Of a stretch of DNA of 64,000 nt, positions 1-64,000 are shown piece after piece. The position numbers and the translations under genes were made by a program. Where the stretch lies: positions 496,001-560,000 of the forward strand of contig NZ_CP071446.1 of NCBI RefSeq assembly GCF_017358165.1, in the 5' to 3' direction. The first letter of the stretch is position 1; every line of letters starts with the position of its first letter. The stretch comes from Thermosipho ferrireducens. Its GTDB lineage: Bacteria > Thermotogota > Thermotogae > Thermotogales > Fervidobacteriaceae. The notes beneath the pieces were generated by a model. It was given only the letters and a program-made list of their open reading frames with translations, made no database searches and had not been told where the DNA came from.

Positions 1-423
1 TTGCTGCGGTCTCGTACATCGGGTTTTTAAAATCAGAACTTGAAATAGCTATAGAAGGAATCCCCGCTATAGCACCTTCTAACGCACCGCTCACTGTTCC
101 CGAATAAATCACATCTGTACCCAGATTTTTTCCTCTGTTTACACCACTCACCACCAGATCAGGAGGAGAGCCAAGCACAACATCCATCCCCATTTTCACA
201 CAATCTGCCGGAGTTCCTGAAACTGCATATATTTCAAAAGGCTCATTTATATCAAGCTTTCTAAGCCACAACGGAAACCTTATGGTAATAGCATGACCTA
301 CAGCGCTCTGCTCAGTTTCAGGCGCAACCACTGTCACAGTATGTTCCCTGCTAAGATATCTTGCAAGACATAATATTCCCTGAGCGGTTACTCCGTCATC
401 ATTTGTAACCAAAATTTTCACAT
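1..423 (-). CDS. surE: 5'-nucleotidase SurE (C-terminus outside window)
   Basis: SurE removes phosphate from nucleoside 5'-monophosphates (and 3'-phosphates in some relatives) and acts in the cytoplasm. The 141 visible residues begin with the family signature MKILVTNDDG, whose paired Asp 8 and 9 bind the metal. The other expected metal ligands are visible as Ser39 in PETEQSAVGHA and Asn95 in VSGVNRGKNLG. The start ATG follows a GGAGGTG-like Shine-Dalgarno that overlaps the end of the upstream yaaR gene. The gene is therefore probably cotranscribed behind mrp and yaaR. The reading frame runs off the left edge, so roughly the last 100 residues are not seen. The family call is secure; substrate preference cannot be read from the sequence. 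Confidence 0.95.
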
Positions 424-430
424 TTCCACC

Positions 431-892
431 TCATTTATACAAATCAAGGATTAATCCGTTGATTTCTTCCACTCTTGCAGCAAAATTTATTGTACCAGAT
501 TCCGCTGTCATTAATTTATCTGCTAAATCTTTCAATTTCTGATCAACTTTTTCTACAATTATATGAAGACGTGGACTATTCGTAGAATAGTCCATCTTTC
601 CACCCAATTTATACAGCTTTTTCTCTATTAATTTTAAAAACTCCTTTATTTTCTCCTTATATTTCTTTAAAGAATCAGGCGTTGGTGATCTCACAAAATC
701 ATTTCCAGCGTCCAGTATTTCCTGAACAACTCGCTCTATTTCTTTGTTTATTACCTCTTCCTCTACATCCATTAAAACATCAAAAAATCCTTTTACTTCT
801 CCCTCAAAAGATACCTTCTTTTTCTTTGACGTTTTTTTCTTTTTAATAGCACCACTTTTTATCTTGGGATCACCTGGTGGTTCTATCCTCAA
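431..892 (-). CDS. YaaR/DUF327 family protein
   Basis: This 153-residue soluble protein has a Lys-rich N-terminus (about residues 15-27). The helical body that follows contains the segment GNDFVRSPTPDSLKKYKEKI, which is typical of the YaaR/DUF327 family. No catalytic motif, signal peptide or membrane helix is visible. The family has no settled function; its members are small alpha-helical proteins found in Firmicutes and Thermotogota. It sits directly between mrp and surE with almost no spacing and so belongs to the same transcription unit. The family assignment is from memory of the sequence pattern. The role is unknown. Confidence 0.75.
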   Translation of the reverse strand: MRIEPPGDPKIKSGAIKKKKTSKKKKVSFEGEVKGFFDVLMDVEEEVINKEIERVVQEILDAGNDFVRSPTPDSLKKYKEKIKEFLKLIEKKLYKLGGKMDYSTNSPRLHIIVEKVDQKLKDLADKLMTAESGTINFAARVEEINGLILDLYK

Positions 893-1708
893 TTATTTCA
901 CCTCTACTATTTTTGCAACCTGCTCAGCTATGTCTCTAAATACCTGTTCTATTTCTGTTTCCCTTAAATAAAGAGTTATCGGTTTTCCTTCGTCTGCATA
1001 CTTTGCAGCCTTGGGATCAAGTGGTACTTTACCGAGTAACGGAACATTATACTCTTTAGCTAAAATTTCTCCGCCTCCACTACCAAAAACTTCTATTATT
1101 TCGTCGCATTTAGAACATTTTACGTATGACATATTTTCTACTATTCCTATAAGCTTCTGTCCCATTGTCTGGACAAAAGAAACAGCCCTTCTTACATCAT
1201 CCAGCGATATTTTTTGAGGTGTCGTAACCATAACCACCCCATCAAGTTTCCCTATCATTTGAAATAAACTCAAAGCTTCGTCTCCCGTTCCAGGTGGTAA
1301 ATCAAAAACAAGATAGTCAAGCTCCCCCCATTTTGTATCTCCCAAAAATTGCTTAATTGCTGAATGTTTCAAAGGACCTCTCCATATAACTGCCTTGCCC
1401 TCTTCGACAAGCATACCTATAGACAATGCCTTCAAGTTATGCAAGACTTCTGCTGGAACAATTTCTTCTCCATCTACTGTTGGATTTTTACTTCCAAGCA
1501 TTCTAACAATATTCGGGCCGTGCATGTCAAGGTCAAGTAACCCTACTTTATATCCGCTTTCTGCAAGAGCTGTTGCAAGATTCACCGCAACAGTTGTCTT
1601 ACCGACTCCTCCTTTACCACTCAACACTGCTATTTTATGTTTTATTTTTCCCATCTTTTCCTTAACTTTGTTTAAATCGTTTTGCAAATTAAATTGTGGA
1701 TTCGCCAT
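893..1708 (-). CDS. Mrp/NBP35-type iron-sulfur cluster carrier ATPase
   Basis: The 271-residue P-loop ATPase is of the Mrp/ApbC/NBP35 family, which carries Fe-S clusters to apo-proteins in the cytoplasm. The deviant Walker [11 protein letters not shown] lies at about residues 30-39. The CxxC pair that bridges a cluster between two subunits is Cys198 and Cys201 ([11 protein letters not shown]). The N-terminal DUF59 domain of longer Mrp proteins is absent, as is common in archaea and Thermotogota. The start was set at the internal ATG because GGAGGTG lies just upstream; a longer in-frame reading to 1744 has no ribosome site. It is the first gene of the unit with yaaR and surE. Confidence 0.92.
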
Positions 1709-1771
1709 TTTTACACCTCCAAAAAGAACATTCTTTATTAACATTATATCATAGATATAGTACAGCCTAAG

Positions 1772-1801
1772 TTAACATGAGATGTTGCGTTATGGTATAA
1801 T
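1772..1801 (+). promoter_or_regulatory. Extended -10 promoter of the ABC-F gene
   Basis: TTAACA (1772-1777) lies 18 bp before TATAAT (1796-1801), which is preceded by TGG, giving an extended -10 box ATGGTATAAT. The same TGnTATAAT pattern precedes many genes in this window. The box lies inside the longer upstream reading frame, which supports starting the ABC-F protein at 1836. Confidence 0.6.
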
Positions 1802-1835
1802 CTGTTACGTTAAAAACCTTAAGGGGTGCATAAAG

Positions 1836-3611
1836 ATGATATCCATAGTAAACCTAACAATAAATTTTCCTGGAAAATTGCTGTTTAAAAATGTTAATCT
1901 GACTATTCAGGACAAAGATAGAGTGGGATTAATAGGAAAAAATGGTTCAGGGAAGACTACCTTACTAAAAGCCATTGGCCAGCTTTTTGAAGATTATGAG
2001 GGGCAAATTTCTACCTCTGGAAACATAGTCTATCTTGATCAATTCAGAACATTTGACGCCGATACTCCTTACGAATATTATATGAAAAAAGCAGACACCC
2101 CCGAAAAAGAAAGAATGGTAAGAAGCATTTTAAAGGGGCTCGGGTTTGAAGAGCATGATTGGAACAGAAGCATAGAGTCATTCAGTGGGGGAGAAAAGAC
2201 ACGATTGCATCTTGGAAGACTTTTTTTAGAAACCCCTGATTTCATCCTCTTAGATGAACCAACAAATTTTCTTGACATAGCGGGGATTCATTATTTAAAA
2301 AAACTTCTTTCAAATTTTAATGGAGGTTACATTATAATTTCTCATGATAGAAGCTTTTTGAGAGATACCTGCACAAGATTTCTGGAAATAAATAACGAAA
2401 AGATCTGGGACTTTCGTATGCCGTTTGATAAATACTTAGAAGAACGAAAAAGATTGTTAGAACATCAAGAAAGAGAATTGAAAAACAGGACCCGGGAAAT
2501 TGAGCGTTTAAAAACTATAATTGAAAGATACAGAAGGTGGGGACGAGAAAAATCTCTCAAACAGGCAAAAAGCAAAGAAAAAAGACTTCAAAAAATGCTG
2601 GATGAACTTGAAAACATAACACTTTTAACTGACGAAAAATCATCAAAAAAAGTAAAGATTCCCCAACCTGAACCTACAGGATACATTATCTTAGAAGCCA
2701 GTAAATTAGGATTTAAAAATATTATAAATGATGTCTCTTTTACAATGTATGAAAAAGACAAAGTTGCCATTCTTGGGCCAAATGGAAGCGGAAAAACCAC
2801 TATTCTTAAACTCATTATTGGAAAAATAACAGACAGGGGAAAGGTTTCTTTTGGCCATAATGTTACCTTCGCGTTTTTAGATCAGTTTGTTGAAAACTTA
2901 AATAACAGAAACACTGTTTTTGAAGAAATTTCCGATGAAATGCCTATGGAACCAGAGCACACTGTAAGAGCTTACATTGGACGCTTTGGTTTTCGTGGAG
3001 AAGACGTCTTTAAAATGGTGAATGAATTAAGTGGTGGAGAAAAACAAATACTCGCGCTTGCAAAAATTCTTCTAAAAAAGCCTAATCTTCTTATACTTGA
3101 TGAGCCAACTAATCACATGGATCTTGAAACTGTTGAAATTTTAGAAAAAGCCTTAAAAGAATATAAGGGTTCCATAATGTTAGTTTCTCACGATGAGGAA
3201 CTTATCAAAAACGTATGCAATAGATTTTTCGCTATAAAAGACAAAAAACTCGTCGAACTTAAAAACTTAGAAAATTATGATACATCCTACACTAATTTAA
3301 AAACCAAAAATCCTACAAAAAACAAAGAAAACAATTTTGAGGAAAGGAAAAAAGTAAAAAACCAGATAAAAAAAACTATGCAAACAATTGAAAAATTAAA
3401 AAAAGAAGAAGAAGAACTTTCTCAAAAACTCTCGAAAACGATAAAATTATTAGACACTGTAGGGTCAAATTACCAGAAAGCAATGGAATTGACCCGGGAA
3501 AAAGAAACCCTGGAATTAAAAATACTTGAAATATTAGAAACTATAGAAACTTTAGAAGAGAAACTTAAATCCCTTCAAAATTTATATGAAAACATTACAC
3601 TATCATCATAG
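1836..3611 (+). CDS. ABC-F family ATPase (duplicated ATP-binding domains)
   Basis: The 591-residue protein carries two fused ABC ATPase domains and no membrane domain, the layout of ABC-F translation factors such as EttA, Uup and YheS, which work on the ribosome. Domain 1 has Walker A GKNGSGKTT (residues 34-42), signature SGGEKTRL and Walker B LLDEPTNFLD. Domain 2 has GPNGSGKTT, SGGEKQIL and ILDEPTNHMD. A charged linker separates them. The last 80 residues or so form a Lys/Glu-rich coiled coil like the C-terminal domain of Uup. The start is the ATG after AAGGGGTG. The exact ABC-F subgroup and any antibiotic-resistance role cannot be decided from sequence alone. Confidence 0.92.
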   Translation: MISIVNLTINFPGKLLFKNVNLTIQDKDRVGLIGKNGSGKTTLLKAIGQLFEDYEGQISTSGNIVYLDQFRTFDADTPYEYYMKKADTPEKERMVRSILKGLGFEEHDWNRSIESFSGGEKTRLHLGRLFLETPDFILLDEPTNFLDIAGIHYLKKLLSNFNGGYIIISHDRSFLRDTCTRFLEINNEKIWDFRMPFDKYLEERKRLLEHQERELKNRTREIERLKTIIERYRRWGREKSLKQAKSKEKRLQKMLDELENITLLTDEKSSKKVKIPQPEPTGYIILEASKLGFKNIINDVSFTMYEKDKVAILGPNGSGKTTILKLIIGKITDRGKVSFGHNVTFAFLDQFVENLNNRNTVFEEISDEMPMEPEHTVRAYIGRFGFRGEDVFKMVNELSGGEKQILALAKILLKKPNLLILDEPTNHMDLETVEILEKALKEYKGSIMLVSHDEELIKNVCNRFFAIKDKKLVELKNLENYDTSYTNLKTKNPTKNKENNFEERKKVKNQIKKTMQTIEKLKKEEEELSQKLSKTIKLLDTVGSNYQKAMELTREKETLELKILEILETIETLEEKLKSLQNLYENITLSS

Positions 3612-3635
3612 TTGATATCATCGACTACTATCAAA

Positions 3636-3912
3636 TTAAGATTCTTCGTTGCATGTGCTCCTCGGAACGACATCAGAAGGAATCTTGTTTTTTACTAATC
3701 TCGCTAATCTCGCCAATTACAAGATTCCTCGTCGCGTACGCTCCTCGGAATGACACTGGTGGGTGATTCCTCGCTTTTCTGATTCTCAGAATGACAAAAA
3801 AAGGATGTCATCCCGAGGAACGAAGTAACGAGGGATCTTATTCCTTATTGTCATTCCGAACGTACGTGAGGAATCTTATTTTTTTTACTAACCTCGCTAA
3901 CCTTGCTAATCT
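3636..3912. repeat. Intergenic hairpin-repeat island 1
   Basis: About five hairpin units fill the gap between the convergent ABC-F and flavin reductase genes. Three are in reverse orientation (near 3641, 3720 and 3766) and two forward (near 3808 and 3850). Short runs of the CTYGCYAAY tandem module lie between and after them. No credible gene is present; open frames here are repeat translations. Confidence 0.85.
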
Positions 3913-3914
3913 TG

Positions 3915-4427
3915 CTAATCTTTCATATACGTAGGAGCAGTTTTTGGGGATTTCCCGTTTTTCACTTCTCTGTAATAAGCATAAGTCATTGGATCTTTAT
4001 CAGCCAAAATATCGGCTTCTGTTACTTCACCTATAAAAATCGTGTGTGTTCCACAATCAACTTTATTAACTACTTTAGCTTCCATGTAAGCTACGGTATT
4101 ATCAAGCACTATTGGAGCGCCCGTTAAACCAATTTTATAACTAACTTCTTTAAATTTATCTATATCACGACCTGATCTAAACCCAAATAACCCTATGAAT
4201 TTCATGGGAGCTTCTTTAGCTAAAACTGAAACAGTAAAAATTCCACTTTTTTCTATAAGCATGTGCGTGAGATTCTCTTTATTAATACTTACGCCAAGCA
4301 AAGGTGGCTCTGCTGTCAGCTGAAAAACAGTGTTTGCAATTTGTCCATTTAATTTTTCTCCATCAAAAGAAGATACTATATACATTCCATAAAAAATTTT
4401 ATAAAGCGCTTTTTCATTCATATACAT
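3915..4427 (-). CDS. Flavin reductase-like FMN-binding protein
   Basis: This 170-residue soluble protein resembles the flavin reductase/flavoredoxin family, a split beta-barrel that binds FMN. The pattern starts with an N-terminal ALYKIFYGMYIVSS stretch. It continues with a central segment around NTVFQLTAEPPLLGVSINK and ends with a C-terminal TIFIGEVTEADIL strand. In anaerobes such proteins stand alone or are fused to rubredoxin or flavodiiron proteins. No rubredoxin CxxC motif is seen here, so it is the stand-alone form. A Shine-Dalgarno GGAGGGGG precedes two nearby ATGs; starting at the second (4421) would drop two residues. It may pass electrons in oxygen or metal detoxification; that is inference. 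Confidence 0.8.
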   Translation of the reverse strand: MYMNEKALYKIFYGMYIVSSFDGEKLNGQIANTVFQLTAEPPLLGVSINKENLTHMLIEKSGIFTVSVLAKEAPMKFIGLFGFRSGRDIDKFKEVSYKIGLTGAPIVLDNTVAYMEAKVVNKVDCGTHTIFIGEVTEADILADKDPMTYAYYREVKNGKSPKTAPTYMKD

Positions 4428-4667
4428 TCCCCCTCCTTATATAACTATATTTGTGTTAGTGACTTAACATTATATTTTATCATTTTAGTAACTTTAAAAC
4501 CAAAGCATTTTTCACTTACTTTCTCTCAAGTCCCAAAAATTTTGTCAAAACCATTTTGTACTTTTCGTATATATAAATGTAACTCTTTATCTTCCTGTAA
4601 TCTTTAAAAATCTACAATGTATAGTTTTAATTTTTTCATAGTTTATTTAAAAAAGAGGCTAATTCTT

Positions 4668-4676
4668 TGTTATAAT
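4668..4676 (+). promoter_or_regulatory. Extended -10 box before the RNase H-like gene
   Basis: TGTTATAAT matches the TGnTATAAT pattern and lies about 70 bp before the RNase H-like ATG. No good -35 box is seen. The rest of the 319-bp gap from 4428 to 4746 is AT-rich, without hairpin repeats or an open frame I can support. Confidence 0.5.
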
Positions 4677-4746
4677 ATTTTATACATAAAGAAAACTCAG
4701 GTTAATTAAATATACATAAACATCGAAATAAGAATGGGGGGATTTT

Positions 4747-5217
4747 ATGAAGTTATATGTTGATGGCTCTTATTCTGATTTATTTAAAGTAGCAAGTTAC
4801 GCTTTTTGCCTGGTAGATGATGAAGAGAACATATTAAAAATCAAAAAAGGAGCCAGATATTTAAAAAAAGGGAACTCAGTTATTTCTGAAATAATAGGAA
4901 CAATCGAGGCATTAAAATATTGCGCAAAAAATAATATAAAGAATGTCGTAATTTACCATGACTATAACGAACTCCCTATGTTTGCTTCAAAATACAGGAG
5001 AACAAAAAATCCTATCATAAACGCTTATATAAAAACTCTATCAAAAATGCGAGAAGACACAAACATATCATTCAAAAAAGTAACGGCTCATAAAGATGAT
5101 AAGTATAACAATCTTGTTGATAAATTATCCCGGGAGCATATGCAAGAGTATATTGAAAAAAACATCATTCCAAAATTGATGAAAAACGACAATTTGGTAA
5201 AAAATAGTAATAAATAA
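4747..5217 (+). CDS. RNase HI-fold protein
   Basis: The 156-residue protein keeps the RNase HI core arrangement: MKLYVDGSYS with Asp6, Glu48 in SEIIGTIEALKY, Asp72 in IYHDYNEL and a final Asp125 in NNLVDKLSRE. His115 before it (TAHKDDKYN) matches the mobile catalytic loop. RNase HI cleaves the RNA strand of RNA-DNA hybrids and helps with primer and R-loop removal in the cytoplasm. The N-terminal hybrid-binding domain found in some homologues is missing. The last 20 residues are a charged tail. A GGGGG Shine-Dalgarno lies just before the ATG. All four acidic positions are present, so activity is likely, but similar viroplasmin-linked proteins exist. Confidence 0.82.
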   Translation: MKLYVDGSYSDLFKVASYAFCLVDDEENILKIKKGARYLKKGNSVISEIIGTIEALKYCAKNNIKNVVIYHDYNELPMFASKYRRTKNPIINAYIKTLSKMREDTNISFKKVTAHKDDKYNNLVDKLSREHMQEYIEKNIIPKLMKNDNLVKNSNK

Positions 5218-5218
5218 G

Positions 5219-5462
5219 CAAAGCGATGGGGATGTCATCCCGAGGAATGCAATGACGAGGGGGATGTCATCCTGAGGAGCGCTAGCGACGAAGGATCTTT
5301 TTTACCAACCTCGCTAAATACAAGATTCCTCACCCTTCGGGTTCGGAATGACAACCTCTTTCCCTGTCATCCCGAGGAACAAAGTGACGAGGGATCTTAT
5401 TCCTTATTGTCATTCCGAACGTATGTGAGGAATCTTGTCTTTTTACTATCCCTCGCCAATCC
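5219..5462. repeat. Intergenic hairpin-repeat island 2
   Basis: About five hairpin units: two forward copies fused head to tail (5232-5300), one reverse copy with the ACCC/GGGT-type inner stem (near 5322) and two forward copies (near 5367 and 5410). The last ends in a T-rich tract. CTYGCYAAY modules flank them. No gene is seen. Confidence 0.85.
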
Positions 5463-5463
5463 T

Positions 5464-5491
5464 TTGCTTATTCCAATTGTTTTGTTATAAT
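5464..5491 (+). promoter_or_regulatory. Promoter of the phosphoesterase gene
   Basis: A weak -35 TTGCTT (5464-5469) lies 16 bp before TATAAT (5486-5491), which carries an upstream TG at the extended -10 position. It begins right where repeat island 2 stops and drives the metallophosphoesterase and probably the M48 protease gene. Confidence 0.6.
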
Positions 5492-5530
5492 TATTAACAT
5501 ATCTAAAGTAAAAGGTGGGGGGATTAAAAA

Positions 5531-6184
5531 ATGAAGATAAAAATACTTTTAACATCAGATATTCACGGCTCTGAGCTTGCTGTAAAAAAGTTAAGAGCTA
5601 TTAAAAATTGTTTTGACTATTTTATATTTTGTGGAGACCTTCTTCCAAAATTTGTTGACGAAGATAAGTCTTTAAAGGAAGTTCAGCAGGAATGGTTTTA
5701 CAATATTTTTCTACCATTAGCAGAAGAAATAAATGGTTATTTCATTTTAGGTAACGATGATAAAATTCATTATGAAGGAAAAAGACTTTTGAATGACCCC
5801 CTCGAGATTGAAAATGGTATTTCTATTATATCTTATGACAAAGTCCCTTTAACTCCATTTAATACCTGGAGGGAGCTCTCAGATGACCTTATTGAAGAAC
5901 AACTTCAAAAATTGACCGTCAAAAAGCCCTTCATATTTATCACACACGCCCCACCATTTAAGATACTCGATGAGGCACGGCGGAGAAACTTTGGCAGCAA
6001 AGCTATCAGGGATTTTGTGTTCAAAGAAAACCCGCTTGTACACTGCTTCGGTCACATCCACGAATCTTTCGGAGACATTAAAATAAACGATGTAACATTT
6101 ATAAACTGCGCTTTTGAAACTTTTCTCAAATTTTATATTATTGAAATAGATGAAAATTTAAACGTAGAAACTTACGAATTATAA
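5531..6184 (+). CDS. Calcineurin-like metallophosphoesterase
   Basis: This 217-residue cytoplasmic protein is a small YfcE-like or class III phosphoesterase. Its di-metal motifs appear in the usual order: Asp10 and His12 (TSDIHGSE), Asp36 (FCGDLLP), Asn75 in LGNDDK, His in FITHAPP and the closing GHIHES pair. Such enzymes hydrolyse phosphomono- or diesters; the substrate cannot be predicted here. The loop around residues 40-62 is longer than in minimal YfcE proteins. GGTGGGGGG is the Shine-Dalgarno. The M48 protease gene follows after 43 bp on the same strand, so cotranscription is likely. Confidence 0.88.
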   Translation: MKIKILLTSDIHGSELAVKKLRAIKNCFDYFIFCGDLLPKFVDEDKSLKEVQQEWFYNIFLPLAEEINGYFILGNDDKIHYEGKRLLNDPLEIENGISIISYDKVPLTPFNTWRELSDDLIEEQLQKLTVKKPFIFITHAPPFKILDEARRRNFGSKAIRDFVFKENPLVHCFGHIHESFGDIKINDVTFINCAFETFLKFYIIEIDENLNVETYEL

Positions 6185-6227
6185 ACTTTTTAAGAAAACA
6201 AATACTACTTGTTGGAGGTGCTTTTGC

Positions 6228-7448
6228 ATGTCTTTTTATTATTTATTTTTATTTGTCATAATTTTAGAATATCTATGGGACTCCGTATTGAATGTGTGGA
6301 ATGTATTCTATTCAACAAAAGTTTCTAAAATTCCAGATATACTGTCTGACAAAATTTCTCCTGAAGATTTTGAAAAATCTAAAAAATATCTTAAAGATAC
6401 AACCAGAGTAAAAATAATAAAAATATACATTAATCTTTTCATCAACCTATGGTTTATAATATGGGGATTTCCTTATTTTGAAAAATTCGTTTCAAATCTC
6501 ACAGATTCTCTAATTCTTCAATCTTTATTGTTTTTTGGTATATACTGGATAATTCATTCCTTAATAACTCTTCCAATAAAAGCGTATTCAATATTTGTTA
6601 TAGAAAATAAATACGGCTTCAATACAATGAGCGGAAAAACTTTTGTTTTAGATATAATTAGAAATATTATTATTACAATTATTTTCTTCGCTCCTCTTAT
6701 TTCCTTGCTAATCTGGTTCTTAAACCTGGAACAGAACTGGTGGTGGAAAGTTTCTCTGGCTTTCATAGCGTTTCAATTATTTATTTCGTGGGCATATCCC
6801 ATATTTTTTGCTCCACTTTTTAATAAATTCACACCGCTTGATGATGAAAATCTGAGAAAAAAGATAAACAAACTATTGGAAAAAGCAAATTTTAAAGTTT
6901 CAAAAATATTCATTATGGACGCATCAAAAAGAACCAGAAAACAAGACGCTTATCTGACAGGAATAGGAAAATCGCGACGATTAGTACTGTTCGATACTAT
7001 CCTGAATTATTCACCTGAAGAAATTCTTGCAGTAATAGCTCATGAATTAGGTCACAATGTCAAAAAACATATACCCAAACTGTTAATTTCCTTTTCAATT
7101 TTTTATACTTTCATGTTTTATCTCACAAATTTAGTCTACAATTTTTTGCAAAACAACAACATATTCGGTGTAAACAGTGTGTACGCTACATTCACATACG
7201 CGTTTCTTTTTATAGCATCTATTTTATACTTTGCAACTCCTATAATCAACTATTTCCAAAGAAAGTTTGAATACGATGCAGATAGCTTTTCAGCTAAGCT
7301 GCTTGGTACTCCAGAACACTTAATTTCTGCTCTAAAAAGACTTGTAAAAGAAAATCTGCTTAACGTAACACCCTTGCCAATTTATAAAATCTGGTACTAT
7401 AGTCATCCTTCTCCAGAAGAACGATTAAAAAAACTCAGGCAAGATTAG
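6228..7448 (+). CDS. Ste24/CAAX-type M48 membrane metalloprotease
   Basis: The 406-residue polytopic membrane protein has the layout of Ste24/CAAX prenyl protease 1. Several hydrophobic helices lie before about residue 200 and two more follow the active site. The zinc motif HELGH is at residues 272-276 and the third ligand lies in FEYDADSFS near residue 341. The C-terminal SHPSPEERLKKL is also typical. In bacteria without protein prenylation these enzymes are thought to act in membrane protein quality control. GGAGGTGC precedes the ATG. The family is certain; substrates are unknown. Confidence 0.92.
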   Translation: MSFYYLFLFVIILEYLWDSVLNVWNVFYSTKVSKIPDILSDKISPEDFEKSKKYLKDTTRVKIIKIYINLFINLWFIIWGFPYFEKFVSNLTDSLILQSLLFFGIYWIIHSLITLPIKAYSIFVIENKYGFNTMSGKTFVLDIIRNIIITIIFFAPLISLLIWFLNLEQNWWWKVSLAFIAFQLFISWAYPIFFAPLFNKFTPLDDENLRKKINKLLEKANFKVSKIFIMDASKRTRKQDAYLTGIGKSRRLVLFDTILNYSPEEILAVIAHELGHNVKKHIPKLLISFSIFYTFMFYLTNLVYNFLQNNNIFGVNSVYATFTYAFLFIASILYFATPIINYFQRKFEYDADSFSAKLLGTPEHLISALKRLVKENLLNVTPLPIYKIWYYSHPSPEERLKKLRQD

Positions 7449-7588
7449 TGAGAGGGGCATCCCCTCCCATGTCATTCCGAGGAGCGTGAAGGCGAGGAAT
7501 CTTACCCCCACTCATGTCATTCCGAACCCGAAGGGTGAGGAATCTTGTAATTGGCGAGGGTTAGCGAGAGTTAGTGAGGTTAGCAATT
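7449..7588. repeat. Intergenic hairpin-repeat island 3
   Basis: Two forward hairpin units. One near 7474 has a degenerate inner stem. The other (7519-7543) is a clean copy with the ACCC, GAA loop, GGGT inner hairpin. A short tandem module follows and runs into the leader of the methyltransferase gene. Confidence 0.85.
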
Positions 7589-7642
7589 TCAAAAAGCAAG
7601 AAAGTAAAGAAACTTCCGAATGTAAAAGTTAGGAGGGACACC

Positions 7643-8380
7643 ATGGGATTCAACATATCAGACGTTTTCAAGGTTGACGATTATATGCATTTTTATTCCA
7701 AATTTCTCACAGAAGAACGCACCAAAAAAGAAGTTGACAATATTATTTCTTTATTAGCCCCAAAACCTTCACAAAAAATTATAGACATAGCATGCGGACA
7801 TGGGAGACATTCTATTGAACTTTCAAAAAGGGGCTTTGACGTAACAGGAGTTGATATAATGGAAGATTTTTTAGCCATTGCCAGAAAAGAAGCAAAAAGA
7901 CAAAAAACAAATGTCTCTTTCCTTAAAAAAGATATGAGAAATCTCAACTTTAAGGAAGATTTTGATATAGCACTTCTTCTTTTCACTTCCTTTGGATATT
8001 TTAGCGATGAAGAAAATAAAACTATCTTGAAAAACGTCCATCGAACTCTTAAACACGGCGGAAAACTTCTTTTTGATATACCAAACAGAGACTCAAGAGC
8101 AACTCTTTTTAAAGAATCTGTTCTTGAAGTAGATAATGACTTAATGATAGACTTTCCAAAATTTAATCCTTTAAATGGCCGATTAAAGGTGAGACGATTA
8201 ATAATCCGGGATAATCAAAAACGAGAATTTACATATGAAATACGAATTTACAATCTAACTGAAATAAATGAGTTACTTTTAAGCGCAGGTTTTAAATTAC
8301 TGGAAGTTTATGGAAACTGGGAAAAAGAAAAATTCACAGCCACTTCTCCAAGAATCATAATAATAGCTGAGAAACAATAA
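7643..8380 (+). CDS. Class I SAM-dependent methyltransferase
   Basis: The 245-residue protein has the Rossmann-type SAM site. Motif I is KIIDIACGHGRHSIEL (about residues 45-60), followed by an acidic residue after VTGVD, a motif around KKDMRNLNF and the strand FDIALLLFTSFGYF. This resembles the small methyltransferases annotated as UbiE/Methyltransf_25 types. Substrate is unknown. The start was moved to the internal ATG behind TAGGAGGG; the longer reading to 7574 would translate the end of a repeat island. It stands alone between two repeat islands. Confidence 0.85.
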   Translation: MGFNISDVFKVDDYMHFYSKFLTEERTKKEVDNIISLLAPKPSQKIIDIACGHGRHSIELSKRGFDVTGVDIMEDFLAIARKEAKRQKTNVSFLKKDMRNLNFKEDFDIALLLFTSFGYFSDEENKTILKNVHRTLKHGGKLLFDIPNRDSRATLFKESVLEVDNDLMIDFPKFNPLNGRLKVRRLIIRDNQKREFTYEIRIYNLTEINELLLSAGFKLLEVYGNWEKEKFTATSPRIIIIAEKQ

Positions 8381-8419
8381 CAATACATTTTATGATTCAA
8401 ATTGCACGTTTAAATTGTT

Positions 8420-8662
8420 TTTCTACTAACCTCGCCAATTACAAGATTCCTCGTCGCTACGCTCCTCGGAATGACACATTTCGGGGATACCAACCTCGCT
8501 GTTTTTTGTCATCCCGAGCGTATGCGAGGGATCTTGTTTCCCCTAACCCTTGCCAAATACAAAATTCTTCACCCTTCGGGTTCGGAATGACATGAGTGGG
8601 GTAAGATTCCTCGTCGCTTCCGCTCCTCGGAATGACACAGGAGGGGATGCCAATCTCGCTAT
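8420..8662. repeat. Intergenic hairpin-repeat island 4
   Basis: Four hairpin units: reverse near 8445, forward near 8510 and two reverse near 8565 and 8607. They lie between the convergent methyltransferase and flippase genes. Frames in this stretch are repeat translations. Confidence 0.85.
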
Positions 8663-8670
8663 TTCAACGT

Positions 8671-10170
8671 TTATTTTGAAAAAAACTTTTTCAGTACAGT
8701 TTTCACTATCTCTTTATCCTCGGGATATAAGCCAAGCAACGTTAAAACTCCAAGCATTGTTACAAAAGCTATACCAGGAACCAATAGCGTCCCTACTAAA
8801 CTCGTTATAAAATATCTCAATATAAGCACAACAAACGTTGTTATAAACCCAGCAATCGCTGGTTTTATATATTTCAAGTTGTAGGGCAGCATTTTAAGTG
8901 CAATATAAACTTCTATTGACTTAACTATATTAACTGTCGAAATTGCAACCATTCCACCTATCGCAGAACCTATTATTCCATACTTTGGAACCAGCCATAT
9001 ATTCAATCCTATGTTCAAACTCGCAATAAAAACACCGTTTATCATCTCGTATCGCTGATATTTTGTCATTGAAAGCATTAACCCATTGGAACCTACCGCA
9101 GCATTTACAAACTGACCAAGCGCAAGAAATATGAGCACATATTTTGCTCCTGAAAATTCTTTTCCAAATATCTTCAGAATACTCTCAGAATATATTATTA
9201 TCCAGATAGTTATGGGAAGCGTTAAAGATATAATCCATCTTGTTATATCAGAATATAATTTCGAAAGTGTTTTCTTATCTCCTGTATGATAAAGCTCAGA
9301 AATCATAGAGGAAAATATCGAATTAAAAGCCATAAGGAAAAATACGGTTAATTGAGCGACAGTATCAGACACAGTATATAATCCAACGCTTTTTGAATTT
9401 AAATACATTCCCAGAATTAATTTATTCACCTGACCCATAAGAAAATACGTAAAACTTACAAATAACATGTTTGAAGAATATTTCAAAAGTTTCTTTCTTT
9501 CAACACGAGGCTTTATTTCACGATTAAACAAAAATGGTGCGTATTTTTTAAAACTCAGAAATAAAAGAACCAATATTACTATCGTTGAAATTACAGTTGA
9601 AGCTATAGCACCTGCAAGTTTATACCCTAAAAAGTAAAATATCAGGAAAAAACCTATTCTTATTATCCTTTCAACAACTTCTTTATAAAAGAAAAAGACA
9701 GAAGGTCTTTTTAACCCTTGAAAAGTGCCTGAAAAAAGATTTAAAAAAGAATAAAACAATAAGATTACAGAAAACCACGGCAAAATAGATATAAGTCTTT
9801 CATCGTGAAATATATTGATTGCTACAAATCTTCTAAATATAACCAGAGCAATTGAAAGTATTATGGACAATATACCTGTAATTTGAAAAGACGCAAATAT
9901 TACACCTTTCGCATTTGAAATATTATTTTTTCCAAGGTATTCCCCAAGAAACCTGGTCTGACCTGAGCCCATACCAAAAACGGCCACCATTACTCCAACA
10001 TTTGCAACTGTAAGACCAAGAGAATATAGCCCATATTTGTCAGCACCAAGAAGCCTCGCAAACAGTGTTTGCAGGGCAAAACCAAAAATAAAGCCTAAAA
10101 CTCTACTACTAAACACTAATCCCGCTTGTTTTGTAACAGTCTTTACATACCTATTGTATTTTTCGGTCAA
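8671..10170 (-). CDS. MOP-superfamily polysaccharide/lipid flippase
   Basis: This 499-residue membrane protein has about 12-14 hydrophobic helices and the N-terminal pattern of Wzx/RfbX flippases: VFSSRVLGFIFGFALQ, then LFARLLGADKYGLYSLGLT. Such proteins move lipid-linked sugars or related amphiphiles across the membrane. The start is taken as TTG because GGAGG lies 8 bp upstream; the upstream in-frame GTG overlaps that ribosome site. It sits 18 bp behind the AP-superfamily phosphohydrolase at the end of the sulfate-activation block. A role in exporting a sulfated or phosphorylated glycolipid is possible but is inference. MurJ is an alternative member of the superfamily. Confidence 0.85.
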   Translation of the reverse strand: MTEKYNRYVKTVTKQAGLVFSSRVLGFIFGFALQTLFARLLGADKYGLYSLGLTVANVGVMVAVFGMGSGQTRFLGEYLGKNNISNAKGVIFASFQITGILSIILSIALVIFRRFVAINIFHDERLISILPWFSVILLFYSFLNLFSGTFQGLKRPSVFFFYKEVVERIIRIGFFLIFYFLGYKLAGAIASTVISTIVILVLLFLSFKKYAPFLFNREIKPRVERKKLLKYSSNMLFVSFTYFLMGQVNKLILGMYLNSKSVGLYTVSDTVAQLTVFFLMAFNSIFSSMISELYHTGDKKTLSKLYSDITRWIISLTLPITIWIIIYSESILKIFGKEFSGAKYVLIFLALGQFVNAAVGSNGLMLSMTKYQRYEMINGVFIASLNIGLNIWLVPKYGIIGSAIGGMVAISTVNIVKSIEVYIALKMLPYNLKYIKPAIAGFITTFVVLILRYFITSLVGTLLVPGIAFVTMLGVLTLLGLYPEDKEIVKTVLKKFFSK

Positions 10171-10188
10171 ACACTGCACCTCCGAATT

Positions 10189-11514
10189 TTACAAAAAATA
10201 ATTTAACACAAAGTTTCTTATATCATATATTTCTCCTGGCACATCACCTTCTGAAGAAATTACAATCCCATCTACTGCGTGATTGGCATCATCTGGCCCT
10301 GTATCATTCTCATGAAGCCAGATACTTTCATTTCCAACTGTTCCCATTGAACGCCACTTTAAATTACCAAAATATATTATCAAATCAGGGGCAATGTTTC
10401 TTACTTCTTTATAAACTTCTTCAGGCTTAAACACTCTGGTTCCTATATTATTCCCCTGTTCATCTGTGATATTTTCCAGTTCTTTTATCAGCTGATCTCT
10501 AAAACTTTCATATTCCTCTTTCTTTACTATACCATTTGGTTCTCTTCCTTCAACGTTAATAAACAACCTACCGTAATATCCTCCCATTCCCCAGGCTTTT
10601 GTCTTAGACCAATCTATCATTCCATCAGATATAAGTTTCCCTATTCTGGTTGGTTTCTCAGGCCTTTCTTTAAGGACAAGATAGCCTTTTTCAATGAGCC
10701 AATCATTAATTGCTATTCCTCCATCCATTTTTTGAATCCCGTGATCTGAAGTAATTATTATAACAGTGTCATCGGGGAAGAGTGACACTAATTCCCCTAT
10801 TTTTTTGTCAATATATTTATAATAATCTCTTATAGCACTTTTGTATGGGCTATCTGGATCATGTTTAAAGTGGGTGCTATCATGATGTGCCCAAAATGCA
10901 TGATGCATTCTATCCACACCTATCTCAACCATCATAAAGAAATCCCATTCTTTTTCTGTTACAAGATGCTTTGCTACCTCAAATCGTTTTTCTGTCATCT
11001 TGTATATATCTTTTAAAAGTCTATCCTTGTCGTTAGTTCTAAAATTTTCAACATCAAACATATATTCCCCAACCCAATTTTTTATTTCTTTTTTCAATTC
11101 TTTTGGATAAGTAAAATCCACATCGGTACCCGGTGTAAGAAAACTTGTTACGAGATTTCCGTTAAGCTTTTTTGGAGGGTATGTAAGTGGAACACTTAAT
11201 ACTATACTTTTATAACCTTTCTTTGAAAGGGTATCCCAGATTGTTTCATCTTTTATCATCCTCGAATTTGCAAATGTAACAGAATCGTACGAGTAATCTT
11301 TGCGATTCCTGAAACCATATATTCCAAGTTCCCCTGGATCTTTTGACGTAACCATTGACATCCAGGCAGGTACAGTTATTGGAGGAATCGTTGATCTTAA
11401 AGGTCCGTAACTTTTTGCTATTTTTTGTATATTGTAAAGCTCATCCCAGAATTCTTCAAACATTAATACGGGATCAGCACAATCCAGTCCTATAACAGCT
11501 ACTTTTTTTGACAT
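10189..11514 (-). CDS. AP-superfamily phosphohydrolase/phosphomutase (type I phosphodiesterase-like)
   Basis: The 441-residue protein belongs to the alkaline phosphatase superfamily, close to COG3379. The metal site is seen in order: Asp in VIGLDCADP, the likely nucleophile Thr in PPITVPAWMSM, Asp and His in EIGVDRMHHAFW, the Asp-His pair in ITSDHGI and His in DDANHAVDG. No signal peptide is present, so it is probably cytoplasmic. It hydrolyses or transfers phospho- or sulfo-esters; the substrate is unknown. The start ATG follows AAGGAGG. It is separated from sat by a short repeat island and is followed closely by the flippase. Sulfatases share this fold, but the Cys/Ser-x-Pro-x-Arg signature is absent. 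Confidence 0.85.
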   Translation of the reverse strand: MSKKVAVIGLDCADPVLMFEEFWDELYNIQKIAKSYGPLRSTIPPITVPAWMSMVTSKDPGELGIYGFRNRKDYSYDSVTFANSRMIKDETIWDTLSKKGYKSIVLSVPLTYPPKKLNGNLVTSFLTPGTDVDFTYPKELKKEIKNWVGEYMFDVENFRTNDKDRLLKDIYKMTEKRFEVAKHLVTEKEWDFFMMVEIGVDRMHHAFWAHHDSTHFKHDPDSPYKSAIRDYYKYIDKKIGELVSLFPDDTVIIITSDHGIQKMDGGIAINDWLIEKGYLVLKERPEKPTRIGKLISDGMIDWSKTKAWGMGGYYGRLFINVEGREPNGIVKKEEYESFRDQLIKELENITDEQGNNIGTRVFKPEEVYKEVRNIAPDLIIYFGNLKWRSMGTVGNESIWLHENDTGPDDANHAVDGIVISSEGDVPGEIYDIRNFVLNYFL

Positions 11515-11554
11515 GTTCAAAGCCTCCTTTTCACACCAATTTTTCAATAATCCT

Positions 11555-11652
11555 TTTTGTCATTCCGAACAAATGTGAGGGGGATGTCATCCTGAGAAGC
11601 GGGAAGGCGAAGGATCTTATTTTTTACTAACTCTCGCCAACACTCGCTATTT
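11555..11652. repeat. Intergenic hairpin-repeat island 5
   Basis: A short island of about two forward hairpin units (the first truncated to GAACAAATGTGAGG) and one tandem module, between sat and the phosphohydrolase gene. It is the only island inside the otherwise compact sulfate-activation run and may end or weaken transcription there. Confidence 0.8.
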
Positions 11653-11654
11653 TC

Positions 11655-12806
11655 TCACTTCTCCCCCTGATAAAATTCCATAAGAAGCCTTGCCACTTCC
11701 GGTCTTGTAAACTCTGCAGGGGGCATTTCACCATTTGATAACATTTCTCTTACCTTTGTACCGCTCAGGAATACATGATTTTCTTTATCGTGTGGACAGG
11801 TTTTACTCGTTGCCATATTACCGCATTTTTTACAATAAAAAGCGTGTTCAAATTTCAACGGTACTATTCCTATCTCTTCTGGTTTAAATTGATCAAATAT
11901 TTCCTGAGCTTCATACGTTCCATAATAATTACCAACACCTGCATGATCTCTTCCAACAATAAAGTGGGTACATCCATAATTTTTCCTGCATATTGCATGA
12001 AATATCGCTTCTCTTGGACCTGCATACCTCATGTTAACAGGGAAAACTCCCAAAAATACCCTGCTTTTTGGGTAATAATGCTCAAGGATTACTTCATATG
12101 AATGCATTCTCACTTCCGCAGGAATATCTCCTTTTTTTGTTTTTCCAACAAGAGGGTTAATAAACAATCCATCTACCATTTCAAGTGCTGTTTTCTGAAG
12201 ATATTCGTGAGCTCTGTGAATGGGATTTCGTGTCTGAAATGCAACAATTGTTTTCCAGCCTTTTTCTTCAAAAATTTTTCTGGTTTGCACTGGATCATAT
12301 CTGTATTCATTAAACTTTTCATGTTTTATCCTGTTGAGAAGTGTTATCTTTCCTCCAAGTGCTACATCTCCCTGGCTGTATAAAAACGCAACACCTGGAT
12401 GTGCATCTTCATCTGTTTTATAAACCTTTTTTGCTTCTTCTTTCTTTCTTCTTTCAAACCTCTCTTCGAGGTGAAGTACAGCATATATTTCTCCCTCGTA
12501 ATATATTGCTATATCTTCTCCTTCTTTAAATTGATTTGCTATATCTTTATCTACCGAAAGCACAATAGGTATAGACCATACTATTCCATTGCTTAGACGC
12601 ATATTTTCAAGAACGTTATCATAATCTGCTTTTGTCATAAATCCTTCAAGAGGACTAAAAAGACCTGTGGCAATATTCTCAAGTTCAGATACGTCCCAGT
12701 AGGATACCTGCAACTTTTTCATTTCTTTGACTCTTTTCAGAAGTTCTTCGCGCTTTTCTCCTGTTGCTATTCTGTTTACAAGTTTTCCTCCATGTGGTTC
12801 TATCAT
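11655..12806 (-). CDS. sat: Sulfate adenylyltransferase (ATP sulfurylase)
   Basis: Sat joins sulfate and ATP to make adenosine 5'-phosphosulfate (APS) and pyrophosphate in the cytoplasm. The 383-residue protein has the N-terminal PUA-like part, then the catalytic [13 protein letters not shown] motif (two His at the HxxH position) and the [12 protein letters not shown] loop. A CKKCG...C..H zinc cluster near the C-terminus is also seen in other monomer-type bacterial and archaeal Sat proteins. Length is normal for the single-domain enzyme; no APS kinase domain is fused. AAGGAGGG precedes the ATG. APS kinase and an SLC13 transporter lie upstream in the same run, so sulfate uptake and activation are coupled. 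Confidence 0.95.
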
Positions 12807-12810
12807 TTCT

Positions 12811-13239
12811 TTACCCTCCTTTTATTTCGCATTTTTTATCTTTACACCAGGTGTATATAACCGGCTTTAATATTTGCCAGTAAGGATTGTAACCTCTTTT
12901 GTAAACAAAAATGTATTTATCTCCTTTGATATCATCAAGCACATTTATAAATTTGCCTTTTACTTTTTTTGATCTAACATTTATCCCTTTTTCTTTCAAA
13001 AATTTTTCCGCATCATTTACAAATTTATCCGCCATTTGTTCATATTGCTTTTTTAAAAAATTTGCTATTTCCTCTATTGTTTTATCCCCAAGCCATCCTT
13101 TTTCCACAGCAATTTCTGCAGCAAGTTCCACTATTTGCTCATCTATTATCTCAAGTAAAAAAACTTCGCTTTCCTTTTTAGCTACCTTTAAAAGCACTTT
13201 TTTGTTTTCTTTGAAATCTATTGGAACAAGAAGCGTCAT
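12811..13239 (-). CDS. Small Usp-like (HUP-fold) protein of the sulfate operon
   Basis: A 142-residue soluble protein. The opening [20 protein letters not shown] and the following [10 protein letters not shown] strand resemble the first strands of the universal stress protein fold. The middle contains a helix ending in [19 protein letters not shown], as in UspA proteins before the fourth strand. The usual ATP-binding GxxGxxxxxxxG[ST] loop near the C-terminus is not seen. The start is the ATG of an ATGA overlap with the SLC13 gene; reading further upstream would only translate SLC13 out of frame. Usp-type proteins sometimes accompany transporters as cytosolic partners. That role here is inference and the fold call is tentative. 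Confidence 0.6.
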
Positions 13240-14540
13240 ATTATCACCTTCCAGACTACTGTGCCAAAAAGTATTATAGAAACTACAGCAACTACTTCCA
13301 ATAAAATCCCATATTTTATGGTATCGCGTAAGTCTATCCGCCCCGTTGAAAGCGCTATTGCCACCGATGGCGAACTCATTGGCAGCATGAATGCAAATCC
13401 TGCGGGAATCGTAACAGCAAGTGTTGCAAGACGTGGGTCTATACCCATACGAGTAGCGGCAGGAAGTGCTATCTGCATAAGCATTACAACAACCGCTGAA
13501 TTGCTCATCGTTTCTGTCAATACCAAAGCACTTATGCTGAGAAGTACAAGAAATAAACCTCCCGGCATATTTTTTATATACTCTACAAACCATGAAGCAA
13601 CTCCTGTTTGCTGGAGCATCTTTCCCAGCACTATAGCCCCACCATACATTAATATAATTCCCCAATTCACATCCTCTTCCACTTCTTTCCATTTAATTAG
13701 CTTCAACATAAACAAAATTATAACCGCAGCAAGTGATATATTAGCTATCCCAAATTTTTCGCCATATGAAAACCAAAAAAATATCGAAGCTGCCATAATC
13801 ATTCCAACCTGAATTTGTCGTTTTGTAGTAGAGATTTCTTCCACGTGAATTTCCAACTTTTCATAAGGTGTTATTTTAAAAAGTAAAATACTTGATGCTA
13901 TGGAGGTTGTAACAACAATTGGCAAAGAAGCGATACTCCATTTTGAAAATGAAATACTTTGTCCGTTCCACGCCTGTAAAAGAGCAATAGCAAGAGGCCC
14001 TCTTGCCCCTCCAAGTAACGTCGCATTACTCCCAATTATTGCTCCCCACATTACAGAAAAAATAAGCGGTTTTAGAAGTTTTTCACTGCTTCTTACCTCC
14101 AGAACGATAGGTATCAATATTGCCACAACCGCATGGCCGGACATAAGAAAGGAAAGAAACATAGCTGTATACTGAACAAATAATACCAGAGCTTTAGAAC
14201 TTTTCGAAAGTTTTATCATTGAAAAAGCTATCTTTTTGCTCAGTCCTGAGCGTTTAAAAGCCGACGCCAGTATAAATGACCCAATAAGAAAAAATACAGC
14301 AGTATTGCCAAAATAACTATAAACTTCTTTAGAACTTGCAAGGCCCATTAATGGAAAAGCAACAATGGCAAAAAGACTTGTTATCATCAAAGGGACAACA
14401 TTTGTTATCCACCAGAAGAGACTGATAGCAAAAACACTCAGGGCTTTAAAGCCCTGAATAGTCAAACCAGCTGGAGGTGATAGGAAATAGGGAAGTAAAA
14501 AAACGATCAGAGAAATTCCAAATATTATCTTTCGTTTCAT
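13236..14540 (-). CDS. SLC13/DASS-family anion permease, probable sulfate transporter
   Basis: The 434-residue membrane protein has about a dozen hydrophobic segments and the two related halves of the divalent anion:Na+ symporter family. The first half carries ALSVFAISLFWW and the motif region SGHAVVAILIPIVLEV. The second carries ETMSNSAVVVMLMQIALP, then GFAFMLPMSSPSVAIALSTG, which match the SNT-type substrate and sodium motifs. Family members carry sulfate, phosphate or dicarboxylates. Its place between cysC and sat makes sulfate the likely substrate. Its TGA overlaps the next ATG by four bases and its start lies next to the stop of the small RHH gene, so translation is probably coupled. Confidence 0.88.
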   Translation of the reverse strand: MKRKIIFGISLIVFLLPYFLSPPAGLTIQGFKALSVFAISLFWWITNVVPLMITSLFAIVAFPLMGLASSKEVYSYFGNTAVFFLIGSFILASAFKRSGLSKKIAFSMIKLSKSSKALVLFVQYTAMFLSFLMSGHAVVAILIPIVLEVRSSEKLLKPLIFSVMWGAIIGSNATLLGGARGPLAIALLQAWNGQSISFSKWSIASLPIVVTTSIASSILLFKITPYEKLEIHVEEISTTKRQIQVGMIMAASIFFWFSYGEKFGIANISLAAVIILFMLKLIKWKEVEEDVNWGIILMYGGAIVLGKMLQQTGVASWFVEYIKNMPGGLFLVLLSISALVLTETMSNSAVVVMLMQIALPAATRMGIDPRLATLAVTIPAGFAFMLPMSSPSVAIALSTGRIDLRDTIKYGILLEVVAVVSIILFGTVVWKVII

Positions 14541-14541
14541 A

Positions 14542-14745
14542 TTAATCTAAATACCCTAAGTCCCTCAGCCTCTTTTTTATTATTTCTTCCTCTTCTTCGC
14601 TGAAAACCTGTTCTTCCTGTTCATCGCTTTTCAATACTTCTTCAAGAACAAAAACTACGTATTCATCGACACTATTAAAGCCAAATTCCTCAAGATTCTC
14701 TTCTATTTTTTTGTAAAGTTCGTCAGGAATGTTCACCTGTTTCAT
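14542..14745 (-). CDS. Small ribbon-helix-helix (CopG-like) protein
   Basis: A 67-residue protein with a short beta strand (KQVNIPDELYKKIEE), then two helices (SVDEYVVFVLEEVLK), the ribbon-helix-helix pattern of CopG/MetJ DNA-binding proteins. An acidic linker (EEQVFSEEEEE) leads to the tail KKRLRDLGYLD. The same tail, KKRLKDLGYFD, ends the RHH protein at the start of this operon. It overlaps the PHP gene by four bases. It may bind DNA as a dimer or pair with the other RHH protein; the acidic linker would be unusual for a plain repressor. Function is inferred from the fold only. Confidence 0.7.
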   Translation of the reverse strand: MKQVNIPDELYKKIEENLEEFGFNSVDEYVVFVLEEVLKSDEQEEQVFSEEEEEIIKKRLRDLGYLD

Positions 14746-15551
14746 ATACCCACCTCCTCAAAAAATGGATTGATATCTTCCAAAGGTACTTCCATTCCAA
14801 GTTGTATATCTTTATTGTTGCCATGAAAATCACTTCCTGCTGTTATTAAAAGATCAAATCTCTTTGCAAGATTTTTATATTGCTCAATCTGTTTTTGTGA
14901 ATGCTCTGAATAATACACCTCAATGCCTCTAAGACCATAAGAAATTAGCTTTTTTAATAAATTTTCCAGTTCCTCATCATCAAGGTGAGTTTGATACGGA
15001 TGAGCAAGTACAGCTACCCCACCAGCCTGTACAATTAGCTCTATTGCTTTGTCTGGATTCAATCGCTTTTTATCTATGTAAAACAACGCACCTTTTTTTA
15101 GATATTTGTCAAACGCTTCCTGGTAAGATGTTACATAACCTTTTTTTAAAAAAAGCTGAGCAAAGTGAGGCCTCCCTATAAGATCTTCCCCTGCTATCTC
15201 CCTCAGTTCATCCATTGTTATATCAAAACCATATTTGTTCATCTTCTCCACCATTAATTCGTTTCTTTTTGACCTATATTGTTGAAGCTGTCTTAATACC
15301 CTGTTCAATTGTTCATTATCTGGATCAACATTATAGCCAAGAATATGAAGTGTCCCTGGAAATTCCGCGCTTATTTCTACACCGGGAACAAACTTTAAAT
15401 TTCTTACATTTACATTTTTTACACCGTCAATAGTGTCATGATCTGTTATAGACAAAAACTCGATCTGTTTCTCCAGAGCAAGTTCAACGATTTCTTCAGG
15501 AGAGTATGTCCCATCTGAGACTGTAGTATGCACATGCATATCTACAAACAC
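14742..15551 (-). CDS. PHP-domain phosphatase (TrpH/YciV-like), candidate pAp phosphatase
   Basis: The 269-residue protein begins FVDMHVHTTVSDGTYSPEEI and continues with SITDHDTIDG, the first two motifs of the PHP metal site. Later ligands are in VLAHP and AGSDFHG. The length and the insert around residues 100-165 match the TrpH/YciV branch. Members of that branch have been shown to hydrolyse nucleoside 3',5'-bisphosphates, including pAp, and short RNA 5' ends. It lies directly behind APS kinase with one base between them. pAp is the by-product of PAPS use, so pAp removal is the likely job. That link is inference from context plus family knowledge. Confidence 0.82.
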   Translation of the reverse strand: MFVDMHVHTTVSDGTYSPEEIVELALEKQIEFLSITDHDTIDGVKNVNVRNLKFVPGVEISAEFPGTLHILGYNVDPDNEQLNRVLRQLQQYRSKRNELMVEKMNKYGFDITMDELREIAGEDLIGRPHFAQLFLKKGYVTSYQEAFDKYLKKGALFYIDKKRLNPDKAIELIVQAGGVAVLAHPYQTHLDDEELENLLKKLISYGLRGIEVYYSEHSQKQIEQYKNLAKRFDLLITAGSDFHGNNKDIQLGMEVPLEDINPFFEEVGI

Positions 15552-15552
15552 G

Positions 15553-16155
15553 CTATATTATCCCCTTTTCTTTAAGATAATTCATCACTTTTTCCACTGA
15601 CTCTTCCAGACTTTCTTTATCTGTTTCTATCAATATTTCAGGATTTTCAGGTTCCTCATAAGGTGCGCTGATTCCTGTAAATTCTTTTATTTCTCCAGAA
15701 AGTGCCTTTTTATACAACCCTTTTGGGTCTCTTTCAATAAGAACCTCTATTGGGCATTTTACAAATATTTCAATAAACTCTCCATCTTTTAATAGCTTCC
15801 GCGCTCTTTCCCTATCAACTTTATATGGAGAAATAAAAGCAGTCATTGTAATAACTCCAGCATCAACGAATAATTTTGCAACTTCTCCTATTCTTCGAAT
15901 ATTTTCCTTTCTATCTTCAGGAGAAAAGCCAAGATCACTGTTAAGCCCATGTCTTATATTATCGCCATCTAAAACATATGCCAGCTTTCCCATATCATGA
16001 AGTCTCCACTCAACTTCTCGAGCAATAGTAGATTTTCCAGAACCGGAAAGCCCTGTAAACCAGAGTAAAACTCCCTTTTGTTTTAAAAGCTTTTCCCTTT
16101 CTTCTTTAGATACCTTTCCTTCATGCCAGTAAATATGTTTGGATTTTGGTTCCAC
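15553..16155 (-). CDS. cysC: Adenylylsulfate (APS) kinase
   Basis: APS kinase phosphorylates APS to PAPS, the activated sulfate donor. The 200-residue protein has the Walker [10 protein letters not shown] (residues 35-43), the [16 protein letters not shown] substrate motif, the [10 protein letters not shown] helix and the FISPYKVDR lid segment. All are diagnostic, and the length is normal for a stand-alone enzyme. The start is a GTG with a GGAGGTG site somewhat further upstream than usual. It is the second gene of the operon, after the RHH regulator, and works with the downstream sat. Confidence 0.95.
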
Positions 16156-16179
16156 CTTTAAAACACACCTCCTTGATTT

Positions 16180-16416
16180 CTAATCAAAATACCCAAGATC
16201 TTTTAATCTTTTTTTCAAAGCTATTATTTCTTCTTTTGTGAGTTTTTCAAAACCAAGTTCATCTGTTTTTTCATGCTGCTCTACATCAAGCGTTACTAAA
16301 TCTCGTAGTACATCTACAATGAACTCAGTAACACTACCGTAGCTCGTGTCTTCAATTATTTTTTTTATTCTTTCATACAAAAGTTTTGGAATTTTGATAG
16401 TAACCTTTTCTCTCAA
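16180..16416 (-). CDS. Ribbon-helix-helix regulator of the sulfate-activation operon
   Basis: About 78 residues. REKVTIKIPKLLYERIKKII forms the DNA-binding strand and first helix; GSVTEFIVDVLRDLVTL forms the second helix. This is the classic RHH layout. The C-terminal tail reads TKEEIIALKKRLKDLGYFD and matches the tail of the second RHH protein in this operon. The start is placed at TTG 16416 because AGGTGAT lies just upstream; GTG codons at 16425 and 16431 are alternatives, but they would run into the operator repeats. It is the first gene before cysC and lies next to three 11-bp direct repeats, so it probably controls its own operon. Confidence 0.75.
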   Translation of the reverse strand: MREKVTIKIPKLLYERIKKIIEDTSYGSVTEFIVDVLRDLVTLDVEQHEKTDELGFEKLTKEEIIALKKRLKDLGYFD

Positions 16417-16429
16417 ATCAATCACCTGC

Positions 16430-16476
16430 ACTCTTATTGTACTCTTATAAGACTCTTATCGTAGTACATTATACCA
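16430..16476 (-). promoter_or_regulatory. Promoter and three-repeat operator of the sulfate-activation operon
   Basis: On the minus strand the extended -10 box TATGGTATAAT (TATAAT at 16473-16468) is followed by three direct copies of ATAAGAGT. On the plus strand these read ACTCTTAT at 16430-16437, 16441-16448 and 16452-16459. Spacing is exactly 11 bp, one helical turn. Tandem short direct repeats are the known target type of RHH repressors. Position just after the -10 box suggests repression. Confidence 0.65.
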
Positions 16477-16555
16477 TAATTTCACGTACAGGTAATTTAA
16501 AAATCCCTCCATTTTTGCCAGGCAATGAGCCCCAACTCTTTTGCTTTTTATTTTT

Positions 16556-16858
16556 TTACTAATTCTCGCAAGATCCTTCGTCGTTTCCCTCCTCAGGACA
16601 GGCCTCGCCAATCTCGCTAACTCTCGCCAACCTCGCTAATTATAAGATTCCTCGTCGCATACGCTCCTCGGAATGACAAAGGAGGTGGATTTCTCGCCTT
16701 CCCGCTCCTCGGAATGACAAAAAAGGAAGTCATCCTGAGAAGCGTCAGCGACGAAGGGGATGTCATCCCGAGGAATGTAATGACGAGGGATCTTATTTTT
16801 TTACTAACTCTCGCTAACTCTTGCTAATCTTGCTAACCTCGCCAATCTCGCCAATAAT
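16556..16858. repeat. Intergenic hairpin-repeat island 6
   Basis: Five hairpin units, three reverse then two forward, with long runs of the CTYGCYAAY tandem module at both ends (16612-16640 and 16802-16858). It separates the divergent sulfate operon and pyrG. The sequence between the operator and the island (16477-16555) has no gene. Confidence 0.85.
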
Positions 16859-16948
16859 AACGAACTTATTATTTATTTAACTTTAAAGCAACATGAATTA
16901 TAAATAGAGATAGTAAAATATCCTTAGTAATCCTTGGGAGGGAGAAAA

Positions 16949-18520
16949 ATGCCTCAAAAATTTGTAGTGGTAACAGGTGGTGTGTTAAGCGGAATTGGTA
17001 AAGGAATCTTTTCAGCCTCTTTAGCGCGCCTTTTAAAAGACAGTGGAATAGATGTAAACATTTTAAAAATAGACCCATATTTAAACGTAGATGCAGGCAC
17101 AATGAACCCAAATCAACACGGTGAAGTTTTTGTCACCGAAGATGGGTATGAAGCTGATCTTGACCTTGGACATTATGAAAGATTTCTTGGAATTAACGTC
17201 TCACGTCGCAACAACATAACTGCTGGCCAGATATATTCTTCCGTTATCCAGCGCGAACGCGAAGGCAAGTATTTAGGCTCCACCGTCCAAATTGTTCCAC
17301 ATGTTACTTCAGAAATTAAAGAGCGTATAACCTCCATGAAGGGAGAAGTTCTTGTTATTGAAATAGGTGGCACAGTAGGTGATATAGAGGGAGAAGTTTT
17401 CCTGGAAGCTGTCCGAGAATTAGCTTTTGAAGTGGGAAGAGAAAATTTCTTGTTTGTTCACGTAACTTACGTCCCTTATTTAAGGACAACCAATGAATTT
17501 AAGACAAAACCCACTCAACAATCAGTACAGCTGTTAAGAAGAATAGGGATTCATCCAGATACTGTAGTTGTCAGGACTGAAACTCCAATAGATGCGAATA
17601 GTCTTTACAAAGTTGCACTCTTTAGTGGAGTGTCAAGAAACATGGTTATAAACTTGCCAGACGTTCCAAACGTTTACGAGGTTCCAAATGTCCTTCATTC
17701 CCTTGGTATTCATAACTTAGTAGGAGAAAAACTTGGATTAAAAATCATCGACAAGTTTTCCTGGAATTATCCAAAATCATTCCAGCCACTGAAAATCGGA
17801 ATTGTTGGTAAATATCTCGGAACAGATGATGCATACAAAAGCATAATAGAATCTATATATCTTTCCGGCGTTCAAAAACCTGTGGTAATAGATGCTCAGG
17901 AACTTGAAGAAATGGCAGATGAGCAAATAAAATATTATCTTGAACAGTTTGACGCTTTAATTATCCCGGGAGGATTTGGTCGACGAGGAATCGAAGGGAA
18001 AATAAAAGCTATAAAATATGCAAGGGAAAACAAAAAACCTATTCTTGGAATATGTCTTGGAATGCAACTTATGGTTATAGAGTTTGCAAGAAATGTAGGT
18101 GGTTTAACAAAAGCAAACTCTACAGAATTTGACCCGGAAACCCCTCACCCCATAGTGAACATGATGGAAGAACAAAAAAAGATATTGCATCTTGGAGGAA
18201 CAATGCGCCTTGGCGCTCAAAAAACGCTAATAGAAAAAAACACATTACTTGAAAGAATTTACAATGGTAAAAATCTCGTCTACGAAAGACACCGTCATAG
18301 ATATGAAGTTGACTCTGAAAAATTCAAAAATCTATTTAAAAAACCTGGAGAACCTGGAAACAAACTTATAATCTCAGCTAAATCAGATTTTGTAGAAGCG
18401 ATAGAACTGGAAAACCATCCGTTCTTTGTTGGAATACAATACCATCCCGAATACAAAACAAGAGTTGGAAACCCTCATCCCATTTTTAACTGGTTCGTTA
18501 AAGTAGCAGGAGGAAAATAA
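16949..18520 (+). CDS. pyrG: CTP synthase
   Basis: CTP synthase makes CTP from UTP, ATP and glutamine in the cytoplasm. The 523-residue protein has the amidoligase domain first, with FVVVTGGVLSGIGKGI and KIDPYLNVDAGTMNP. A class I glutamine amidotransferase domain follows, with the oxyanion GGFGRRG, nucleophile Cys369 in GICLGMQL and the His-Glu pair in QYHPEYK. All catalytic positions are present and length is normal. The start is the ATG after GGGAGGG; a slightly longer reading begins inside the Shine-Dalgarno. A PHP-family gene starts two bases after the stop. Confidence 0.97.
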   Translation: MPQKFVVVTGGVLSGIGKGIFSASLARLLKDSGIDVNILKIDPYLNVDAGTMNPNQHGEVFVTEDGYEADLDLGHYERFLGINVSRRNNITAGQIYSSVIQREREGKYLGSTVQIVPHVTSEIKERITSMKGEVLVIEIGGTVGDIEGEVFLEAVRELAFEVGRENFLFVHVTYVPYLRTTNEFKTKPTQQSVQLLRRIGIHPDTVVVRTETPIDANSLYKVALFSGVSRNMVINLPDVPNVYEVPNVLHSLGIHNLVGEKLGLKIIDKFSWNYPKSFQPLKIGIVGKYLGTDDAYKSIIESIYLSGVQKPVVIDAQELEEMADEQIKYYLEQFDALIIPGGFGRRGIEGKIKAIKYARENKKPILGICLGMQLMVIEFARNVGGLTKANSTEFDPETPHPIVNMMEEQKKILHLGGTMRLGAQKTLIEKNTLLERIYNGKNLVYERHRHRYEVDSEKFKNLFKKPGEPGNKLIISAKSDFVEAIELENHPFFVGIQYHPEYKTRVGNPHPIFNWFVKVAGGK

Positions 18521-18521
18521 T

Positions 18522-19241
18522 ATGCTCATGGATTATCACATTCACAGTAATTTTTCACCAGATTCAAAAGCTTCTGTTGAGCAAATTATAAAAACGGCAC
18601 GCAGCCGCGGTATTGAGAGTATAATAATAACTGATCACTACGAATTATCAAATAGCCTTCATGATACGAAATTTGACGTTAACGAATATAGAAAAACTAT
18701 GGAAAAACATTGCCTTCCCGTGGGAGTGGAATTTGGCTGGGATGGAAAAAAAGAAATAGATATCGACTTAAAGCAATTTGATTTTGTTATACTGTCATAC
18801 CATAATTTCGATACACCTGTAAACCAGAAAGAATACAAAAAGTACCTTGAAAACCTTTTTTCTATAATCAAAAAATTCGATAGCTACCACGTTTTAGGTC
18901 ACCTCGACTTTCCAAGAAGATATCATGAAAATTATGAAGCATTTTCAAAAAAATTGTTCCCTTTAATAGAAGACATATTTAAAGAAATTATTTTAAATGG
19001 AAAGGGTATTGAAGTTAATACAGAAAGTATGTTAAAATATGGAGAGCCAAATCCGTCCATAGATATATTAAAAATATACAAAAATTCAGGAGGAGAATTT
19101 ATAACAATTGGTTCAGATGCGCATAAGATCGAAAACATAGGAAGAAACGTAAAATCCGCTCTTGATTTGTTAAAAGAAATAGGCTTTAAATATGTTAGTA
19201 CATTGAACTCTGAATGGAATATGATAAAAATAGATATTTAA
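18522..19241 (+). CDS. PHP-family histidinol-phosphatase-like protein
   Basis: The 239-residue protein starts MDYHIHSNFSPDSKASVEQI and continues with IIITDHYE, VGVEFGW, a buried VLGHLDFPRR and TIGSDAHK. These are the ordered PHP metal ligands and follow the HisJ (histidinol phosphatase) branch. No other histidine genes are nearby, so a general phosphatase role is as likely. GGAGG lies 8 bp before the ATG, inside the end of pyrG, and the two genes are almost certainly cotranscribed. The metal site appears complete; the substrate is uncertain. Confidence 0.82.
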   Translation: MLMDYHIHSNFSPDSKASVEQIIKTARSRGIESIIITDHYELSNSLHDTKFDVNEYRKTMEKHCLPVGVEFGWDGKKEIDIDLKQFDFVILSYHNFDTPVNQKEYKKYLENLFSIIKKFDSYHVLGHLDFPRRYHENYEAFSKKLFPLIEDIFKEIILNGKGIEVNTESMLKYGEPNPSIDILKIYKNSGGEFITIGSDAHKIENIGRNVKSALDLLKEIGFKYVSTLNSEWNMIKIDI

Positions 19242-19336
19242 AGTCGAATTGAAACTCAGAGTTGAAAAGATCTTAAAGAAAATTATGTAAAATTAAGATA
19301 CAATTTGAAAAATTAAAAAAGGAGGAAGGAAAAAAG

Positions 19337-19930
19337 ATGGCTATTAACGCTAAACAGGTTAAAGAATTAAGAGATAGAACAGGAGCTGGCATGCTCGATT
19401 GTAAAAAAGCTCTTGAAGAAGCAAATGGTGATATGGAAAAGGCCATTGAAATTTTAAGGAAAAAAGGTATCGCAAAAGCTGCAAAAAAAGCTTCTCGTGC
19501 AACAGGCGACGGTATAATTGCTTCATACGTGCATTTCAATAAAAAAATCGGTGTTCTTGTTGAGCTCAACTGTGAAACAGACTTCGTTGCAAGAACAGAT
19601 GAATTCCAGGAACTTGGCAGCAAAATCGCAATGCATATAGCAGCTATGTCCCCAAGATGGGTAAGACGCGAAGATGTTCCTCAAGAAGTTATAGAAAAGG
19701 AAAAAGAAATCTACAAAGATCAACTTAAAGATTCTGGAAAACCAGAACACGTTATTGAAAAAATCATTGAAGGTAAGTTAAACAAATTCTTTGAAGAAAA
19801 TTGTTTATACGAACAAAAATTTGCTTTTGACGAAGAAAAAACTGTGGAAGAGCTTATTAAAGAAGCAATTGCAAAGATAGGTGAAAATATCAGAGTTTCA
19901 AGGTTTATTAAGTACACTGTTGGTGAGTAA
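19337..19930 (+). CDS. tsf: Translation elongation factor Ts
   Basis: EF-Ts exchanges GDP for GTP on EF-Tu. The 197-residue protein opens with the UBA-like domain ([20 protein letters not shown], then [20 protein letters not shown]). The core strand [16 protein letters not shown] carries the Asp-Phe contact to EF-Tu. Length matches the short form of Thermus and Thermotogota. Usually rpsB lies directly upstream; here the upstream neighbours are pyrG and a PHP gene, so tsf is transcribed apart from rpsB. GGAGGAAGG precedes the ATG and a strong terminator follows the stop. Confidence 0.97.
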
Positions 19931-19943
19931 TAATTTTCTTTGC

Positions 19944-19979
19944 AAAAAAGCTCCACCTACAATCTGGTGGAGCTTTTTT
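19944..19979. terminator. Bidirectional intrinsic terminator between tsf and pgeF
   Basis: Stem GCTCCACC (19950-19957) pairs with GGTGGAGC (19966-19973) around an 8-nt loop. It is flanked by six A on the left and six T on the right, so it can stop transcription from tsf and from the facing pgeF gene. Confidence 0.92.
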
Positions 19980-19995
19980 GTTGTTTTCAATAAAA

Positions 19996-20778
19996 TTAAA
20001 GTAACTCCATAAAAACAGCAAATCTTTTATTTGTTTTTTCTTTTCTATACGAAAAGAAAAGGGATGTTGCAGAATAAGTATCTATACCTGTTATCTCTAT
20101 ATTCTTAACTCCTATTTTAGATAACGATAATTCAATAGATTTCCATAAATCAACGAAAATTCTTTTCCCTTTATTTTTCACAACTTCTTCTCCAAATTTA
20201 GTGCGAAATTTTCTTGCTACATCAATGCCAACCTCAAAACTTTCCGGACCAATTGAAGGTCCAAGAACCACACACAAATTCTCTGGCTTTGATCCAAAAT
20301 ATTTTTCCATACTTTTTATAGTTTTCACACCAATTTCAAGCAATGTTCCTTTCCATCCAGAATGCGCCAATCCAATAGCGTGTTTTACAGGATCATATAC
20401 CATTATTGGAACGCAATCTGCAAACAAGGTTAGCAAAATTATATTCTTCTTATTCGTTATCATTGCATCTGTGTTTTCTAACTTTCGTCTCCAAAAATCT
20501 AATGACAGATCTCTTTCATCCACAAACACTACTCTATCCCCATGAATTTGCTTTGCAACTACCAACCGTGATAAGTCAATATCTAAAGCCTCAGAAACTT
20601 TTATATAGCTTCTGATAACACTTTCGAAATTTTCTGGTGAATTTATATTGAAATCTAATGTTTCTTTGTTTGCATCTGCACGTATCGTTATAAAGTGTCT
20701 CAAATTTCTAAATTGTTCAAACAATGGAATTGTAAGATAACGAATACCTCTTAGCTGGTTAACTCTGAATTTATTCAA
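19996..20778 (-). CDS. pgeF: PgeF/YfiH-type multicopper-like protein (purine nucleoside phosphorylase / peptidoglycan editing factor)
   Basis: The 260-residue protein belongs to the YfiH/LACC1 family. The zinc-site residues are seen in KQIHGDRVV, TLFADCVPIMVYD and GLAHSGWKGTLLEIG, followed by LGPSIGPESFEVG. E. coli YfiH prevents wrong amino acids entering peptidoglycan precursors, while LACC1 and relatives act as purine nucleoside phosphorylases. Which activity applies here is open. The start is TTG, six bases after GGAGG. It converges on tsf at a shared terminator. Confidence 0.88.
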   Translation of the reverse strand: MNKFRVNQLRGIRYLTIPLFEQFRNLRHFITIRADANKETLDFNINSPENFESVIRSYIKVSEALDIDLSRLVVAKQIHGDRVVFVDERDLSLDFWRRKLENTDAMITNKKNIILLTLFADCVPIMVYDPVKHAIGLAHSGWKGTLLEIGVKTIKSMEKYFGSKPENLCVVLGPSIGPESFEVGIDVARKFRTKFGEEVVKNKGKRIFVDLWKSIELSLSKIGVKNIEITGIDTYSATSLFFSYRKEKTNKRFAVFMELL

Positions 20779-20920
20779 AATCTTCCTCCCATTCCTTTTT
20801 TATCTACTAAAAATTCTATCATAGCATTAAAAATTATGAAAAATTTCTCAAAATTTTCCTAATAGTACTTATTTCTAATCTATATACCTGCATACTTTGT
20901 ATAAATTATCACAATCACAC

Positions 20921-20971
20921 TTGAAAAAAAGAAAAAAACTGTTATAATTATTATTGCAATTGAGTCTCAAT
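20921..20971 (+). promoter_or_regulatory. Promoter and palindromic operator of the FTR1 gene
   Basis: TTGAAA (20921-20926) and TATAAT (20943-20948) are 16 bp apart, with TG at the extended -10 position. Eleven bases after the -10 box lies the palindrome ATTGAG-T-CTCAAT (20959-20971), with two further matching bases (TG and CA) on each side after a 2-bp gap. It would cover the transcription start, as a repressor site would. A metal-responsive Fur or DtxR-type regulator is the obvious candidate but the sequence is not a textbook box for either. Confidence 0.6.
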
Positions 20972-21004
20972 ATCAGATGTATATAATTCAAAGGAGGTTT
21001 TATC

Positions 21005-21796
21005 ATGTCAGCATTTCTTATAACATTTCGCGAAACTTTAGAAGCAGCACTTATTGTTGGTATAGTCCTTGGATATTTGCATAAAGTTTCCCTATTAAAC
21101 CTTCGTAAAAACGTCTGGATAGGTGTTTTACTGGGAATAATTGGAAGTATTTTAGGAGCCTTCCTTTTCCAAGTAATAGGAAGCGGGTTTGAAGAAAGAA
21201 ACAAAGAAATTTATGAAGGTATCATCACTCTATTTGGAGCTTTTCTATTAACTACTGTCATACTGTGGATAAACAAAAACAAAAATATCGAAGAAGAATT
21301 AAAACAAAAACTGGAAGATATAAAATTTTCAAAAACCCTCGGTCTCCAACTTATTTTACTTATATCAGTTGCAGTATTAAGAGAAGGTATAGAAACTGTT
21401 GTCTTTTTAGAATCTGCTATGGTAAGTTCTGAAACCGGTGCGCTATTTCCTTCAAGTCTTGGAATTATAACTGCTATTGTTCTTGCTTACTTACTTTTCA
21501 AAGGCGTTTTGAAAATGAACTTAAAAACTTTTTTTACATTCACAAACACCCTTTTAATATTTTTCGCAGCTGGCCTTATTGCATACGGTGTTCATGAGCT
21601 TCAAGAAGCGGGATTTATACCTGTTTTCGTAGAACATGTTTACGATATAAACGGATTTATTAACGAAAAAGGTTTCCTTGGTGGAATATTGAAAGGACTT
21701 TTCGGATACAATGGAAACCCATCTTTAATAGAAATTATCGTATACTGGACGTACCTAATTCCCGCTTTAATGATGAACTTAAAAACCAAAAAATAA
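21005..21796 (+). CDS. FTR1-family iron permease
   Basis: A 263-residue membrane protein with about seven hydrophobic helices. The first helix holds FRETLEAALIVGIVLGYL and a middle helix holds VAVLREGIETVVFLES. These are the two RExxE iron-binding motifs of the FTR1/EfeU family. Members move iron (ferrous after re-oxidation, or ferric) across the cytoplasmic membrane. No EfeO or EfeB partner gene is adjacent, so it is a stand-alone permease. AAGGAGG lies before the ATG. It has its own promoter with a likely operator and no cotranscribed neighbour. Confidence 0.9.
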   Translation: MSAFLITFRETLEAALIVGIVLGYLHKVSLLNLRKNVWIGVLLGIIGSILGAFLFQVIGSGFEERNKEIYEGIITLFGAFLLTTVILWINKNKNIEEELKQKLEDIKFSKTLGLQLILLISVAVLREGIETVVFLESAMVSSETGALFPSSLGIITAIVLAYLLFKGVLKMNLKTFFTFTNTLLIFFAAGLIAYGVHELQEAGFIPVFVEHVYDINGFINEKGFLGGILKGLFGYNGNPSLIEIIVYWTYLIPALMMNLKTKK

Positions 21797-21827
21797 TTGT
21801 TATAACTCAATACTACAGAATTAAGAA

Positions 21828-22742
21828 CTATAAATTATGCTCTTTGAAAAAATTATCCGTAAGTCTTAAAATGCGTTTTCTAAATATGTATGAAGATAGG
21901 TGTCCACTGAAAAGCTTATAAATTTCTTTATGTGTTGCGTTTAATTTCTCATAAAGTTCCAGCGTTGCATCTTTTGGTATAAAAACGTCAAAAATTGCTC
22001 GAAACATTATTGTTGGTACTTTTACAAATTTTGCAAATACAATTGGATCATATTCATAACAGGCTATGGGGGCTGTATCTTTTTCTATATCTGGTTTTTT
22101 TAATTTTGAAATAAACTTCCAGAATTTCTCATCGTGGTAATCCGCACATTTCTGCGGATTACATTCTTTATTTTTTTCATACTGAACTCTTAAAACTCTC
22201 GTTATAAAACTTTTCCATGTAATATGATAAAAATTCCCTCCTGTAACGCATAAAGATAACCCTTTTATTTCTTTATCAAAAGCAGATGCAATTGTTGAAA
22301 CCATACCTCCAAAACTAAACCCCATCAAATATAATTTGCCCCCAAAAACGCTTTTTAAATAATTTAAAGAAGTAAGTGTATCAACTACTGCATGCTCGAA
22401 GCGTGCTCTGAGGGTAAAATTATCCGTTGTTGAAAGGAATAACTGACCACTTTTGTAACCAGCTGGTGTTCTTTCAAAATGATACGGTAAAATCATAAGC
22501 GCAGCAACGTAACCCAATTTAGCAAATTCTTTCGGAAACCACTTTAAATACTTCAAATTTCTCGTGCCAAGTCCATGAACAAAAAGAAGCGTTTTTCCAT
22601 TCCATTTCTCAGGTTCATATATGTAGAGAAAAAGCCTTTCTGACTCTTTATAATCACACGGATAATTCGAAAAAAGCACCACTTTTGAATTTGTTCTTTC
22701 AATAATTTTTGGAGTCACATCGTAATCTTTTACAAAAATCAC
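21828..22742 (-). CDS. Alpha/beta hydrolase
   Basis: The 304-residue cytoplasmic protein shows the alpha/beta hydrolase order. The oxyanion loop follows LLFVHGLGTRNLKY, the nucleophile Ser sits in LMGFSFGGMVS, a candidate acid Asp is in AIFDVFIPKDA and the final His is in FSGHLSS. The N-terminal ~60 residues form an extra beta segment. It is likely an esterase or peptidase; the substrate cannot be predicted. The start is GTG after GGAGGG. It is followed closely by the FTR1 gene running toward it, and no terminator hairpin is seen between them. Confidence 0.85.
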   Translation of the reverse strand: MIFVKDYDVTPKIIERTNSKVVLFSNYPCDYKESERLFLYIYEPEKWNGKTLLFVHGLGTRNLKYLKWFPKEFAKLGYVAALMILPYHFERTPAGYKSGQLFLSTTDNFTLRARFEHAVVDTLTSLNYLKSVFGGKLYLMGFSFGGMVSTIASAFDKEIKGLSLCVTGGNFYHITWKSFITRVLRVQYEKNKECNPQKCADYHDEKFWKFISKLKKPDIEKDTAPIACYEYDPIVFAKFVKVPTIMFRAIFDVFIPKDATLELYEKLNATHKEIYKLFSGHLSSYIFRKRILRLTDNFFKEHNL

Positions 22743-22814
22743 CGCTATCCCTCCTTTGGGGGGTCTATGTATATTTTATCACGAAAGATACTATAATATA
22801 TTACATTTTTAAGC

Positions 22815-22852
22815 AAATAAAAAACGTTCGGGATGTACCCACCCGAACGTTT
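22815..22852 (-). terminator. Intrinsic terminator of the chemoreceptor gene
   Basis: An 11-bp stem (AAACGTTCGGG at 22822-22832 with CCCGAACGTTT at 22842-22852) with a 9-nt loop lies 34 bp past the chemoreceptor stop. Read on the minus strand it is followed by a T-rich run. Confidence 0.9.
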
Positions 22853-22885
22853 AAGAAACAAGAATTATTCACAAAAAGAATTATT

Positions 22886-24868
22886 TTACATCTTAAATGA
22901 CCTCAGATAATTGTTCAACTCTTCCACAGCATCTGTTAATTCATCAGAATATTTCTTTACATCTCCTATTTGAGTAGCCTGTTTTTCCACCTGACTTGCC
23001 ATTTCTTTTATTTTCTCTTCAACTTCTACCACATTACCCGTTACTCTGTCTATCGCTGCACTCACTTCTTCTGCAGCGCCACTTTGTTCTTCAGCAGTAG
23101 CAGCAAGGTCATTTGTCATTACTGAAATTTCTTCTATTTTATTAAGAAGCTGTCCCATAGACTTTGACACTTCATCAACAGAATCAACGGATTTTTCCAC
23201 CTTTTCATTTACATCTTCTGTAGTTTTTGCCACCACTTTTGCCTGACCTCTTATGCCTTCGAGAATTTCAGCTATCTTTTGAGTAGCTCCTCTACTTTCC
23301 TCTGCTAATTTTCGAATTTCATCCGCGACTACAGCGAATCCTCTACCGGCTTCTCCGGCTCTCGCGGCCTCTATAGCTGCGTTTAGCGCCAAAAGGTTTG
23401 TTTGTTCTGCAATATTTGTAATAGTCTCCACTATTTCTCCTATCTGGTTTGATGATTTTTCCATTTCCTTTACAGATTCCAGCGATTCTCCCATAGTTTT
23501 GCTTATTAATCTTATAACTTCCCGAAGCTCTTCCATTTTCTTGGAAGATTCTTCAGCTCTTCCTTTCATATCTTCCGCGCCACCAGCTAAATTCTCAGAG
23601 TAATTTGCTATATTCTGCGCGCCACTTGCTATTTCTTCCATTCCGCTGTTAGCCTCTTCAGTAGCTGCTGCAACATCCTGAATTTGCATTGTAGCCGTTC
23701 TTACTGTTTCAGCTGCTTCTGCCGATGCTTTGTTTGATTCCTCTACAAGCTCATCCATCAATTGCGATACAGATGAAACCTGCGCTCCTAATTTCATTAC
23801 TTCTCCTACTGTTCTTTTAAAACTATCTATTAGCATTTTAAACGCGTTATTTAACTGCGTTATCTCATCTTTTCCCTTTTTCTCTTTGAGTTCAACTGTT
23901 AAATCATTCTCTGCAACTTTTCTGGCTATATTGCTTATCTCTATTATCGGTTTTGCTATAGACTTTGAGACAAAATAGGCTAACACACCTGCACCAATCG
24001 CTATTAACACTCCCACCAATATCCCTGTGTTTATTATCATCACAGCTTTTCCTATCACTTCACCGTACGGTATTATCGCCATTATTTTTATAGGCAAATC
24101 ATCTACTTCTACAAAACTTGCAAATTCCTTTTCACCATTGAACGTATATTCAACATTTCCTTTGCTCTTTTTCAGGGCTTCTGCAACACTTTCCAGACCT
24201 TTTTCTTTTGCTATATCCAACTTATTCACATAACTTTCATCCGGGTGTGCCACCACTAAAGTTTTGTGGAGGATCACTATATATCCATTTTCTCCTATTT
24301 TTAAACCTTTTATCGCGTCCTGTAAAAGCGTTTGAGGATAAAAACCAACAAGTGCTGCTACAATATTTCCTGCAAAGTCTTTTACAGGAGTTATTATCGC
24401 TATGGTATTTTCTCCATTAAACACAAATGGAACCTCGAGAGTATATTCTTTCACACCTTCTAAAACATCATTTACACTGTGTGGAACTTCTGCTTCTATC
24501 TCTCCTTTTGAGCTAAACACAGATCCATCTTTAAGAATAAGATAAACACCCACATAACCTACCTTTTTCATAGCAGACTCTGCGTTTCTTACTCCCCATC
24601 CAAGTTGCTTTCTTCCAAGCTCTGAGGTAACATTCATTAAATATGGCGATAGTGAACCTCCTGTTCCATATTTATACAATGGATCTATTTTTTCCGAAAT
24701 AGTTACCTCTATATCTTTACTAATGGAATCAAGAACCAGGCTATTTATTTCTCCTGCAGCACCTTTTAAATGTTTAAATGCTATAAAAGATGCTGTAAAA
24801 ACACTTATAAACGTCGCTAATATGCCAACTAATACCAGAGAAAGTATCAACTTAGCTTGGAGTTTCAT
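22886..24868 (-). CDS. Methyl-accepting chemotaxis protein with extracellular Cache-type sensor
   Basis: A 660-residue membrane receptor. An N-terminal helix (about residues 5-27) is followed by a roughly 250-residue outside sensor with the dCache pattern ([17 protein letters not shown], then [19 protein letters not shown]). A second helix ([19 protein letters not shown]) leads to a HAMP domain with [19 protein letters not shown]. The long signalling coiled coil has its conserved hairpin tip [20 protein letters not shown]. It passes ligand binding to CheA/CheW. There is no visible C-terminal CheR tether pentapeptide. The start is the ATG after GGAGGTGAC. The ligand is unknown, though dCache domains often bind amino or organic acids. 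Confidence 0.95.
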
Positions 24869-24891
24869 GCTGTCACCTCCAAAAATTTTTC

Positions 24892-24912
24892 CGTTTAAAC
24901 GATTATACCACA
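24892..24912 (-). promoter_or_regulatory. Promoter of the chemoreceptor gene
   Basis: On the minus strand TGTGGTATAAT has an extended -10 box (TATAAT at 24907-24902), followed directly by the perfect palindrome CGTTTAAACG (24892-24901). No clear -35 box is seen. Confidence 0.55.
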
Positions 24913-25039
24913 AGTTAAAAAAATAACATCCTCTAATATTTCACAGCTTTCCAGGTTATTTTCTTTATACGCAAATTATACCATCATTTTTTGTGTTTTG
25001 TTATCTTATCATTATAAAGTATCTTCCAGATAAAAAAAT

Positions 25040-25585
25040 CTTATTCTTTATTGTCATCCCGAGGAATAAAATAACGAGGGGGATGTCATCCTGAGCGTAG
25101 CGAAGGATCTTATTCTATTCTTTTTCCCAACCTCGCTAACTCTCGCTAACCTCGCTAACACTTGCCAAATACAAGATTCCTCACCCTTCGGGTTCGGAAT
25201 GACAAAAAAGGGAGTCATCCTGAGGAGCGCAGCGACGAAGGATCTTTTCCTTACTGTCATCCCGAGGAATGAAATGACGAGGGATCTTATATCACCAATC
25301 TCGCTAATCTCGCCAACCTTGCTAACAAGATTCCTCGTCGCATTCGCTCCTCGGAATGACACAGGAGAGGGATTCCTCGCCTTCACGCTCCTCGGAATGA
25401 CATAAAAAGAGTGTGTCATCCCGAACGCACGCGAGGGATCTTATTTTTTTTACCAACCTCGCTGTTTTTTTGTCATTCCGAACGTATGTGAGGGGGATGT
25501 CATCCTGAGGAACGAAGTGACGAAGGATCTTATTCTTTTTACTATCCCTCGCCAACCTTGCTAATCTCGCTAACTCTCGCCAATT
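25040..25585. repeat. Intergenic hairpin-repeat island 7 (largest)
   Basis: About ten hairpin units in both orientations, with three tandem-module runs (near 25128, 25288 and 25555). Clean examples are 25088-25108 (ATCCT with AGGAT outer arms, GTA loop) and 25217-25243 (two G.A steps, GCA loop). It fills almost the whole gap between the chemoreceptor and the SRPBCC gene. Long open frames in it are repeat translations. Confidence 0.85.
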
Positions 25586-25642
25586 ATGTGTTATCATTTT
25601 AATCGATTATAAAACAAAAAAAAATAAAAAGCAGGTGAAAAA

Positions 25643-26086
25643 ATGCTTGAAATTCCTCCCATGGAATTTACAGAACATTTCAACGCTCCCGTAGAAAGAG
25701 TGTGGAAACTTTTTGTGAATGAAAATGGATGGGACCCATGGTTTACTGATGGAATGAAAATGGAACTAAAAAATGGCGGAAAAATTCATTTTCGATGGAA
25801 ACGAATAACAAACGGCGAAGAAGTAACTGACAACGGCTTAACCATCGCACTAATTCCTCACAGACTCTGGGAGTTCTGGTGGTATGAATATGAAGATGGA
25901 TTTCGCTCACGAGTTGAGATAAAATTTCAGGAAAACGAAAATGAAGAAACATGGGTAACCATTGTAGACCACACATTGGTAAAAACCATCGATGAACTTC
26001 AAATAAGATATGGATGTGCCTATGGCTGGGGGCAAATGCTTCTCCTTGCAAAGGTATACCTTGAAAAGAAAATAATATTAATCTAA
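25643..26086 (+). CDS. SRPBCC/AHSA1-family ligand-binding domain protein
   Basis: The 147-residue protein begins PPMEFTEHFNAPVERVWKLF and continues with ENGWDPWFTDGMKME and FHFRW-like strands. This is the START/Bet v1-like fold of the AHSA1 (SRPBCC) family. Such proteins bind small hydrophobic ligands or act as co-chaperone-like domains; function is rarely known. It is unusually rich in Trp. The Shine-Dalgarno is weak (CAGGTG). It stands alone between repeat island 7 and an unassigned stretch. Confidence 0.8.
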   Translation: MLEIPPMEFTEHFNAPVERVWKLFVNENGWDPWFTDGMKMELKNGGKIHFRWKRITNGEEVTDNGLTIALIPHRLWEFWWYEYEDGFRSRVEIKFQENENEETWVTIVDHTLVKTIDELQIRYGCAYGWGQMLLLAKVYLEKKIILI

Positions 26087-26559
26087 TTAATTCACTTTCG
26101 GATTTACACTATATAATGGTGATGGTAAGTTACATCCACAAAATATCGTTATTTATAAACATCTTAAAAACAAACTGGAAAGAATTACATACTATATATG
26201 GAAAATGGATAGTTAGTACAACAAGATATATACTTACTTACCAGCGGTTAGAAAATTTATCTTAACTTTTTACCGGAACAGTTAATTCAAAATTTATTTT
26301 TAGATGTAAAACTCCTGATAACAACAGCTTATGCTAACAACTAACCACCAGAAGAAAAAATAAAAAAGCTTTTTACTACAAATTACCAATAGCAATTTTT
26401 AAACTTACCACTACTTTGGTAAATTTTGAAAATTTCGAGTGAAACTTTATAAATGGCTATCATATAAGAACTTATAAAATCTTATAAAAATAGAGTGATA
26501 ACATAACTAACCAGTAGAAACGGCATATATATTATTATTACTATATAAGATAAAAAGAT
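26087..26559. other. Unassigned AT-rich stretch without repeats
   Basis: About 470 bp with no open frame, hairpin repeat or RNA gene I can support. It contains several TTATAAA-like runs and imperfect direct repeats (ACTTATAAA, TCTTATAAA near 26470-26487). It could be a decayed gene or a long leader of the uvrD operon. It is notable as the longest gene-free stretch that lacks the hairpin repeats. Confidence 0.4.
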
Positions 26560-26570
26560 TGCGGTATAAT
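26560..26570 (+). promoter_or_regulatory. Promoter of the uvrD-sigma-radical SAM operon
   Basis: TGCGGTATAAT gives a -10 box at 26565-26570, about 30 bp before the uvrD-like start. The upstream G-rich pair resembles the other extended -10 sites, but here the TG is one base further away. No clear -35 box is present. Confidence 0.45.
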
Positions 26571-26601
26571 ATATCCAGCGCAAAGAGGAAAGGGTGAAAA
26601 T

Positions 26602-28515
26602 TTGACACCGGAAAAATTCTTAGACCTTCTTGACTCCGAACAACAAGAGGCGGTAATAAACTCCACTGGAAAGGTTCTTGTAATCGCAGGCCCGGGAAGC
26701 GGCAAAACACGTGTAATTACGTACAAAATAGCATATCTCATAAGAAGCGGAATAAAACCTCACGAAATAATGCTTGTAACCTTTACAAAAGCGGCTGCGC
26801 GTGAAATGATCCAACGCGCAAAAAATGTTTCACACTCAACCTTAGACGGAATAACTGCCGGTACATTTCACCACATATGCAACATATTCCTGAGAAAATA
26901 TGGAAAAACAATCAACATAAATCCAAACTTCACCATTCTTGACAGTGAAGACGCAAAAGACATTATGGAAAGCGCAAGAAGTGAAATTGTTCCCAAATCT
27001 GAACGAAAACACATTCCATCAGCCAAACAACTCCTGACAATAAATTCTTACATGAACAACACCTTATGCTCGCTCCGAGAATCAATCGCAAAACTCAACC
27101 CAAAATTTTTAGAAGCCGAACACATCATAGAACAGATACTAATAAAATACTCTGCAGAAAAAAACGAACAAAATGCACTTGATTACGATGACCTTTTAAT
27201 AAACACTCTGCATATCCTTTCAACAGACTCGTATATCCGAAAGCGAGAATCTACAAAACTGAAATGGATTTTAGTTGACGAATTTCAGGACACTAACATT
27301 GTCCAATACAAAATAGCAGAGCTTTTATCTGAAACTCACGGCAATCTCATGGTAGTTGGTGATGATGCACAAAGTATTTACTCCTTTAGAGGTGCACGAT
27401 TTGAAAACGTTGTTGAATTTCAAAAAAATGCCAGAATTTTCAAAATTCAAACCAATTACAGAAGCTCACAGGAACTGGTTAATTTCATAAACGAAATGCT
27501 CCCGGCAAAATCTGTTCCAAAAAAACTCAAAGCAATCAGAAAAACAGGTATAAAACCATTCTTAGTTGAAGTTTTTGACCATTACGACGAAGCAGATTTT
27601 GTTGCAAATGAAATCTTGAATTTCCATACTGAAGGGATTAACTTAAACGAAATCGCTGTACTCTACAGAGCTCACTCCCACTCCTTAGAACTTCAACTGG
27701 CTCTTTCAAAACTTGGTATTCCATTTAGGATATTCTCAGGACTACGTTTTACAGAAACAGCACACGTCAAAGATGTACTTGCATTTCTAAAAACTACTGT
27801 CAATCCTAAAGAAAAAGTTTCCTGGCTCAGAGTATTAAAGTTACTAAACGGAATAGGAAAAATAAAAGCCAATAGAATAAGCAACAAAATTATAGGCTCA
27901 GAAACACCTTACCAGACACTCACACAAATCAAAGAAAAAAGCGATGACTTTTCAAAATTGAAAAAAATATACCAGGATTCTCTAAAACTGGAAAATCCAG
28001 GTGATCGAATAAAGAAATTTTATGAAATATTCTACAACGAACACCTCGAGTATACCTATGATAACTATAGAGAAAGAAAAGAGGATCTGGAAAGACTAAT
28101 TGAAATGGCAAGCTTTTACAGAAGTACCGAAGAATTTCTCACGGATGTACTTGTAAGCGAGTCATTTGAAATAACAAATAGTAACCTTGAACAACTCGAA
28201 TACGACGAAAAAGTTACTCTAACCACGGTGCACCAGGCAAAAGGTCTGGAGTGGAAAGTTGTTTTCATAATAAGTGTAAATCCCGGAGATTTTCCCCACA
28301 TAATGTCACTTAGAGATGGGAATATCGATGAGGAAGAACGTTTATTTTACGTAGCTATTACCCGCGCAAAAGATTATCTGTATATAATTTACAGCGCTGG
28401 AGGATCATCAAGAATTTTATATGGAAACGACTACATTTTAAGGTGCGGGAAAAGTTTCATCGACAAAATTCCATTTCATCTTGTTGAACACATTGAATAC
28501 AAAGTGAGGCGATAA
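26602..28515 (+). CDS. UvrD/PcrA-type superfamily 1 DNA helicase
   Basis: This 637-residue helicase has the ordered SF1A motifs: Walker A IAGPGSGKTRVI (about residues 28-39), TFTKAAAREM, VDEFQDTN, DDAQSIYSFRGA, QTNYRSSQEL, TVHQAKGLEWKVVF and YVAITRAKDYLYI. Such enzymes unwind DNA in repair and displace blocked proteins or RNA polymerase. It is a little shorter than PcrA (about 720) and lacks the usual C-terminal tail that contacts RNA polymerase. The start is TTG after GAGGAAAGGGTG. It opens a long run of overlapping plus-strand genes. Confidence 0.92.
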   Translation: MTPEKFLDLLDSEQQEAVINSTGKVLVIAGPGSGKTRVITYKIAYLIRSGIKPHEIMLVTFTKAAAREMIQRAKNVSHSTLDGITAGTFHHICNIFLRKYGKTININPNFTILDSEDAKDIMESARSEIVPKSERKHIPSAKQLLTINSYMNNTLCSLRESIAKLNPKFLEAEHIIEQILIKYSAEKNEQNALDYDDLLINTLHILSTDSYIRKRESTKLKWILVDEFQDTNIVQYKIAELLSETHGNLMVVGDDAQSIYSFRGARFENVVEFQKNARIFKIQTNYRSSQELVNFINEMLPAKSVPKKLKAIRKTGIKPFLVEVFDHYDEADFVANEILNFHTEGINLNEIAVLYRAHSHSLELQLALSKLGIPFRIFSGLRFTETAHVKDVLAFLKTTVNPKEKVSWLRVLKLLNGIGKIKANRISNKIIGSETPYQTLTQIKEKSDDFSKLKKIYQDSLKLENPGDRIKKFYEIFYNEHLEYTYDNYRERKEDLERLIEMASFYRSTEEFLTDVLVSESFEITNSNLEQLEYDEKVTLTTVHQAKGLEWKVVFIISVNPGDFPHIMSLRDGNIDEEERLFYVAITRAKDYLYIIYSAGGSSRILYGNDYILRCGKSFIDKIPFHLVEHIEYKVRR

Positions 28516-28518
28516 TTT

Positions 28519-29280
28519 CTGGGAAAAATATTCGTTGGAACAAGTGGTTTTTCGTTTGGCGATTGGATAGGGGAAGTTTATCCTCGGGATATAAAAAATT
28601 CAGAGATGCTAAGCTTTTATTGTTTGAAATATGGATTTCCAACAGTTGAACTCAACTACACTTTTTACAGGATGCCATCTTACCGTTCAATTGTAAATTT
28701 TGCTCGTAAAACACCTCAAAATTTTGTATTTGCTGTAAAGTTGTTTGGGGGAATAACTCACGAAAAAAATATAGAGCATGTTGAAAAATTTCTCGAAGCT
28801 ACCAAAATACTTTTAGAAGAGCGTCGAATTGTCGGATACTTGGCCCAATTTCCATTTTCGTTTAAACTTACAAAAGAAAATGTAAGATTTTTAATGCTTT
28901 TGGCTGATAAAATTCCGAAACTTTTTGTTGAATTCAGGCACAATTCATGGAGCATGTGGAAAAACAATTTAGAAGATACTGAAATAGTCACAGTGGATCT
29001 TCCAAAAATACCTGGAATGTATCCTTTCGAAATAAAAGCGAACAAGATCCTTTATGTTCGCCTCCACGGAAAAAACATGAAATGGTTTGAAGAAAATGCG
29101 AAAAAGCGTTATGATTATTTTTATACAAAAGAAGAATTAGAACTTATACTAAAAAAAATTAAAACCTTTCACGGAGATATCTTTGTTTACTTTAATAACT
29201 GTTACAGAGGGAACGCTTTAAAAAACGCTTTACTTTTCAGGAATTTATCTGGTGGTGAAAAAATTGGCTTTTTTGAATAG
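28519..29280 (+). CDS. DUF72/YecE family protein
   Basis: The protein is a TIM-barrel-like DUF72 member. The N-terminal signature KIFVGTSGFSFGDWIGEVYP is present only if translation begins upstream of the first ATG (28606), at CTG 28519; no ATG, GTG or TTG lies between the uvrD stop and this signature. Other family marks are VELNYTFYRMP, FVFAVKLFG, FVEFRHNSW and LYVRLHG. From CTG the length is 253 residues, normal for the family. A GAGG lies about 9 bp upstream, inside the end of uvrD. Function of DUF72 is unknown. The 3' end overlaps the sigma factor gene. Confidence 0.8.
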   Translation: MGKIFVGTSGFSFGDWIGEVYPRDIKNSEMLSFYCLKYGFPTVELNYTFYRMPSYRSIVNFARKTPQNFVFAVKLFGGITHEKNIEHVEKFLEATKILLEERRIVGYLAQFPFSFKLTKENVRFLMLLADKIPKLFVEFRHNSWSMWKNNLEDTEIVTVDLPKIPGMYPFEIKANKILYVRLHGKNMKWFEENAKKRYDYFYTKEELELILKKIKTFHGDIFVYFNNCYRGNALKNALLFRNLSGGEKIGFFE

Positions 29281-29887
29281 AAAAGAACATAAGAAAGCCC
29301 AACATAGTCAAATAAATGACAGGACAAGTTATACAGAATTTATTGAAGCGCTAAAAAGTGGTAAAGAATGGGCATATAGAAAACTTTACAGAGAATACGC
29401 CCCTAAAATTGGTTCACTTGCAAGAACCTATTTTAATACAGATGATGTGGACGATGTAATTCAAGAAGTGATGTTAAGAATATACAAGGGAATAAAAAAA
29501 TTCAAAGGCCACTCGAGCCTATCAACGTGGATATACCGAATTACAATAAATGTGTGCAATTCTTTGTATGAAAAATATAAAAAGAAAAACGAAAAGACTT
29601 TCAGCGTTGAAAGTTCAGGTGATGAGAATAAAGAGATACAAATCGAAGATTTTAATAAAGATGTCCAGAGAGAAGTGGAATTGGAAATTTTGTACGAAAA
29701 AATACTTGAAATACTCGAAAAACTTCCAGAGCAGGAACGTATATTAATAAAACTTAGAGATATAGACGAGCTGTCTTATTCTGAAATAGCCAACATTTTG
29801 AATATTCCAGAAGGTACTGTAAAAAGCAGATTGCATAACGCAAGAGCTCATCTGAAGAAAGCGATCAAGGAGGCAGGATTGTTATGA
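29252..29887 (+). CDS. ECF-type RNA polymerase sigma factor
   Basis: A 211-residue sigma-70 family protein with only regions 2 and 4. Region 2 runs from YREYAPKIGSLARTYF through DDVDDVIQEVMLRIYKGIKK to STWIYRITINVC. Region 4 runs from LEKLPEQERILIKLRDIDEL to the helix-turn-helix IANILNIPEGTVKSRLHNAR. About 40 extra residues precede region 2. The start is uncertain: GTG at 29252 or 29255 overlaps the DUF72 gene by about 28 bp. The next gene overlaps by four bases and encodes a small membrane protein, the usual arrangement of an ECF sigma and its anti-sigma. Confidence 0.9.
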   Translation: MVKKLAFLNRKEHKKAQHSQINDRTSYTEFIEALKSGKEWAYRKLYREYAPKIGSLARTYFNTDDVDDVIQEVMLRIYKGIKKFKGHSSLSTWIYRITINVCNSLYEKYKKKNEKTFSVESSGDENKEIQIEDFNKDVQREVELEILYEKILEILEKLPEQERILIKLRDIDELSYSEIANILNIPEGTVKSRLHNARAHLKKAIKEAGLL

Positions 29888-30189
29888 AAGATGAAGAGTT
29901 GTATTTTAAGGTGTTAAAAGCGATTAACAGTCGAACTTGCTACAAGCCAGGTACATTATTGGAAGATAAGATTATAAAAGAGATATCTCGAAAAAGAAAA
30001 AACAACTTTTTTAAAACTTTTGTTATAGCACTTCTTGTTACAACTGCAGCGACATTTATGCTTGTTGATTTAATTTCTTTGAAAAACAAAAATTCAGAAG
30101 TATTATATTCTTCCAGCAATATAGAACAACAGATTCCTAAAAAATTTGAGCCTATATATAATATAAGCCTTGTAAGTGATGGGTTTTAG
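29884..30189 (+). CDS. Putative membrane anti-sigma factor
   Basis: A 101-residue protein with a 45-residue charged N-terminal part. One membrane helix (FVIALLVTTAATFMLVDLI, about residues 44-62) and a short outer part follow. No zinc motif (HxxxCxxC) is seen and the cytoplasmic part is shorter than usual for zinc-binding anti-sigma domains. The ATGA overlap with the sigma gene and the single-helix layout make it the best candidate to hold the sigma factor at the membrane. This is inference from position and topology, not from a recognised domain. Confidence 0.6.
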   Translation: MKDEELYFKVLKAINSRTCYKPGTLLEDKIIKEISRKRKNNFFKTFVIALLVTTAATFMLVDLISLKNKNSEVLYSSSNIEQQIPKKFEPIYNISLVSDGF

Positions 30190-30221
30190 ATTGAGTCGAG
30201 ACAGATTGAGGTGAACCACTT

Positions 30222-30941
30222 ATGAAAAAAACTCTTGGAATAGTGTACATTATAATTTTTGTGAGCATTATTTTCCCGGAAACCTATCATGCTTTTAGAT
30301 TTATATTAGAATACGGTAAAAATTTTCAGACATTCAGATACGAAGAAATTTATTACAAAGATGGTGACAAAATAGTAATTGTAAAAGGTCCCAAAAAGAT
30401 AACCTGGGTAAAACTTGGAAATAATTACTATATAGGTACTACCAATAAACTATTGAAATGTCCTCCAATTAAAGATCTTGAAGACATATTTAAAAAATAC
30501 GCTTCAGAGCATAAATTAGGTCTAAACATGGATGGGGAAATAACAATTGTAGAAAATGCATTTTCAATTAAAGTGCAAACTCTTAATGGGAAAATCTACA
30601 AAATCATAAGAAAATTTAAAGATGTTTCCACTGAAATGCAATATACCTATGTCCCCAGCGTGTTTACATTTGATGAAATATTGGAGAGGTACGTATTAAT
30701 TGAAAAAAGTTATATACCTGAAAGAATGTATAAAATTTTTAATGTTTTTCTGTGGTTTTCGGTAAGTTACATAAATAACAAATTAATAGTGAAAGCTGTT
30801 GATAAAGAAGGAGAAGAAGCTATTTTAGAAATTTCTGATAAATCTGGAGATTACAAAATAGATGAATACTATTTAACAATCAAGAAAGCTTCTGGAAAAA
30901 CATGGAAGGAAATAGAAAATGCGCTCGGCGATAATAATTGA
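30222..30941 (+). CDS. Exported protein next to the ECF sigma genes (possible RseB/LolA-like)
   Basis: The 239-residue protein starts with a signal-like segment (KKTLGIVYIIIFVSIIFPET), followed by mostly beta-strand sequence with repeated Ile/Val/Lys alternation. The pattern (an FQTFRYEEIYYKDGDKIVIV strand pair, WVKLGNNYYIG) resembles the unclosed beta-barrel of LolA/RseB-type proteins. No lipobox Cys is seen. Its place after sigma and anti-sigma would fit an outside sensor arm such as RseB, but the similarity is weak. Its 3' end overlaps the radical SAM gene by about 20 bp. Function is not known. Confidence 0.5.
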   Translation: MKKTLGIVYIIIFVSIIFPETYHAFRFILEYGKNFQTFRYEEIYYKDGDKIVIVKGPKKITWVKLGNNYYIGTTNKLLKCPPIKDLEDIFKKYASEHKLGLNMDGEITIVENAFSIKVQTLNGKIYKIIRKFKDVSTEMQYTYVPSVFTFDEILERYVLIEKSYIPERMYKIFNVFLWFSVSYINNKLIVKAVDKEGEEAILEISDKSGDYKIDEYYLTIKKASGKTWKEIENALGDNN

Positions 30942-32472
30942 TGGATATGTAGATGAGCCTGCTGTACTTGGAGTTCCACCATATGTAAGTACCTATCCCC
31001 GCTATATAGCGGGAACTTTATTTTTAAAAGATTTTGATGTTAGATACACTACAATAGATGAGGTGAGAAAAAAAGAGCAATGGGATAGTTTTAATGAATA
31101 TGATGTATTGGTTATTATCAGTGGAGTAACTGTTCCAGGAAGATACATTGGAGGCACACCCATCACGTTAAAAGAGATAGAGAAAATATTTTCAAAAAAT
31201 AAAAAACCATTCAGAATACTTACAGGAGCTGTATTACAAAACAGCAGAGAAGTTTTAAAAAACATTGGAGCAGATGAATTTGTTGAAGATTTTATTGAAT
31301 ATGCATTTGAAACAAATAATTACGAAATTAAAAGAACTGTCGCAGTAGAAGGTGCAAGAATTGTAAAATACCATCCTCGTTTTCCTGATATTATCTGCGA
31401 GATAGAAGTTTCACTTGGATGTGAAAGAAAAAACTACTGTACTTTCTGTAGTGAACCAATATTACACAAAGGTTTTTCTTCAAGACCTCTAAAAGATATA
31501 GTAGACGAAATAGAAGCATTGTACAAAGCTGGTGTAAAAGCTTTTAGATTGGGACGAAGCGCGAACATATTGGCTTATGGTATGGAAAAAAATTCTGGTA
31601 AAGTTAACAATAACTTAATATACGAGTTGTATAATAGTATAAGAAATGTTGCACCACAGTTAGAGGTTTTGCATACAGATAACGCCAATCCTGCTTTTAT
31701 AGCAAGAAATTATCCTGAGATAGTAAATGCACTTGAAACCATTGTTAAATATAATACTGAAGGTGATGTATTATCATTTGGTGTTGAGTCTTTTGATCCA
31801 TATGTAAGAAAAAGAAACAATATAGATGGTACAGTAGAGGAAATAGATTTTGCTATAAAAATTGTAAATGAAATTGGTAAAGTTAGAACCAGAAATGGGA
31901 TTCCAAAACTTTTGCCAGGATTAAATTTTATATTTGGATTACCAGGAGAAAAAAAGCGTTCTTATGAAATATTATATGAAAAGTTGAATAACTATCTTTG
32001 TGATAACATTTTAATCAGGAGAATAAATCTCAGACAGGTGATAGTGGTTCCTGAAACACCGTTATGGTTTTATTCAAAAAGAAAAAAAATAAAGTTTGAT
32101 CACAGACTTTTCAAGCATTACAAATATTTAATTAGAAACAAAATAGATATTGAAATGATTAAAAGAGTGTTTCCAATTGGAACAAGAATAAAGAATGTAA
32201 TACCTGAATATCACGAGGGAAAATTGACATTTGCAAGACCACTTGGAACGTATCCTATCCTTGTGGGGATACCAGCGCATTTAGATAAAAAACGCGACAT
32301 TTTGGTGGTGGGGTATGGTCCAAGATCGCTGACAGGAATAAGGGCGGATATAAAAATTTCAGAAGCAACAATGGACGAGTTAATGGCTATTCCAGGTATT
32401 GGAAGAAAAACAGCAGAAACGATTAAGGCAAAAGCTCCAGAAAGTTTAGTCAATACATTGTTGGGGGGGTAA
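30919..32472 (+). CDS. Radical SAM protein with C-terminal helix-hairpin-helix (COG1031-like)
   Basis: A 517-residue protein. The first ~150 residues look like a cobalamin-binding-like Rossmann part (SAIIIDGYVDEPAVLGVPPY onward). The radical SAM core follows, with the cluster cysteines in SLGCERKNYCTFCSEP, spaced Cx5Cx2C rather than the common Cx3Cx2C. Barrel motifs such as FRLGRSANIL and FGVESFDPYVRKRNN come next. The end carries a helix-hairpin-helix (TMDELMAIPGIGRKTAETI). This matches a family of radical SAM enzymes with an HhH tail found in archaea and Thermotogota, of unknown reaction; the HhH suggests nucleic acid contact. It overlaps the upstream gene and is directly followed by the GGDEF gene. 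Confidence 0.85.
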   Translation: MRSAIIIDGYVDEPAVLGVPPYVSTYPRYIAGTLFLKDFDVRYTTIDEVRKKEQWDSFNEYDVLVIISGVTVPGRYIGGTPITLKEIEKIFSKNKKPFRILTGAVLQNSREVLKNIGADEFVEDFIEYAFETNNYEIKRTVAVEGARIVKYHPRFPDIICEIEVSLGCERKNYCTFCSEPILHKGFSSRPLKDIVDEIEALYKAGVKAFRLGRSANILAYGMEKNSGKVNNNLIYELYNSIRNVAPQLEVLHTDNANPAFIARNYPEIVNALETIVKYNTEGDVLSFGVESFDPYVRKRNNIDGTVEEIDFAIKIVNEIGKVRTRNGIPKLLPGLNFIFGLPGEKKRSYEILYEKLNNYLCDNILIRRINLRQVIVVPETPLWFYSKRKKIKFDHRLFKHYKYLIRNKIDIEMIKRVFPIGTRIKNVIPEYHEGKLTFARPLGTYPILVGIPAHLDKKRDILVVGYGPRSLTGIRADIKISEATMDELMAIPGIGRKTAETIKAKAPESLVNTLLGG

Positions 32473-32473
32473 T

Positions 32474-33460
32474 TTGTTCTTAAATTATTTAAAAGAACAT
32501 ATTGATTTACTTACTTCGAATATTCTTTTAGAATCTTCGATAAAGGTCATAAAGCATGAAAATGGAAATATAGAAAAATTTTTCCACGAACTTATGAAAA
32601 AAATACGACCACATTTCCAGTATGATGGATGGTCTGTAATAGCGCGTGATGAAAGTAATGAACCAAGTTTTATAGCCTTATCGCACGTGTATGAAAGATT
32701 TGAAGTAGAGGAAATAAATGAAAAATTAAAACGGCTGGAAAATCCGATGTACATGAAAGTTATAAGAAAAGGAGAACTCATTCATGTTAAAAATCTGGAA
32801 AGGGAAAGAATATGGTTTCCTTATAAAAAAATAAGAGCGTGGACAGGTGTACCACTCTACATTAATAATCAGCTTTTTGGTGTTTTAAATTTTGATTTTT
32901 TTAGATATAAAAAGTTGAAATTGAAAGAAAGATTATTTCTGGAAAGTTTTGTAAAAAACTTTCGAAAGTACAGCATAGATTTTCATGTGCTTCGTGAAAT
33001 AATTGAAGATTCAAGTAAAGATCCACTCACAGGGTTGAGAAACAGACAATATCTTGAGTCTTTGTGCAACCAGGAAAATGAAAAACTGACATTTGTATTC
33101 TGTGATTTGAACAAGTTTAAGCAAATAAATGATACGTATGGTCATCGAATAGGTGATGAAGTTTTAAAAATTATTGCAAGAAGAATACGTAATGTTTTAA
33201 AATCATCTGATGAAATTGTTCGTTATGGTGGAGATGAGTTTGTTATTGTTACAAAGACGGTAAATGAAAATGTAATAAGAGATCTTATAAATAGAGTAAA
33301 AAAAGCAGTTTCAGGGTATAAAATAAATATTGAGGGTCTTGAAATTTTTTTGAATATTTCCTGTGGTTATGCGATTTATCCAGATGACGGAGAGGATTTA
33401 TGGGAAATTTTGCATGTTGCTGATTTAAGGATGTACGAGGACAAAGGTGAAATAAAATGA
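32474..33460 (+). CDS. GAF-like plus GGDEF diguanylate cyclase
   Basis: The 328-residue protein has an N-terminal sensor of about 160 residues. It resembles a GAF domain (YDGWSVIARDESNEPSFIAL, then IRAWTGVPLYINNQLFGVLN). A complete GGDEF domain follows: SKDPLTGLRNRQYLES, FCDLNKFKQINDTYGH and RYGGDEFVIV. The intact GGDEF suggests it makes cyclic di-GMP. The RxxD inhibitory site expected five residues before GGDEF is absent (KSSD instead), so product feedback may be lost. No membrane helix is seen. The start is TTG after a G-rich site. The stop overlaps the start of the HD-GYP gene (ATGA). Confidence 0.88.
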   Translation: MFLNYLKEHIDLLTSNILLESSIKVIKHENGNIEKFFHELMKKIRPHFQYDGWSVIARDESNEPSFIALSHVYERFEVEEINEKLKRLENPMYMKVIRKGELIHVKNLERERIWFPYKKIRAWTGVPLYINNQLFGVLNFDFFRYKKLKLKERLFLESFVKNFRKYSIDFHVLREIIEDSSKDPLTGLRNRQYLESLCNQENEKLTFVFCDLNKFKQINDTYGHRIGDEVLKIIARRIRNVLKSSDEIVRYGGDEFVIVTKTVNENVIRDLINRVKKAVSGYKINIEGLEIFLNISCGYAIYPDDGEDLWEILHVADLRMYEDKGEIK

Positions 33461-34689
33461 TAAGTATCTTGTATAAACTTTTAAAGTTAGTTCCAAATTT
33501 AGGTGTTCATTCATTACAGGTAGCGTTTCTGGCGTCGGAAATTGCTAAAGAATTAGGACTTGACAGTTCATTTGCATTTAAAACAGGATATCTTCATGAT
33601 ATTGGTGTGCTCGCTCCACATCAGAGTGTGGTGTTAGATGACATAAATACAAGTTTTCTTATACATCACGATGTACCAAGCCTTAATGAAATGGTAAGGA
33701 TTCACACTGTCGTTGGGAGTTTTATTTTTGGGCAATCGAATATTTTTTCAGATATTGCAGACATAGTTTTAAAACATCATGCACTCCCAAAGTTTTTAAA
33801 TGAAAATTTAGAAGAAGATGTATATGCCAATATTATTTCTATTTCTGAAGAGATATCGAAATATCATTTTATAAATAAGGAAGTAGGATTTGAAGATATT
33901 TTTTATCCGCTTGTCTCTATTCAAAATCGATTTTTTAAAAATATATTTGACATAGCAATAGATCTTATAAAAAGGGAGTATATTCTCTGGACGCTTGAAG
34001 ATATAAGAAAAGGAATAGTGAGAAATGAACTAATCATTTCCGAAGAATCTGGAGGGTTAAATAATGAGCAACTAATTGAAATAGGAGTAATCGCATCGTT
34101 TATAGTTGATGCCAAAAGCCGTTTTACAAAGGAGCATTCCTGGCGTGTTGCAAAAGTTGCTTCACGAATGGCTGAAATAGCAAAATTAGATGAAAAAAAT
34201 TTTTTTATAGCTGGACTTTTTCATGATATAGGAAAAATTACCACACCTATTGGAATTCTTGAAAAAAAAGGAAAACTTACACGTGAAGAAATGGAAATTA
34301 TGAAAAAACATGTGTATTATAGTTATCTTATACTTTTAGATTATTCACAGCACCCCTGGTTTTGGCCAGCAGTTCGTCATCAAGAAAGGCTTAATGGCAA
34401 AGGGTATCCGTGGAAACTTACAAAAGAAGAAATGACATTGGAAGATGAGATTATGCAAACAGCAGATTATTTTTCTGCCTTCCTTGAAGAAAGACCTTAT
34501 CGAGAAGCATTTACCATGGAAAAGGCGTTTGAAATGGTTGTTAAAGCCTCTGAGAAAGGGTTGTTATCTAAAGAAAGTGTAGAAATATTAAATGAAACAT
34601 TAAAAACAAAAGAAGATTTTAGCTCGCTCGAATATGTAACAGAATTTCAAAAGAATATTAATTTATTTGTTCAGGGACTTATTCATTAG
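33457..34689 (+). CDS. HD-GYP domain protein (putative cyclic di-GMP phosphodiesterase)
   Basis: The 410-residue protein has two HD-type parts. The first (FKTGYLHDIGVLAPHQS, then LIHHDVP and LKHHALP) is a full-looking HD domain of the HDOD or plain HD type. The second is HD-GYP: HSWRVAKVAS, FHDIGKITTPIGILEKKGKL and RHQERLNGKGYPWKL, with the GYP triad intact. HD-GYP proteins degrade cyclic di-GMP or related dinucleotides. The gene overlaps the diguanylate cyclase gene by four bases, so maker and breaker are translated together. Its 3' end overlaps the facing CBS-ATPase gene by four bases. Confidence 0.88.
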   Translation: MISILYKLLKLVPNLGVHSLQVAFLASEIAKELGLDSSFAFKTGYLHDIGVLAPHQSVVLDDINTSFLIHHDVPSLNEMVRIHTVVGSFIFGQSNIFSDIADIVLKHHALPKFLNENLEEDVYANIISISEEISKYHFINKEVGFEDIFYPLVSIQNRFFKNIFDIAIDLIKREYILWTLEDIRKGIVRNELIISEESGGLNNEQLIEIGVIASFIVDAKSRFTKEHSWRVAKVASRMAEIAKLDEKNFFIAGLFHDIGKITTPIGILEKKGKLTREEMEIMKKHVYYSYLILLDYSQHPWFWPAVRHQERLNGKGYPWKLTKEEMTLEDEIMQTADYFSAFLEERPYREAFTMEKAFEMVVKASEKGLLSKESVEILNETLKTKEDFSSLEYVTEFQKNINLFVQGLIH

Positions 34690-35618
34690 CTATTTGATTT
34701 TTTGAAAAAAATCATTTCAAGGATTACACCTTTACCTCTTTCCGAGAGAACCACCATTTTATCTGAATATCTTTTTATATTAGGTAATCCCATTCCTGCA
34801 CCAAAACCAAGCTCTCGAACATGATCAGGAGCAGTTGAATAGCCTTCTTTCATAGCAAGTTCTAAATTCTCAATTCCTCTTCCTTTGTCTTCAACCCGGA
34901 CAACAATTGAATCGTCTTTGAGAAAGCAAAAGATTTCACCAGTACTTCCGCTATGAATTACAACATTAGCTTCAGCTTCGTATACACTAATTGCTATTCT
35001 TCTTATTAATTGTTCATCTATATTGTTGTTCTTCAGGAACTTCTTTAGTTGAGCTGCGCCAATTCCTATTGAATTTACATCGTAATAATCAATAAGAAAA
35101 TAGAAATTTGCTCCAGATTTGTCGATATTTTGCCCGGTTATTAAAGATTTATCAAAATCTTTTTCAAGTGCTTCTCTGCGTCTTTCATCGTGCAAATATA
35201 ACAAACCTAACTTTAACGCAACAGCTTTTAAAATATCATTTTTTGTTATAATTCCAACTAACTTTCCATTGGAATCTATTACCGGAAAGCGGCCGTATCC
35301 ATATTTCTCAAAATATTTCATAACATCACTTAACGTTTCGTTGACATCTATTGTAATGACCCGTCTACTCATATGATCTTCGACTTTTTCATTTAGCCTT
35401 CGAGCCTCTATACACTTTATGATATCTTCAATACTGATAATTCCAATAACTTTTTTATCGCCATTAACAACAGGTAGCCCGGAAATTCTTTTGAGTCTTA
35501 AAATTTCTCTGACCTGTGCTATTGATCTGTTTGGAAGTACATAAATCACATCCTGGTTCATAAATTCTGACACTTTCATGTGTGCAAATATCTTTTGAAC
35601 TTTTTCTAAAACGTCCAT
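34686..35618 (-). CDS. CBS-pair protein fused to RsbW-like histidine-kinase-type ATPase
   Basis: A 310-residue cytoplasmic protein. Residues 15-140 form two CBS domains (SEFMNQDVIYVLPNRSIAQV with ISGLPVVNGDKKVIGIIS; MSRRVITIDVNETL with GRFPVIDSNGKLVGIITKND). After a linker comes an anti-sigma-type ATPase domain with YEAEANVVIHSG (N box), VEDKGRGIENLELAM (G1) and LGFGAGMGLPNIKRYS (G2). CBS pairs sense adenine nucleotides or SAM, and RsbW/SpoIIAB-type domains phosphorylate partner proteins. In Clostridia and Thermotogota such fusions sit near hydrogenase-linked signalling genes; none is seen here. The target is unknown. Confidence 0.88.
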   Translation of the reverse strand: MDVLEKVQKIFAHMKVSEFMNQDVIYVLPNRSIAQVREILRLKRISGLPVVNGDKKVIGIISIEDIIKCIEARRLNEKVEDHMSRRVITIDVNETLSDVMKYFEKYGYGRFPVIDSNGKLVGIITKNDILKAVALKLGLLYLHDERRREALEKDFDKSLITGQNIDKSGANFYFLIDYYDVNSIGIGAAQLKKFLKNNNIDEQLIRRIAISVYEAEANVVIHSGSTGEIFCFLKDDSIVVRVEDKGRGIENLELAMKEGYSTAPDHVRELGFGAGMGLPNIKRYSDKMVVLSERGKGVILEMIFFKKSNS

Positions 35619-35666
35619 AAATTCCTCCCTATGTATACAAAAGTAGATTTTATTTCACTTTAGTTA

Positions 35667-36056
35667 TTAAACACTAACCCCTCCTGTTTCCACCATTATA
35701 CATTTTCCTGCAATATATTCTATCTCATAATCTTTCAAAAATTTTTCAATTTCTTCAGAAAATGCCCCTGGTTGATACCATAATCTTTTAAATCCAGACT
35801 TAATCGCTAATTTTGTATTTTCAAGTCCTATATGAGGTGGCACAATAAAAACCAATAGATCAGTATCTTTTGGTAAATTCTCAATTGTCTTAATAACTTT
35901 TAATCCTTCTACTTCATCGTATTTTGGAGTAACAGGAATAACTTCAAATCCTTTCTTTAATAAATCTCTCAAAACAATATTTCCAAATTTTTCTCTGTTT
36001 ATTGTGGCACCAACAATTGCTATTTTTTTAATCTTTTTTAAATCCACATCCAGCAC
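35667..36056 (-). CDS. CoA-binding (YccU/Rossmann-fold) protein
   Basis: The 129-residue protein is a single CoA-binding domain of the succinyl-CoA synthetase alpha type: KKIAIVGATINREKFGNIVL, IPVTPKYDEVEGLKV, LLVFIVPPHIG and LWYQPGAFSEE. Stand-alone copies (YccU family) are widespread and bind CoA; their role is not settled. GGAGGTG lies before the ATG. It is the upstream neighbour of the CBS-ATPase gene on the same strand, 48 bp away, and may share a transcript. Confidence 0.88.
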   Translation of the reverse strand: MLDVDLKKIKKIAIVGATINREKFGNIVLRDLLKKGFEVIPVTPKYDEVEGLKVIKTIENLPKDTDLLVFIVPPHIGLENTKLAIKSGFKRLWYQPGAFSEEIEKFLKDYEIEYIAGKCIMVETGGVSV

Positions 36057-36149
36057 CTCCTTATTTCCATAAACACATAAATTATATCATTTTCTGGTAA
36101 TTATTTCTGTAACATTTGGTAAGGTCTACATCTTTTTTGTTTTTATTTT

Positions 36150-36580
36150 CTTTTACTAACTCTCGCCAATACTCGCTAACTCTTGCTAATTATAAGATTC
36201 CTCGCCTTCACGCTCCTCGGAATGACACTGGTGGGGGAATTCCTCGCTTTCTTGTTCTTCGGAATGACAACCCATTTCTCAGTCATTCTGATTTTCCTTT
36301 TTGTCATTCTGAAAAGCGTGAAGGCGAAGGATCTTATTCCTTATTGTTATTCCGAGCAAAACGAGGGGGATGTCATCCCGAGGAATGTAATGACGAGGGG
36401 GATGTCATCCTGAGGAACGTCAGCGACGAAGGATCTTGTTTTTTCTAACTCTCGCCAATCTCGCTAATCTTGCTAACCTCGCCAATCTCGTCAACCCTCA
36501 CCAAACACAAGATTCCTCACCCTTTGGGTTCGGAATGACACAGGGGGAGAATCTCTCGCTAACACTCGCTAACCTTGCCA
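36150..36580. repeat. Intergenic hairpin-repeat island 8
   Basis: About seven hairpin units (two reverse, four forward, one reverse) and one of the longest tandem-module runs (36447-36505), which in one frame reads as repeated Leu-Ala-Asn. It ends right at the promoter of the exopolysaccharide export gene. Confidence 0.85.
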
Positions 36581-36583
36581 ATT

Positions 36584-36623
36584 TATGGTATAATCTTGGA
36601 TGGTTAATTAAATGGTTAATTAA
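36584..36623 (+). promoter_or_regulatory. Promoter and 12-bp direct repeat before the SLBB gene
   Basis: TTATGGTATAAT is an extended -10 box (TATAAT at 36589-36594). Five bases later a 12-bp unit, ATGGTTAATTAA, is repeated exactly twice in tandem (36600-36611 and 36612-36623). Each copy ends in the palindrome TTAATTAA. The position over the transcription start suggests an operator. Confidence 0.55.
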
Positions 36624-36653
36624 AGAGAAATAGGACTTTAGGAGGTAGTTTAC

Positions 36654-39600
36654 ATGAGAAGATTTTTTCTTTTTATATTGATAATGTTATCTTTTTTTGT
36701 GTTTGCTTACAAACTGAGGGTTGGCGATGTTATTTCAATAGAGGTTTTTAATCAGCCGCAGCTTAGCAGGACTGTAAAAGTCTCGCTTGATGGTACCATC
36801 CCATATCCATTTGCGGGTAATATATATGTTGAAGGTAAAACTCCAGAAGAAGTTGCAAAACTCCTTGAACCATATGCACAAAAAATTGTGAGGGATGCTT
36901 TTATAAATGTGTGGGTAGAACAATACGCTCCAATGTATGTTTATATTCAAGGAGCTATTAACAAAGTTGCTGATATTTCTCAAACTCCTGGAATAACTCT
37001 TACAAAATTACTTGCTCAGCTTGGTGTAGGTCCATCTAATTCTGGTGATTCTGAATCTAATGTAGATCTCTTCGATGCTATTGATTTTGGAAATGTTGTT
37101 ATAAACCGTAATGGAAACATAACAAAATTAAATCTCTGGCCGTTTTTCTATCAGGGGGATTTTTCAAAAGACGTAGAGTTAAAAGAAAATGATATAATAT
37201 TTCTTCCGCCTATGACTGTTGATAAAAATATACAGGTTAACGGTGTTTATACATACACTGCAAATTACCAGGAAGGTTTGACGCTGAGCGTTCTTTTAAG
37301 TTATATTGGACCACTTGATAAAGAAATTGCCGAACTTGAAAATGCAAAATTGTTTATTAACAACAAAATGCTTTCTATAAATTTAGAAAAAGTTATAAGC
37401 GGCGAAGAGGATTACAATTTAAAGCCAGGGGCAAGGCTCTATATTCCTAAAAGGCGTGAAAAATATGCCTATATAATAGGTCTGGTTAACAACCCTGGGT
37501 ATAAAACTTTTTCATCAGATGAACCTATAACTCTTAAGTTATTACTGGCAAAAGCTGGTGGAATTCAAAAAAATATGGAAGAATGGGTAAAAGATATAAA
37601 AGTTACGCAAAACGGGCAGGAAAAGATATATTCAAACACCATTCTTTTTGAGGATAATACTGTTCCACTTAAACGTGGTGCAATTGTAGAAGTTGTATCT
37701 TATCAGAAGTTTAGAGTTTATGTGACAGGGGACATAGCAAAAGGGATTATTGAATTTTTACCAAAGGAGCCACGTACGTTTAAAACACTTATTTCGAAAA
37801 TTGGTGGTATATCAACGGAGCAAATGAAATGGATAAAAAGTATAAAAATAATAAGAGATTCAACTGATATAACTGTAGACCTTTCAAAATTTGATGAAGT
37901 AGATTATCAGCTATTGGATGGAGATACTGTTGAAATAAAAAAATATCCAGAATTTTATGTTTATATTCAGGGATTTTCAAATAGAAAAGGGAAAATAATA
38001 TTTGAGCCAGATGAGAAACATAGTTTAAAAATTTTGCTTTCAAAAGTGGGCCTTCCAGATGAGGAAATTGAAAATGAGGGAATAGCGCTTATAAATAACA
38101 ATGTAAGAATTCCTGTAAAAGAGGTACTTTACGGAAATAAGGATTATTTACTTTCAAAGGCGGACATTGTTCAAATACTTTACGAACCTTTCAGTGTTAC
38201 AGTAATTGGACCAGCAAAAAATGGAAAGATAAAAATAAGCTATAAGGATCCAAGAACTCTTGGATATCTTATAAAAAGTCTTGGTATTTCTAAACCGGAA
38301 TTAATTGAAAGTGTTTTACTTGTGAGAAAAGGAAGTACAAAGAAATATGGTATACAGGATCTGATTTCAGGAAAAGTGAATGAAACACTTATGAAAAATG
38401 ACACTGTGATTATAAAATCAGCGGTAACAAGAGCAGTTTATCTCACAGGTGACGTGGCAAAATACATAAGGTTTGAGTATGACGAGCCTATATCTCTCCA
38501 GCGAATACTTGCAAAATCCGGAATTAATGATTACAGGAAAATAGAAAAAATAACGCTTAACGGTAAAGTAATACCATATGACACAGATGTAGACATAGAA
38601 AACGGTAGCGTATTAAATATTTCGTTAAAGCGCCCAATAAATGTAACGGTTATGGGCTATGTTAAAAACACGGGTAATGTCAAATTTGATTATTACGAAA
38701 CGGCTGATCTTAAGAATTTGTTTGGAAAATTGGGAGGACTTATATTAGATAAAACAAGTTATTACACTTCTGAAAAAGTGTACGTATTTAGAAAAGATAA
38801 AACATATGAATTTGATGCTGAAAAAGTTTACAAAGGCGAAATTAATTTTGACCTTCAGGATAACGACTTTGTTTACGTTACTCAGCGTGAGCCAAATTAT
38901 GTTTACGTTTTTGGGGAAGGTATTCAGAATCGTGTAGTACGTTTTAATTATGGAGAAACATTTGATATGAAAACACTTATTGGGAAAATAGGAGGTATTC
39001 CAGAAGGAATTAGTAAAGAAATAATGATATTAAACGGTAGTACAGAAACGATTTATACATGGGATGAGAGGAAAAACATACAACTTGAAAGAGGAAGCGT
39101 AGTTGTATTTAATAAAGATTATAAGAATTATGTTTACGTTATAGACGCCTCTGGTAAACCACAATCAATATACCTTGATAGGAAAGAAACCACGTTATAT
39201 GATGTTCTTACAAGGATAAATGTTAACAAATCGTATAAAAAAGTTATGATTAGAAGTTCAGGAAATGTTCAGGAAATAGATGTGACAGACTTTTCAAAAA
39301 CTCTTGGGATAGTTGTAAAACCTGGCGATGTTATTACTGTATTGAACATTCCACAGAATTATGCGTACGTACTTGGTGAAGTAAACAGACCAGGGCTTGT
39401 TGAAATTAACGAAGGAACAACTGTTTTAGAAGCTATTCTCAAAGCTGGTGCATTTACAACGAAAGCCATACCTTCCAGTATATACCTTTACAGAGGAGGA
39501 CCTCAGGGTACACCTATAAAAATAAATCTTTCTGGTGCTCTTTCAGGTAAAGTTGTGAAGGACAATCCAATTGTTGAAACAGGTGATGTTATATTTGTAC

Positions 39601-39692
39601 CAAATGATCCATTTAAAACGGCGTTAGAGTGGGTTCCAACGATAACTGCTTTAATAAATCTCTACAACAATATTAGTGGATTGTTCAAGTAA
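36654..39692 (+). CDS. Giant SLBB-repeat polysaccharide export protein
   Basis: A 1012-residue exported protein. A signal peptide (residues 1-18, ending FVFA) leads to the Wza-type polysaccharide export domain (YKLRVGDVISIEVFNQPQLS to INVWVEQ). About eleven SLBB-like repeats follow at roughly 80-residue spacing. Each opens with a strand such as YVYIQGAINKVA, YAYIIGLVNNPGY, VYVTGDIAKGI, VTVIGPAKNGKI, VYLTGDVAKYI, VTVMGYVKNTGNV or YAYVLGEVNRPGL. Wza has three such domains, so this is far larger. It may form a long channel or rod across the wide periplasm under an outer sheath. No clear C-terminal barrel helix is seen beyond the last 30 residues (TALEWVPTITALINLYNNI). manC follows 18 bp later. 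Confidence 0.88.
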   Translation: MRRFFLFILIMLSFFVFAYKLRVGDVISIEVFNQPQLSRTVKVSLDGTIPYPFAGNIYVEGKTPEEVAKLLEPYAQKIVRDAFINVWVEQYAPMYVYIQGAINKVADISQTPGITLTKLLAQLGVGPSNSGDSESNVDLFDAIDFGNVVINRNGNITKLNLWPFFYQGDFSKDVELKENDIIFLPPMTVDKNIQVNGVYTYTANYQEGLTLSVLLSYIGPLDKEIAELENAKLFINNKMLSINLEKVISGEEDYNLKPGARLYIPKRREKYAYIIGLVNNPGYKTFSSDEPITLKLLLAKAGGIQKNMEEWVKDIKVTQNGQEKIYSNTILFEDNTVPLKRGAIVEVVSYQKFRVYVTGDIAKGIIEFLPKEPRTFKTLISKIGGISTEQMKWIKSIKIIRDSTDITVDLSKFDEVDYQLLDGDTVEIKKYPEFYVYIQGFSNRKGKIIFEPDEKHSLKILLSKVGLPDEEIENEGIALINNNVRIPVKEVLYGNKDYLLSKADIVQILYEPFSVTVIGPAKNGKIKISYKDPRTLGYLIKSLGISKPELIESVLLVRKGSTKKYGIQDLISGKVNETLMKNDTVIIKSAVTRAVYLTGDVAKYIRFEYDEPISLQRILAKSGINDYRKIEKITLNGKVIPYDTDVDIENGSVLNISLKRPINVTVMGYVKNTGNVKFDYYETADLKNLFGKLGGLILDKTSYYTSEKVYVFRKDKTYEFDAEKVYKGEINFDLQDNDFVYVTQREPNYVYVFGEGIQNRVVRFNYGETFDMKTLIGKIGGIPEGISKEIMILNGSTETIYTWDERKNIQLERGSVVVFNKDYKNYVYVIDASGKPQSIYLDRKETTLYDVLTRINVNKSYKKVMIRSSGNVQEIDVTDFSKTLGIVVKPGDVITVLNIPQNYAYVLGEVNRPGLVEINEGTTVLEAILKAGAFTTKAIPSSIYLYRGGPQGTPIKINLSGALSGKVVKDNPIVETGDVIFVPNDPFKTALEWVPTITALINLYNNISGLFK

Positions 39693-39710
39693 TAATTCAG
39701 GAGGAATGAT

Positions 39711-40706
39711 ATGAAAGCTATAATTCTTGCTGGTGGGGTTGGTGAAAGATTCTGGCCACTTTCAACAGATTCACTTCCCAAGCAATTTTTAAAGTTGTTT
39801 GGGAAAAAGAGTTTGATTCGAGAGACATTTGAAAGGCTTGCTTACAGATTAAAACCGAAGGATATTTATGTTGTAACAAATGCCAGATATATTAACAAAA
39901 CAAAAGAAGAGTTACCGGAAATACCGTCAGGAAATATCCTGGGAGAACCTGAGAAGAAAAATACAGCACCTGCATGCGTGCTTGGTACTTTGTGTGTAGA
40001 AGATGATAATGAAATAATATTTATTGTTCCAGCTGATCATTACATTCCAGATGTTGAAACGTTCTGGGAAAAGGTTGATAGAGCATCTGTTTTTCTGGAA
40101 AAAAATGAGGGAATAGTTACATTTGGAATATTTCCCACAAGACCGGAAACAGGTTATGGATACATTGAAGTAGAAAGTAAATATGTGAAAAATGAAAAAT
40201 CTAACGTGGTACCAGTTAGAAAATTCAAAGAAAAACCTGACTTTGAAACAGCGAAAAAATACCTTGAAAAAGGAAATTATTTCTGGAATAGTGGAATGTT
40301 TATGTGGAAAAAGAAATATTTTATTGATCAGATGAAAAAACATTCACCAGAAGTTATTGAACCTTTTGAAGGTAATAAAAATATTGAGGAAATATATAAG
40401 AGGGTGCCTTCTATCAGTATCGATTATGCTTTGATGGAAAAAGCTGACAGAATATACACTATTCCTTCAAATTTTGTCTGGTCAGACGTTGGAAACTGGT
40501 TATCTTTGAAGGAGTTAAAAGTTAAAAGTAGTGATTCTGTAGTGGCGTTGGATTGTGAAAATGTATTTGTAAAATCAACAAAGCCTGTTGTTGTCATAGG
40601 AATGAAAAATATTGTTGTTGTGGAATCTGAGCATGGAATATTGGTATCTACAGATGAAGGTGTACAGAAAATAAGGGAAGCGGTGAAAAAGATGAAGGAA
40701 ATTTAA
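39711..40706 (+). CDS. manC: Mannose-1-phosphate guanylyltransferase
   Basis: The enzyme makes GDP-mannose from GTP and mannose-1-phosphate, a donor for polysaccharides. The 331-residue protein starts MKAIILAGGVGERFWPLS and continues with LPKQFLKLFG, FIVPADHYIPD, TGYGYIEVE, FKEKPDFETAKKYLEKGNYF, WNSGMFMWK and FVWSDVGNW. These are the nucleotidyltransferase motifs of ManC/AlgA. The C-terminal cupin isomerase domain of bifunctional enzymes is missing. GGAGG lies before the ATG. It probably shares the SLBB transcript and supports exopolysaccharide synthesis. Confidence 0.95.
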   Translation: MKAIILAGGVGERFWPLSTDSLPKQFLKLFGKKSLIRETFERLAYRLKPKDIYVVTNARYINKTKEELPEIPSGNILGEPEKKNTAPACVLGTLCVEDDNEIIFIVPADHYIPDVETFWEKVDRASVFLEKNEGIVTFGIFPTRPETGYGYIEVESKYVKNEKSNVVPVRKFKEKPDFETAKKYLEKGNYFWNSGMFMWKKKYFIDQMKKHSPEVIEPFEGNKNIEEIYKRVPSISIDYALMEKADRIYTIPSNFVWSDVGNWLSLKELKVKSSDSVVALDCENVFVKSTKPVVVIGMKNIVVVESEHGILVSTDEGVQKIREAVKKMKEI

Positions 40707-40727
40707 AATGAAGTTGATTATAGTCTT

Positions 40728-41348
40728 TTATAATTTTAATATGCTTTTACCCTTTTCTATAATATCATTATATTTTCTAAAAAGTGAAAAATCAATAGAA
40801 GATCTTTTTTCCCCATGAAAGTCTGTGGCTATAAAATCAACTAAATCTCTTTTTAAAAAATAATTGCTTCCGTTAAGTGCTTCTAAATTAACCTGGAAAT
40901 AAACATTCATATGCTTTAATCTGTCCACTAATAAACCATTTCCTTCAAGCCATTTATATCTTTCCACGTGAGCGAGTATTATTTCATAACCTTCCAGTTG
41001 AAGATCAAAAAGTTTATCAAGTAAGTAGACAGGGTAAATATCAGTAGGTAGTTCAACGAGTAAAAAATAATCCTTTATTGGTATAAATTCTTTTACATCT
41101 GGAGTCAAATATATCTCGCTTCCCAAAAAACTTTTAATTCCAAATTCTTCACAATGGATTTTTATCTTTTCATAATTCTCTTTAATCTTTGCTACGTTGG
41201 TTTTTACTGACGGATGATTAAGATGCGGGGTAAAGAAAACAGTAGTTATACCATTTTTCTTAAAAGTCTCTAAAAACTTTATACTTTCATCGAAATTTTT
41301 AACCCCGTCATCTACCCCCGGTAAGAGATGATTATGAATATCGAACAA
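40728..41348 (-). CDS. CpsB/YwqE-type PHP protein-tyrosine phosphatase
   Basis: The 206-residue protein begins FDIHNHLLPGVDDGVKNFDE and continues with VFFTPHLNHPSV, LGSEIYLTPDV, EIILAHVERYKWL and IATDFHG. This is the metal site and length of CpsB/YwqE phosphatases. These enzymes remove phosphate from the tyrosine cluster of bacterial tyrosine kinases and so control capsule assembly. It is encoded 37 bp downstream of the Wzc-type kinase on the same strand, so kinase and phosphatase form a pair. The gene converges on manC. Confidence 0.92.
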   Translation of the reverse strand: MFDIHNHLLPGVDDGVKNFDESIKFLETFKKNGITTVFFTPHLNHPSVKTNVAKIKENYEKIKIHCEEFGIKSFLGSEIYLTPDVKEFIPIKDYFLLVELPTDIYPVYLLDKLFDLQLEGYEIILAHVERYKWLEGNGLLVDRLKHMNVYFQVNLEALNGSNYFLKRDLVDFIATDFHGEKRSSIDFSLFRKYNDIIEKGKSILKL

Positions 41349-41385
41349 ATATATCCCTCCTTTCTGATTTTATTTTACACTATTG

Positions 41386-43554
41386 TTATTGTTCTTTTTT
41401 CCTTCTTTTTCTTTTTTTCTCTCCGTCATGATAATAATAGTAATAATAATAGTTTCCTGAATTCTTTTCATTTATGTCGTTAATGATAATTCCCAATAGC
41501 TTACTCCCTGAAGTTAAGATATTTTCAAGAGCAATCTTTAAAGAATGTTTAAGAGTTTTACCAGCTCTAACGACCAGGACAAGTCCATCAGTATGTCTTG
41601 TTACTATCAAAGCGTCTGCTGCTGCAAGTATTGGTGGTAGATCAACTATTATTTTATCATATTCATCTTTTAATATATTCATCATTTCTACAAATTTATT
41701 AGAAGTAAGCAGTGCAGTTGGGTTTGGAGGTAATGGACCAACCGGTATAACATCAAGATTTTCAATGTATTTTTGTTTAATTCTTTCAAGTGGAATATCT
41801 TTTAAAATATAGTTGACAACTCCTATGTTAAATCTTTCAAGACCTAACGCCTTTTCCATACGTGGTCTTCTCATATCCATGTCCATTAATAATGTTTTAA
41901 AGCCATTCTGAGCGTACGATATAGCAAGGTTTACAGCGTTTAATGTTTTTCCTTCTCCAGGACCAGAACTTGTGATCGATATTACATTTGGTGGAGGGGT
42001 TTCTGAGAATGATATATTTGTGGAAGTTAATTTTATAGATTCTGCAGCAGGTGAGATAGGAGAATTTAAAACAACTAATTCAGGAGTTTTAAGGTCACTT
42101 TTTATTTCAAATGTTGGAATCCTTCCAAGGATAGTTTGATTTCTTGAAATTCTTTTAATTTCATCTTCATCTCTAACACTTTTATCAAGATACTCTACAA
42201 TAAAAGCCATGAGAATTCCGAGAAAAATTCCAAGAACACCGCCTATAGCAGCGGTAAGTTTTTTGTTTGGTTTAATAGGTTCTTTGGGAACTATTGCTTT
42301 ATCTATAAGTTTTGCAGTTCCTATAACCCCGGCTTCTGCTATACGGGTCTCTTCAAGTTTTTCCAGCAGTAGTGTATAAAGATTTTCTTTAACCTTTAAA
42401 TCTCTTGATAATTCTAACAACTTTTGCTCTAAAAGAGGGAGCCTTGATAATTTTTCCTGGTAACTATCCCTGAGTTTTTTTAAAGAGAGTATAGTAGCAT
42501 TTAAAACTTCCTGTTGAGATTGTGTAGTTATGAGTTGCATGTATAAATCCTGGTATGTTGGATTCAGAGTTTTTATCTGGGAAGATACAACTTGAGCTAC
42601 CTGTTCTTTTAACAATTTTTCAGTTTCAGCTATTTTTTCTTTTATTTCAAGCACTTTTGGATCAGTTTCCGAATAACTGTGAAGAAGTCCCGATAACTCA
42701 ACTTTGTACTCAACCAATTTTGATTTTAATTGTTCTACTATAGGATTTGATGAAATAGTTTCTGAAGAAATGATTTTCATATCCACCTTTTTTAACAGCT
42801 CGTTAAGTGCGTTTATCTTTGCGCTATTTTCCTGAATTTGAAGATTATAAGAATTTATCTGCCCATCATATTCAAGTAAAAATTGGAGAATATATTTTGC
42901 TTCCTCATCAAGAAGAAAAACTCTGTTATCCTCTTTAAATTTTCTTATTCGTTCTTCTGCATCTTTTAGTTCTTTTTCTACCTTAGGAATTTGTTCTTCA
43001 ATGAATTTTCGTCTAATAGTAAACTCATTTTTCGATAACGTTCTTAAAAGCTCATTGTAAGCTTCTGCAAGTTTATTAGCTATATTCTTTGCCAGTACTG
43101 GATCATCACTCTGGACAGAGATTCTTACAATATTTGTGTCTTTTACAGGAGAAACATCTATCATTTCGTCAAGTATTTTTATTATCGAATGGACATCTAA
43201 GTTTTCAACATCTTTTGGATCCTTTAGGGTATTTTTAAAATATTCCAATAAATTTAAATCTTTTACTATTTTTTCCAGGTTTGTTCGACTTTTTATAAGC
43301 TCAATTTCCGTTGAAATTTCAGAACTTCCACCATAAGGTAATTGAGCTGAAAATAATCCACCTATAGAACTTCCTTGAGAAGACTCAATTTTTAATGTAA
43401 CTTCCGCTTCATAAATAGGAGTGGCCAAAAATAAGTATAATATAGTAAGACTAACAGTAGCTGCAAATGTTAGAAACATCCACCAGAAACGCTTTCTAAA
43501 TATATGAAATATATCTTCCAGAGTAAGTTCATTTTCATAAATTTCTGGTTCCAC
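41386..43554 (-). CDS. Wzc-type polysaccharide copolymerase / tyrosine autokinase
   Basis: A 722-residue inner-membrane protein. A Wzz chain-length domain lies between two membrane helices (FWWMFLTFAATVSLTILYLFL near the N-terminus; AAIGGVLGIFLGILMAFIV near residue 435). A long coiled coil fills the outer part. A cytoplasmic BY-kinase follows with Walker A ITSSGPGEGKTLN, Walker A' LLMDMDMRRPRM and Walker B KIIVDLPPILA. The C-terminus carries seven Tyr in a row, then a strongly basic end. Such Tyr clusters are the autophosphorylation sites. It controls polymer length and export with the SLBB protein and the CpsB-type phosphatase. The start is GTG after a G-rich site. Confidence 0.94.
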   Translation of the reverse strand: MEPEIYENELTLEDIFHIFRKRFWWMFLTFAATVSLTILYLFLATPIYEAEVTLKIESSQGSSIGGLFSAQLPYGGSSEISTEIELIKSRTNLEKIVKDLNLLEYFKNTLKDPKDVENLDVHSIIKILDEMIDVSPVKDTNIVRISVQSDDPVLAKNIANKLAEAYNELLRTLSKNEFTIRRKFIEEQIPKVEKELKDAEERIRKFKEDNRVFLLDEEAKYILQFLLEYDGQINSYNLQIQENSAKINALNELLKKVDMKIISSETISSNPIVEQLKSKLVEYKVELSGLLHSYSETDPKVLEIKEKIAETEKLLKEQVAQVVSSQIKTLNPTYQDLYMQLITTQSQQEVLNATILSLKKLRDSYQEKLSRLPLLEQKLLELSRDLKVKENLYTLLLEKLEETRIAEAGVIGTAKLIDKAIVPKEPIKPNKKLTAAIGGVLGIFLGILMAFIVEYLDKSVRDEDEIKRISRNQTILGRIPTFEIKSDLKTPELVVLNSPISPAAESIKLTSTNISFSETPPPNVISITSSGPGEGKTLNAVNLAISYAQNGFKTLLMDMDMRRPRMEKALGLERFNIGVVNYILKDIPLERIKQKYIENLDVIPVGPLPPNPTALLTSNKFVEMMNILKDEYDKIIVDLPPILAAADALIVTRHTDGLVLVVRAGKTLKHSLKIALENILTSGSKLLGIIINDINEKNSGNYYYYYYYHDGEKKRKRRKKEQ

Positions 43555-43598
43555 TTTTATACCCCCATCTCGTTTTTTAAGTTAAGAAAATCATAGTA

Positions 43599-43607
43599 AT
43601 TTTACCA
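43599..43607 (-). promoter_or_regulatory. Extended -10 box before the tyrosine kinase gene
   Basis: On the minus strand TGGTAAAAT (TAAAAT at 43604-43599) lies about 50 bp before the GTG start. It follows the same TGn pattern as other promoters in the window. Confidence 0.45.
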
Positions 43608-43654
43608 GAAAAAAGGCTTGTAATCAAGCTTTGTGAAACAGCGTTTTTTCTTTT

Positions 43655-43972
43655 CATCAATCTTACCAAGCCTCGCCAACCTCGCCAGTTATAAGATTCC
43701 TCGTCGCATGCGCTCCTCGGAATGACAATCCTTTCTCCTGTCATTCCGAGCGGAGCGAGGAATCTTATTTTTTTACTAATCCTCGCCAACCTCGCTAATT
43801 ATAAGATTCCTCACCCTTCGGGTTCGGAATGACAAAGAAAGAAAAGGTCATCCCGAGGAATGTAATGACGAGGGATCTTATTTTTTACCAACCTCGTCAA
43901 TCTTGCCAACCTCGCCAGTTACAAGATTCCTCGTCGCATGCGCTCCTCGGAATGACATGGGGAAGAGCCAAC
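43655..43972. repeat. Intergenic hairpin-repeat island 9
   Basis: Five hairpin units alternate strictly reverse-forward-reverse-forward-reverse (near 43690, 43740, 43803, 43849 and 43922), with tandem modules between each forward and the next reverse unit. It is the clearest example of the mosaic order. Confidence 0.85.
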
Positions 43973-43977
43973 TCTCG

Positions 43978-45723
43978 CTAACCCTCGCTAATCTCATCTA
44001 CCATCGATTTTAAATAATCAAAAGCTTTCTGCCAGAAATTTTCGTTGCCAAGGTCTATTCCGACTTTTTTAAGAAGTCTTTCTGGTTTGTCTTTTCCACC
44101 ACTTTCCAAAAGTTCAATATACTTTGGAACGAACCTTTTTCCCTCTTCAAGATACTTCTGGTAAATTGCTATTGCAATACAATTTGCAAAATTATATGCA
44201 TAAACATAAAAGGGTGTATGATATAAATGTGGAATAGTGGCCCATTCAAAATGGTATTCAGGTGGTATTTCGACACTATTTCCGAACATAACTTTCAACT
44301 CTTTTTTATAAAATTCGGAAAGTTCTTCCCACGTTGCAAAACCGTTTTTTGAAATATTTTCATGGGCTTGAATTTCAAAGCGTGCAAACATATTTTGTCG
44401 GAACATTGTGGCAAATGTTTCTTCTATTGTTGAAGCAATAAGAGAAATTTTTTCTTTACCGGTCAATTGTGATTTAAGTTTGTCGAATACTAAAAATTCA
44501 CCGAAAACTGAGGCGAGCTCTGCCATAGTTAATGGAGTATGATAATTCAACAATGTTTGTTTCGCAGAAAGTGTTCCATGTAATCCATGACCAAGTTCAT
44601 GTGCAAGTGTCATTACATCACTTATATTTCCATTAAAATTCATAAGTATAAAAGGTTTAATTTTGGGGGTGTAATAAGAACAAAAAGCACCACCAGCTTT
44701 ACCGTGAACTATGTCAGAATGAATTCTATTTTCATCAAAAAAGCTTTTAATAATTTTTCCAGCCTGCTCGTTAAACTCATAATAAGCCTCTATCACTATT
44801 TCTTTTGCATCATCAAAGCTATATTTTTTAACATCATTAGTTATTGGAGCATAAATATCTGCTAAAGTTAATTTTTCTTCCATCTTTTTTGCTTTCCATT
44901 TGTAATATTTGTGAACAATTTCAGTATTTTCAGTGGTTACTTCAATTAGTTTATTTACACTTTCATCTGTTACGCTATTGGCGAGGTTTCTCATTGAAAT
45001 TGGTTTAGGAAATTTTCTAAGTCGAGCTTCTGTGTCATAGTCTTTTACAACGATATTATAAAGACCATTCAGAGGAATTTTATCCTCTTCATATTTTTTA
45101 AATAACAGTCTCATAGCTTCTTTTCTGAGCTTTCCATCTGGGGATTTTCTAAGAGCTCTCATTTGACTATCGTTTAGAACCTTTTTTTCTCCATCTATCT
45201 CTATTTCAAATGTATAAGATGAAACTATTTTCTCATACAGTTCAGCTAAAGCGTCTCTTCTTGATATACTTGTAGCTGCTAAAATTTGTTCAGCATCTTT
45301 TGACAGAATATGTTTTTTCTCGTCTTTAATTTTTTCGAAAAAATAAGAATATTGTGGAATTTCTTCAGATAACTTTGTTAATTTTTCATCGGAAAGTTTT
45401 GCAACAGCACTTTTCAACGATGCCATTACTTCTTCCATTTGAGAAAAGTATTGATGCGATATGTTTAAAAGCTTTTGTGCTTCAGGATTTTGAGTATTTT
45501 CAGAAAAATACAGTCCTGCAAATTGTACAACTTTTAAGGTTCTTTCTAAAATCTTTTCTTGATTTCTCAGGAAATTTTCGAACTCTTCTGCAAGGATCCG
45601 TTCGTTTAATCTGTTTTCATACTTTTCAGCAAGTTCTCTCATATTTTCGAGATTCCTTTTTAACTCTTCCAATATTTCTGGGTCCTTCGCATTTTTGTAA
45701 AAAACACCAAGATCCCATTTCAT
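43978..45723 (-). CDS. pepF: Oligoendopeptidase F-type M3 metallopeptidase
   Basis: PepF cleaves short peptides in the cytoplasm. The 581-residue protein has the M3 zinc site VMTLAHELGHGLHG and the downstream Glu helix in HTPLTMAELASVFGEFL. The PepF N-terminal helical domain and the C-terminal WATIPHLYHTPFYVYAYNF are also present. The length matches the PepF/M3 family of Firmicutes and Thermotogota. A GGGGGG site precedes the ATG. It is alone on its strand, diverging from the hemolysin III-like gene. Confidence 0.92.
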   Translation of the reverse strand: MKWDLGVFYKNAKDPEILEELKRNLENMRELAEKYENRLNERILAEEFENFLRNQEKILERTLKVVQFAGLYFSENTQNPEAQKLLNISHQYFSQMEEVMASLKSAVAKLSDEKLTKLSEEIPQYSYFFEKIKDEKKHILSKDAEQILAATSISRRDALAELYEKIVSSYTFEIEIDGEKKVLNDSQMRALRKSPDGKLRKEAMRLLFKKYEEDKIPLNGLYNIVVKDYDTEARLRKFPKPISMRNLANSVTDESVNKLIEVTTENTEIVHKYYKWKAKKMEEKLTLADIYAPITNDVKKYSFDDAKEIVIEAYYEFNEQAGKIIKSFFDENRIHSDIVHGKAGGAFCSYYTPKIKPFILMNFNGNISDVMTLAHELGHGLHGTLSAKQTLLNYHTPLTMAELASVFGEFLVFDKLKSQLTGKEKISLIASTIEETFATMFRQNMFARFEIQAHENISKNGFATWEELSEFYKKELKVMFGNSVEIPPEYHFEWATIPHLYHTPFYVYAYNFANCIAIAIYQKYLEEGKRFVPKYIELLESGGKDKPERLLKKVGIDLGNENFWQKAFDYLKSMVDEISEG

Positions 45724-45757
45724 GATTTTATCCCCCCTACTATTAATGCAATTTTAA

Positions 45758-45766
45758 TGCTATAAT
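45758..45766 (+). promoter_or_regulatory. Extended -10 promoter of the hemolysin III-like gene
   Basis: TGCTATAAT (TATAAT at 45761-45766) lies about 45 bp before the start codon, between two divergent genes. No strong -35 box is visible. Confidence 0.5.
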
Positions 45767-45810
45767 TAAATCATATCATATTTAAACTTGCATTTAAAGG
45801 GGTGTAAAAC

Positions 45811-46470
45811 GTGTTTAAATTAAGAAAATTTGATTTAAAAAACGAAGAAAAATATTCACCAAAAGAGGAAATAGTTAATGCCATAACACATGGAATAGGT
45901 GCTCTTTTAAGCCTGGTAGCTATAGTTCTTTTAGTGGTGTTTTCAAGTATTGAAGGAAATGTCTGGAAAATTGTTAGCACTTCAATATACGGTTTTTCAT
46001 TGTTTGTTCTTTATCTTTTTTCCACGCTGTACCATTCAATAACGCACAAAAAAGTTAAAAATATTTTCGAAATATTTGACCATGCCAGTATCTTCATATT
46101 AATTGCTGGAACATATACACCTTTTACCCTGGTAACTTTGAGAGGAACTATTGGATGGATTCTATTTGGAATTGTCTGGACACTGGCAATTTTAGGTATA
46201 GTATTTAAAGTCTTTTTTGTTAAACAATTGCGTATAACTTCCACATTGCTTTACATTTTAATGGGATGGCTGGTTGTTTTTGCTATGAAACCGCTTGTTT
46301 CTAATTTGCCAGAAAAAGGAGTTTATTGGCTTGTTATTGGTGGAATTTTCTATACAATTGGAACAATATTTTACATATGGAGAAAAATACCATATCACCA
46401 TGCAATATGGCATGTTATTGTGTTACTCGGTAGCATTTCGCATTTTTTTGCTGTGTTTTTTTACGTTTGA
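45811..46470 (+). CDS. trhA: Hemolysin III / TrhA-family (PAQR) membrane protein
   Basis: A 219-residue protein with seven membrane helices. Family marks are SPKEEIVNAITHGIGALLSL at the start, STLYHSITHKK, DHASIFILIAGTYTPF and the closing AIWHVIVLLGSISHFFAVFF. The conserved Glu, Asp and His residues match the metal-dependent PAQR core. Bacillus and E. coli relatives affect membrane energetics and fatty acid homeostasis; hemolysis is not a general property. The ORF begins at a GTG after GGGGTG. The family call is firm; function is not. Confidence 0.88.
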   Translation: MFKLRKFDLKNEEKYSPKEEIVNAITHGIGALLSLVAIVLLVVFSSIEGNVWKIVSTSIYGFSLFVLYLFSTLYHSITHKKVKNIFEIFDHASIFILIAGTYTPFTLVTLRGTIGWILFGIVWTLAILGIVFKVFFVKQLRITSTLLYILMGWLVVFAMKPLVSNLPEKGVYWLVIGGIFYTIGTIFYIWRKIPYHHAIWHVIVLLGSISHFFAVFFYV

Positions 46471-46479
46471 AAAAACTGC

Positions 46480-46688
46480 TATACCAACACTCGCTAAATC
46501 AAGATTCCTCACCCTTCGGGTTCGGAATGACAAAAAAAGAGTGTCATCCCGAGGAACGAAGTGACGAGGGATCTTATTCCTATTGTCATTCCGAGTGAAG
46601 CGAGGAATCTTGTTTTTTTACTAACCTCGCTAACTCTCGCTAATCTCGCTAACTCTTGCCAATCTCGCCAACACTTGCTAATTTGCCA
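46480..46688. repeat. Intergenic hairpin-repeat island 10
   Basis: One reverse and two forward hairpin units (near 46499, 46540 and 46585) are followed by a 70-bp run of the tandem module (46618-46688) of about seven units of 9-11 nt. It lies between convergent genes. Confidence 0.85.
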
Positions 46689-46691
46689 ATA

Positions 46692-48056
46692 TTATTGTTT
46701 CACCATATTCTCTGGGGTTAATAAAAGCAGGTCTTTAATTTTAAATAACTCTTTTTTAAAACCGGATTTTGAAAAAATTATGTATCTCTTTTTTCTATTT
46801 CCACTTTTTACATAACTACTTCTTACTACAAGTTTATTATATTCTTCTATACCTACTTTTTTATTTGTCCATTTACATTCACCAAACACTATATTTTCCA
46901 TGTCATATGCAACAAGGTCAATATCAAAAGATTTATTTTTCTCCCCAGGTATTTTCCCCCATGTTTTTCCAATTCTTTCTGGTATAAATCCTAAAAATTC
47001 TGATTTTTCCATTAGAAATTTTGTACAAATTTGTTCAAATTTCAATCCAAAATACTGTGGAAGTGCTTTCCAGACAATTTCAAATGCTTTTTCGGGAGTA
47101 AATTCTATTGTAGATAAATTTTTTCTAATAAAGGTAAAATAGAAATCAAAAAAGAAGTCATTTATTTTGTATTTTTTCATTCTTTTTTTCTGAGACAATA
47201 GGGGTTCTTCACCCTTTACAATTCCATACTCTTCTTTGAGCTCTTTTAAAAAACGTGGTAAAGATGTTTTTTCAACCTTTGAAATATCAGAAATTTCAGA
47301 AATACTTTTTGGTGCCCCTGCAAGTGCTTCCAATATTGAAAAATAACTTCTATGCTCGCTACCAAATTCCAGCGCCAAAATATTTTCTCCTTCGTTTTTC
47401 AGTGGCGCATAATCTTTCAAAAACAGTTCAAAAATGAGATTATCTAAAGATTTTTTTTCCTTAAAAAATAAAAGATAATTTGGAATCCCTCCAACTATTG
47501 AATAAATTTCAAATGCTTCTTCGGATGAATAACCAAACTCTATCAGCATCTTTATTGACTCGTTCAATGAAAACTCCTGAAGATTCATTAAATAATCTTT
47601 CCTGCCAAAAAGTGGCATCTTGCTGTCGTAAAATATCTTTTTCATAAGTCCCACATACGAACCTAAAACAATTAATTTGGTATTATAATTTCTAAATTTT
47701 ATTTCGTCCCATGCTTTTTGAAGCGAATAAAGAATAGAAGGAGACACTTTATAAAAATTTTGAAATTCATCAAATATAACATATTCAAACTTTTCAAAGA
47801 GTTCCATAAACAAGTCATACCAATCTTTAAAAACAGCTTTTGAAAAAGATAGACTTATTTTTTCAAGCAAATTATTCTGGTTCAAAACCTCTACGAAATA
47901 ATAGAAAACATTTTCTTCGTTTTCGAAAGCCTTTCTTACCAAAGTAGTTTTTCCTATTCTTCTTCGACCGTAGATAACAACAAAAATATTTTCATTCTTT
48001 CTTGATTTGATTTCATTCAAAAAACTTAATTCTTTTTTTCGATTGTAAAACTTCAT
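46692..48056 (-). CDS. Archaeal-type AAA ATPase with DUF234 C-terminus
   Basis: This 454-residue protein belongs to the COG1672 group of ATPases common in archaea and Thermotogota. The N-terminus reads FYNRKKELSFLNEIKSRK, with Walker A IYGRRRIGKTTL. Walker B and sensor parts are in YVIFDEFQNFYK and IVLGSYVGLMKK. A winged-helix-like part (KSISEISDISKVEKTSLPRF) leads to the DUF234 nuclease-like domain, with DIDLVAYDMENIVFGECKW resembling a PD-(D/E)XK core. Such genes are often single and patchily distributed, which suggests transfer. Function is unknown; DNA-linked or toxin-like roles have been proposed for the class. A palindrome overlaps its promoter. Confidence 0.85.
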   Translation of the reverse strand: MKFYNRKKELSFLNEIKSRKNENIFVVIYGRRRIGKTTLVRKAFENEENVFYYFVEVLNQNNLLEKISLSFSKAVFKDWYDLFMELFEKFEYVIFDEFQNFYKVSPSILYSLQKAWDEIKFRNYNTKLIVLGSYVGLMKKIFYDSKMPLFGRKDYLMNLQEFSLNESIKMLIEFGYSSEEAFEIYSIVGGIPNYLLFFKEKKSLDNLIFELFLKDYAPLKNEGENILALEFGSEHRSYFSILEALAGAPKSISEISDISKVEKTSLPRFLKELKEEYGIVKGEEPLLSQKKRMKKYKINDFFFDFYFTFIRKNLSTIEFTPEKAFEIVWKALPQYFGLKFEQICTKFLMEKSEFLGFIPERIGKTWGKIPGEKNKSFDIDLVAYDMENIVFGECKWTNKKVGIEEYNKLVVRSSYVKSGNRKKRYIIFSKSGFKKELFKIKDLLLLTPENMVKQ

Positions 48057-48070
48057 AATATCTCCCCCTG

Positions 48071-48099
48071 ATTATATATGATGTATAACATAATGTTAT
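48071..48099 (-). promoter_or_regulatory. Promoter and palindrome before the DUF234 ATPase gene
   Basis: On the minus strand TATAAT at 48076-48071 lies about 15 bp before the ATG. A perfect 7-1-7 palindrome, ATAACAT-A-ATGTTAT (48085-48099), sits just upstream in the spacer region. A partial third half site (ATGTTA) follows near 48108. Confidence 0.5.
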
Positions 48100-48134
48100 C
48101 CATAATAATGTTAGCAAACATATTATAATTTGTC

Positions 48135-48405
48135 AATCTGAAAAGTACCAGTGACGAAGGCTCTTTTCTTTTTTGTCATCCTGAGTGCAGCGAAGGATCT
48201 TATTTTACTAACCTCGCTAATCTTGCCAATCTTGCTAATTACAAGATTCCTCACCCTTCGGGTTCGGAATGACAAAAAAAGAAAGTCATCCCGAGGAACG
48301 AAGTGACGAGGGATCTTATTCCTATTGTCATTCCGAGCGAAGCGAGGAATCTTGTTTTTTTACTAACCTCGCTAACCCTCGCCAACTCTCGCCAATCTCG
48401 CTATT
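48135..48405. repeat. Intergenic hairpin-repeat island 11
   Basis: About five hairpin units. 48178-48198 shows ATCCT/AGGAT arms and a GCA loop. 48330-48350 is a 21-nt unit with ATTCC/GGAAT arms around GCGAAGC. Tandem modules lie near 48205-48240 and 48362-48400. It ends next to the padR promoter. Confidence 0.85.
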
Positions 48406-48414
48406 ATCTTTTGC

Positions 48415-48448
48415 CACTATTGACATTTTATCAATAGTGATATATAAT
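48415..48448 (+). promoter_or_regulatory. padR promoter with overlapping palindromic operator
   Basis: TTGACA (48420-48425) and TATAAT (48443-48448) are 17 bp apart, the only consensus -35/-10 pair seen in the window. A perfect inverted repeat CACTATTGA / TCAATAGTG (48415-48423 and 48431-48439, 7-bp gap) covers the -35 box and most of the spacer. This fits autorepression by the PadR protein encoded just downstream. Confidence 0.75.
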
Positions 48449-48488
48449 TAGTATTGAAGGAATGCGAATATAGATAGGAGGTAAAAAA

Positions 48489-48869
48489 ATGCCGGGAGGT
48501 TTTGGAAGAGGAGGAAGAAGAGGATTTGGTCAGGGTGGGGTTTTAGCAGCAATGCTTTTGCTTCTTTTAAAAGAAAAACCAGGTCATGGTTACGAAATCA
48601 TCCAGCGGCTTAACGAACTCAACTTTTACAGATTTCAACATGATCCAGGAGTTATATATCGTATGTTAAGAAAAATGGAAATGAATGGCTTTATAACTTA
48701 TTCTCTTCAAGAAGGAGAAGGTCCAATAAGAAAAGTTTATAGAATAACATCAATAGGGGAGATGTTTTTAAAAGAAATGGCAAAAGAGATAAAAGAACTT
48801 TCAAAACTATTTAGCAAATTTTTGGAAGAATATGAAAGGTTAAGTAAAAATAAGGAGGCGGAAAAATGA
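48489..48869 (+). CDS. PadR-family transcriptional regulator
   Basis: A 126-residue regulator. After a Gly/Arg-rich start (GGFGRGGRRGFGQGG) comes the winged helix of PadR: AMLLLLLKEKPGHGYEIIQR, then DPGVIYRMLRKMEMNGFITY and RKVYRITSIGEMFLKEM. A C-terminal helix for dimerisation follows. PadR proteins usually repress a small neighbouring operon and respond to ligands or cofactors. The glycine-rich start resembles the downstream GRGFGRG proteins. The gene overlaps the next one by ATGA and lies behind a palindrome-bearing promoter, so it probably regulates the whole four-gene group. Confidence 0.9.
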   Translation: MPGGFGRGGRRGFGQGGVLAAMLLLLLKEKPGHGYEIIQRLNELNFYRFQHDPGVIYRMLRKMEMNGFITYSLQEGEGPIRKVYRITSIGEMFLKEMAKEIKELSKLFSKFLEEYERLSKNKEAEK

Positions 48870-49096
48870 GAGGTTACGGGAGAGGCTTTGGTAGATGTTT
48901 CGGATTTGGTAGAAACTGGGGAGCAGGGTATGGTAGAGCTTATGGTTATGCTCCAACACCGGAAGAGGAAAAATATTTTATTGAAAATGAGAGGGATATG
49001 CTTTTGGATTACCGAGATTATCTGAAAAGTGAACTGGATTTCGTTGAAGAAAGATTAAACATGTTAAATAGATACCTTCAAGAAGGAGGTGAGTGA
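48866..49096 (+). CDS. Small GRGFGR-rich protein with coiled-coil tail (DUF5320-like)
   Basis: A 76-residue protein. The first 28 residues repeat Gly-Arg-aromatic units (RGYGRGFGRCFGFGRNWGAG). The rest is an acidic helix (TPEEEKYFIENERDMLLDYR to FVEERLNMLNRYLQE). This is how the C-terminal half of many DUF5320-type proteins looks, while the following gene carries the typical N-terminal part. The two may be halves of a split family member. It has one Cys in the Gly-rich part. GGAGGCGG precedes the ATG. Function is unknown. Confidence 0.65.
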   Translation: MRGYGRGFGRCFGFGRNWGAGYGRAYGYAPTPEEEKYFIENERDMLLDYRDYLKSELDFVEERLNMLNRYLQEGGE

Positions 49097-49097
49097 T

Positions 49098-49370
49098 ATG
49101 CCAGGATTTGATGGTACAGGCCCATTGGGAACTGGTCCAATAGGCTGGGGTAGAGGTTATTGCGGTGCAGCGCCAAAAAGGAGTTTAAGATTGTTTAATC
49201 TACATGCTCCGGGATACGGTGTTGGCAGAGGTTATGGATTTGGTGGAGGATTCGGTAGAGGATTTGGCAGAGGAAGGTTTTTTGGTTGGAATAGAGGTTA
49301 TGGATTTGGTAGAGGATTTTTTGGCTGGAGCAGAGGATTTGGAGGATTTAACAGACGCGGTAGATGGTGA
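49098..49370 (+). CDS. DUF5320-type Gly/Arg/Phe-rich small protein
   Basis: The 90-residue protein begins MPGFDGTGPLGTGPIGWGRG and has a single Cys in GRGYCG, the signature of DUF5320 proteins. The remaining 60 residues are repeated GYGFGRG, RGFGRG and GFFGWSRG units. The start was set at the ATG eight bases after GGAGG, which removes three residues from the longest reading. Such proteins travel with PadR and NifX/MinD-type iron-sulfur genes in anaerobes. The repeat is reminiscent of low-complexity, phase-separating or metal-binding proteins; that is speculation. A terminator follows directly. Confidence 0.7.
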   Translation: MPGFDGTGPLGTGPIGWGRGYCGAAPKRSLRLFNLHAPGYGVGRGYGFGGGFGRGFGRGRFFGWNRGYGFGRGFFGWSRGFGGFNRRGRW

Positions 49371-49377
49371 TAATTTT

Positions 49378-49408
49378 ACCCACACACTAATTTGGTGTGT
49401 GGGTTTTT
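49378..49408 (+). terminator. Intrinsic terminator after the DUF5320-type gene
   Basis: Stem CCCACACAC (49379-49387) pairs with GTGTGTGGG (49395-49403) over a 7-nt loop and is followed by five T. It lies between the Gly-rich gene and nifX, so readthrough or partial termination would set the nifX level. Confidence 0.88.
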
Positions 49409-49444
49409 AGTAGCAAGAAAGATATTAAGAAAGGAGCGAAAAAA

Positions 49445-49810
49445 ATGATTATCGCGATACCTGTTGTTGAAAATAAAGGTAAAGATTCGAGAATTTCTGA
49501 ACATTTTGGTCATGCTCCATTTTTTGCTTTTGTTGAAATAGAGAATGGAAGTGTAAAAGAAATATTAGTAGAGCGAAATCCTTATGAGGAACATGAACCT
49601 GGAGCCATACCGGAATATATTTCCAGTAAAAAAGTTTCAGTTTTAATAGTAAGGGGAATTGGAGCACGCGCTGTAGAATTTTTGAAACGCTTTGAAATAA
49701 ATGTTATAAGAGGAGCAAGTGGAACAGTGGAAGAAGTGATCAATTCCTATTTAAAAGGTATATTGAAAGACACTGATTATAGAGTAAAAGAAAAATTTCA
49801 TAGTCATTGA
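49445..49810 (+). CDS. NifX/NifB-type (dinitrogenase cofactor-like) protein
   Basis: The 121-residue protein is a stand-alone NifX-like domain: IIAIPVVENKGKDSRISEHF, then GHAPFFAFVEIENG and VSVLIVRGIGARAVEFLKRF. Relatives bind iron-molybdenum cofactor precursors in nitrogen fixers, but in anaerobes without nif genes they are thought to handle Fe-S clusters. No nif genes occur in the window. The start is the ATG after AAAGGAG; the longer reading begins inside the terminator. It belongs by context to the padR/DUF5320 group. Confidence 0.88.
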   Translation: MIIAIPVVENKGKDSRISEHFGHAPFFAFVEIENGSVKEILVERNPYEEHEPGAIPEYISSKKVSVLIVRGIGARAVEFLKRFEINVIRGASGTVEEVINSYLKGILKDTDYRVKEKFHSH

Positions 49811-49811
49811 T

Positions 49812-50155
49812 TGGCGAAATTAACGAGGTTGGCGAGGTTAGTAAAAAAACAAGATTCCTCGCTTTACTCGGAATGACAATAGGAATAAGATCCCTCGTCA
49901 CTTCGTTCCTCGGGATGACAAGAGAGGAATATTCCTCGGGATGATAAAAAAGGAGAACGCCATTCCTGGGAGCGGGGAGGCGAGGAATTCCCCCTCCGTG
50001 CCATTCCGAGGAGCGCACGCGACGAGGAATCCATCGCCCATGTCATTCCGAACCCGAAGGGTGAGGAATCTTATATTTAGCGAGAGTTAGCGAGGTTGGT
50101 AAAATAAGATCCTTCGCCTTCCCACTCCTCAGGATGACATCCCCCTCACATGTGT
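49812..50155. repeat. Intergenic hairpin-repeat island 12
   Basis: About seven hairpin units, including a truncated AATATTCCTCGGGATGA fragment, with tandem modules near 49812-49845 and 50080-50105. In this island the tandem module appears mostly in the opposite sense (GGCGAGGTTAGT). It separates nifX from the facing addB gene. Confidence 0.85.
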
Positions 50156-50167
50156 TCTTCCTTTTTT

Positions 50168-53100
50168 TTATTTTAAAAGACGTACATTTTCATATATTTC
50201 AAAGCTATTACATATATCTGCGAAGTAACAACTTTGATGATAATTTATGCACTTCTTTTCTTTATTTTCACCGCTCTCTGCAAGATTTTTTTCACTTATT
50301 CTGGCAGCGTATGTTAGAAATCTATTTAATTTTTTTTCAACAGCAATTGGAACAAAGTATCCTGAAGAAATATTTTCAATAACAAATTCAAGCCAGTTCA
50401 GAAAGAACTTATACGGTAGAACAAAATAGCTTTTAGATTTACCTGCTCCTGGTATTATTAACTCTTCTATTGTTCCATTCTCAGTTTCAGTTACCTGATG
50501 TTTTATGAAAAAGCTTTTTTTGTTATTTTTTCTTTCAATACCGAAAAATATCAGAAACGAGTCATAACTATTTTCATTCGAAAAACCACCTTTTCTTACA
50601 ACAAGATCATATATTAAAAGTTGCTCTGCTATTATCCTGCTTAAAGAATTCTTGTAATCTATTAATGCGTACGCCTTTTTATTTGATTTGGTAAGCGCCT
50701 TGCTTATTTCTTTTGCATTTTTTCCTTCGAAAATCATAAAATTTTCTCCTATCTCATCTATTCTATCTATTCTTACTTCAAAGTTATACTGTTTTTTGTT
50801 TAATGCTATGCTTTTTCTATATTTTGCTTCTGTTTTTAAAGTTTTCTTTTTGTGGAGGCTATATTTTCCTGCTATTTGCACGTAACCTTTTTCAGATAAA
50901 TGCTCTTTTAAAAAGCTATATAGGTTATCTGTAAATTCTTCAATTAAAAGGTTCTTTGGAATGGAATACCTGCTCATTTCGTCAATAAATATTTCTTCAT
51001 ATTCTTTTTCAACAATTTTTCTTATTTTATTCTCATTTATTTCTGTTTCATGCGTAAAAGTATTTTCTCTAAATAGTTTTTCAAGAACTCTATGATATAA
51101 AATTCCTTTGTAAAGATAATACTTTTCTTCAAAAAGCGGTTTAACATTAGCAATTACTTTTAAATAGAATAAGAAAGGGCAATCTACAAAATCTGAAATT
51201 TTACTGTGACTGAGCAGGGTATTTTCATCAAAATTACCAATCCAGTTTGAAATATTTGTTGTGAGACGTCGGGAGTGATTTTTTATTAAGTGTTCGAATA
51301 TTTCTTTATCCTGCAAAGAATAGATATTTTGTGCATCGGGTAATATACCATTTAATTGATAAAATTCTCCTTCTTTCTTAAAAAATTCTTTTATATATTG
51401 AGAAATTAGCAAAGGCTCACCTGTCAATGTTGAAAGTGGAGCGGAAACGATAATATTTTCTGCAAAGGAAAAGGATAAAATAATATTTCTGCGTTCTAAT
51501 GTTTCATTGAATTTTTTGATTTGCTTTGGATCTTTTGTTGCCTGTAGGATTAATGGATTAACATTGAGCGAGGGATAATAACCATCTGTAAAATGGATAA
51601 AAAACTTGTATTTCTTTTTAACAAACCTTGCTGTTTGAATATCTAAAATCTCAACCGCATTTGAATATCTGTTGGTAGTTTTGAAAGTTTCGATATTTAC
51701 AATATTAGTCAGTATTTTATACATTGTTTCCCATTTTACCCTTTGATTTTTAAAAAGTTGCCCTGTATTGTTTTCAACTTTCTCAATCACTTCAACAAAT
51801 TTTCCAAGGGCGTTAAGCTCTTTTACAAGACTGTCTTCTTTTAAATATTCTTTGTAGACGCTATTTTTGAAAAGTTCAAGCTGTGAAACCTGATTTTTGA
51901 TAAATTTTTTAAACCACGTAATGAAATCCTTTTTTTTCAAATTGTTTTGTATATCAAAAAGCATTTTAAATGTTTTTTCAACAATATACCTGAAATGTGT
52001 GTATTCTTCTATTTTCTTTTGACGATCCTCGTACGTATCATCATCTATTACTTTAGAAAGTTCTTCTATCTTCCTGTTAATAGGTTTGATGTAATATTCA
52101 TTTATTTTAGTCCAATTTTTGTAATCAGATGGTTTAAGGTCAAGAGCGTAAAATCCAAATTCCTTAAACAGTTTTTCAATTTGATCCATTGTAATAACTC
52201 TATCTTTTATAAAGGGGGATTCAATTATTGCAAGCAAATCTTCTGTATCATATCCTCCGTAAATTGTTTTCAAAGGCTGTAGAAGCATTTTGACAATTTT
52301 ACTGTCTGAAAGCTTTATAATTCCAGCTAAACGATAGGGAACAAGCATCTCTTTGAATTCTTCGGCAATCTGCAGCATAATTTGAGATGTGGGAGCAATT
52401 ACGGCAATATCGCCAGGTGCTGCTTTTTCTTCTATTAGAAGTTTTTTAATTTCTCCAGAGATAAGTTTGATTTCTGCAGTTGGATCTTTGTAATAATATA
52501 CCTTTATACCTTTAACTATGTCTATTAACTTCCTTTTTGAGCGAGTTTTAACATTTTCAAATTCAAAACCATTTTCTTCTAAAAAAGAATATATTTTGTC
52601 AATTTCCTCAAAAGCGCGATCTTCAACTTTATCCCATACATAAAAATAAACATTTTCACTTAGTTCAAACATCTTTTTTAACACGTCTTTCAATAAAGGA
52701 GTTAAATCAAAAAAGCCACTTATAATTAAGTTTTCTTTCTTTTTTTCAACATAGTGTGCATTTTCAATATACCATTTATAAACAGTTATTGGGTCGTAAA
52801 GTTTTGTGCTGCTTTTAAAAATATCATTTATTTCATCAAGAAGCTCGTTAACAAGGCGGGAGAGAAAGTTTTCCTGTAATAGGATCTCCTGAATTTCCTG
52901 GTATTGGTATGATAAATTATCCTCGGTGGAATTTTTTAATTCCCAGGCCTTTTCAAATATTTCAAGGATGTAGTCTATCACTCCACTTGAACGGGAGACG
53001 ACTTTTAAAAAGTCATAATAATCATCGCGTTTTTTTTCGTATCTTTTTATAAGTTCTTCTATTTCACCTGCAATAAAAACTTTAAAAAATTCTCGATCAA

Positions 53101-53347
53101 GTACTATTGCATCGAAATTATTTCTTACCAGTGTTTCAGTAACATATTGATTTATAACCCTGAAGGCATCTCTGTTTAATGTTTTATTGATTTTCCGCGC
53201 TATTTTATCAGCTATTTGTCTTACATAAAAGCCTGTTGGGCCTATAAAAAGAGAAGAAAAAGGCTTGGGTATGTAAATATCGGTGATTCTACTGGCTATT
53301 TCATCAAAATGATTCTTGCTCAGCTCTATTACTATAGCTTTTTTCAC
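50168..53347 (-). CDS. addB: AddB-like helicase-nuclease subunit with Fe-S nuclease domain
   Basis: The 1059-residue protein is the second subunit of an AddAB-type double-strand-break resection enzyme. Its N-terminal helicase-like part has a broken Walker A (FIGPTGFYVRQ), as expected for an inactive motor. The C-terminal PD-(D/E)XK nuclease is seen in FEVRIDRIDEIGENFMIFEG and ALIDYKNS. Four cysteines fit the AddB iron-sulfur clasp: one in ISDFVDCPFLFYL and three at the C-terminus (CINYHQSCYFADIC). The start overlaps the addA stop by four bases. The similarity is by architecture rather than close identity; archaeal or RecB-like nucleases are less likely given the addA partner. Confidence 0.82.
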   Translation of the reverse strand: MKKAIVIELSKNHFDEIASRITDIYIPKPFSSLFIGPTGFYVRQIADKIARKINKTLNRDAFRVINQYVTETLVRNNFDAIVLDREFFKVFIAGEIEELIKRYEKKRDDYYDFLKVVSRSSGVIDYILEIFEKAWELKNSTEDNLSYQYQEIQEILLQENFLSRLVNELLDEINDIFKSSTKLYDPITVYKWYIENAHYVEKKKENLIISGFFDLTPLLKDVLKKMFELSENVYFYVWDKVEDRAFEEIDKIYSFLEENGFEFENVKTRSKRKLIDIVKGIKVYYYKDPTAEIKLISGEIKKLLIEEKAAPGDIAVIAPTSQIMLQIAEEFKEMLVPYRLAGIIKLSDSKIVKMLLQPLKTIYGGYDTEDLLAIIESPFIKDRVITMDQIEKLFKEFGFYALDLKPSDYKNWTKINEYYIKPINRKIEELSKVIDDDTYEDRQKKIEEYTHFRYIVEKTFKMLFDIQNNLKKKDFITWFKKFIKNQVSQLELFKNSVYKEYLKEDSLVKELNALGKFVEVIEKVENNTGQLFKNQRVKWETMYKILTNIVNIETFKTTNRYSNAVEILDIQTARFVKKKYKFFIHFTDGYYPSLNVNPLILQATKDPKQIKKFNETLERRNIILSFSFAENIIVSAPLSTLTGEPLLISQYIKEFFKKEGEFYQLNGILPDAQNIYSLQDKEIFEHLIKNHSRRLTTNISNWIGNFDENTLLSHSKISDFVDCPFLFYLKVIANVKPLFEEKYYLYKGILYHRVLEKLFRENTFTHETEINENKIRKIVEKEYEEIFIDEMSRYSIPKNLLIEEFTDNLYSFLKEHLSEKGYVQIAGKYSLHKKKTLKTEAKYRKSIALNKKQYNFEVRIDRIDEIGENFMIFEGKNAKEISKALTKSNKKAYALIDYKNSLSRIIAEQLLIYDLVVRKGGFSNENSYDSFLIFFGIERKNNKKSFFIKHQVTETENGTIEELIIPGAGKSKSYFVLPYKFFLNWLEFVIENISSGYFVPIAVEKKLNRFLTYAARISEKNLAESGENKEKKCINYHQSCYFADICNSFEIYENVRLLK

Positions 53348-56300
53348 TGTTCCACCTTCTCTGAAAGTTTCAATAATTCAAATATTGTATTTTCAAAACT
53401 ATCTTCTGGGGGCATTATTTTTATTGTTTCACCTGTTCTTGTACTAATTATGTATCCTTCTTTTACCTTCCCGAAATCTTTTAAAAGATACATATAGAAT
53501 TTTAACTGGAAATCATATTTTTGAAGTTGCTTTGCTTTTCCTTTTCCAGGAAACTCGGAATGCTTAAAATCGACGACAATGAAATCGCCGTTAATTTTAA
53601 AAACTTTATCCGGTATTCCAAACAACATATAATCTTTGCCTTCGTAATTTACATGTTTTACAAGTCTCCACTCAGAGAAAATTTCCTCACTTGTTTCAAA
53701 AAGTTTTGCCAGGATTTGATTTTCTGAAAGTTTAATTTTTAGTATGCCTATTTCTTCAAGATATTTAAGCTGTGAAAGTTTATTAACAGATGCCAGTTTT
53801 TTGTGGATATCACTGCCTTCAAATGTTTCTTCTAAAAACAACTTCTGGAAATTTAACATATAGTCAGGTTCTTCCAGAAATTCCGTTGATAACTCTTTTT
53901 CTTTGATTTCTTTAAAAGGAAGAAAATTGTAAATACTTGTTGGTGATATGTACATTCTGTAAGCTTTTTTTCTAAAATCGCTTAGATTTTCAGGGGGAAT
54001 TTTTTCAGAAAATATAGTTTCAGCAGGAATATTTTCAGAATTGATCTTGATATCTTCTGGATTTACATTTATAACACCATAACTGGATAATTCTTTAATA
54101 TTAGCGAAATAAGACTTTGGTGGTTCTCCTGGATCTTTTGCAAACAATATAGGGATGAACATTTCAGAAGCTCTGGTTATAGCTACATACAGCTTTCGCC
54201 TTGCTTCAGTGGCGTCATAAACATCGTTTATGTAAAATTCCTTAAGCGCTTCCTGAAACTTTTCTTGCTTTTCTGCTGGAAAATCATCTTTAAATTCGTT
54301 TATGAATTTTTTGAGTACATAATATCTTTTTCCACTACTATCTGGATGGGTAAATTGCAGATTTTCCTTATTCGTTGACCTGCGTTTTTCGCTAAACAAA
54401 TCACCTAACAGGACTATTTTAAACTCCAAACCCTTTGAAGCATGGATGGACATTAATTTTACACTGTCGGATGTTTCATCTTCAAGAGAAGCTTCCGCTT
54501 CTACACTTTCATTTAAACGCTTTATAAGTCTAACAAGCTCTGAAAAAGAAGACGCTATTTGATCAAAATTCGATGCTTCTAAAAGAAGTTTTTTCACGTT
54601 TAAAATCGCATTTTTGTAATCCTTGAAATATGTAAGTTTTTCAAAATAATTCAAATCCTTAATAAGTCCTTTCAACACCTCTGTTGGACGTATATAATAT
54701 TTTAATTCTGCATATTTTTCCAGTATTTTTAAAGCCTTCTGGATATTTTCATTTAATTCACCACTTATTTGTTTGGCAACCTGAAATAAATAATCTTTTT
54801 TATCTTTTTTTGAAGACACAATTTTATCGTAAGATTTAAAATCCCCCATTACTAATGGAGAAAAGAAAAACTGTGTAAAATAGAAATTATTATTCGGATT
54901 TTGAACGGCGTATAACGCGCTTAACACAGCTTTTATTTCAAGTCTGTTGTAAAAATTTTTTCCGCCCACAATGTAAAGAGGAATCCCGTGATTTCTAAAT
55001 ACTTCTTGATAAACTTCTTCCACGTTTGCTATTCTTGAACGTAAAATTGCAAAATCTCCATATTTTATTGTTGTAACTTCGTATTCAATTTTTTCTCCTG
55101 ATCTTTTTTTCATTTTCAATTCTTTTCCAACCAGAGAATTTATAACAAAAGCAGCAGCTTCTGCTTCAGCTTTTATCCTCTTTTCTTTATTTAGCTTCTC
55201 CTGGTTTATTAGTATATATTTTATTCTGCTACCTTTTTCCTGAAAAATACCCGGGATTTTGTCTTTTTCGCAGATTAATTTTGCATTTGAATTGTCCAAT
55301 TTTTCACTAAACCACAGTTTTTCGTATAAAGAAGGTTCGATAGTTTTAAATACTTCATAAAAAAATACATCATCATTATTTTCCGATGTAATAATATTTT
55401 TATTGAAAAGAGTTTCGCGGGAAATTGTGTTGAAAAACGAAACTAATTCGGGATGGGATCTGTAATTATCTTTTAAAGCGAGAACTTTGTAATTTTTACC
55501 TTCTTTTTCTTTCTGTTCAAATTCCTGCTGTGTTCTTATAAAAACAGAAACATCAGCTCCACGGAACCTGTAAATCGACTGTTTTCTATCTCCAACGTAA
55601 AATATATAATTATTATCGCTGTGTAATTTATCAAAAAGCTCCTTTTGCAAATAATTTGTGTCCTGAAATTCGTCAACTATAATGTATTTATAGCGATTTT
55701 TGTATTTTTCGTTAATTTCATCATCGTCGAAAATTTCTATGGTCTTTTCAAGAATAGCTTTAAAGTCAAACTCGAAATTATCTATGGTATTTCCCTCGTA
55801 TATTTCTTTTGCTATTAAAACCATTATTCTAAAAGCCTTTAAAGCTTCAGAAGCGTCTTTTGCTATGTCTTCAATAGCGCTGCTTATTGTGGCCATTTTA
55901 ATTTCGGTTCTCCAGTTGACAAGTGTTTCCCGGAGTAATTCTTCTATTATTCCAACACTTTTCATTCGTTCAAACAACACTTTAATACCATTTTTATAGA
56001 GCAAAAGTTCATCGAGAAGTTCTTTTACTTTTTGTCTTCGATAAGAAGATAGTCTTGTTGTTACTTCCACATTTCCATTGTCATAAATTTCAAAAGTATA
56101 CTTTAGTGTCAAATAAACAGCCTTGTCTATCAACTTAGCGGCTTTTACATCGCTTATTATCGTAAAATTGGGATCTATTCCCACTTTTAAATTTTCTTCC
56201 CTTAATATTCTCTGACAAAAACTATCTATAGTAGAAATAATGGCCCGGGACATCGCTGTTTGAACATTTCTCCAGTACTTGACATTGCCGGATCTTTTGT

Positions 56301-56544
56301 CTATTTTTTCTTTAATACTTTTTGTTATTCTCTCCTTCATTTCCCCTGCTGCTTTCCTGGTAAAAGTAACCGCAACTATCTCATCAACTATTTCTGGATA
56401 ATTCTTTTTCTCGTAAAATTCCAGTATAGAAATATAATACTGAGTAATAGTGTAAGTTTTACCAGTGCCTGCAGAAGCTGAAATAAAATAATTCATATTG
56501 GGATTTTTTCGTATAATAGACAATACATCCTGTCCTTCCACCAT
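53344..56544 (-). CDS. addA: AddA-like UvrD-family helicase-nuclease
   Basis: The 1066-residue protein starts with Walker A FISASAGTGKTYTITQYY and AVTFTRKAAGEMKERI, followed by IVDEFQDTN, GDRKQSIYRFRGADVSVF, LKDNYRSHPELV, LMSIHASKGLEFKIVLL and LYVAITRASEMF. All SF1 helicase motifs are thus present. The C-terminal nuclease reads FGIPDKVFKINGDFIVVDFK, then KYDFQLKFYMYLL, typical of the RecB-family nuclease. With addB it should process DNA ends for RecA-dependent repair. GAGGTGAG precedes the ATG. It is shorter than the Bacillus AddA (about 1230 residues). Confidence 0.9.
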   Translation of the reverse strand: MVEGQDVLSIIRKNPNMNYFISASAGTGKTYTITQYYISILEFYEKKNYPEIVDEIVAVTFTRKAAGEMKERITKSIKEKIDKRSGNVKYWRNVQTAMSRAIISTIDSFCQRILREENLKVGIDPNFTIISDVKAAKLIDKAVYLTLKYTFEIYDNGNVEVTTRLSSYRRQKVKELLDELLLYKNGIKVLFERMKSVGIIEELLRETLVNWRTEIKMATISSAIEDIAKDASEALKAFRIMVLIAKEIYEGNTIDNFEFDFKAILEKTIEIFDDDEINEKYKNRYKYIIVDEFQDTNYLQKELFDKLHSDNNYIFYVGDRKQSIYRFRGADVSVFIRTQQEFEQKEKEGKNYKVLALKDNYRSHPELVSFFNTISRETLFNKNIITSENNDDVFFYEVFKTIEPSLYEKLWFSEKLDNSNAKLICEKDKIPGIFQEKGSRIKYILINQEKLNKEKRIKAEAEAAAFVINSLVGKELKMKKRSGEKIEYEVTTIKYGDFAILRSRIANVEEVYQEVFRNHGIPLYIVGGKNFYNRLEIKAVLSALYAVQNPNNNFYFTQFFFSPLVMGDFKSYDKIVSSKKDKKDYLFQVAKQISGELNENIQKALKILEKYAELKYYIRPTEVLKGLIKDLNYFEKLTYFKDYKNAILNVKKLLLEASNFDQIASSFSELVRLIKRLNESVEAEASLEDETSDSVKLMSIHASKGLEFKIVLLGDLFSEKRRSTNKENLQFTHPDSSGKRYYVLKKFINEFKDDFPAEKQEKFQEALKEFYINDVYDATEARRKLYVAITRASEMFIPILFAKDPGEPPKSYFANIKELSSYGVINVNPEDIKINSENIPAETIFSEKIPPENLSDFRKKAYRMYISPTSIYNFLPFKEIKEKELSTEFLEEPDYMLNFQKLFLEETFEGSDIHKKLASVNKLSQLKYLEEIGILKIKLSENQILAKLFETSEEIFSEWRLVKHVNYEGKDYMLFGIPDKVFKINGDFIVVDFKHSEFPGKGKAKQLQKYDFQLKFYMYLLKDFGKVKEGYIISTRTGETIKIMPPEDSFENTIFELLKLSEKVEQ

Positions 56545-56599
56545 CTCACCTCAAAAACATATTAAAAAGTCAACATAATTATACTATCTTTTCCCATCC

Positions 56600-57085
56600 A
56601 CCGCCAACTCTCGCTATTTTTTGTCATCCTCTCCCCTTTTTCCTGTCATCCCGAACGGATGTGAGGGATCGTCTCCTTTTGAAAGTCAATCAAGATTCCT
56701 CGTCGCATCCGCTCCTCGGAATGACATAAAAAAAGAGTGTCATTCCGAACGAATGTGAGGGATCTTGTTTCTATTGTCATTCCGAGCAAAGCGAGGAATC
56801 TTATCTTTTACCAATCTTGCTAATCTTGCCAACCCTCGCTACTTTTTCTGTCATCCCGAGGAACGAAGTGACGAGGGATCTTTCTTTTTTGCCATCCTGA
56901 GGAGCGTAGCGACGAAGGATCTTATTCTTTACGGTCATTCCGAGCGAAGCGAGGAATCTTATTTTTTTACCAACCTCGCCAATCTCGCCAACCTTGCTAA
57001 TTATAAGATTCCTCGTCGCCGACGCTCCTCGGAATGACATAAAAAAAGAGTGTCATCCCGAACGAATGTGAGGGATCTTGTTTTT
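56600..57085. repeat. Intergenic hairpin-repeat island 13
   Basis: About nine hairpin units in both orientations, one of them (56937-56957) a clean 21-nt copy around GCGAAGC. Tandem modules lie near 56808-56840 and 56970-57000. It lies between addA and the disrupted GIY-YIG gene. Confidence 0.85.
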
Positions 57086-57300
57086 TATCAACTATATTTT
57101 TAAGTAACTATATTTCAAAATGAAGGTTTTGATATGTTAGAATGAAACTATGGATAAAAAATATTTTCTTTACATTCTTACAAATTGGAATAACAAAGTT
57201 ATGTATATAGGAATAACAAATAATCTTCAAAGAAGAGTTTCTGTAAAAGTCAAGATAAAAATGCATAAAAAAGGGAAAATAATAATGGACAAAAAAAGTA

Positions 57301-58062
57301 TTATTGCTTAGAAGAATTAGAGAAAAATTCGAGTTTTTCCTTTAATCTATATGATTCACCTTTAATTGAAATTACGTGGGAATGATGCAGTAGTCTATCC
57401 AGGATTGCTTGAGCCAGGACAGGGGATCCAAATATTTCACTCCACTCTGAAAACGGTGTATTGGTTGTTATTATCGTTGAATGTTTTTCATATCTTTTTG
57501 AGATTAACTGGAAGAATATATTTGCACCATCTTTATCTATTGGTAAATATCCTATTTCATCTATTATTAATACTTTGTATTTTGCAAAATGTTTTAGTCT
57601 TACTTCTAATCTATTTTCTTTTAAAGCCTTTTTCAATTGAGCTATTAATTCTTGAAAATGTATAAAATATGTTGAGTATCTATGTTTTGCACATTCAATT
57701 CCCAATGAAACAGCAAGATGCGTTTTACCAACTCCTGGAGTACCTACAAATAATATATTTTCATTATTTTCCACAAATCTTAAGCTTTTTAAATCTAAGA
57801 TTTGTTGTTTATTTATTCCAGGTTGAAAATCAAAGTCAAAATCTTCTATTCCTTTCAAAAAAGGAAAATTAGCAACTTTTACCATTGAAGCAATAGCTCT
57901 TTTTCTCTTTGCTTTTAACTCTAATTCACTTAATTCATATAATGCTTCTACTATGCTTTTTTCTTCATTATTTATAAGGGTTATATATTTATCCAGATTA
58001 TTTTTCATATTTACCAGATTCAATTCTTCCAGATTGTTTTGTAATTTTATATAAACATTCAT
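57301..58062 (-). CDS. istB: IS21-family helper ATPase IstB
   Basis: The 253-residue AAA+ protein has Walker A FVGTPGVGKTHLAVSL, Walker B VLIIDEIGYLPID and the sensor region STIITTNTPFSEW, all typical of IstB, which is DnaC-like. IstB binds target DNA and stimulates IstA. Its ATG lies within the istA stop region (4-bp overlap), so translation is coupled. The stop lies about 60 bp from the element end. Length is normal for IS21 members. Confidence 0.95.
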   Translation of the reverse strand: MNVYIKLQNNLEELNLVNMKNNLDKYITLINNEEKSIVEALYELSELELKAKRKRAIASMVKVANFPFLKGIEDFDFDFQPGINKQQILDLKSLRFVENNENILFVGTPGVGKTHLAVSLGIECAKHRYSTYFIHFQELIAQLKKALKENRLEVRLKHFAKYKVLIIDEIGYLPIDKDGANIFFQLISKRYEKHSTIITTNTPFSEWSEIFGSPVLAQAILDRLLHHSHVISIKGESYRLKEKLEFFSNSSKQ

Positions 58063-59273
58063 ACATTTCCCTCCTGCAAGAATTTATCCAGATTTTTTAA
58101 ATTATTCTCACATACTTCTTTTAATTCTTCGCCGCTTTTTATATGCTTTCTCATTAATGCCATATAATGGTTATTAAGATAATTAATTTTTTTACCTGTT
58201 ATTTCGTGTACTGCTATTAACTCTGTGATATAATACACATAGATGTAGTTCTCATTGATTTTTAAATTAACTATTTTTCCTATGTATTCTGGTGGAACGG
58301 AGTATTTATTCCCTTTGTAGTATATCAATGAATCTTTTTGGACTTTAACTTTGACAGAATAATCTACATATGATTCAATGATATGTCTTTTTGGTAGTGG
58401 GAATAAATACTCCTTTTCTTTTTGAAACAACAACAGTGGTGGAACATTAGTTGCTTGATTTATTCGTGTGTTGACTTTTTTATTTATCCTTCTGATTATA
58501 TCCTTTAATTCTTCCTCACTTTCAAAAGCGTAATTATATGCTAATAACCAATTTAAAAATTTATTTGCTGATTCTACTTTCCCTTTGGTATATGAGTGCT
58601 TTGGCTTACATAATTTAATTTTAAACCCAAAATCTTTCGCAAAAGCTTTCATCTTGTTGTTTATTTTTCTACCGTTTTCGGTAATATCTACAACAGATTT
58701 CATATTGTCGAATAGTATTTCTTGAGGAACACCACCTGTAGCTTTAAATGCGTTGATTAAACATTCAAAAATATCTTGTTGTGTTTTGCTTTGTCTGTAT
58801 TCAAAGTAACAGTATCTTGAATATCCCAATTTGTAATTAAATACATTTACTACAAATTCTTCACCACTTTTTGAATGTAATCTCATATTTTCTTTCCAAT
58901 CCACTTGAGCTTGAATACCAGGTAAAGTTTCAAACCTCGGATGTCCTTTAGAATTCTTCTCAGCTCTCAACCCCTTCCTTTTTACATATTTCCTAAAGTT
59001 CGAATATGTTCCAATTACATCTCCTTCTTCATCTCTCAATCTTTCATATGCCGCTCTAATTGTAATTCCTTTAATTGACATTAACATCGCTATTTTTTCA
59101 AAATATTTATCCAGCTTACTGGGTTTGTTTCTAGTTTTAGGCTTTCCCTGATAACCTTCCCAATACTTCTTTACAGTTCTTCTATCTATCCCATATATCC
59201 TTGCTAGTTCAGAAAAGTTAGGTTTCAAATTCATCCCCCTTAACATTTGCAAATGTTGTTTGATTTTCTCCAT
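58059..59273 (-). CDS. istA: IS21-family transposase IstA
   Basis: The 404-residue transposase opens with a helix-turn-helix (NFSELARIYGIDRRTVKKYW). The DDE retroviral-integrase-type core shows QAQVDWKEN (first Asp), ILFDNMKSVV (second Asp) and a Glu in KPKHSYTKGKVESANKFLNW. A beta-barrel tail with YKGNKYSVPPEYIG closes it. The start is the ATG behind GGGAGGAGGG; the longer reading begins inside the terminal repeat. All catalytic residues are present. Confidence 0.95.
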   Translation of the reverse strand: MEKIKQHLQMLRGMNLKPNFSELARIYGIDRRTVKKYWEGYQGKPKTRNKPSKLDKYFEKIAMLMSIKGITIRAAYERLRDEEGDVIGTYSNFRKYVKRKGLRAEKNSKGHPRFETLPGIQAQVDWKENMRLHSKSGEEFVVNVFNYKLGYSRYCYFEYRQSKTQQDIFECLINAFKATGGVPQEILFDNMKSVVDITENGRKINNKMKAFAKDFGFKIKLCKPKHSYTKGKVESANKFLNWLLAYNYAFESEEELKDIIRRINKKVNTRINQATNVPPLLLFQKEKEYLFPLPKRHIIESYVDYSVKVKVQKDSLIYYKGNKYSVPPEYIGKIVNLKINENYIYVYYITELIAVHEITGKKINYLNNHYMALMRKHIKSGEELKEVCENNLKNLDKFLQEGNV

Positions 59274-59574
59274 CTTTGGTATCCCTCCTCCCAAAGGAAG
59301 GATACCATTTATGTACATTTTTGTGCATTTTTATTTTCCTCTTTTTGTCCATTTGTATTTTACCATTTACAGTTTCTGAACACAAAGAAAAGCTTGTAGA
59401 AGGTTTCACAAAAAAATACAATGTGGATAAGTTAGTTTATTTTGAAATGTATGAAGACATAAAATTATGCATTGAGCGAGAAAAAGAAATAAAAGGTTGG
59501 AGAAGGGAAAAGAAAAATAAGCTGGTTGAGTCTATGAATCCTGAATGGAAAGATTTAAGTTACAGATTATAATT

Positions 59575-59935
59575 TACAAGATTCTTCGCCCTACGGGCTC
59601 AGAATGACAAAAAAGGGGAACGTCATCCTGAAGACTCCTTTTCTGTCATCCCGAGGAATATTCTTCTTTTGTCATCCCGAGGAACGAAGTGACGAGGGAT
59701 CTTTCTTTTTTGTCATCCTGAGGAGCGTAGCGACGAAGGATCTTATTCTTTACTGTCATTCCGAGCGAAGCGAGGAATCTTATTTTTTACTGATCTTGCC
59801 AATCTCGCCAACCTCGCTAAATCAAGATTCCTCGTCGCATGCGCTCCTCGGAATGACAGAAAGGGTAAGATTCCTCACACTTCGGGTTCGGAATGACATG
59901 GGTGGAAGGTCAACCTCGCCAACCTCGCCAAATCA
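59575..59935. repeat. Intergenic hairpin-repeat island 14
   Basis: About eight hairpin units. 59758-59778 is a clean 21-nt copy. The run of forward units with the spacer CTTTTTTGTC is almost the same as part of island 13, which suggests copying between the islands around the IS element. Tandem modules lie near 59790-59820 and 59912-59935. Confidence 0.85.
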
Positions 59936-60004
59936 TCGGTCTAATAGCAAAATGTGCTTCCAAAAAACTCGTACTAAAAAGGAAGTATATTTCCCAAATT
60001 TTCG

Positions 60005-60013
60005 TGTTATAAT
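60005..60013 (+). promoter_or_regulatory. Extended -10 box before the DUF4143 ATPase gene
   Basis: TGTTATAAT (TATAAT at 60008-60013) lies about 34 bp before the ATG, right after the repeat island and a short unique stretch. Confidence 0.5.
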
Positions 60014-60046
60014 TTAAATAAAGTATTCTTCACATGAGGTGAAAAC

Positions 60047-61303
60047 ATGAACCTTATAAAAAGAAACGTACTTGAAAAAATCAAAAACCATTTAAATAAA
60101 CCTGAAATCACCATTATTACCGGTCCAAGACAAAGTGGAAAAACCACATTGATGAAAATTATTGAAAAAGAACTTATATCAAAAGGAGAAAAAACATTAT
60201 TCTTAAATCTTGACATAGAAGAAGATATGAAATATTTTAAATCCCAGGCAGATCTATTGAAAAAAATCGAGTTAGAAATAGGAAATTCTAAAGGTTATGT
60301 ATTTATCGATGAAATTCAAAGAAAAGAAAACGCAGGTTCATTTTTAAAAGGAATATATGATATGAACTTATCGTATAAATTCATTGTATCAGGTTCTGGA
60401 AGCATTGAACTTAAAGAAAAAATTCACGAATCGCTCGCAGGAAGAAAAAGAATATTTGAACTCCCAACTGTAACTTTTGAAGAATTCGTAAATTACAAAA
60501 CAAATTACAAATACGAAAACAAATTGAATAACTTTTTCGATTTAGAAAAAAATAAAACTTTATCTTTCATAGAAGAGTACATGAATTTTGGTGGTTATCC
60601 TCGAGTTATACTTGAAACAAGCCTGAAAGAAAAAAATGAGATAATAAAGGAAATTTTTCAAAGTTACATTGAAAAAGACATAACAAGCTTTTTAAGAATT
60701 GCCAAAACCAGTGAATTTAATCTATTAGTAAGAATATTATCCCACTTAACAGGAAAAATACTCAACTTTTCAGATCTTTCATCAGAAGCCGGTATATCTA
60801 CAAAAACATTAAAAGAATATCTGTGGTATCTTCAAAAAACATACATTATCGATACAATACGGCCTTTTTTTACAAACAAATCAAAAGAACTAACCAAATC
60901 ACCAATTTGCTATTTCAAAGATCTGGGTCTAAAAAATTACGCTTCAGGAGAATTTGGAAATGTAAGAGACTATAGTTTTCTATTTCAAAATTTTGTATAT
61001 CTTGAATTGTATAATTTATCAAAACAATATGACTTTTCTATTCACTATTGGCGAACAAAAGACAAAGCAGAGGTAGATTTCATTTTAAGAAAAGGCTTAA
61101 ATCTCCTTCCTGTGGAAGTAGAATATAAGAAACTTAAAAAATTTGAAATTACAAGAGCAATGAGAAGTTTTATCCAGAAATATCAACCGCAAGAAGCAAT
61201 AGTTATAAACCTAACATCCAAACACGAAAATGTGTTACACAAAACAAAAATCAAGATAATTCCTTTTTATGAAATTAAGCAAATCATTTCTAATTATTTT
61301 TAA
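60047..61303 (+). CDS. AAA_14/DUF4143 ATPase (COG1373-like)
   Basis: The 418-residue protein has the N-terminal ATPase typical of AAA_14: ITIITGPRQSGKTTLMKII (Walker A, about residues 22-32), GYVFIDEIQRKENAG (Walker B), FIVSGSGSIELKEKIHESLA and FELPTVTFEEFVNYK. The DUF4143 C-terminus has LSSEAGISTKTLKEYLWYLQ and a nuclease-like HYWRTKDKAEVDFILRKG. The family is abundant and patchy in archaea and Thermotogota and its function is unknown. GAGGTG precedes the ATG. It is one of three such ATPases in the last 4 kb, each separated by hairpin repeats. Confidence 0.88.
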   Translation: MNLIKRNVLEKIKNHLNKPEITIITGPRQSGKTTLMKIIEKELISKGEKTLFLNLDIEEDMKYFKSQADLLKKIELEIGNSKGYVFIDEIQRKENAGSFLKGIYDMNLSYKFIVSGSGSIELKEKIHESLAGRKRIFELPTVTFEEFVNYKTNYKYENKLNNFFDLEKNKTLSFIEEYMNFGGYPRVILETSLKEKNEIIKEIFQSYIEKDITSFLRIAKTSEFNLLVRILSHLTGKILNFSDLSSEAGISTKTLKEYLWYLQKTYIIDTIRPFFTNKSKELTKSPICYFKDLGLKNYASGEFGNVRDYSFLFQNFVYLELYNLSKQYDFSIHYWRTKDKAEVDFILRKGLNLLPVEVEYKKLKKFEITRAMRSFIQKYQPQEAIVINLTSKHENVLHKTKIKIIPFYEIKQIISNYF

Positions 61304-61369
61304 TAATTATACCTGCACATTAATACATACGCAGCTCCTTATCACATTACTATTCTCACTGTCATCAAA

Positions 61370-61618
61370 CTCGATAATCTTGCCAACACTCACTAAATAC
61401 AAGATTCCTCGCCTTCTACGCTCCTCGGAATGACACTGGTGGGGGATTCCTCGCTTTTCTGCTTCTCAGAATGACATAAAAAAAGAGTGTCATCCCGAGG
61501 AATATTCCTCTTTTGTCATCCCGAGGAACGAAGTGACGAGGGATCTTATTCCTTATTGTCATTCCGAACGTACGTGAGGAATCTTGTTTTTTCCCAACTC
61601 TCGCCAACCTCGCTAACT
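61370..61618. repeat. Intergenic hairpin-repeat island 15
   Basis: Five hairpin units (two reverse, three forward). The stretch 61376-61567 is repeated almost unchanged at 62961-63152 on the other side of the next ATPase gene, with only a few mismatches seen by eye. Confidence 0.88.
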
Positions 61619-61625
61619 AAATGCC

Positions 61626-62795
61626 TCACCACAAAAGTCCAAGTACCCACAATGGTATTTTATTTCTAATAGGCAAATCCAGATCATCCCTTATAACAAA
61701 CTCAGAATTCTTTTGCTTTTTACTTTTTCCTCCAACTTCAATTTTCATGCCGTCAAAAATAAAATCTCCGTCTTTTTCATTTTTCATCGAATATACTTTG
61801 CCTTTTTCTCTTAACGCAAAAACAACAAACGCTTCTCTAAAGTTTCCTATTTCCCCTTCGTATATGTAATAATATGATGGATCTGAAAGAAAAATCTTAT
61901 CTCCTTTTGAGTTTACTTTAAAATCTCTTTCCTTATGAACAATATTGATCAATTCTGATTCTTCCATAACACGCATAAGCTCATATAGTTTTGGCTTTCC
62001 AACACCCCATTCCTTACACATTGAATCAATATTAATAGTGGGAATTTTTGAATAAAGCAAATAACTAATAATTGCGTTCATTAACCGAAGGTGATTATCT
62101 CTAACTGACTCCAAAAAATATGGAATATCATTATACAACGTCTTTTCCAGTACATTTTTCATCTTTTCAGAAAAATTCCCTTCTAAAAAAAACGGCCGCG
62201 TACCAGACGAAGAGTACTCTTTAAATAGTTTTAAAACTTCTATGTCTTTTGCCAAAGAAATTATATATTCTCTATCAAAAGCAAAAGGAGAGTTTATCTT
62301 GTCTATCTTTTTTCCAGTTGCAAGATAAATATATTCCCTAAACGATAACAAAGGCATTCTAACCTTTATAAATCTTCTTGAAAGATCAGCAATTCCCTTT
62401 CTCAAAATAATGCTACTACTATCACTTATCCAGATTTTCTTGTCTGGAAAAGAATCATACAAAGATTTTACCTGGATACTCCAATTATTCAAGAAATGCA
62501 CTTCATCAATTATCAATCCACTAAATCCTTCCAGAAAAACCCTCTCTCCAAGATTATATAGTGAAATCTGGGAAAGCAGCGGATCATCACCTGAAACATA
62601 GAAAAAATTATATCTTTTTGCACTAAATAGCAAATACGTCGTTTTTCCAACACCTCTTGGACCATATAACAGGATTCCTCTTTCACTATCCATTCTTTCT
62701 AACTTTTCAAAATACAATCTTTTCCTTTCTGGAAGGGCACTTACCATCCTTTCCTTCCTTGTTTCTAATCTTTCAATTATCTCAATCACATCCAT
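61626..62795 (-). CDS. AAA_14-type ATPase
   Basis: This 389-residue ATPase has Walker A GILLYGPRGVGKTTYLL (about residues 40-56), Walker B LIIDEVHFLNNWSIQVK and SDSSSIILRKGIADLSRRF, followed by MPLLSFREYIYLATGKK. A winged-helix part (SMCKEWGVGKPKLYELMRVM) and a short C-terminal domain follow, with KDGDFIFDGMKIEVGGKSKK resembling a nuclease-like core. It is related to the partial ATPase at the right edge (shared LSRR and PLSFREY motifs). Four phased inverted-repeat boxes lie upstream. Function is unknown. Confidence 0.85.
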   Translation of the reverse strand: MDVIEIIERLETRKERMVSALPERKRLYFEKLERMDSERGILLYGPRGVGKTTYLLFSAKRYNFFYVSGDDPLLSQISLYNLGERVFLEGFSGLIIDEVHFLNNWSIQVKSLYDSFPDKKIWISDSSSIILRKGIADLSRRFIKVRMPLLSFREYIYLATGKKIDKINSPFAFDREYIISLAKDIEVLKLFKEYSSSGTRPFFLEGNFSEKMKNVLEKTLYNDIPYFLESVRDNHLRLMNAIISYLLYSKIPTINIDSMCKEWGVGKPKLYELMRVMEESELINIVHKERDFKVNSKGDKIFLSDPSYYYIYEGEIGNFREAFVVFALREKGKVYSMKNEKDGDFIFDGMKIEVGGKSKKQKNSEFVIRDDLDLPIRNKIPLWVLGLLW

Positions 62796-62811
62796 TAATA
62801 ACCCACCCTTC

Positions 62812-62931
62812 GTTTCGATTTAAAACGATTATACCATATATTAGTTTTAACACAAAACGAATAACAAAAATAAACCCAAATATAGTTTTATATTAAAACG
62901 ATTTTAGACAATATTCGTTTCGTATCAAAAC
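62812..62931 (-). promoter_or_regulatory. Promoter with four phased GTTTY-N5-AAAAC boxes
   Basis: On the minus strand an extended -10 TATGGTATAAT (TATAAT at 62833-62828) precedes the ATPase gene. Four 15-bp inverted-repeat boxes lie at 62812-62826, 62844-62858, 62885-62899 and 62917-62931, each GTTTY, five free bases, AAAAC. Start-to-start spacings are 32, 41 and 32 bp, near whole helical turns, so the sites face one side of the DNA. Confidence 0.65.
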
Positions 62932-62939
62932 TATAAAAC

Positions 62940-63195
62940 TTTTTTCTACTAACCCTCGCCAATCTTGCCAACACTCACTAAATACAAGATTCCTCGCCTT
63001 CTACGCTCCTCGGAATGACACTGGTGGGGGATTCCTCGCTTTTCTGCTTCTCAGAATGACATAAAAAAAGAGTGTCATCCCGAGGAATATTCTTCTTTTG
63101 TCATCCCGAGGAACGAAGTCACGAGGGATCTTATTCCTTATTGTCATCCCGAACGAATGTGAGGGATCTTGTTTTTTTTACTAGCCTCGCCAACT
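62940..63195. repeat. Intergenic hairpin-repeat island 16
   Basis: Five hairpin units, two reverse and three forward, with a tandem module at each end. The stretch 62961-63152 is the second copy of the near-identical segment in island 15. Confidence 0.88.
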
Positions 63196-63208
63196 CCTGT
63201 TAATTTGG

Positions 63209-63269
63209 CTACTGTAACAGTCATTTTATAAAGAAAAAGAACAATACAGTAGTCAAAAAATGGTAAAAT
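63209..63269 (+). promoter_or_regulatory. Promoter and inverted repeat before the right-edge ATPase gene
   Basis: TGGTAAAAT (TAAAAT at 63264-63269) is an extended -10 box 30 bp before the ATG. Upstream, CTACTGTA (63209-63216) and TACAGTAG (63245-63252) are perfect inverted copies 28 bp apart; the right half overlaps the expected -35 region. Confidence 0.5.
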
Positions 63270-63298
63270 ATAAATGGAACAAGAAAGGAGTGGAAAAC

Positions 63299-64000
63299 AT
63301 GGATATCATACCTGAGCTTGTTGGCATTCAAACAAATATAGCTAAAAAAGTACCACTAAAATTCAAAAGATATTTATATAAAAAAATCAATTGGGATTAT
63401 AATGTAATCACAATAATGGGAGCCCGTGGAACAGGAAAAACCACCATGGTACTCCAATACTATATAGAAAATATTAATCGTCCGGATAAGATGCTGTACA
63501 TTTCTGCAGATAATCCTCTTGTTCTTCGGGAAGGCTTATATGATATAGCAATGGAATATTTTAAGTATGGAGGCGAATCTTTAATTATTGACGAAGTTCA
63601 TAAATACCCCGACTGGTCTCTGCAAATAAAAGCTATCTGCGATGCTTATCCTGATAAAAAATTGATAATTTTAGGTAGTTCTAAACTTGAAATATCCACC
63701 CAGAAAGGAGATCTTTCAAGAAGAACTCTGGTTTATAATTTACACCCCCTTTCTTTCAGAGAATACTTAGAAATAATAACAGAAGAAAAGTTTGAAAAAA
63801 TAACACTGGAAGATCTATTAAATAATCATGTTTATTTTGCCAGTAAATTAACCAAAAAAGTAAAAAACATACTATTACATTTTAAAAACTTCCTTCGCTT
63901 TGGCTGTTTCCCTTTCTTTATTGGACTTAAAGAAGAAGACTATCACTCACTAACTCGAAACATCCTTGATAAGGTAATATACGAAGATATCCCCTCCCTT
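63299..64000 (+). CDS. AAA_14-type ATPase, C-terminus outside window
   Basis: The 234 visible residues begin MDIIPELVGIQTNIAKKVPL. Walker A is ITIMGARGTGKTTMVLQYY (about residues 37-55) and Walker B is SLIIDEVHKYPDWSLQIK. Then come ILGSSKLEISTQKGDLSRRT and LHPLSFREYLEII. The order and wording resemble the ATPase at 61626-62795, so the two are distant paralogues. AAAGGAG lies before the ATG. The reading frame is open to the window edge, so the C-terminal domain is not seen. Function is unknown. Confidence 0.85.
   Translation, partial: MDIIPELVGIQTNIAKKVPLKFKRYLYKKINWDYNVITIMGARGTGKTTMVLQYYIENINRPDKMLYISADNPLVLREGLYDIAMEYFKYGGESLIIDEVHKYPDWSLQIKAICDAYPDKKLIILGSSKLEISTQKGDLSRRTLVYNLHPLSFREYLEIITEEKFEKITLEDLLNNHVYFASKLTKKVKNILLHFKNFLRFGCFPFFIGLKEEDYHSLTRNILDKVIYEDIPSL

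Follow-up and report, generated by a model that had tools for sequence, protein, structure and literature searches.

The window, by which we mean the whole 64,000-nucleotide stretch of Thermosipho ferrireducens DNA analysed here, contains a cluster of nine genes on the minus strand, joined by short or overlapping junctions and preceded by a short repeat array (Table 1). The first gene is an 83-codon ribbon-helix-helix (RHH)-like frame, RHH1, whose protein is 78–83 aa long. Because the gaps between the genes are short, the cluster is probably transcribed as a single RNA. The 143-aa protein encoded between the SLC13 symporter and sat matched no family above cut-off, with a sub-threshold match to Ntox33, and it is conserved in Thermotogota at 28–35% identity. 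The near-complete host genome has sat and APS kinase; a search for PAPS consumers, which took in the PF01507 (PAPS reductase) and Sulfotransfer_3 families, found no match to either. With neither family matched, a classical reductive route is an unlikely destination for the PAPS.

Table 1 Features of the predicted sulfate-activation operon and its upstream region (window positions)
Feature	Position	Strand	Basis or remark
Putative operator array, three ATAAGAGT units, period 11	16430..16459	-	sequence; conserved in homologues
Extended -10 element TATGGTATAAT	16468..16478	-	consensus match only
RHH1, predicted ribbon-helix-helix regulator, KVTIKIP strand, C-terminal KKRLKDLGYFD	16180..16416	-	TTG start probable; alternative GTG 16431
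cysC, APS kinase	15553..16155	-	PF01583 E 3.8e-69; NF003013
PHP phosphoesterase, best match 3',5'-nucleoside bisphosphate (pAp) phosphatase	14742..15551	-	NF041577 E 1.6e-63, under curated cut-off
RHH2, second small RHH-like protein, C-terminal KKRLRDLGYLD	14542..14745	-	sequence
DASS/SLC13 sodium-coupled anion (sulfate) symporter	13236..14540	-	PF00939 E 5.3e-41; TIGR00785
Conserved 143-aa protein, no assigned family	12811..13242 (approximate)	-	syntenic in Thermotogota
sat, sulfate adenylyltransferase	11655..12806	-	PF01747 E 9e-104; NF003166
Alkaline-phosphatase (AP)-superfamily type I phosphodiesterase	10189..11547	-	PF01663 E 2.6e-46; recurrent RHH1 neighbour (synteny)
MATE/Wzx-like polysaccharide flippase	8671..10179	-	likely last gene of operon

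The initial annotation had described three 11-bp direct repeats between a -10 box and the start of the RHH gene, and the sequence bears out both the repeats and their position. On the plus strand, ACTCTTAT occurs exactly at 16430–16437, 16441–16448 and 16452–16459, with start-to-start distances of 11 and 11, and each unit reads ATAAGAGT on the gene (minus) strand. TRF reported a period of 11 with 3.1 copies, and the order on the gene strand is TATGGTATAAT-GTACTACG-ATAAGAGT-CTT-ATAAGAGT-ACA-ATAAGAGT-GCAGGTGATTGATTTG. Within the 64 kb this was the sole exact 8-mer triple with a constant spacing of 8–25, and none arose in 100 dinucleotide shuffles. Even the exact tandem pair was found only at this locus in the 1.98-Mb genome, where 0.004 pairs were expected. 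A whole-genome search for further targets in the same genome gave none that was convincing, the next best hit having two mismatches and lying inside a long ORF.

The -10-like TATAAT lies at 16473–16468 on the minus strand with TGG just before it, forming an extended -10. The range given earlier for this region, 16430–16476, holds for the repeats but not for the complete TATGGTATAAT, which ends at 16478, two bases past it. Translation of RHH1 probably starts at TTG 16416, which follows GGTGAT, rather than at GTG 16431. Starting at this TTG would place the array in the 5' leader, at about +3 to +32 from the predicted transcription start.

RHH1 is well supported as an RHH protein at the level of its family, by sequence more than by structure. 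PF01402 (RHH_1) matched 18 of the 31 family members, with a best E value of 2e-6, whereas the match of the window protein alone was weak (E 0.056). When the family profile was compared with the PDB, the nearest solved relative was the NikR DNA-binding domain (2bj1, E 2.8e-4). An AF2 model of modest confidence (pLDDT 64) placed helices at residues 11–22 and 29–43 after the N-terminal KVTIKIP; its best PDB matches were the RHH domains of ParD and PrpA (TMt ~0.63), with an E-value that was not significant. The mapped neighbours of RHH1 were cysC, sat, PHP, RHH2 or an AP-superfamily gene. A type II antitoxin of the ParD, RelB or CopG-like kind was considered and rejected, as the mapped loci have no adjacent toxin gene. 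No RHH1 homologue was found in the plasmid collection.

To see whether the site is conserved with the regulator, we compared the sequences preceding 32 dereplicated homologues, which came from Thermotogota, KSB1, Aminicenantes and Acidobacteriota; most of them have it. RHH1 homologues occur in 13 of 103 Thermotogota genomes. GAGTG or CACTC was present upstream of 22 of the 32 homologues against 3.8 expected, with the reservation that homologues within one clade are not independent. Pairs of these motifs were spaced by 11 in 10 regions, by 22 in 4 and by 33 in 1, and almost nowhere else in the 32 regions, whereas shuffles gave a mean of 0.006 pairs at spacing 11. The pairs take the form of direct repeats or of the palindrome CACTC-N6-GAGTG; the regions carry CACTCTTATAGGAGTG and its variants, often with another GAGTG 11 bp further. 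In an anchored alignment, information was concentrated on CACTC-N6-GAGTG and on an unanchored GAGTG peak between +11 and +15, the flanks being flat; because anchoring inflates the GAG columns, the argument rests on the other columns.

About 10 of the 32 homologues lacked a nearby GAGTG site, mainly in the SVNEF clade and where RHH1 is internal to an operon, and several Petrotoga-like RHH1 promoters had one half-site only. In a divergent clade whose ribbon reads RVSIKIP in place of KVTIKIP (L158–L161), the GAGTG array is missing, and three of the four members carry an array of three to four GATTGGGTCCT-like units in its stead, likewise with an 11-bp period. An operator that changed together with the strand reading it would look like this, although a single clade shows the pattern. 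The initial annotation had named homologous operons without the repeats as an outcome that would speak against an operator; most of them keep the site, across phyla and at the same promoter position. The conserved site near homologous genes thus lends comparative support to a predicted operator of the adjacent RHH gene.

The site also follows the promoter and the regulator where the gene order differs. In G084, where PHP leads and RHH1 comes second, GGCTCCAATTGGAGTGT is found immediately after the -10 box of PHP and not at RHH1. In the genus g34, which we read as Petrotoga-like, RHH1 is apart from cysC-sat, and CCCTCTRATTRGAGTATAAT was found upstream of cysC in five of six species, the five being close relatives; it lay within ~100 nt of cysC in four species and ~340 nt upstream in one. 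By contrast, four cysC upstream regions from RHH1-negative Thermotogota lacked such a site over 450 nt. The RHH1-positive genomes G052 and G035 depart from the pattern: the 450 nt before their unlinked cysC hold no site. The palindrome CACTCYNATNRGAGTG was present in 5 of 7 RHH1-positive versus 1 of 75 RHH1-negative genomes of one phylum (Fisher p 5e-6), and in 5 of 24 versus 2 of 273 genomes of another (Fisher p 4e-5). The copies in RHH1-positive genomes lie partly away from the regulator, in G110 within a gene and in G215 at another promoter. The extra palindromes in G110, G277 and G322 appear inside or across genes and were treated as chance, as was the one in the RHH1-negative G487, which is in an unrelated place. 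Counting strong matches only, APS kinase was found in 13 of 13 RHH1-positive and 9 of 90 RHH1-negative Thermotogota. Together with synteny, this co-occurrence upholds the earlier link to sulfate activation.

Two further promoters may be noted. In two KSB1-group genomes (L210 and L212), the palindrome precedes a PstS-like ABC transporter gene, behind a -10-like sequence, making this gene a candidate second target in that group. At L221, in the RHH1-positive genome G215, CACTCTTATAAGAGTG lies exactly between the TTGACA and TATTAT of an ABC-ATPase/HypB-like operon.

The array is very probably the operator through which RHH1 negatively autoregulates its own sulfate-activation (PAPS) operon. That the same site stands before related operons in distant phyla makes it almost certainly RHH1's own, and its conservation at the promoter of the regulator's operon is consistent with autoregulation, as proposed in the initial annotation. 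Repression rather than activation is suggested by the position of the site, between the -10 and the start codon or between the -35 and the -10. In the mechanism that we propose, the N-terminal ribbons of RHH1 dimers (KVTIKIP, invariant in the nearest homologues) would enter successive major grooves, where GAGT half-sites follow one another at every helical turn (11 bp). Sites whose centres are one turn apart, whichever way they point, are what one would expect for RHH dimers, whose two-fold symmetric ribbon reads a short subsite and which stack side by side, as in RelB/Arc (PMC2812701), AmrZ (PMC3325190) and omega with its mixed heptads (PMC4803016). Such stacked dimers would cover the stretch from the -10 box to the ribosome-binding site, and bound RHH1 would shut off transcription of RHH1, cysC, PHP, RHH2, SLC13, sat, the AP phosphodiesterase and the flippase.

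Several other explanations of the array were weighed. That it is a chance or simple-sequence repeat, in part a Shine–Dalgarno sequence, has next to no probability: GGAG copies close to some start codons do look Shine–Dalgarno-like, and some could double as such, but the array was absent from all shuffles, and this explanation accounts neither for the period of 11 bp nor for the inverted CACTC arm or the cross-phylum conservation. On these grounds we ruled out a chance origin. The repeats might instead work at the RNA level, in a hairpin of the leader, a riboswitch or an attenuator, since the array falls within the predicted leader and, upstream of RHH1 in G045 (L172/L094), a strong terminator-like hairpin (z -6.1) with a T run behind it encloses the site. 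However, the leader in the window folded no better than shuffles (z -0.05), two other leaders gave z values of -0.75 and -0.57, and an Rfam search matched no family to it. The direct-repeat forms are also unable to pair with themselves, and the -35/-10 spacer is where the site falls in G215 and at the cysC promoters of the Petrotoga-like genomes, so that it is not transcribed there. We therefore rejected a riboswitch or attenuator and regard a role in RNA as very unlikely. The G045 hairpin around the operator may be an attenuator, or it may terminate the gene before it.

It is also quite unlikely that another factor, such as the paralogue RHH2 or a global regulator, binds the array and that RHH1 is a mere neighbour. 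RHH2 does belong to this operon, and before an RHH2-like gene in L050 CACTC and GAGTG stand at a distance of 22 bp; on the other hand, several RHH1 operons keep the site without a nearby RHH2, the presence of the site tracks RHH1 across phyla, and its sequence differs in the clade with a differing RHH1 ribbon. Activation by RHH1, or activation combined with repression, would have a parallel in RHH proteins such as AmrZ, which perform both roles (PMC3325190), but the sites between the -10 and the start codon or in the -35/-10 spacer are where repression would be expected, and we consider RHH1 unlikely to be other than a simple repressor.

Autorepression by RHH1 would resemble several known RHH systems. 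AmrZ is an autorepressor acting on amrZ1 (PMC3325190), and RelB, which represses its own synthesis at relO, has been modelled on the 22-nt Arc operator (PMC2812701). Like Arc, AmrZ and RelB-type proteins, RHH1 is predicted to be a small RHH protein whose dimers sit side by side on one DNA face, at paired half-sites, and repress their own gene. It differs from them in its half-site, GAGTG; in the genes it accompanies, which serve sulfate activation and include no toxin partner; in the LGY tail conserved at its C terminus; and in having both direct and inverted arrays. The omega repressor of inc18 plasmids, of the MetJ/Arc family, has operators in which a short repeat likewise occurs in both orientations, direct and inverted (PMC4803016), although these are 7-bp heptads, 5'-NATCACN-3', that serve plasmid maintenance genes. 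Among solved structures, the NikR N-terminal domain is the nearest in sequence to the part of RHH1 that would bind DNA; membership of the NikR family was rejected, as the profile match is limited to that domain and the 78–83-aa protein (78 aa in its shorter form) has no C-terminal nickel-binding domain and no room for one, ending in a short tail instead.

The repressor MetJ had been offered as a model in the initial annotation. A met box is 8 bp long, and the corepressor of MetJ is S-adenosylmethionine. As an analogy this stands, in that RHH1 is predicted to share with MetJ an RHH-type repressor, tandem sites and a place in sulfur metabolism. Kinship does not: the period is 11 bp rather than 8, the core is GAGTG, the operon makes PAPS rather than methionine, and MetJ was absent from the PDB and family matches.

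RHH1 and RHH2 share a conserved RLKxLGYL-type tail ([FY]S.EEE..I.+RLK.LGYL). Among 88 sampled APS kinases, 5 carry the same tail as an extension past their normal C terminus, and AP-superfamily sulfatase/phosphodiesterase proteins from related operons have it too (examples of the tail are the two window proteins and L007, L036, L177, L178 and L180). This distribution suggests that the shared tail may be a docking module. A more doubtful extension is that RHH1 senses the pathway through its LGY tail rather than through a small-molecule pocket, with enzyme and repressor competing for, or docking on, a common partner; if so, the level of the enzyme would be coupled to transcription.

What is known of how sulfate activation is regulated comes mainly from model organisms. 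The open-access literature, to which our search was confined, held no account of this regulator or of RHH control of sat-cysC. RHH1 is a new predicted regulator that belongs to the known RHH kind; members of its small family, and an operator that can be recognised, are predicted in several phyla that are mostly uncultured. Such an operator offers a direct route to finding PAPS operons and what they target. For the question of how RHH ribbons read DNA, a natural data set is provided by the array together with its inverted form and the clade in which repeat and ribbon are both altered.

A separate set of repeats lies at 16560–16860, between RHH1 and the divergent pyrG. It consists of repeated CTCGCTAA/CTCGCCAA-type units with CCTCGTCG...GGAATGACA segments and is apparently a dispersed family, similar sequence being present near 25054–25600.
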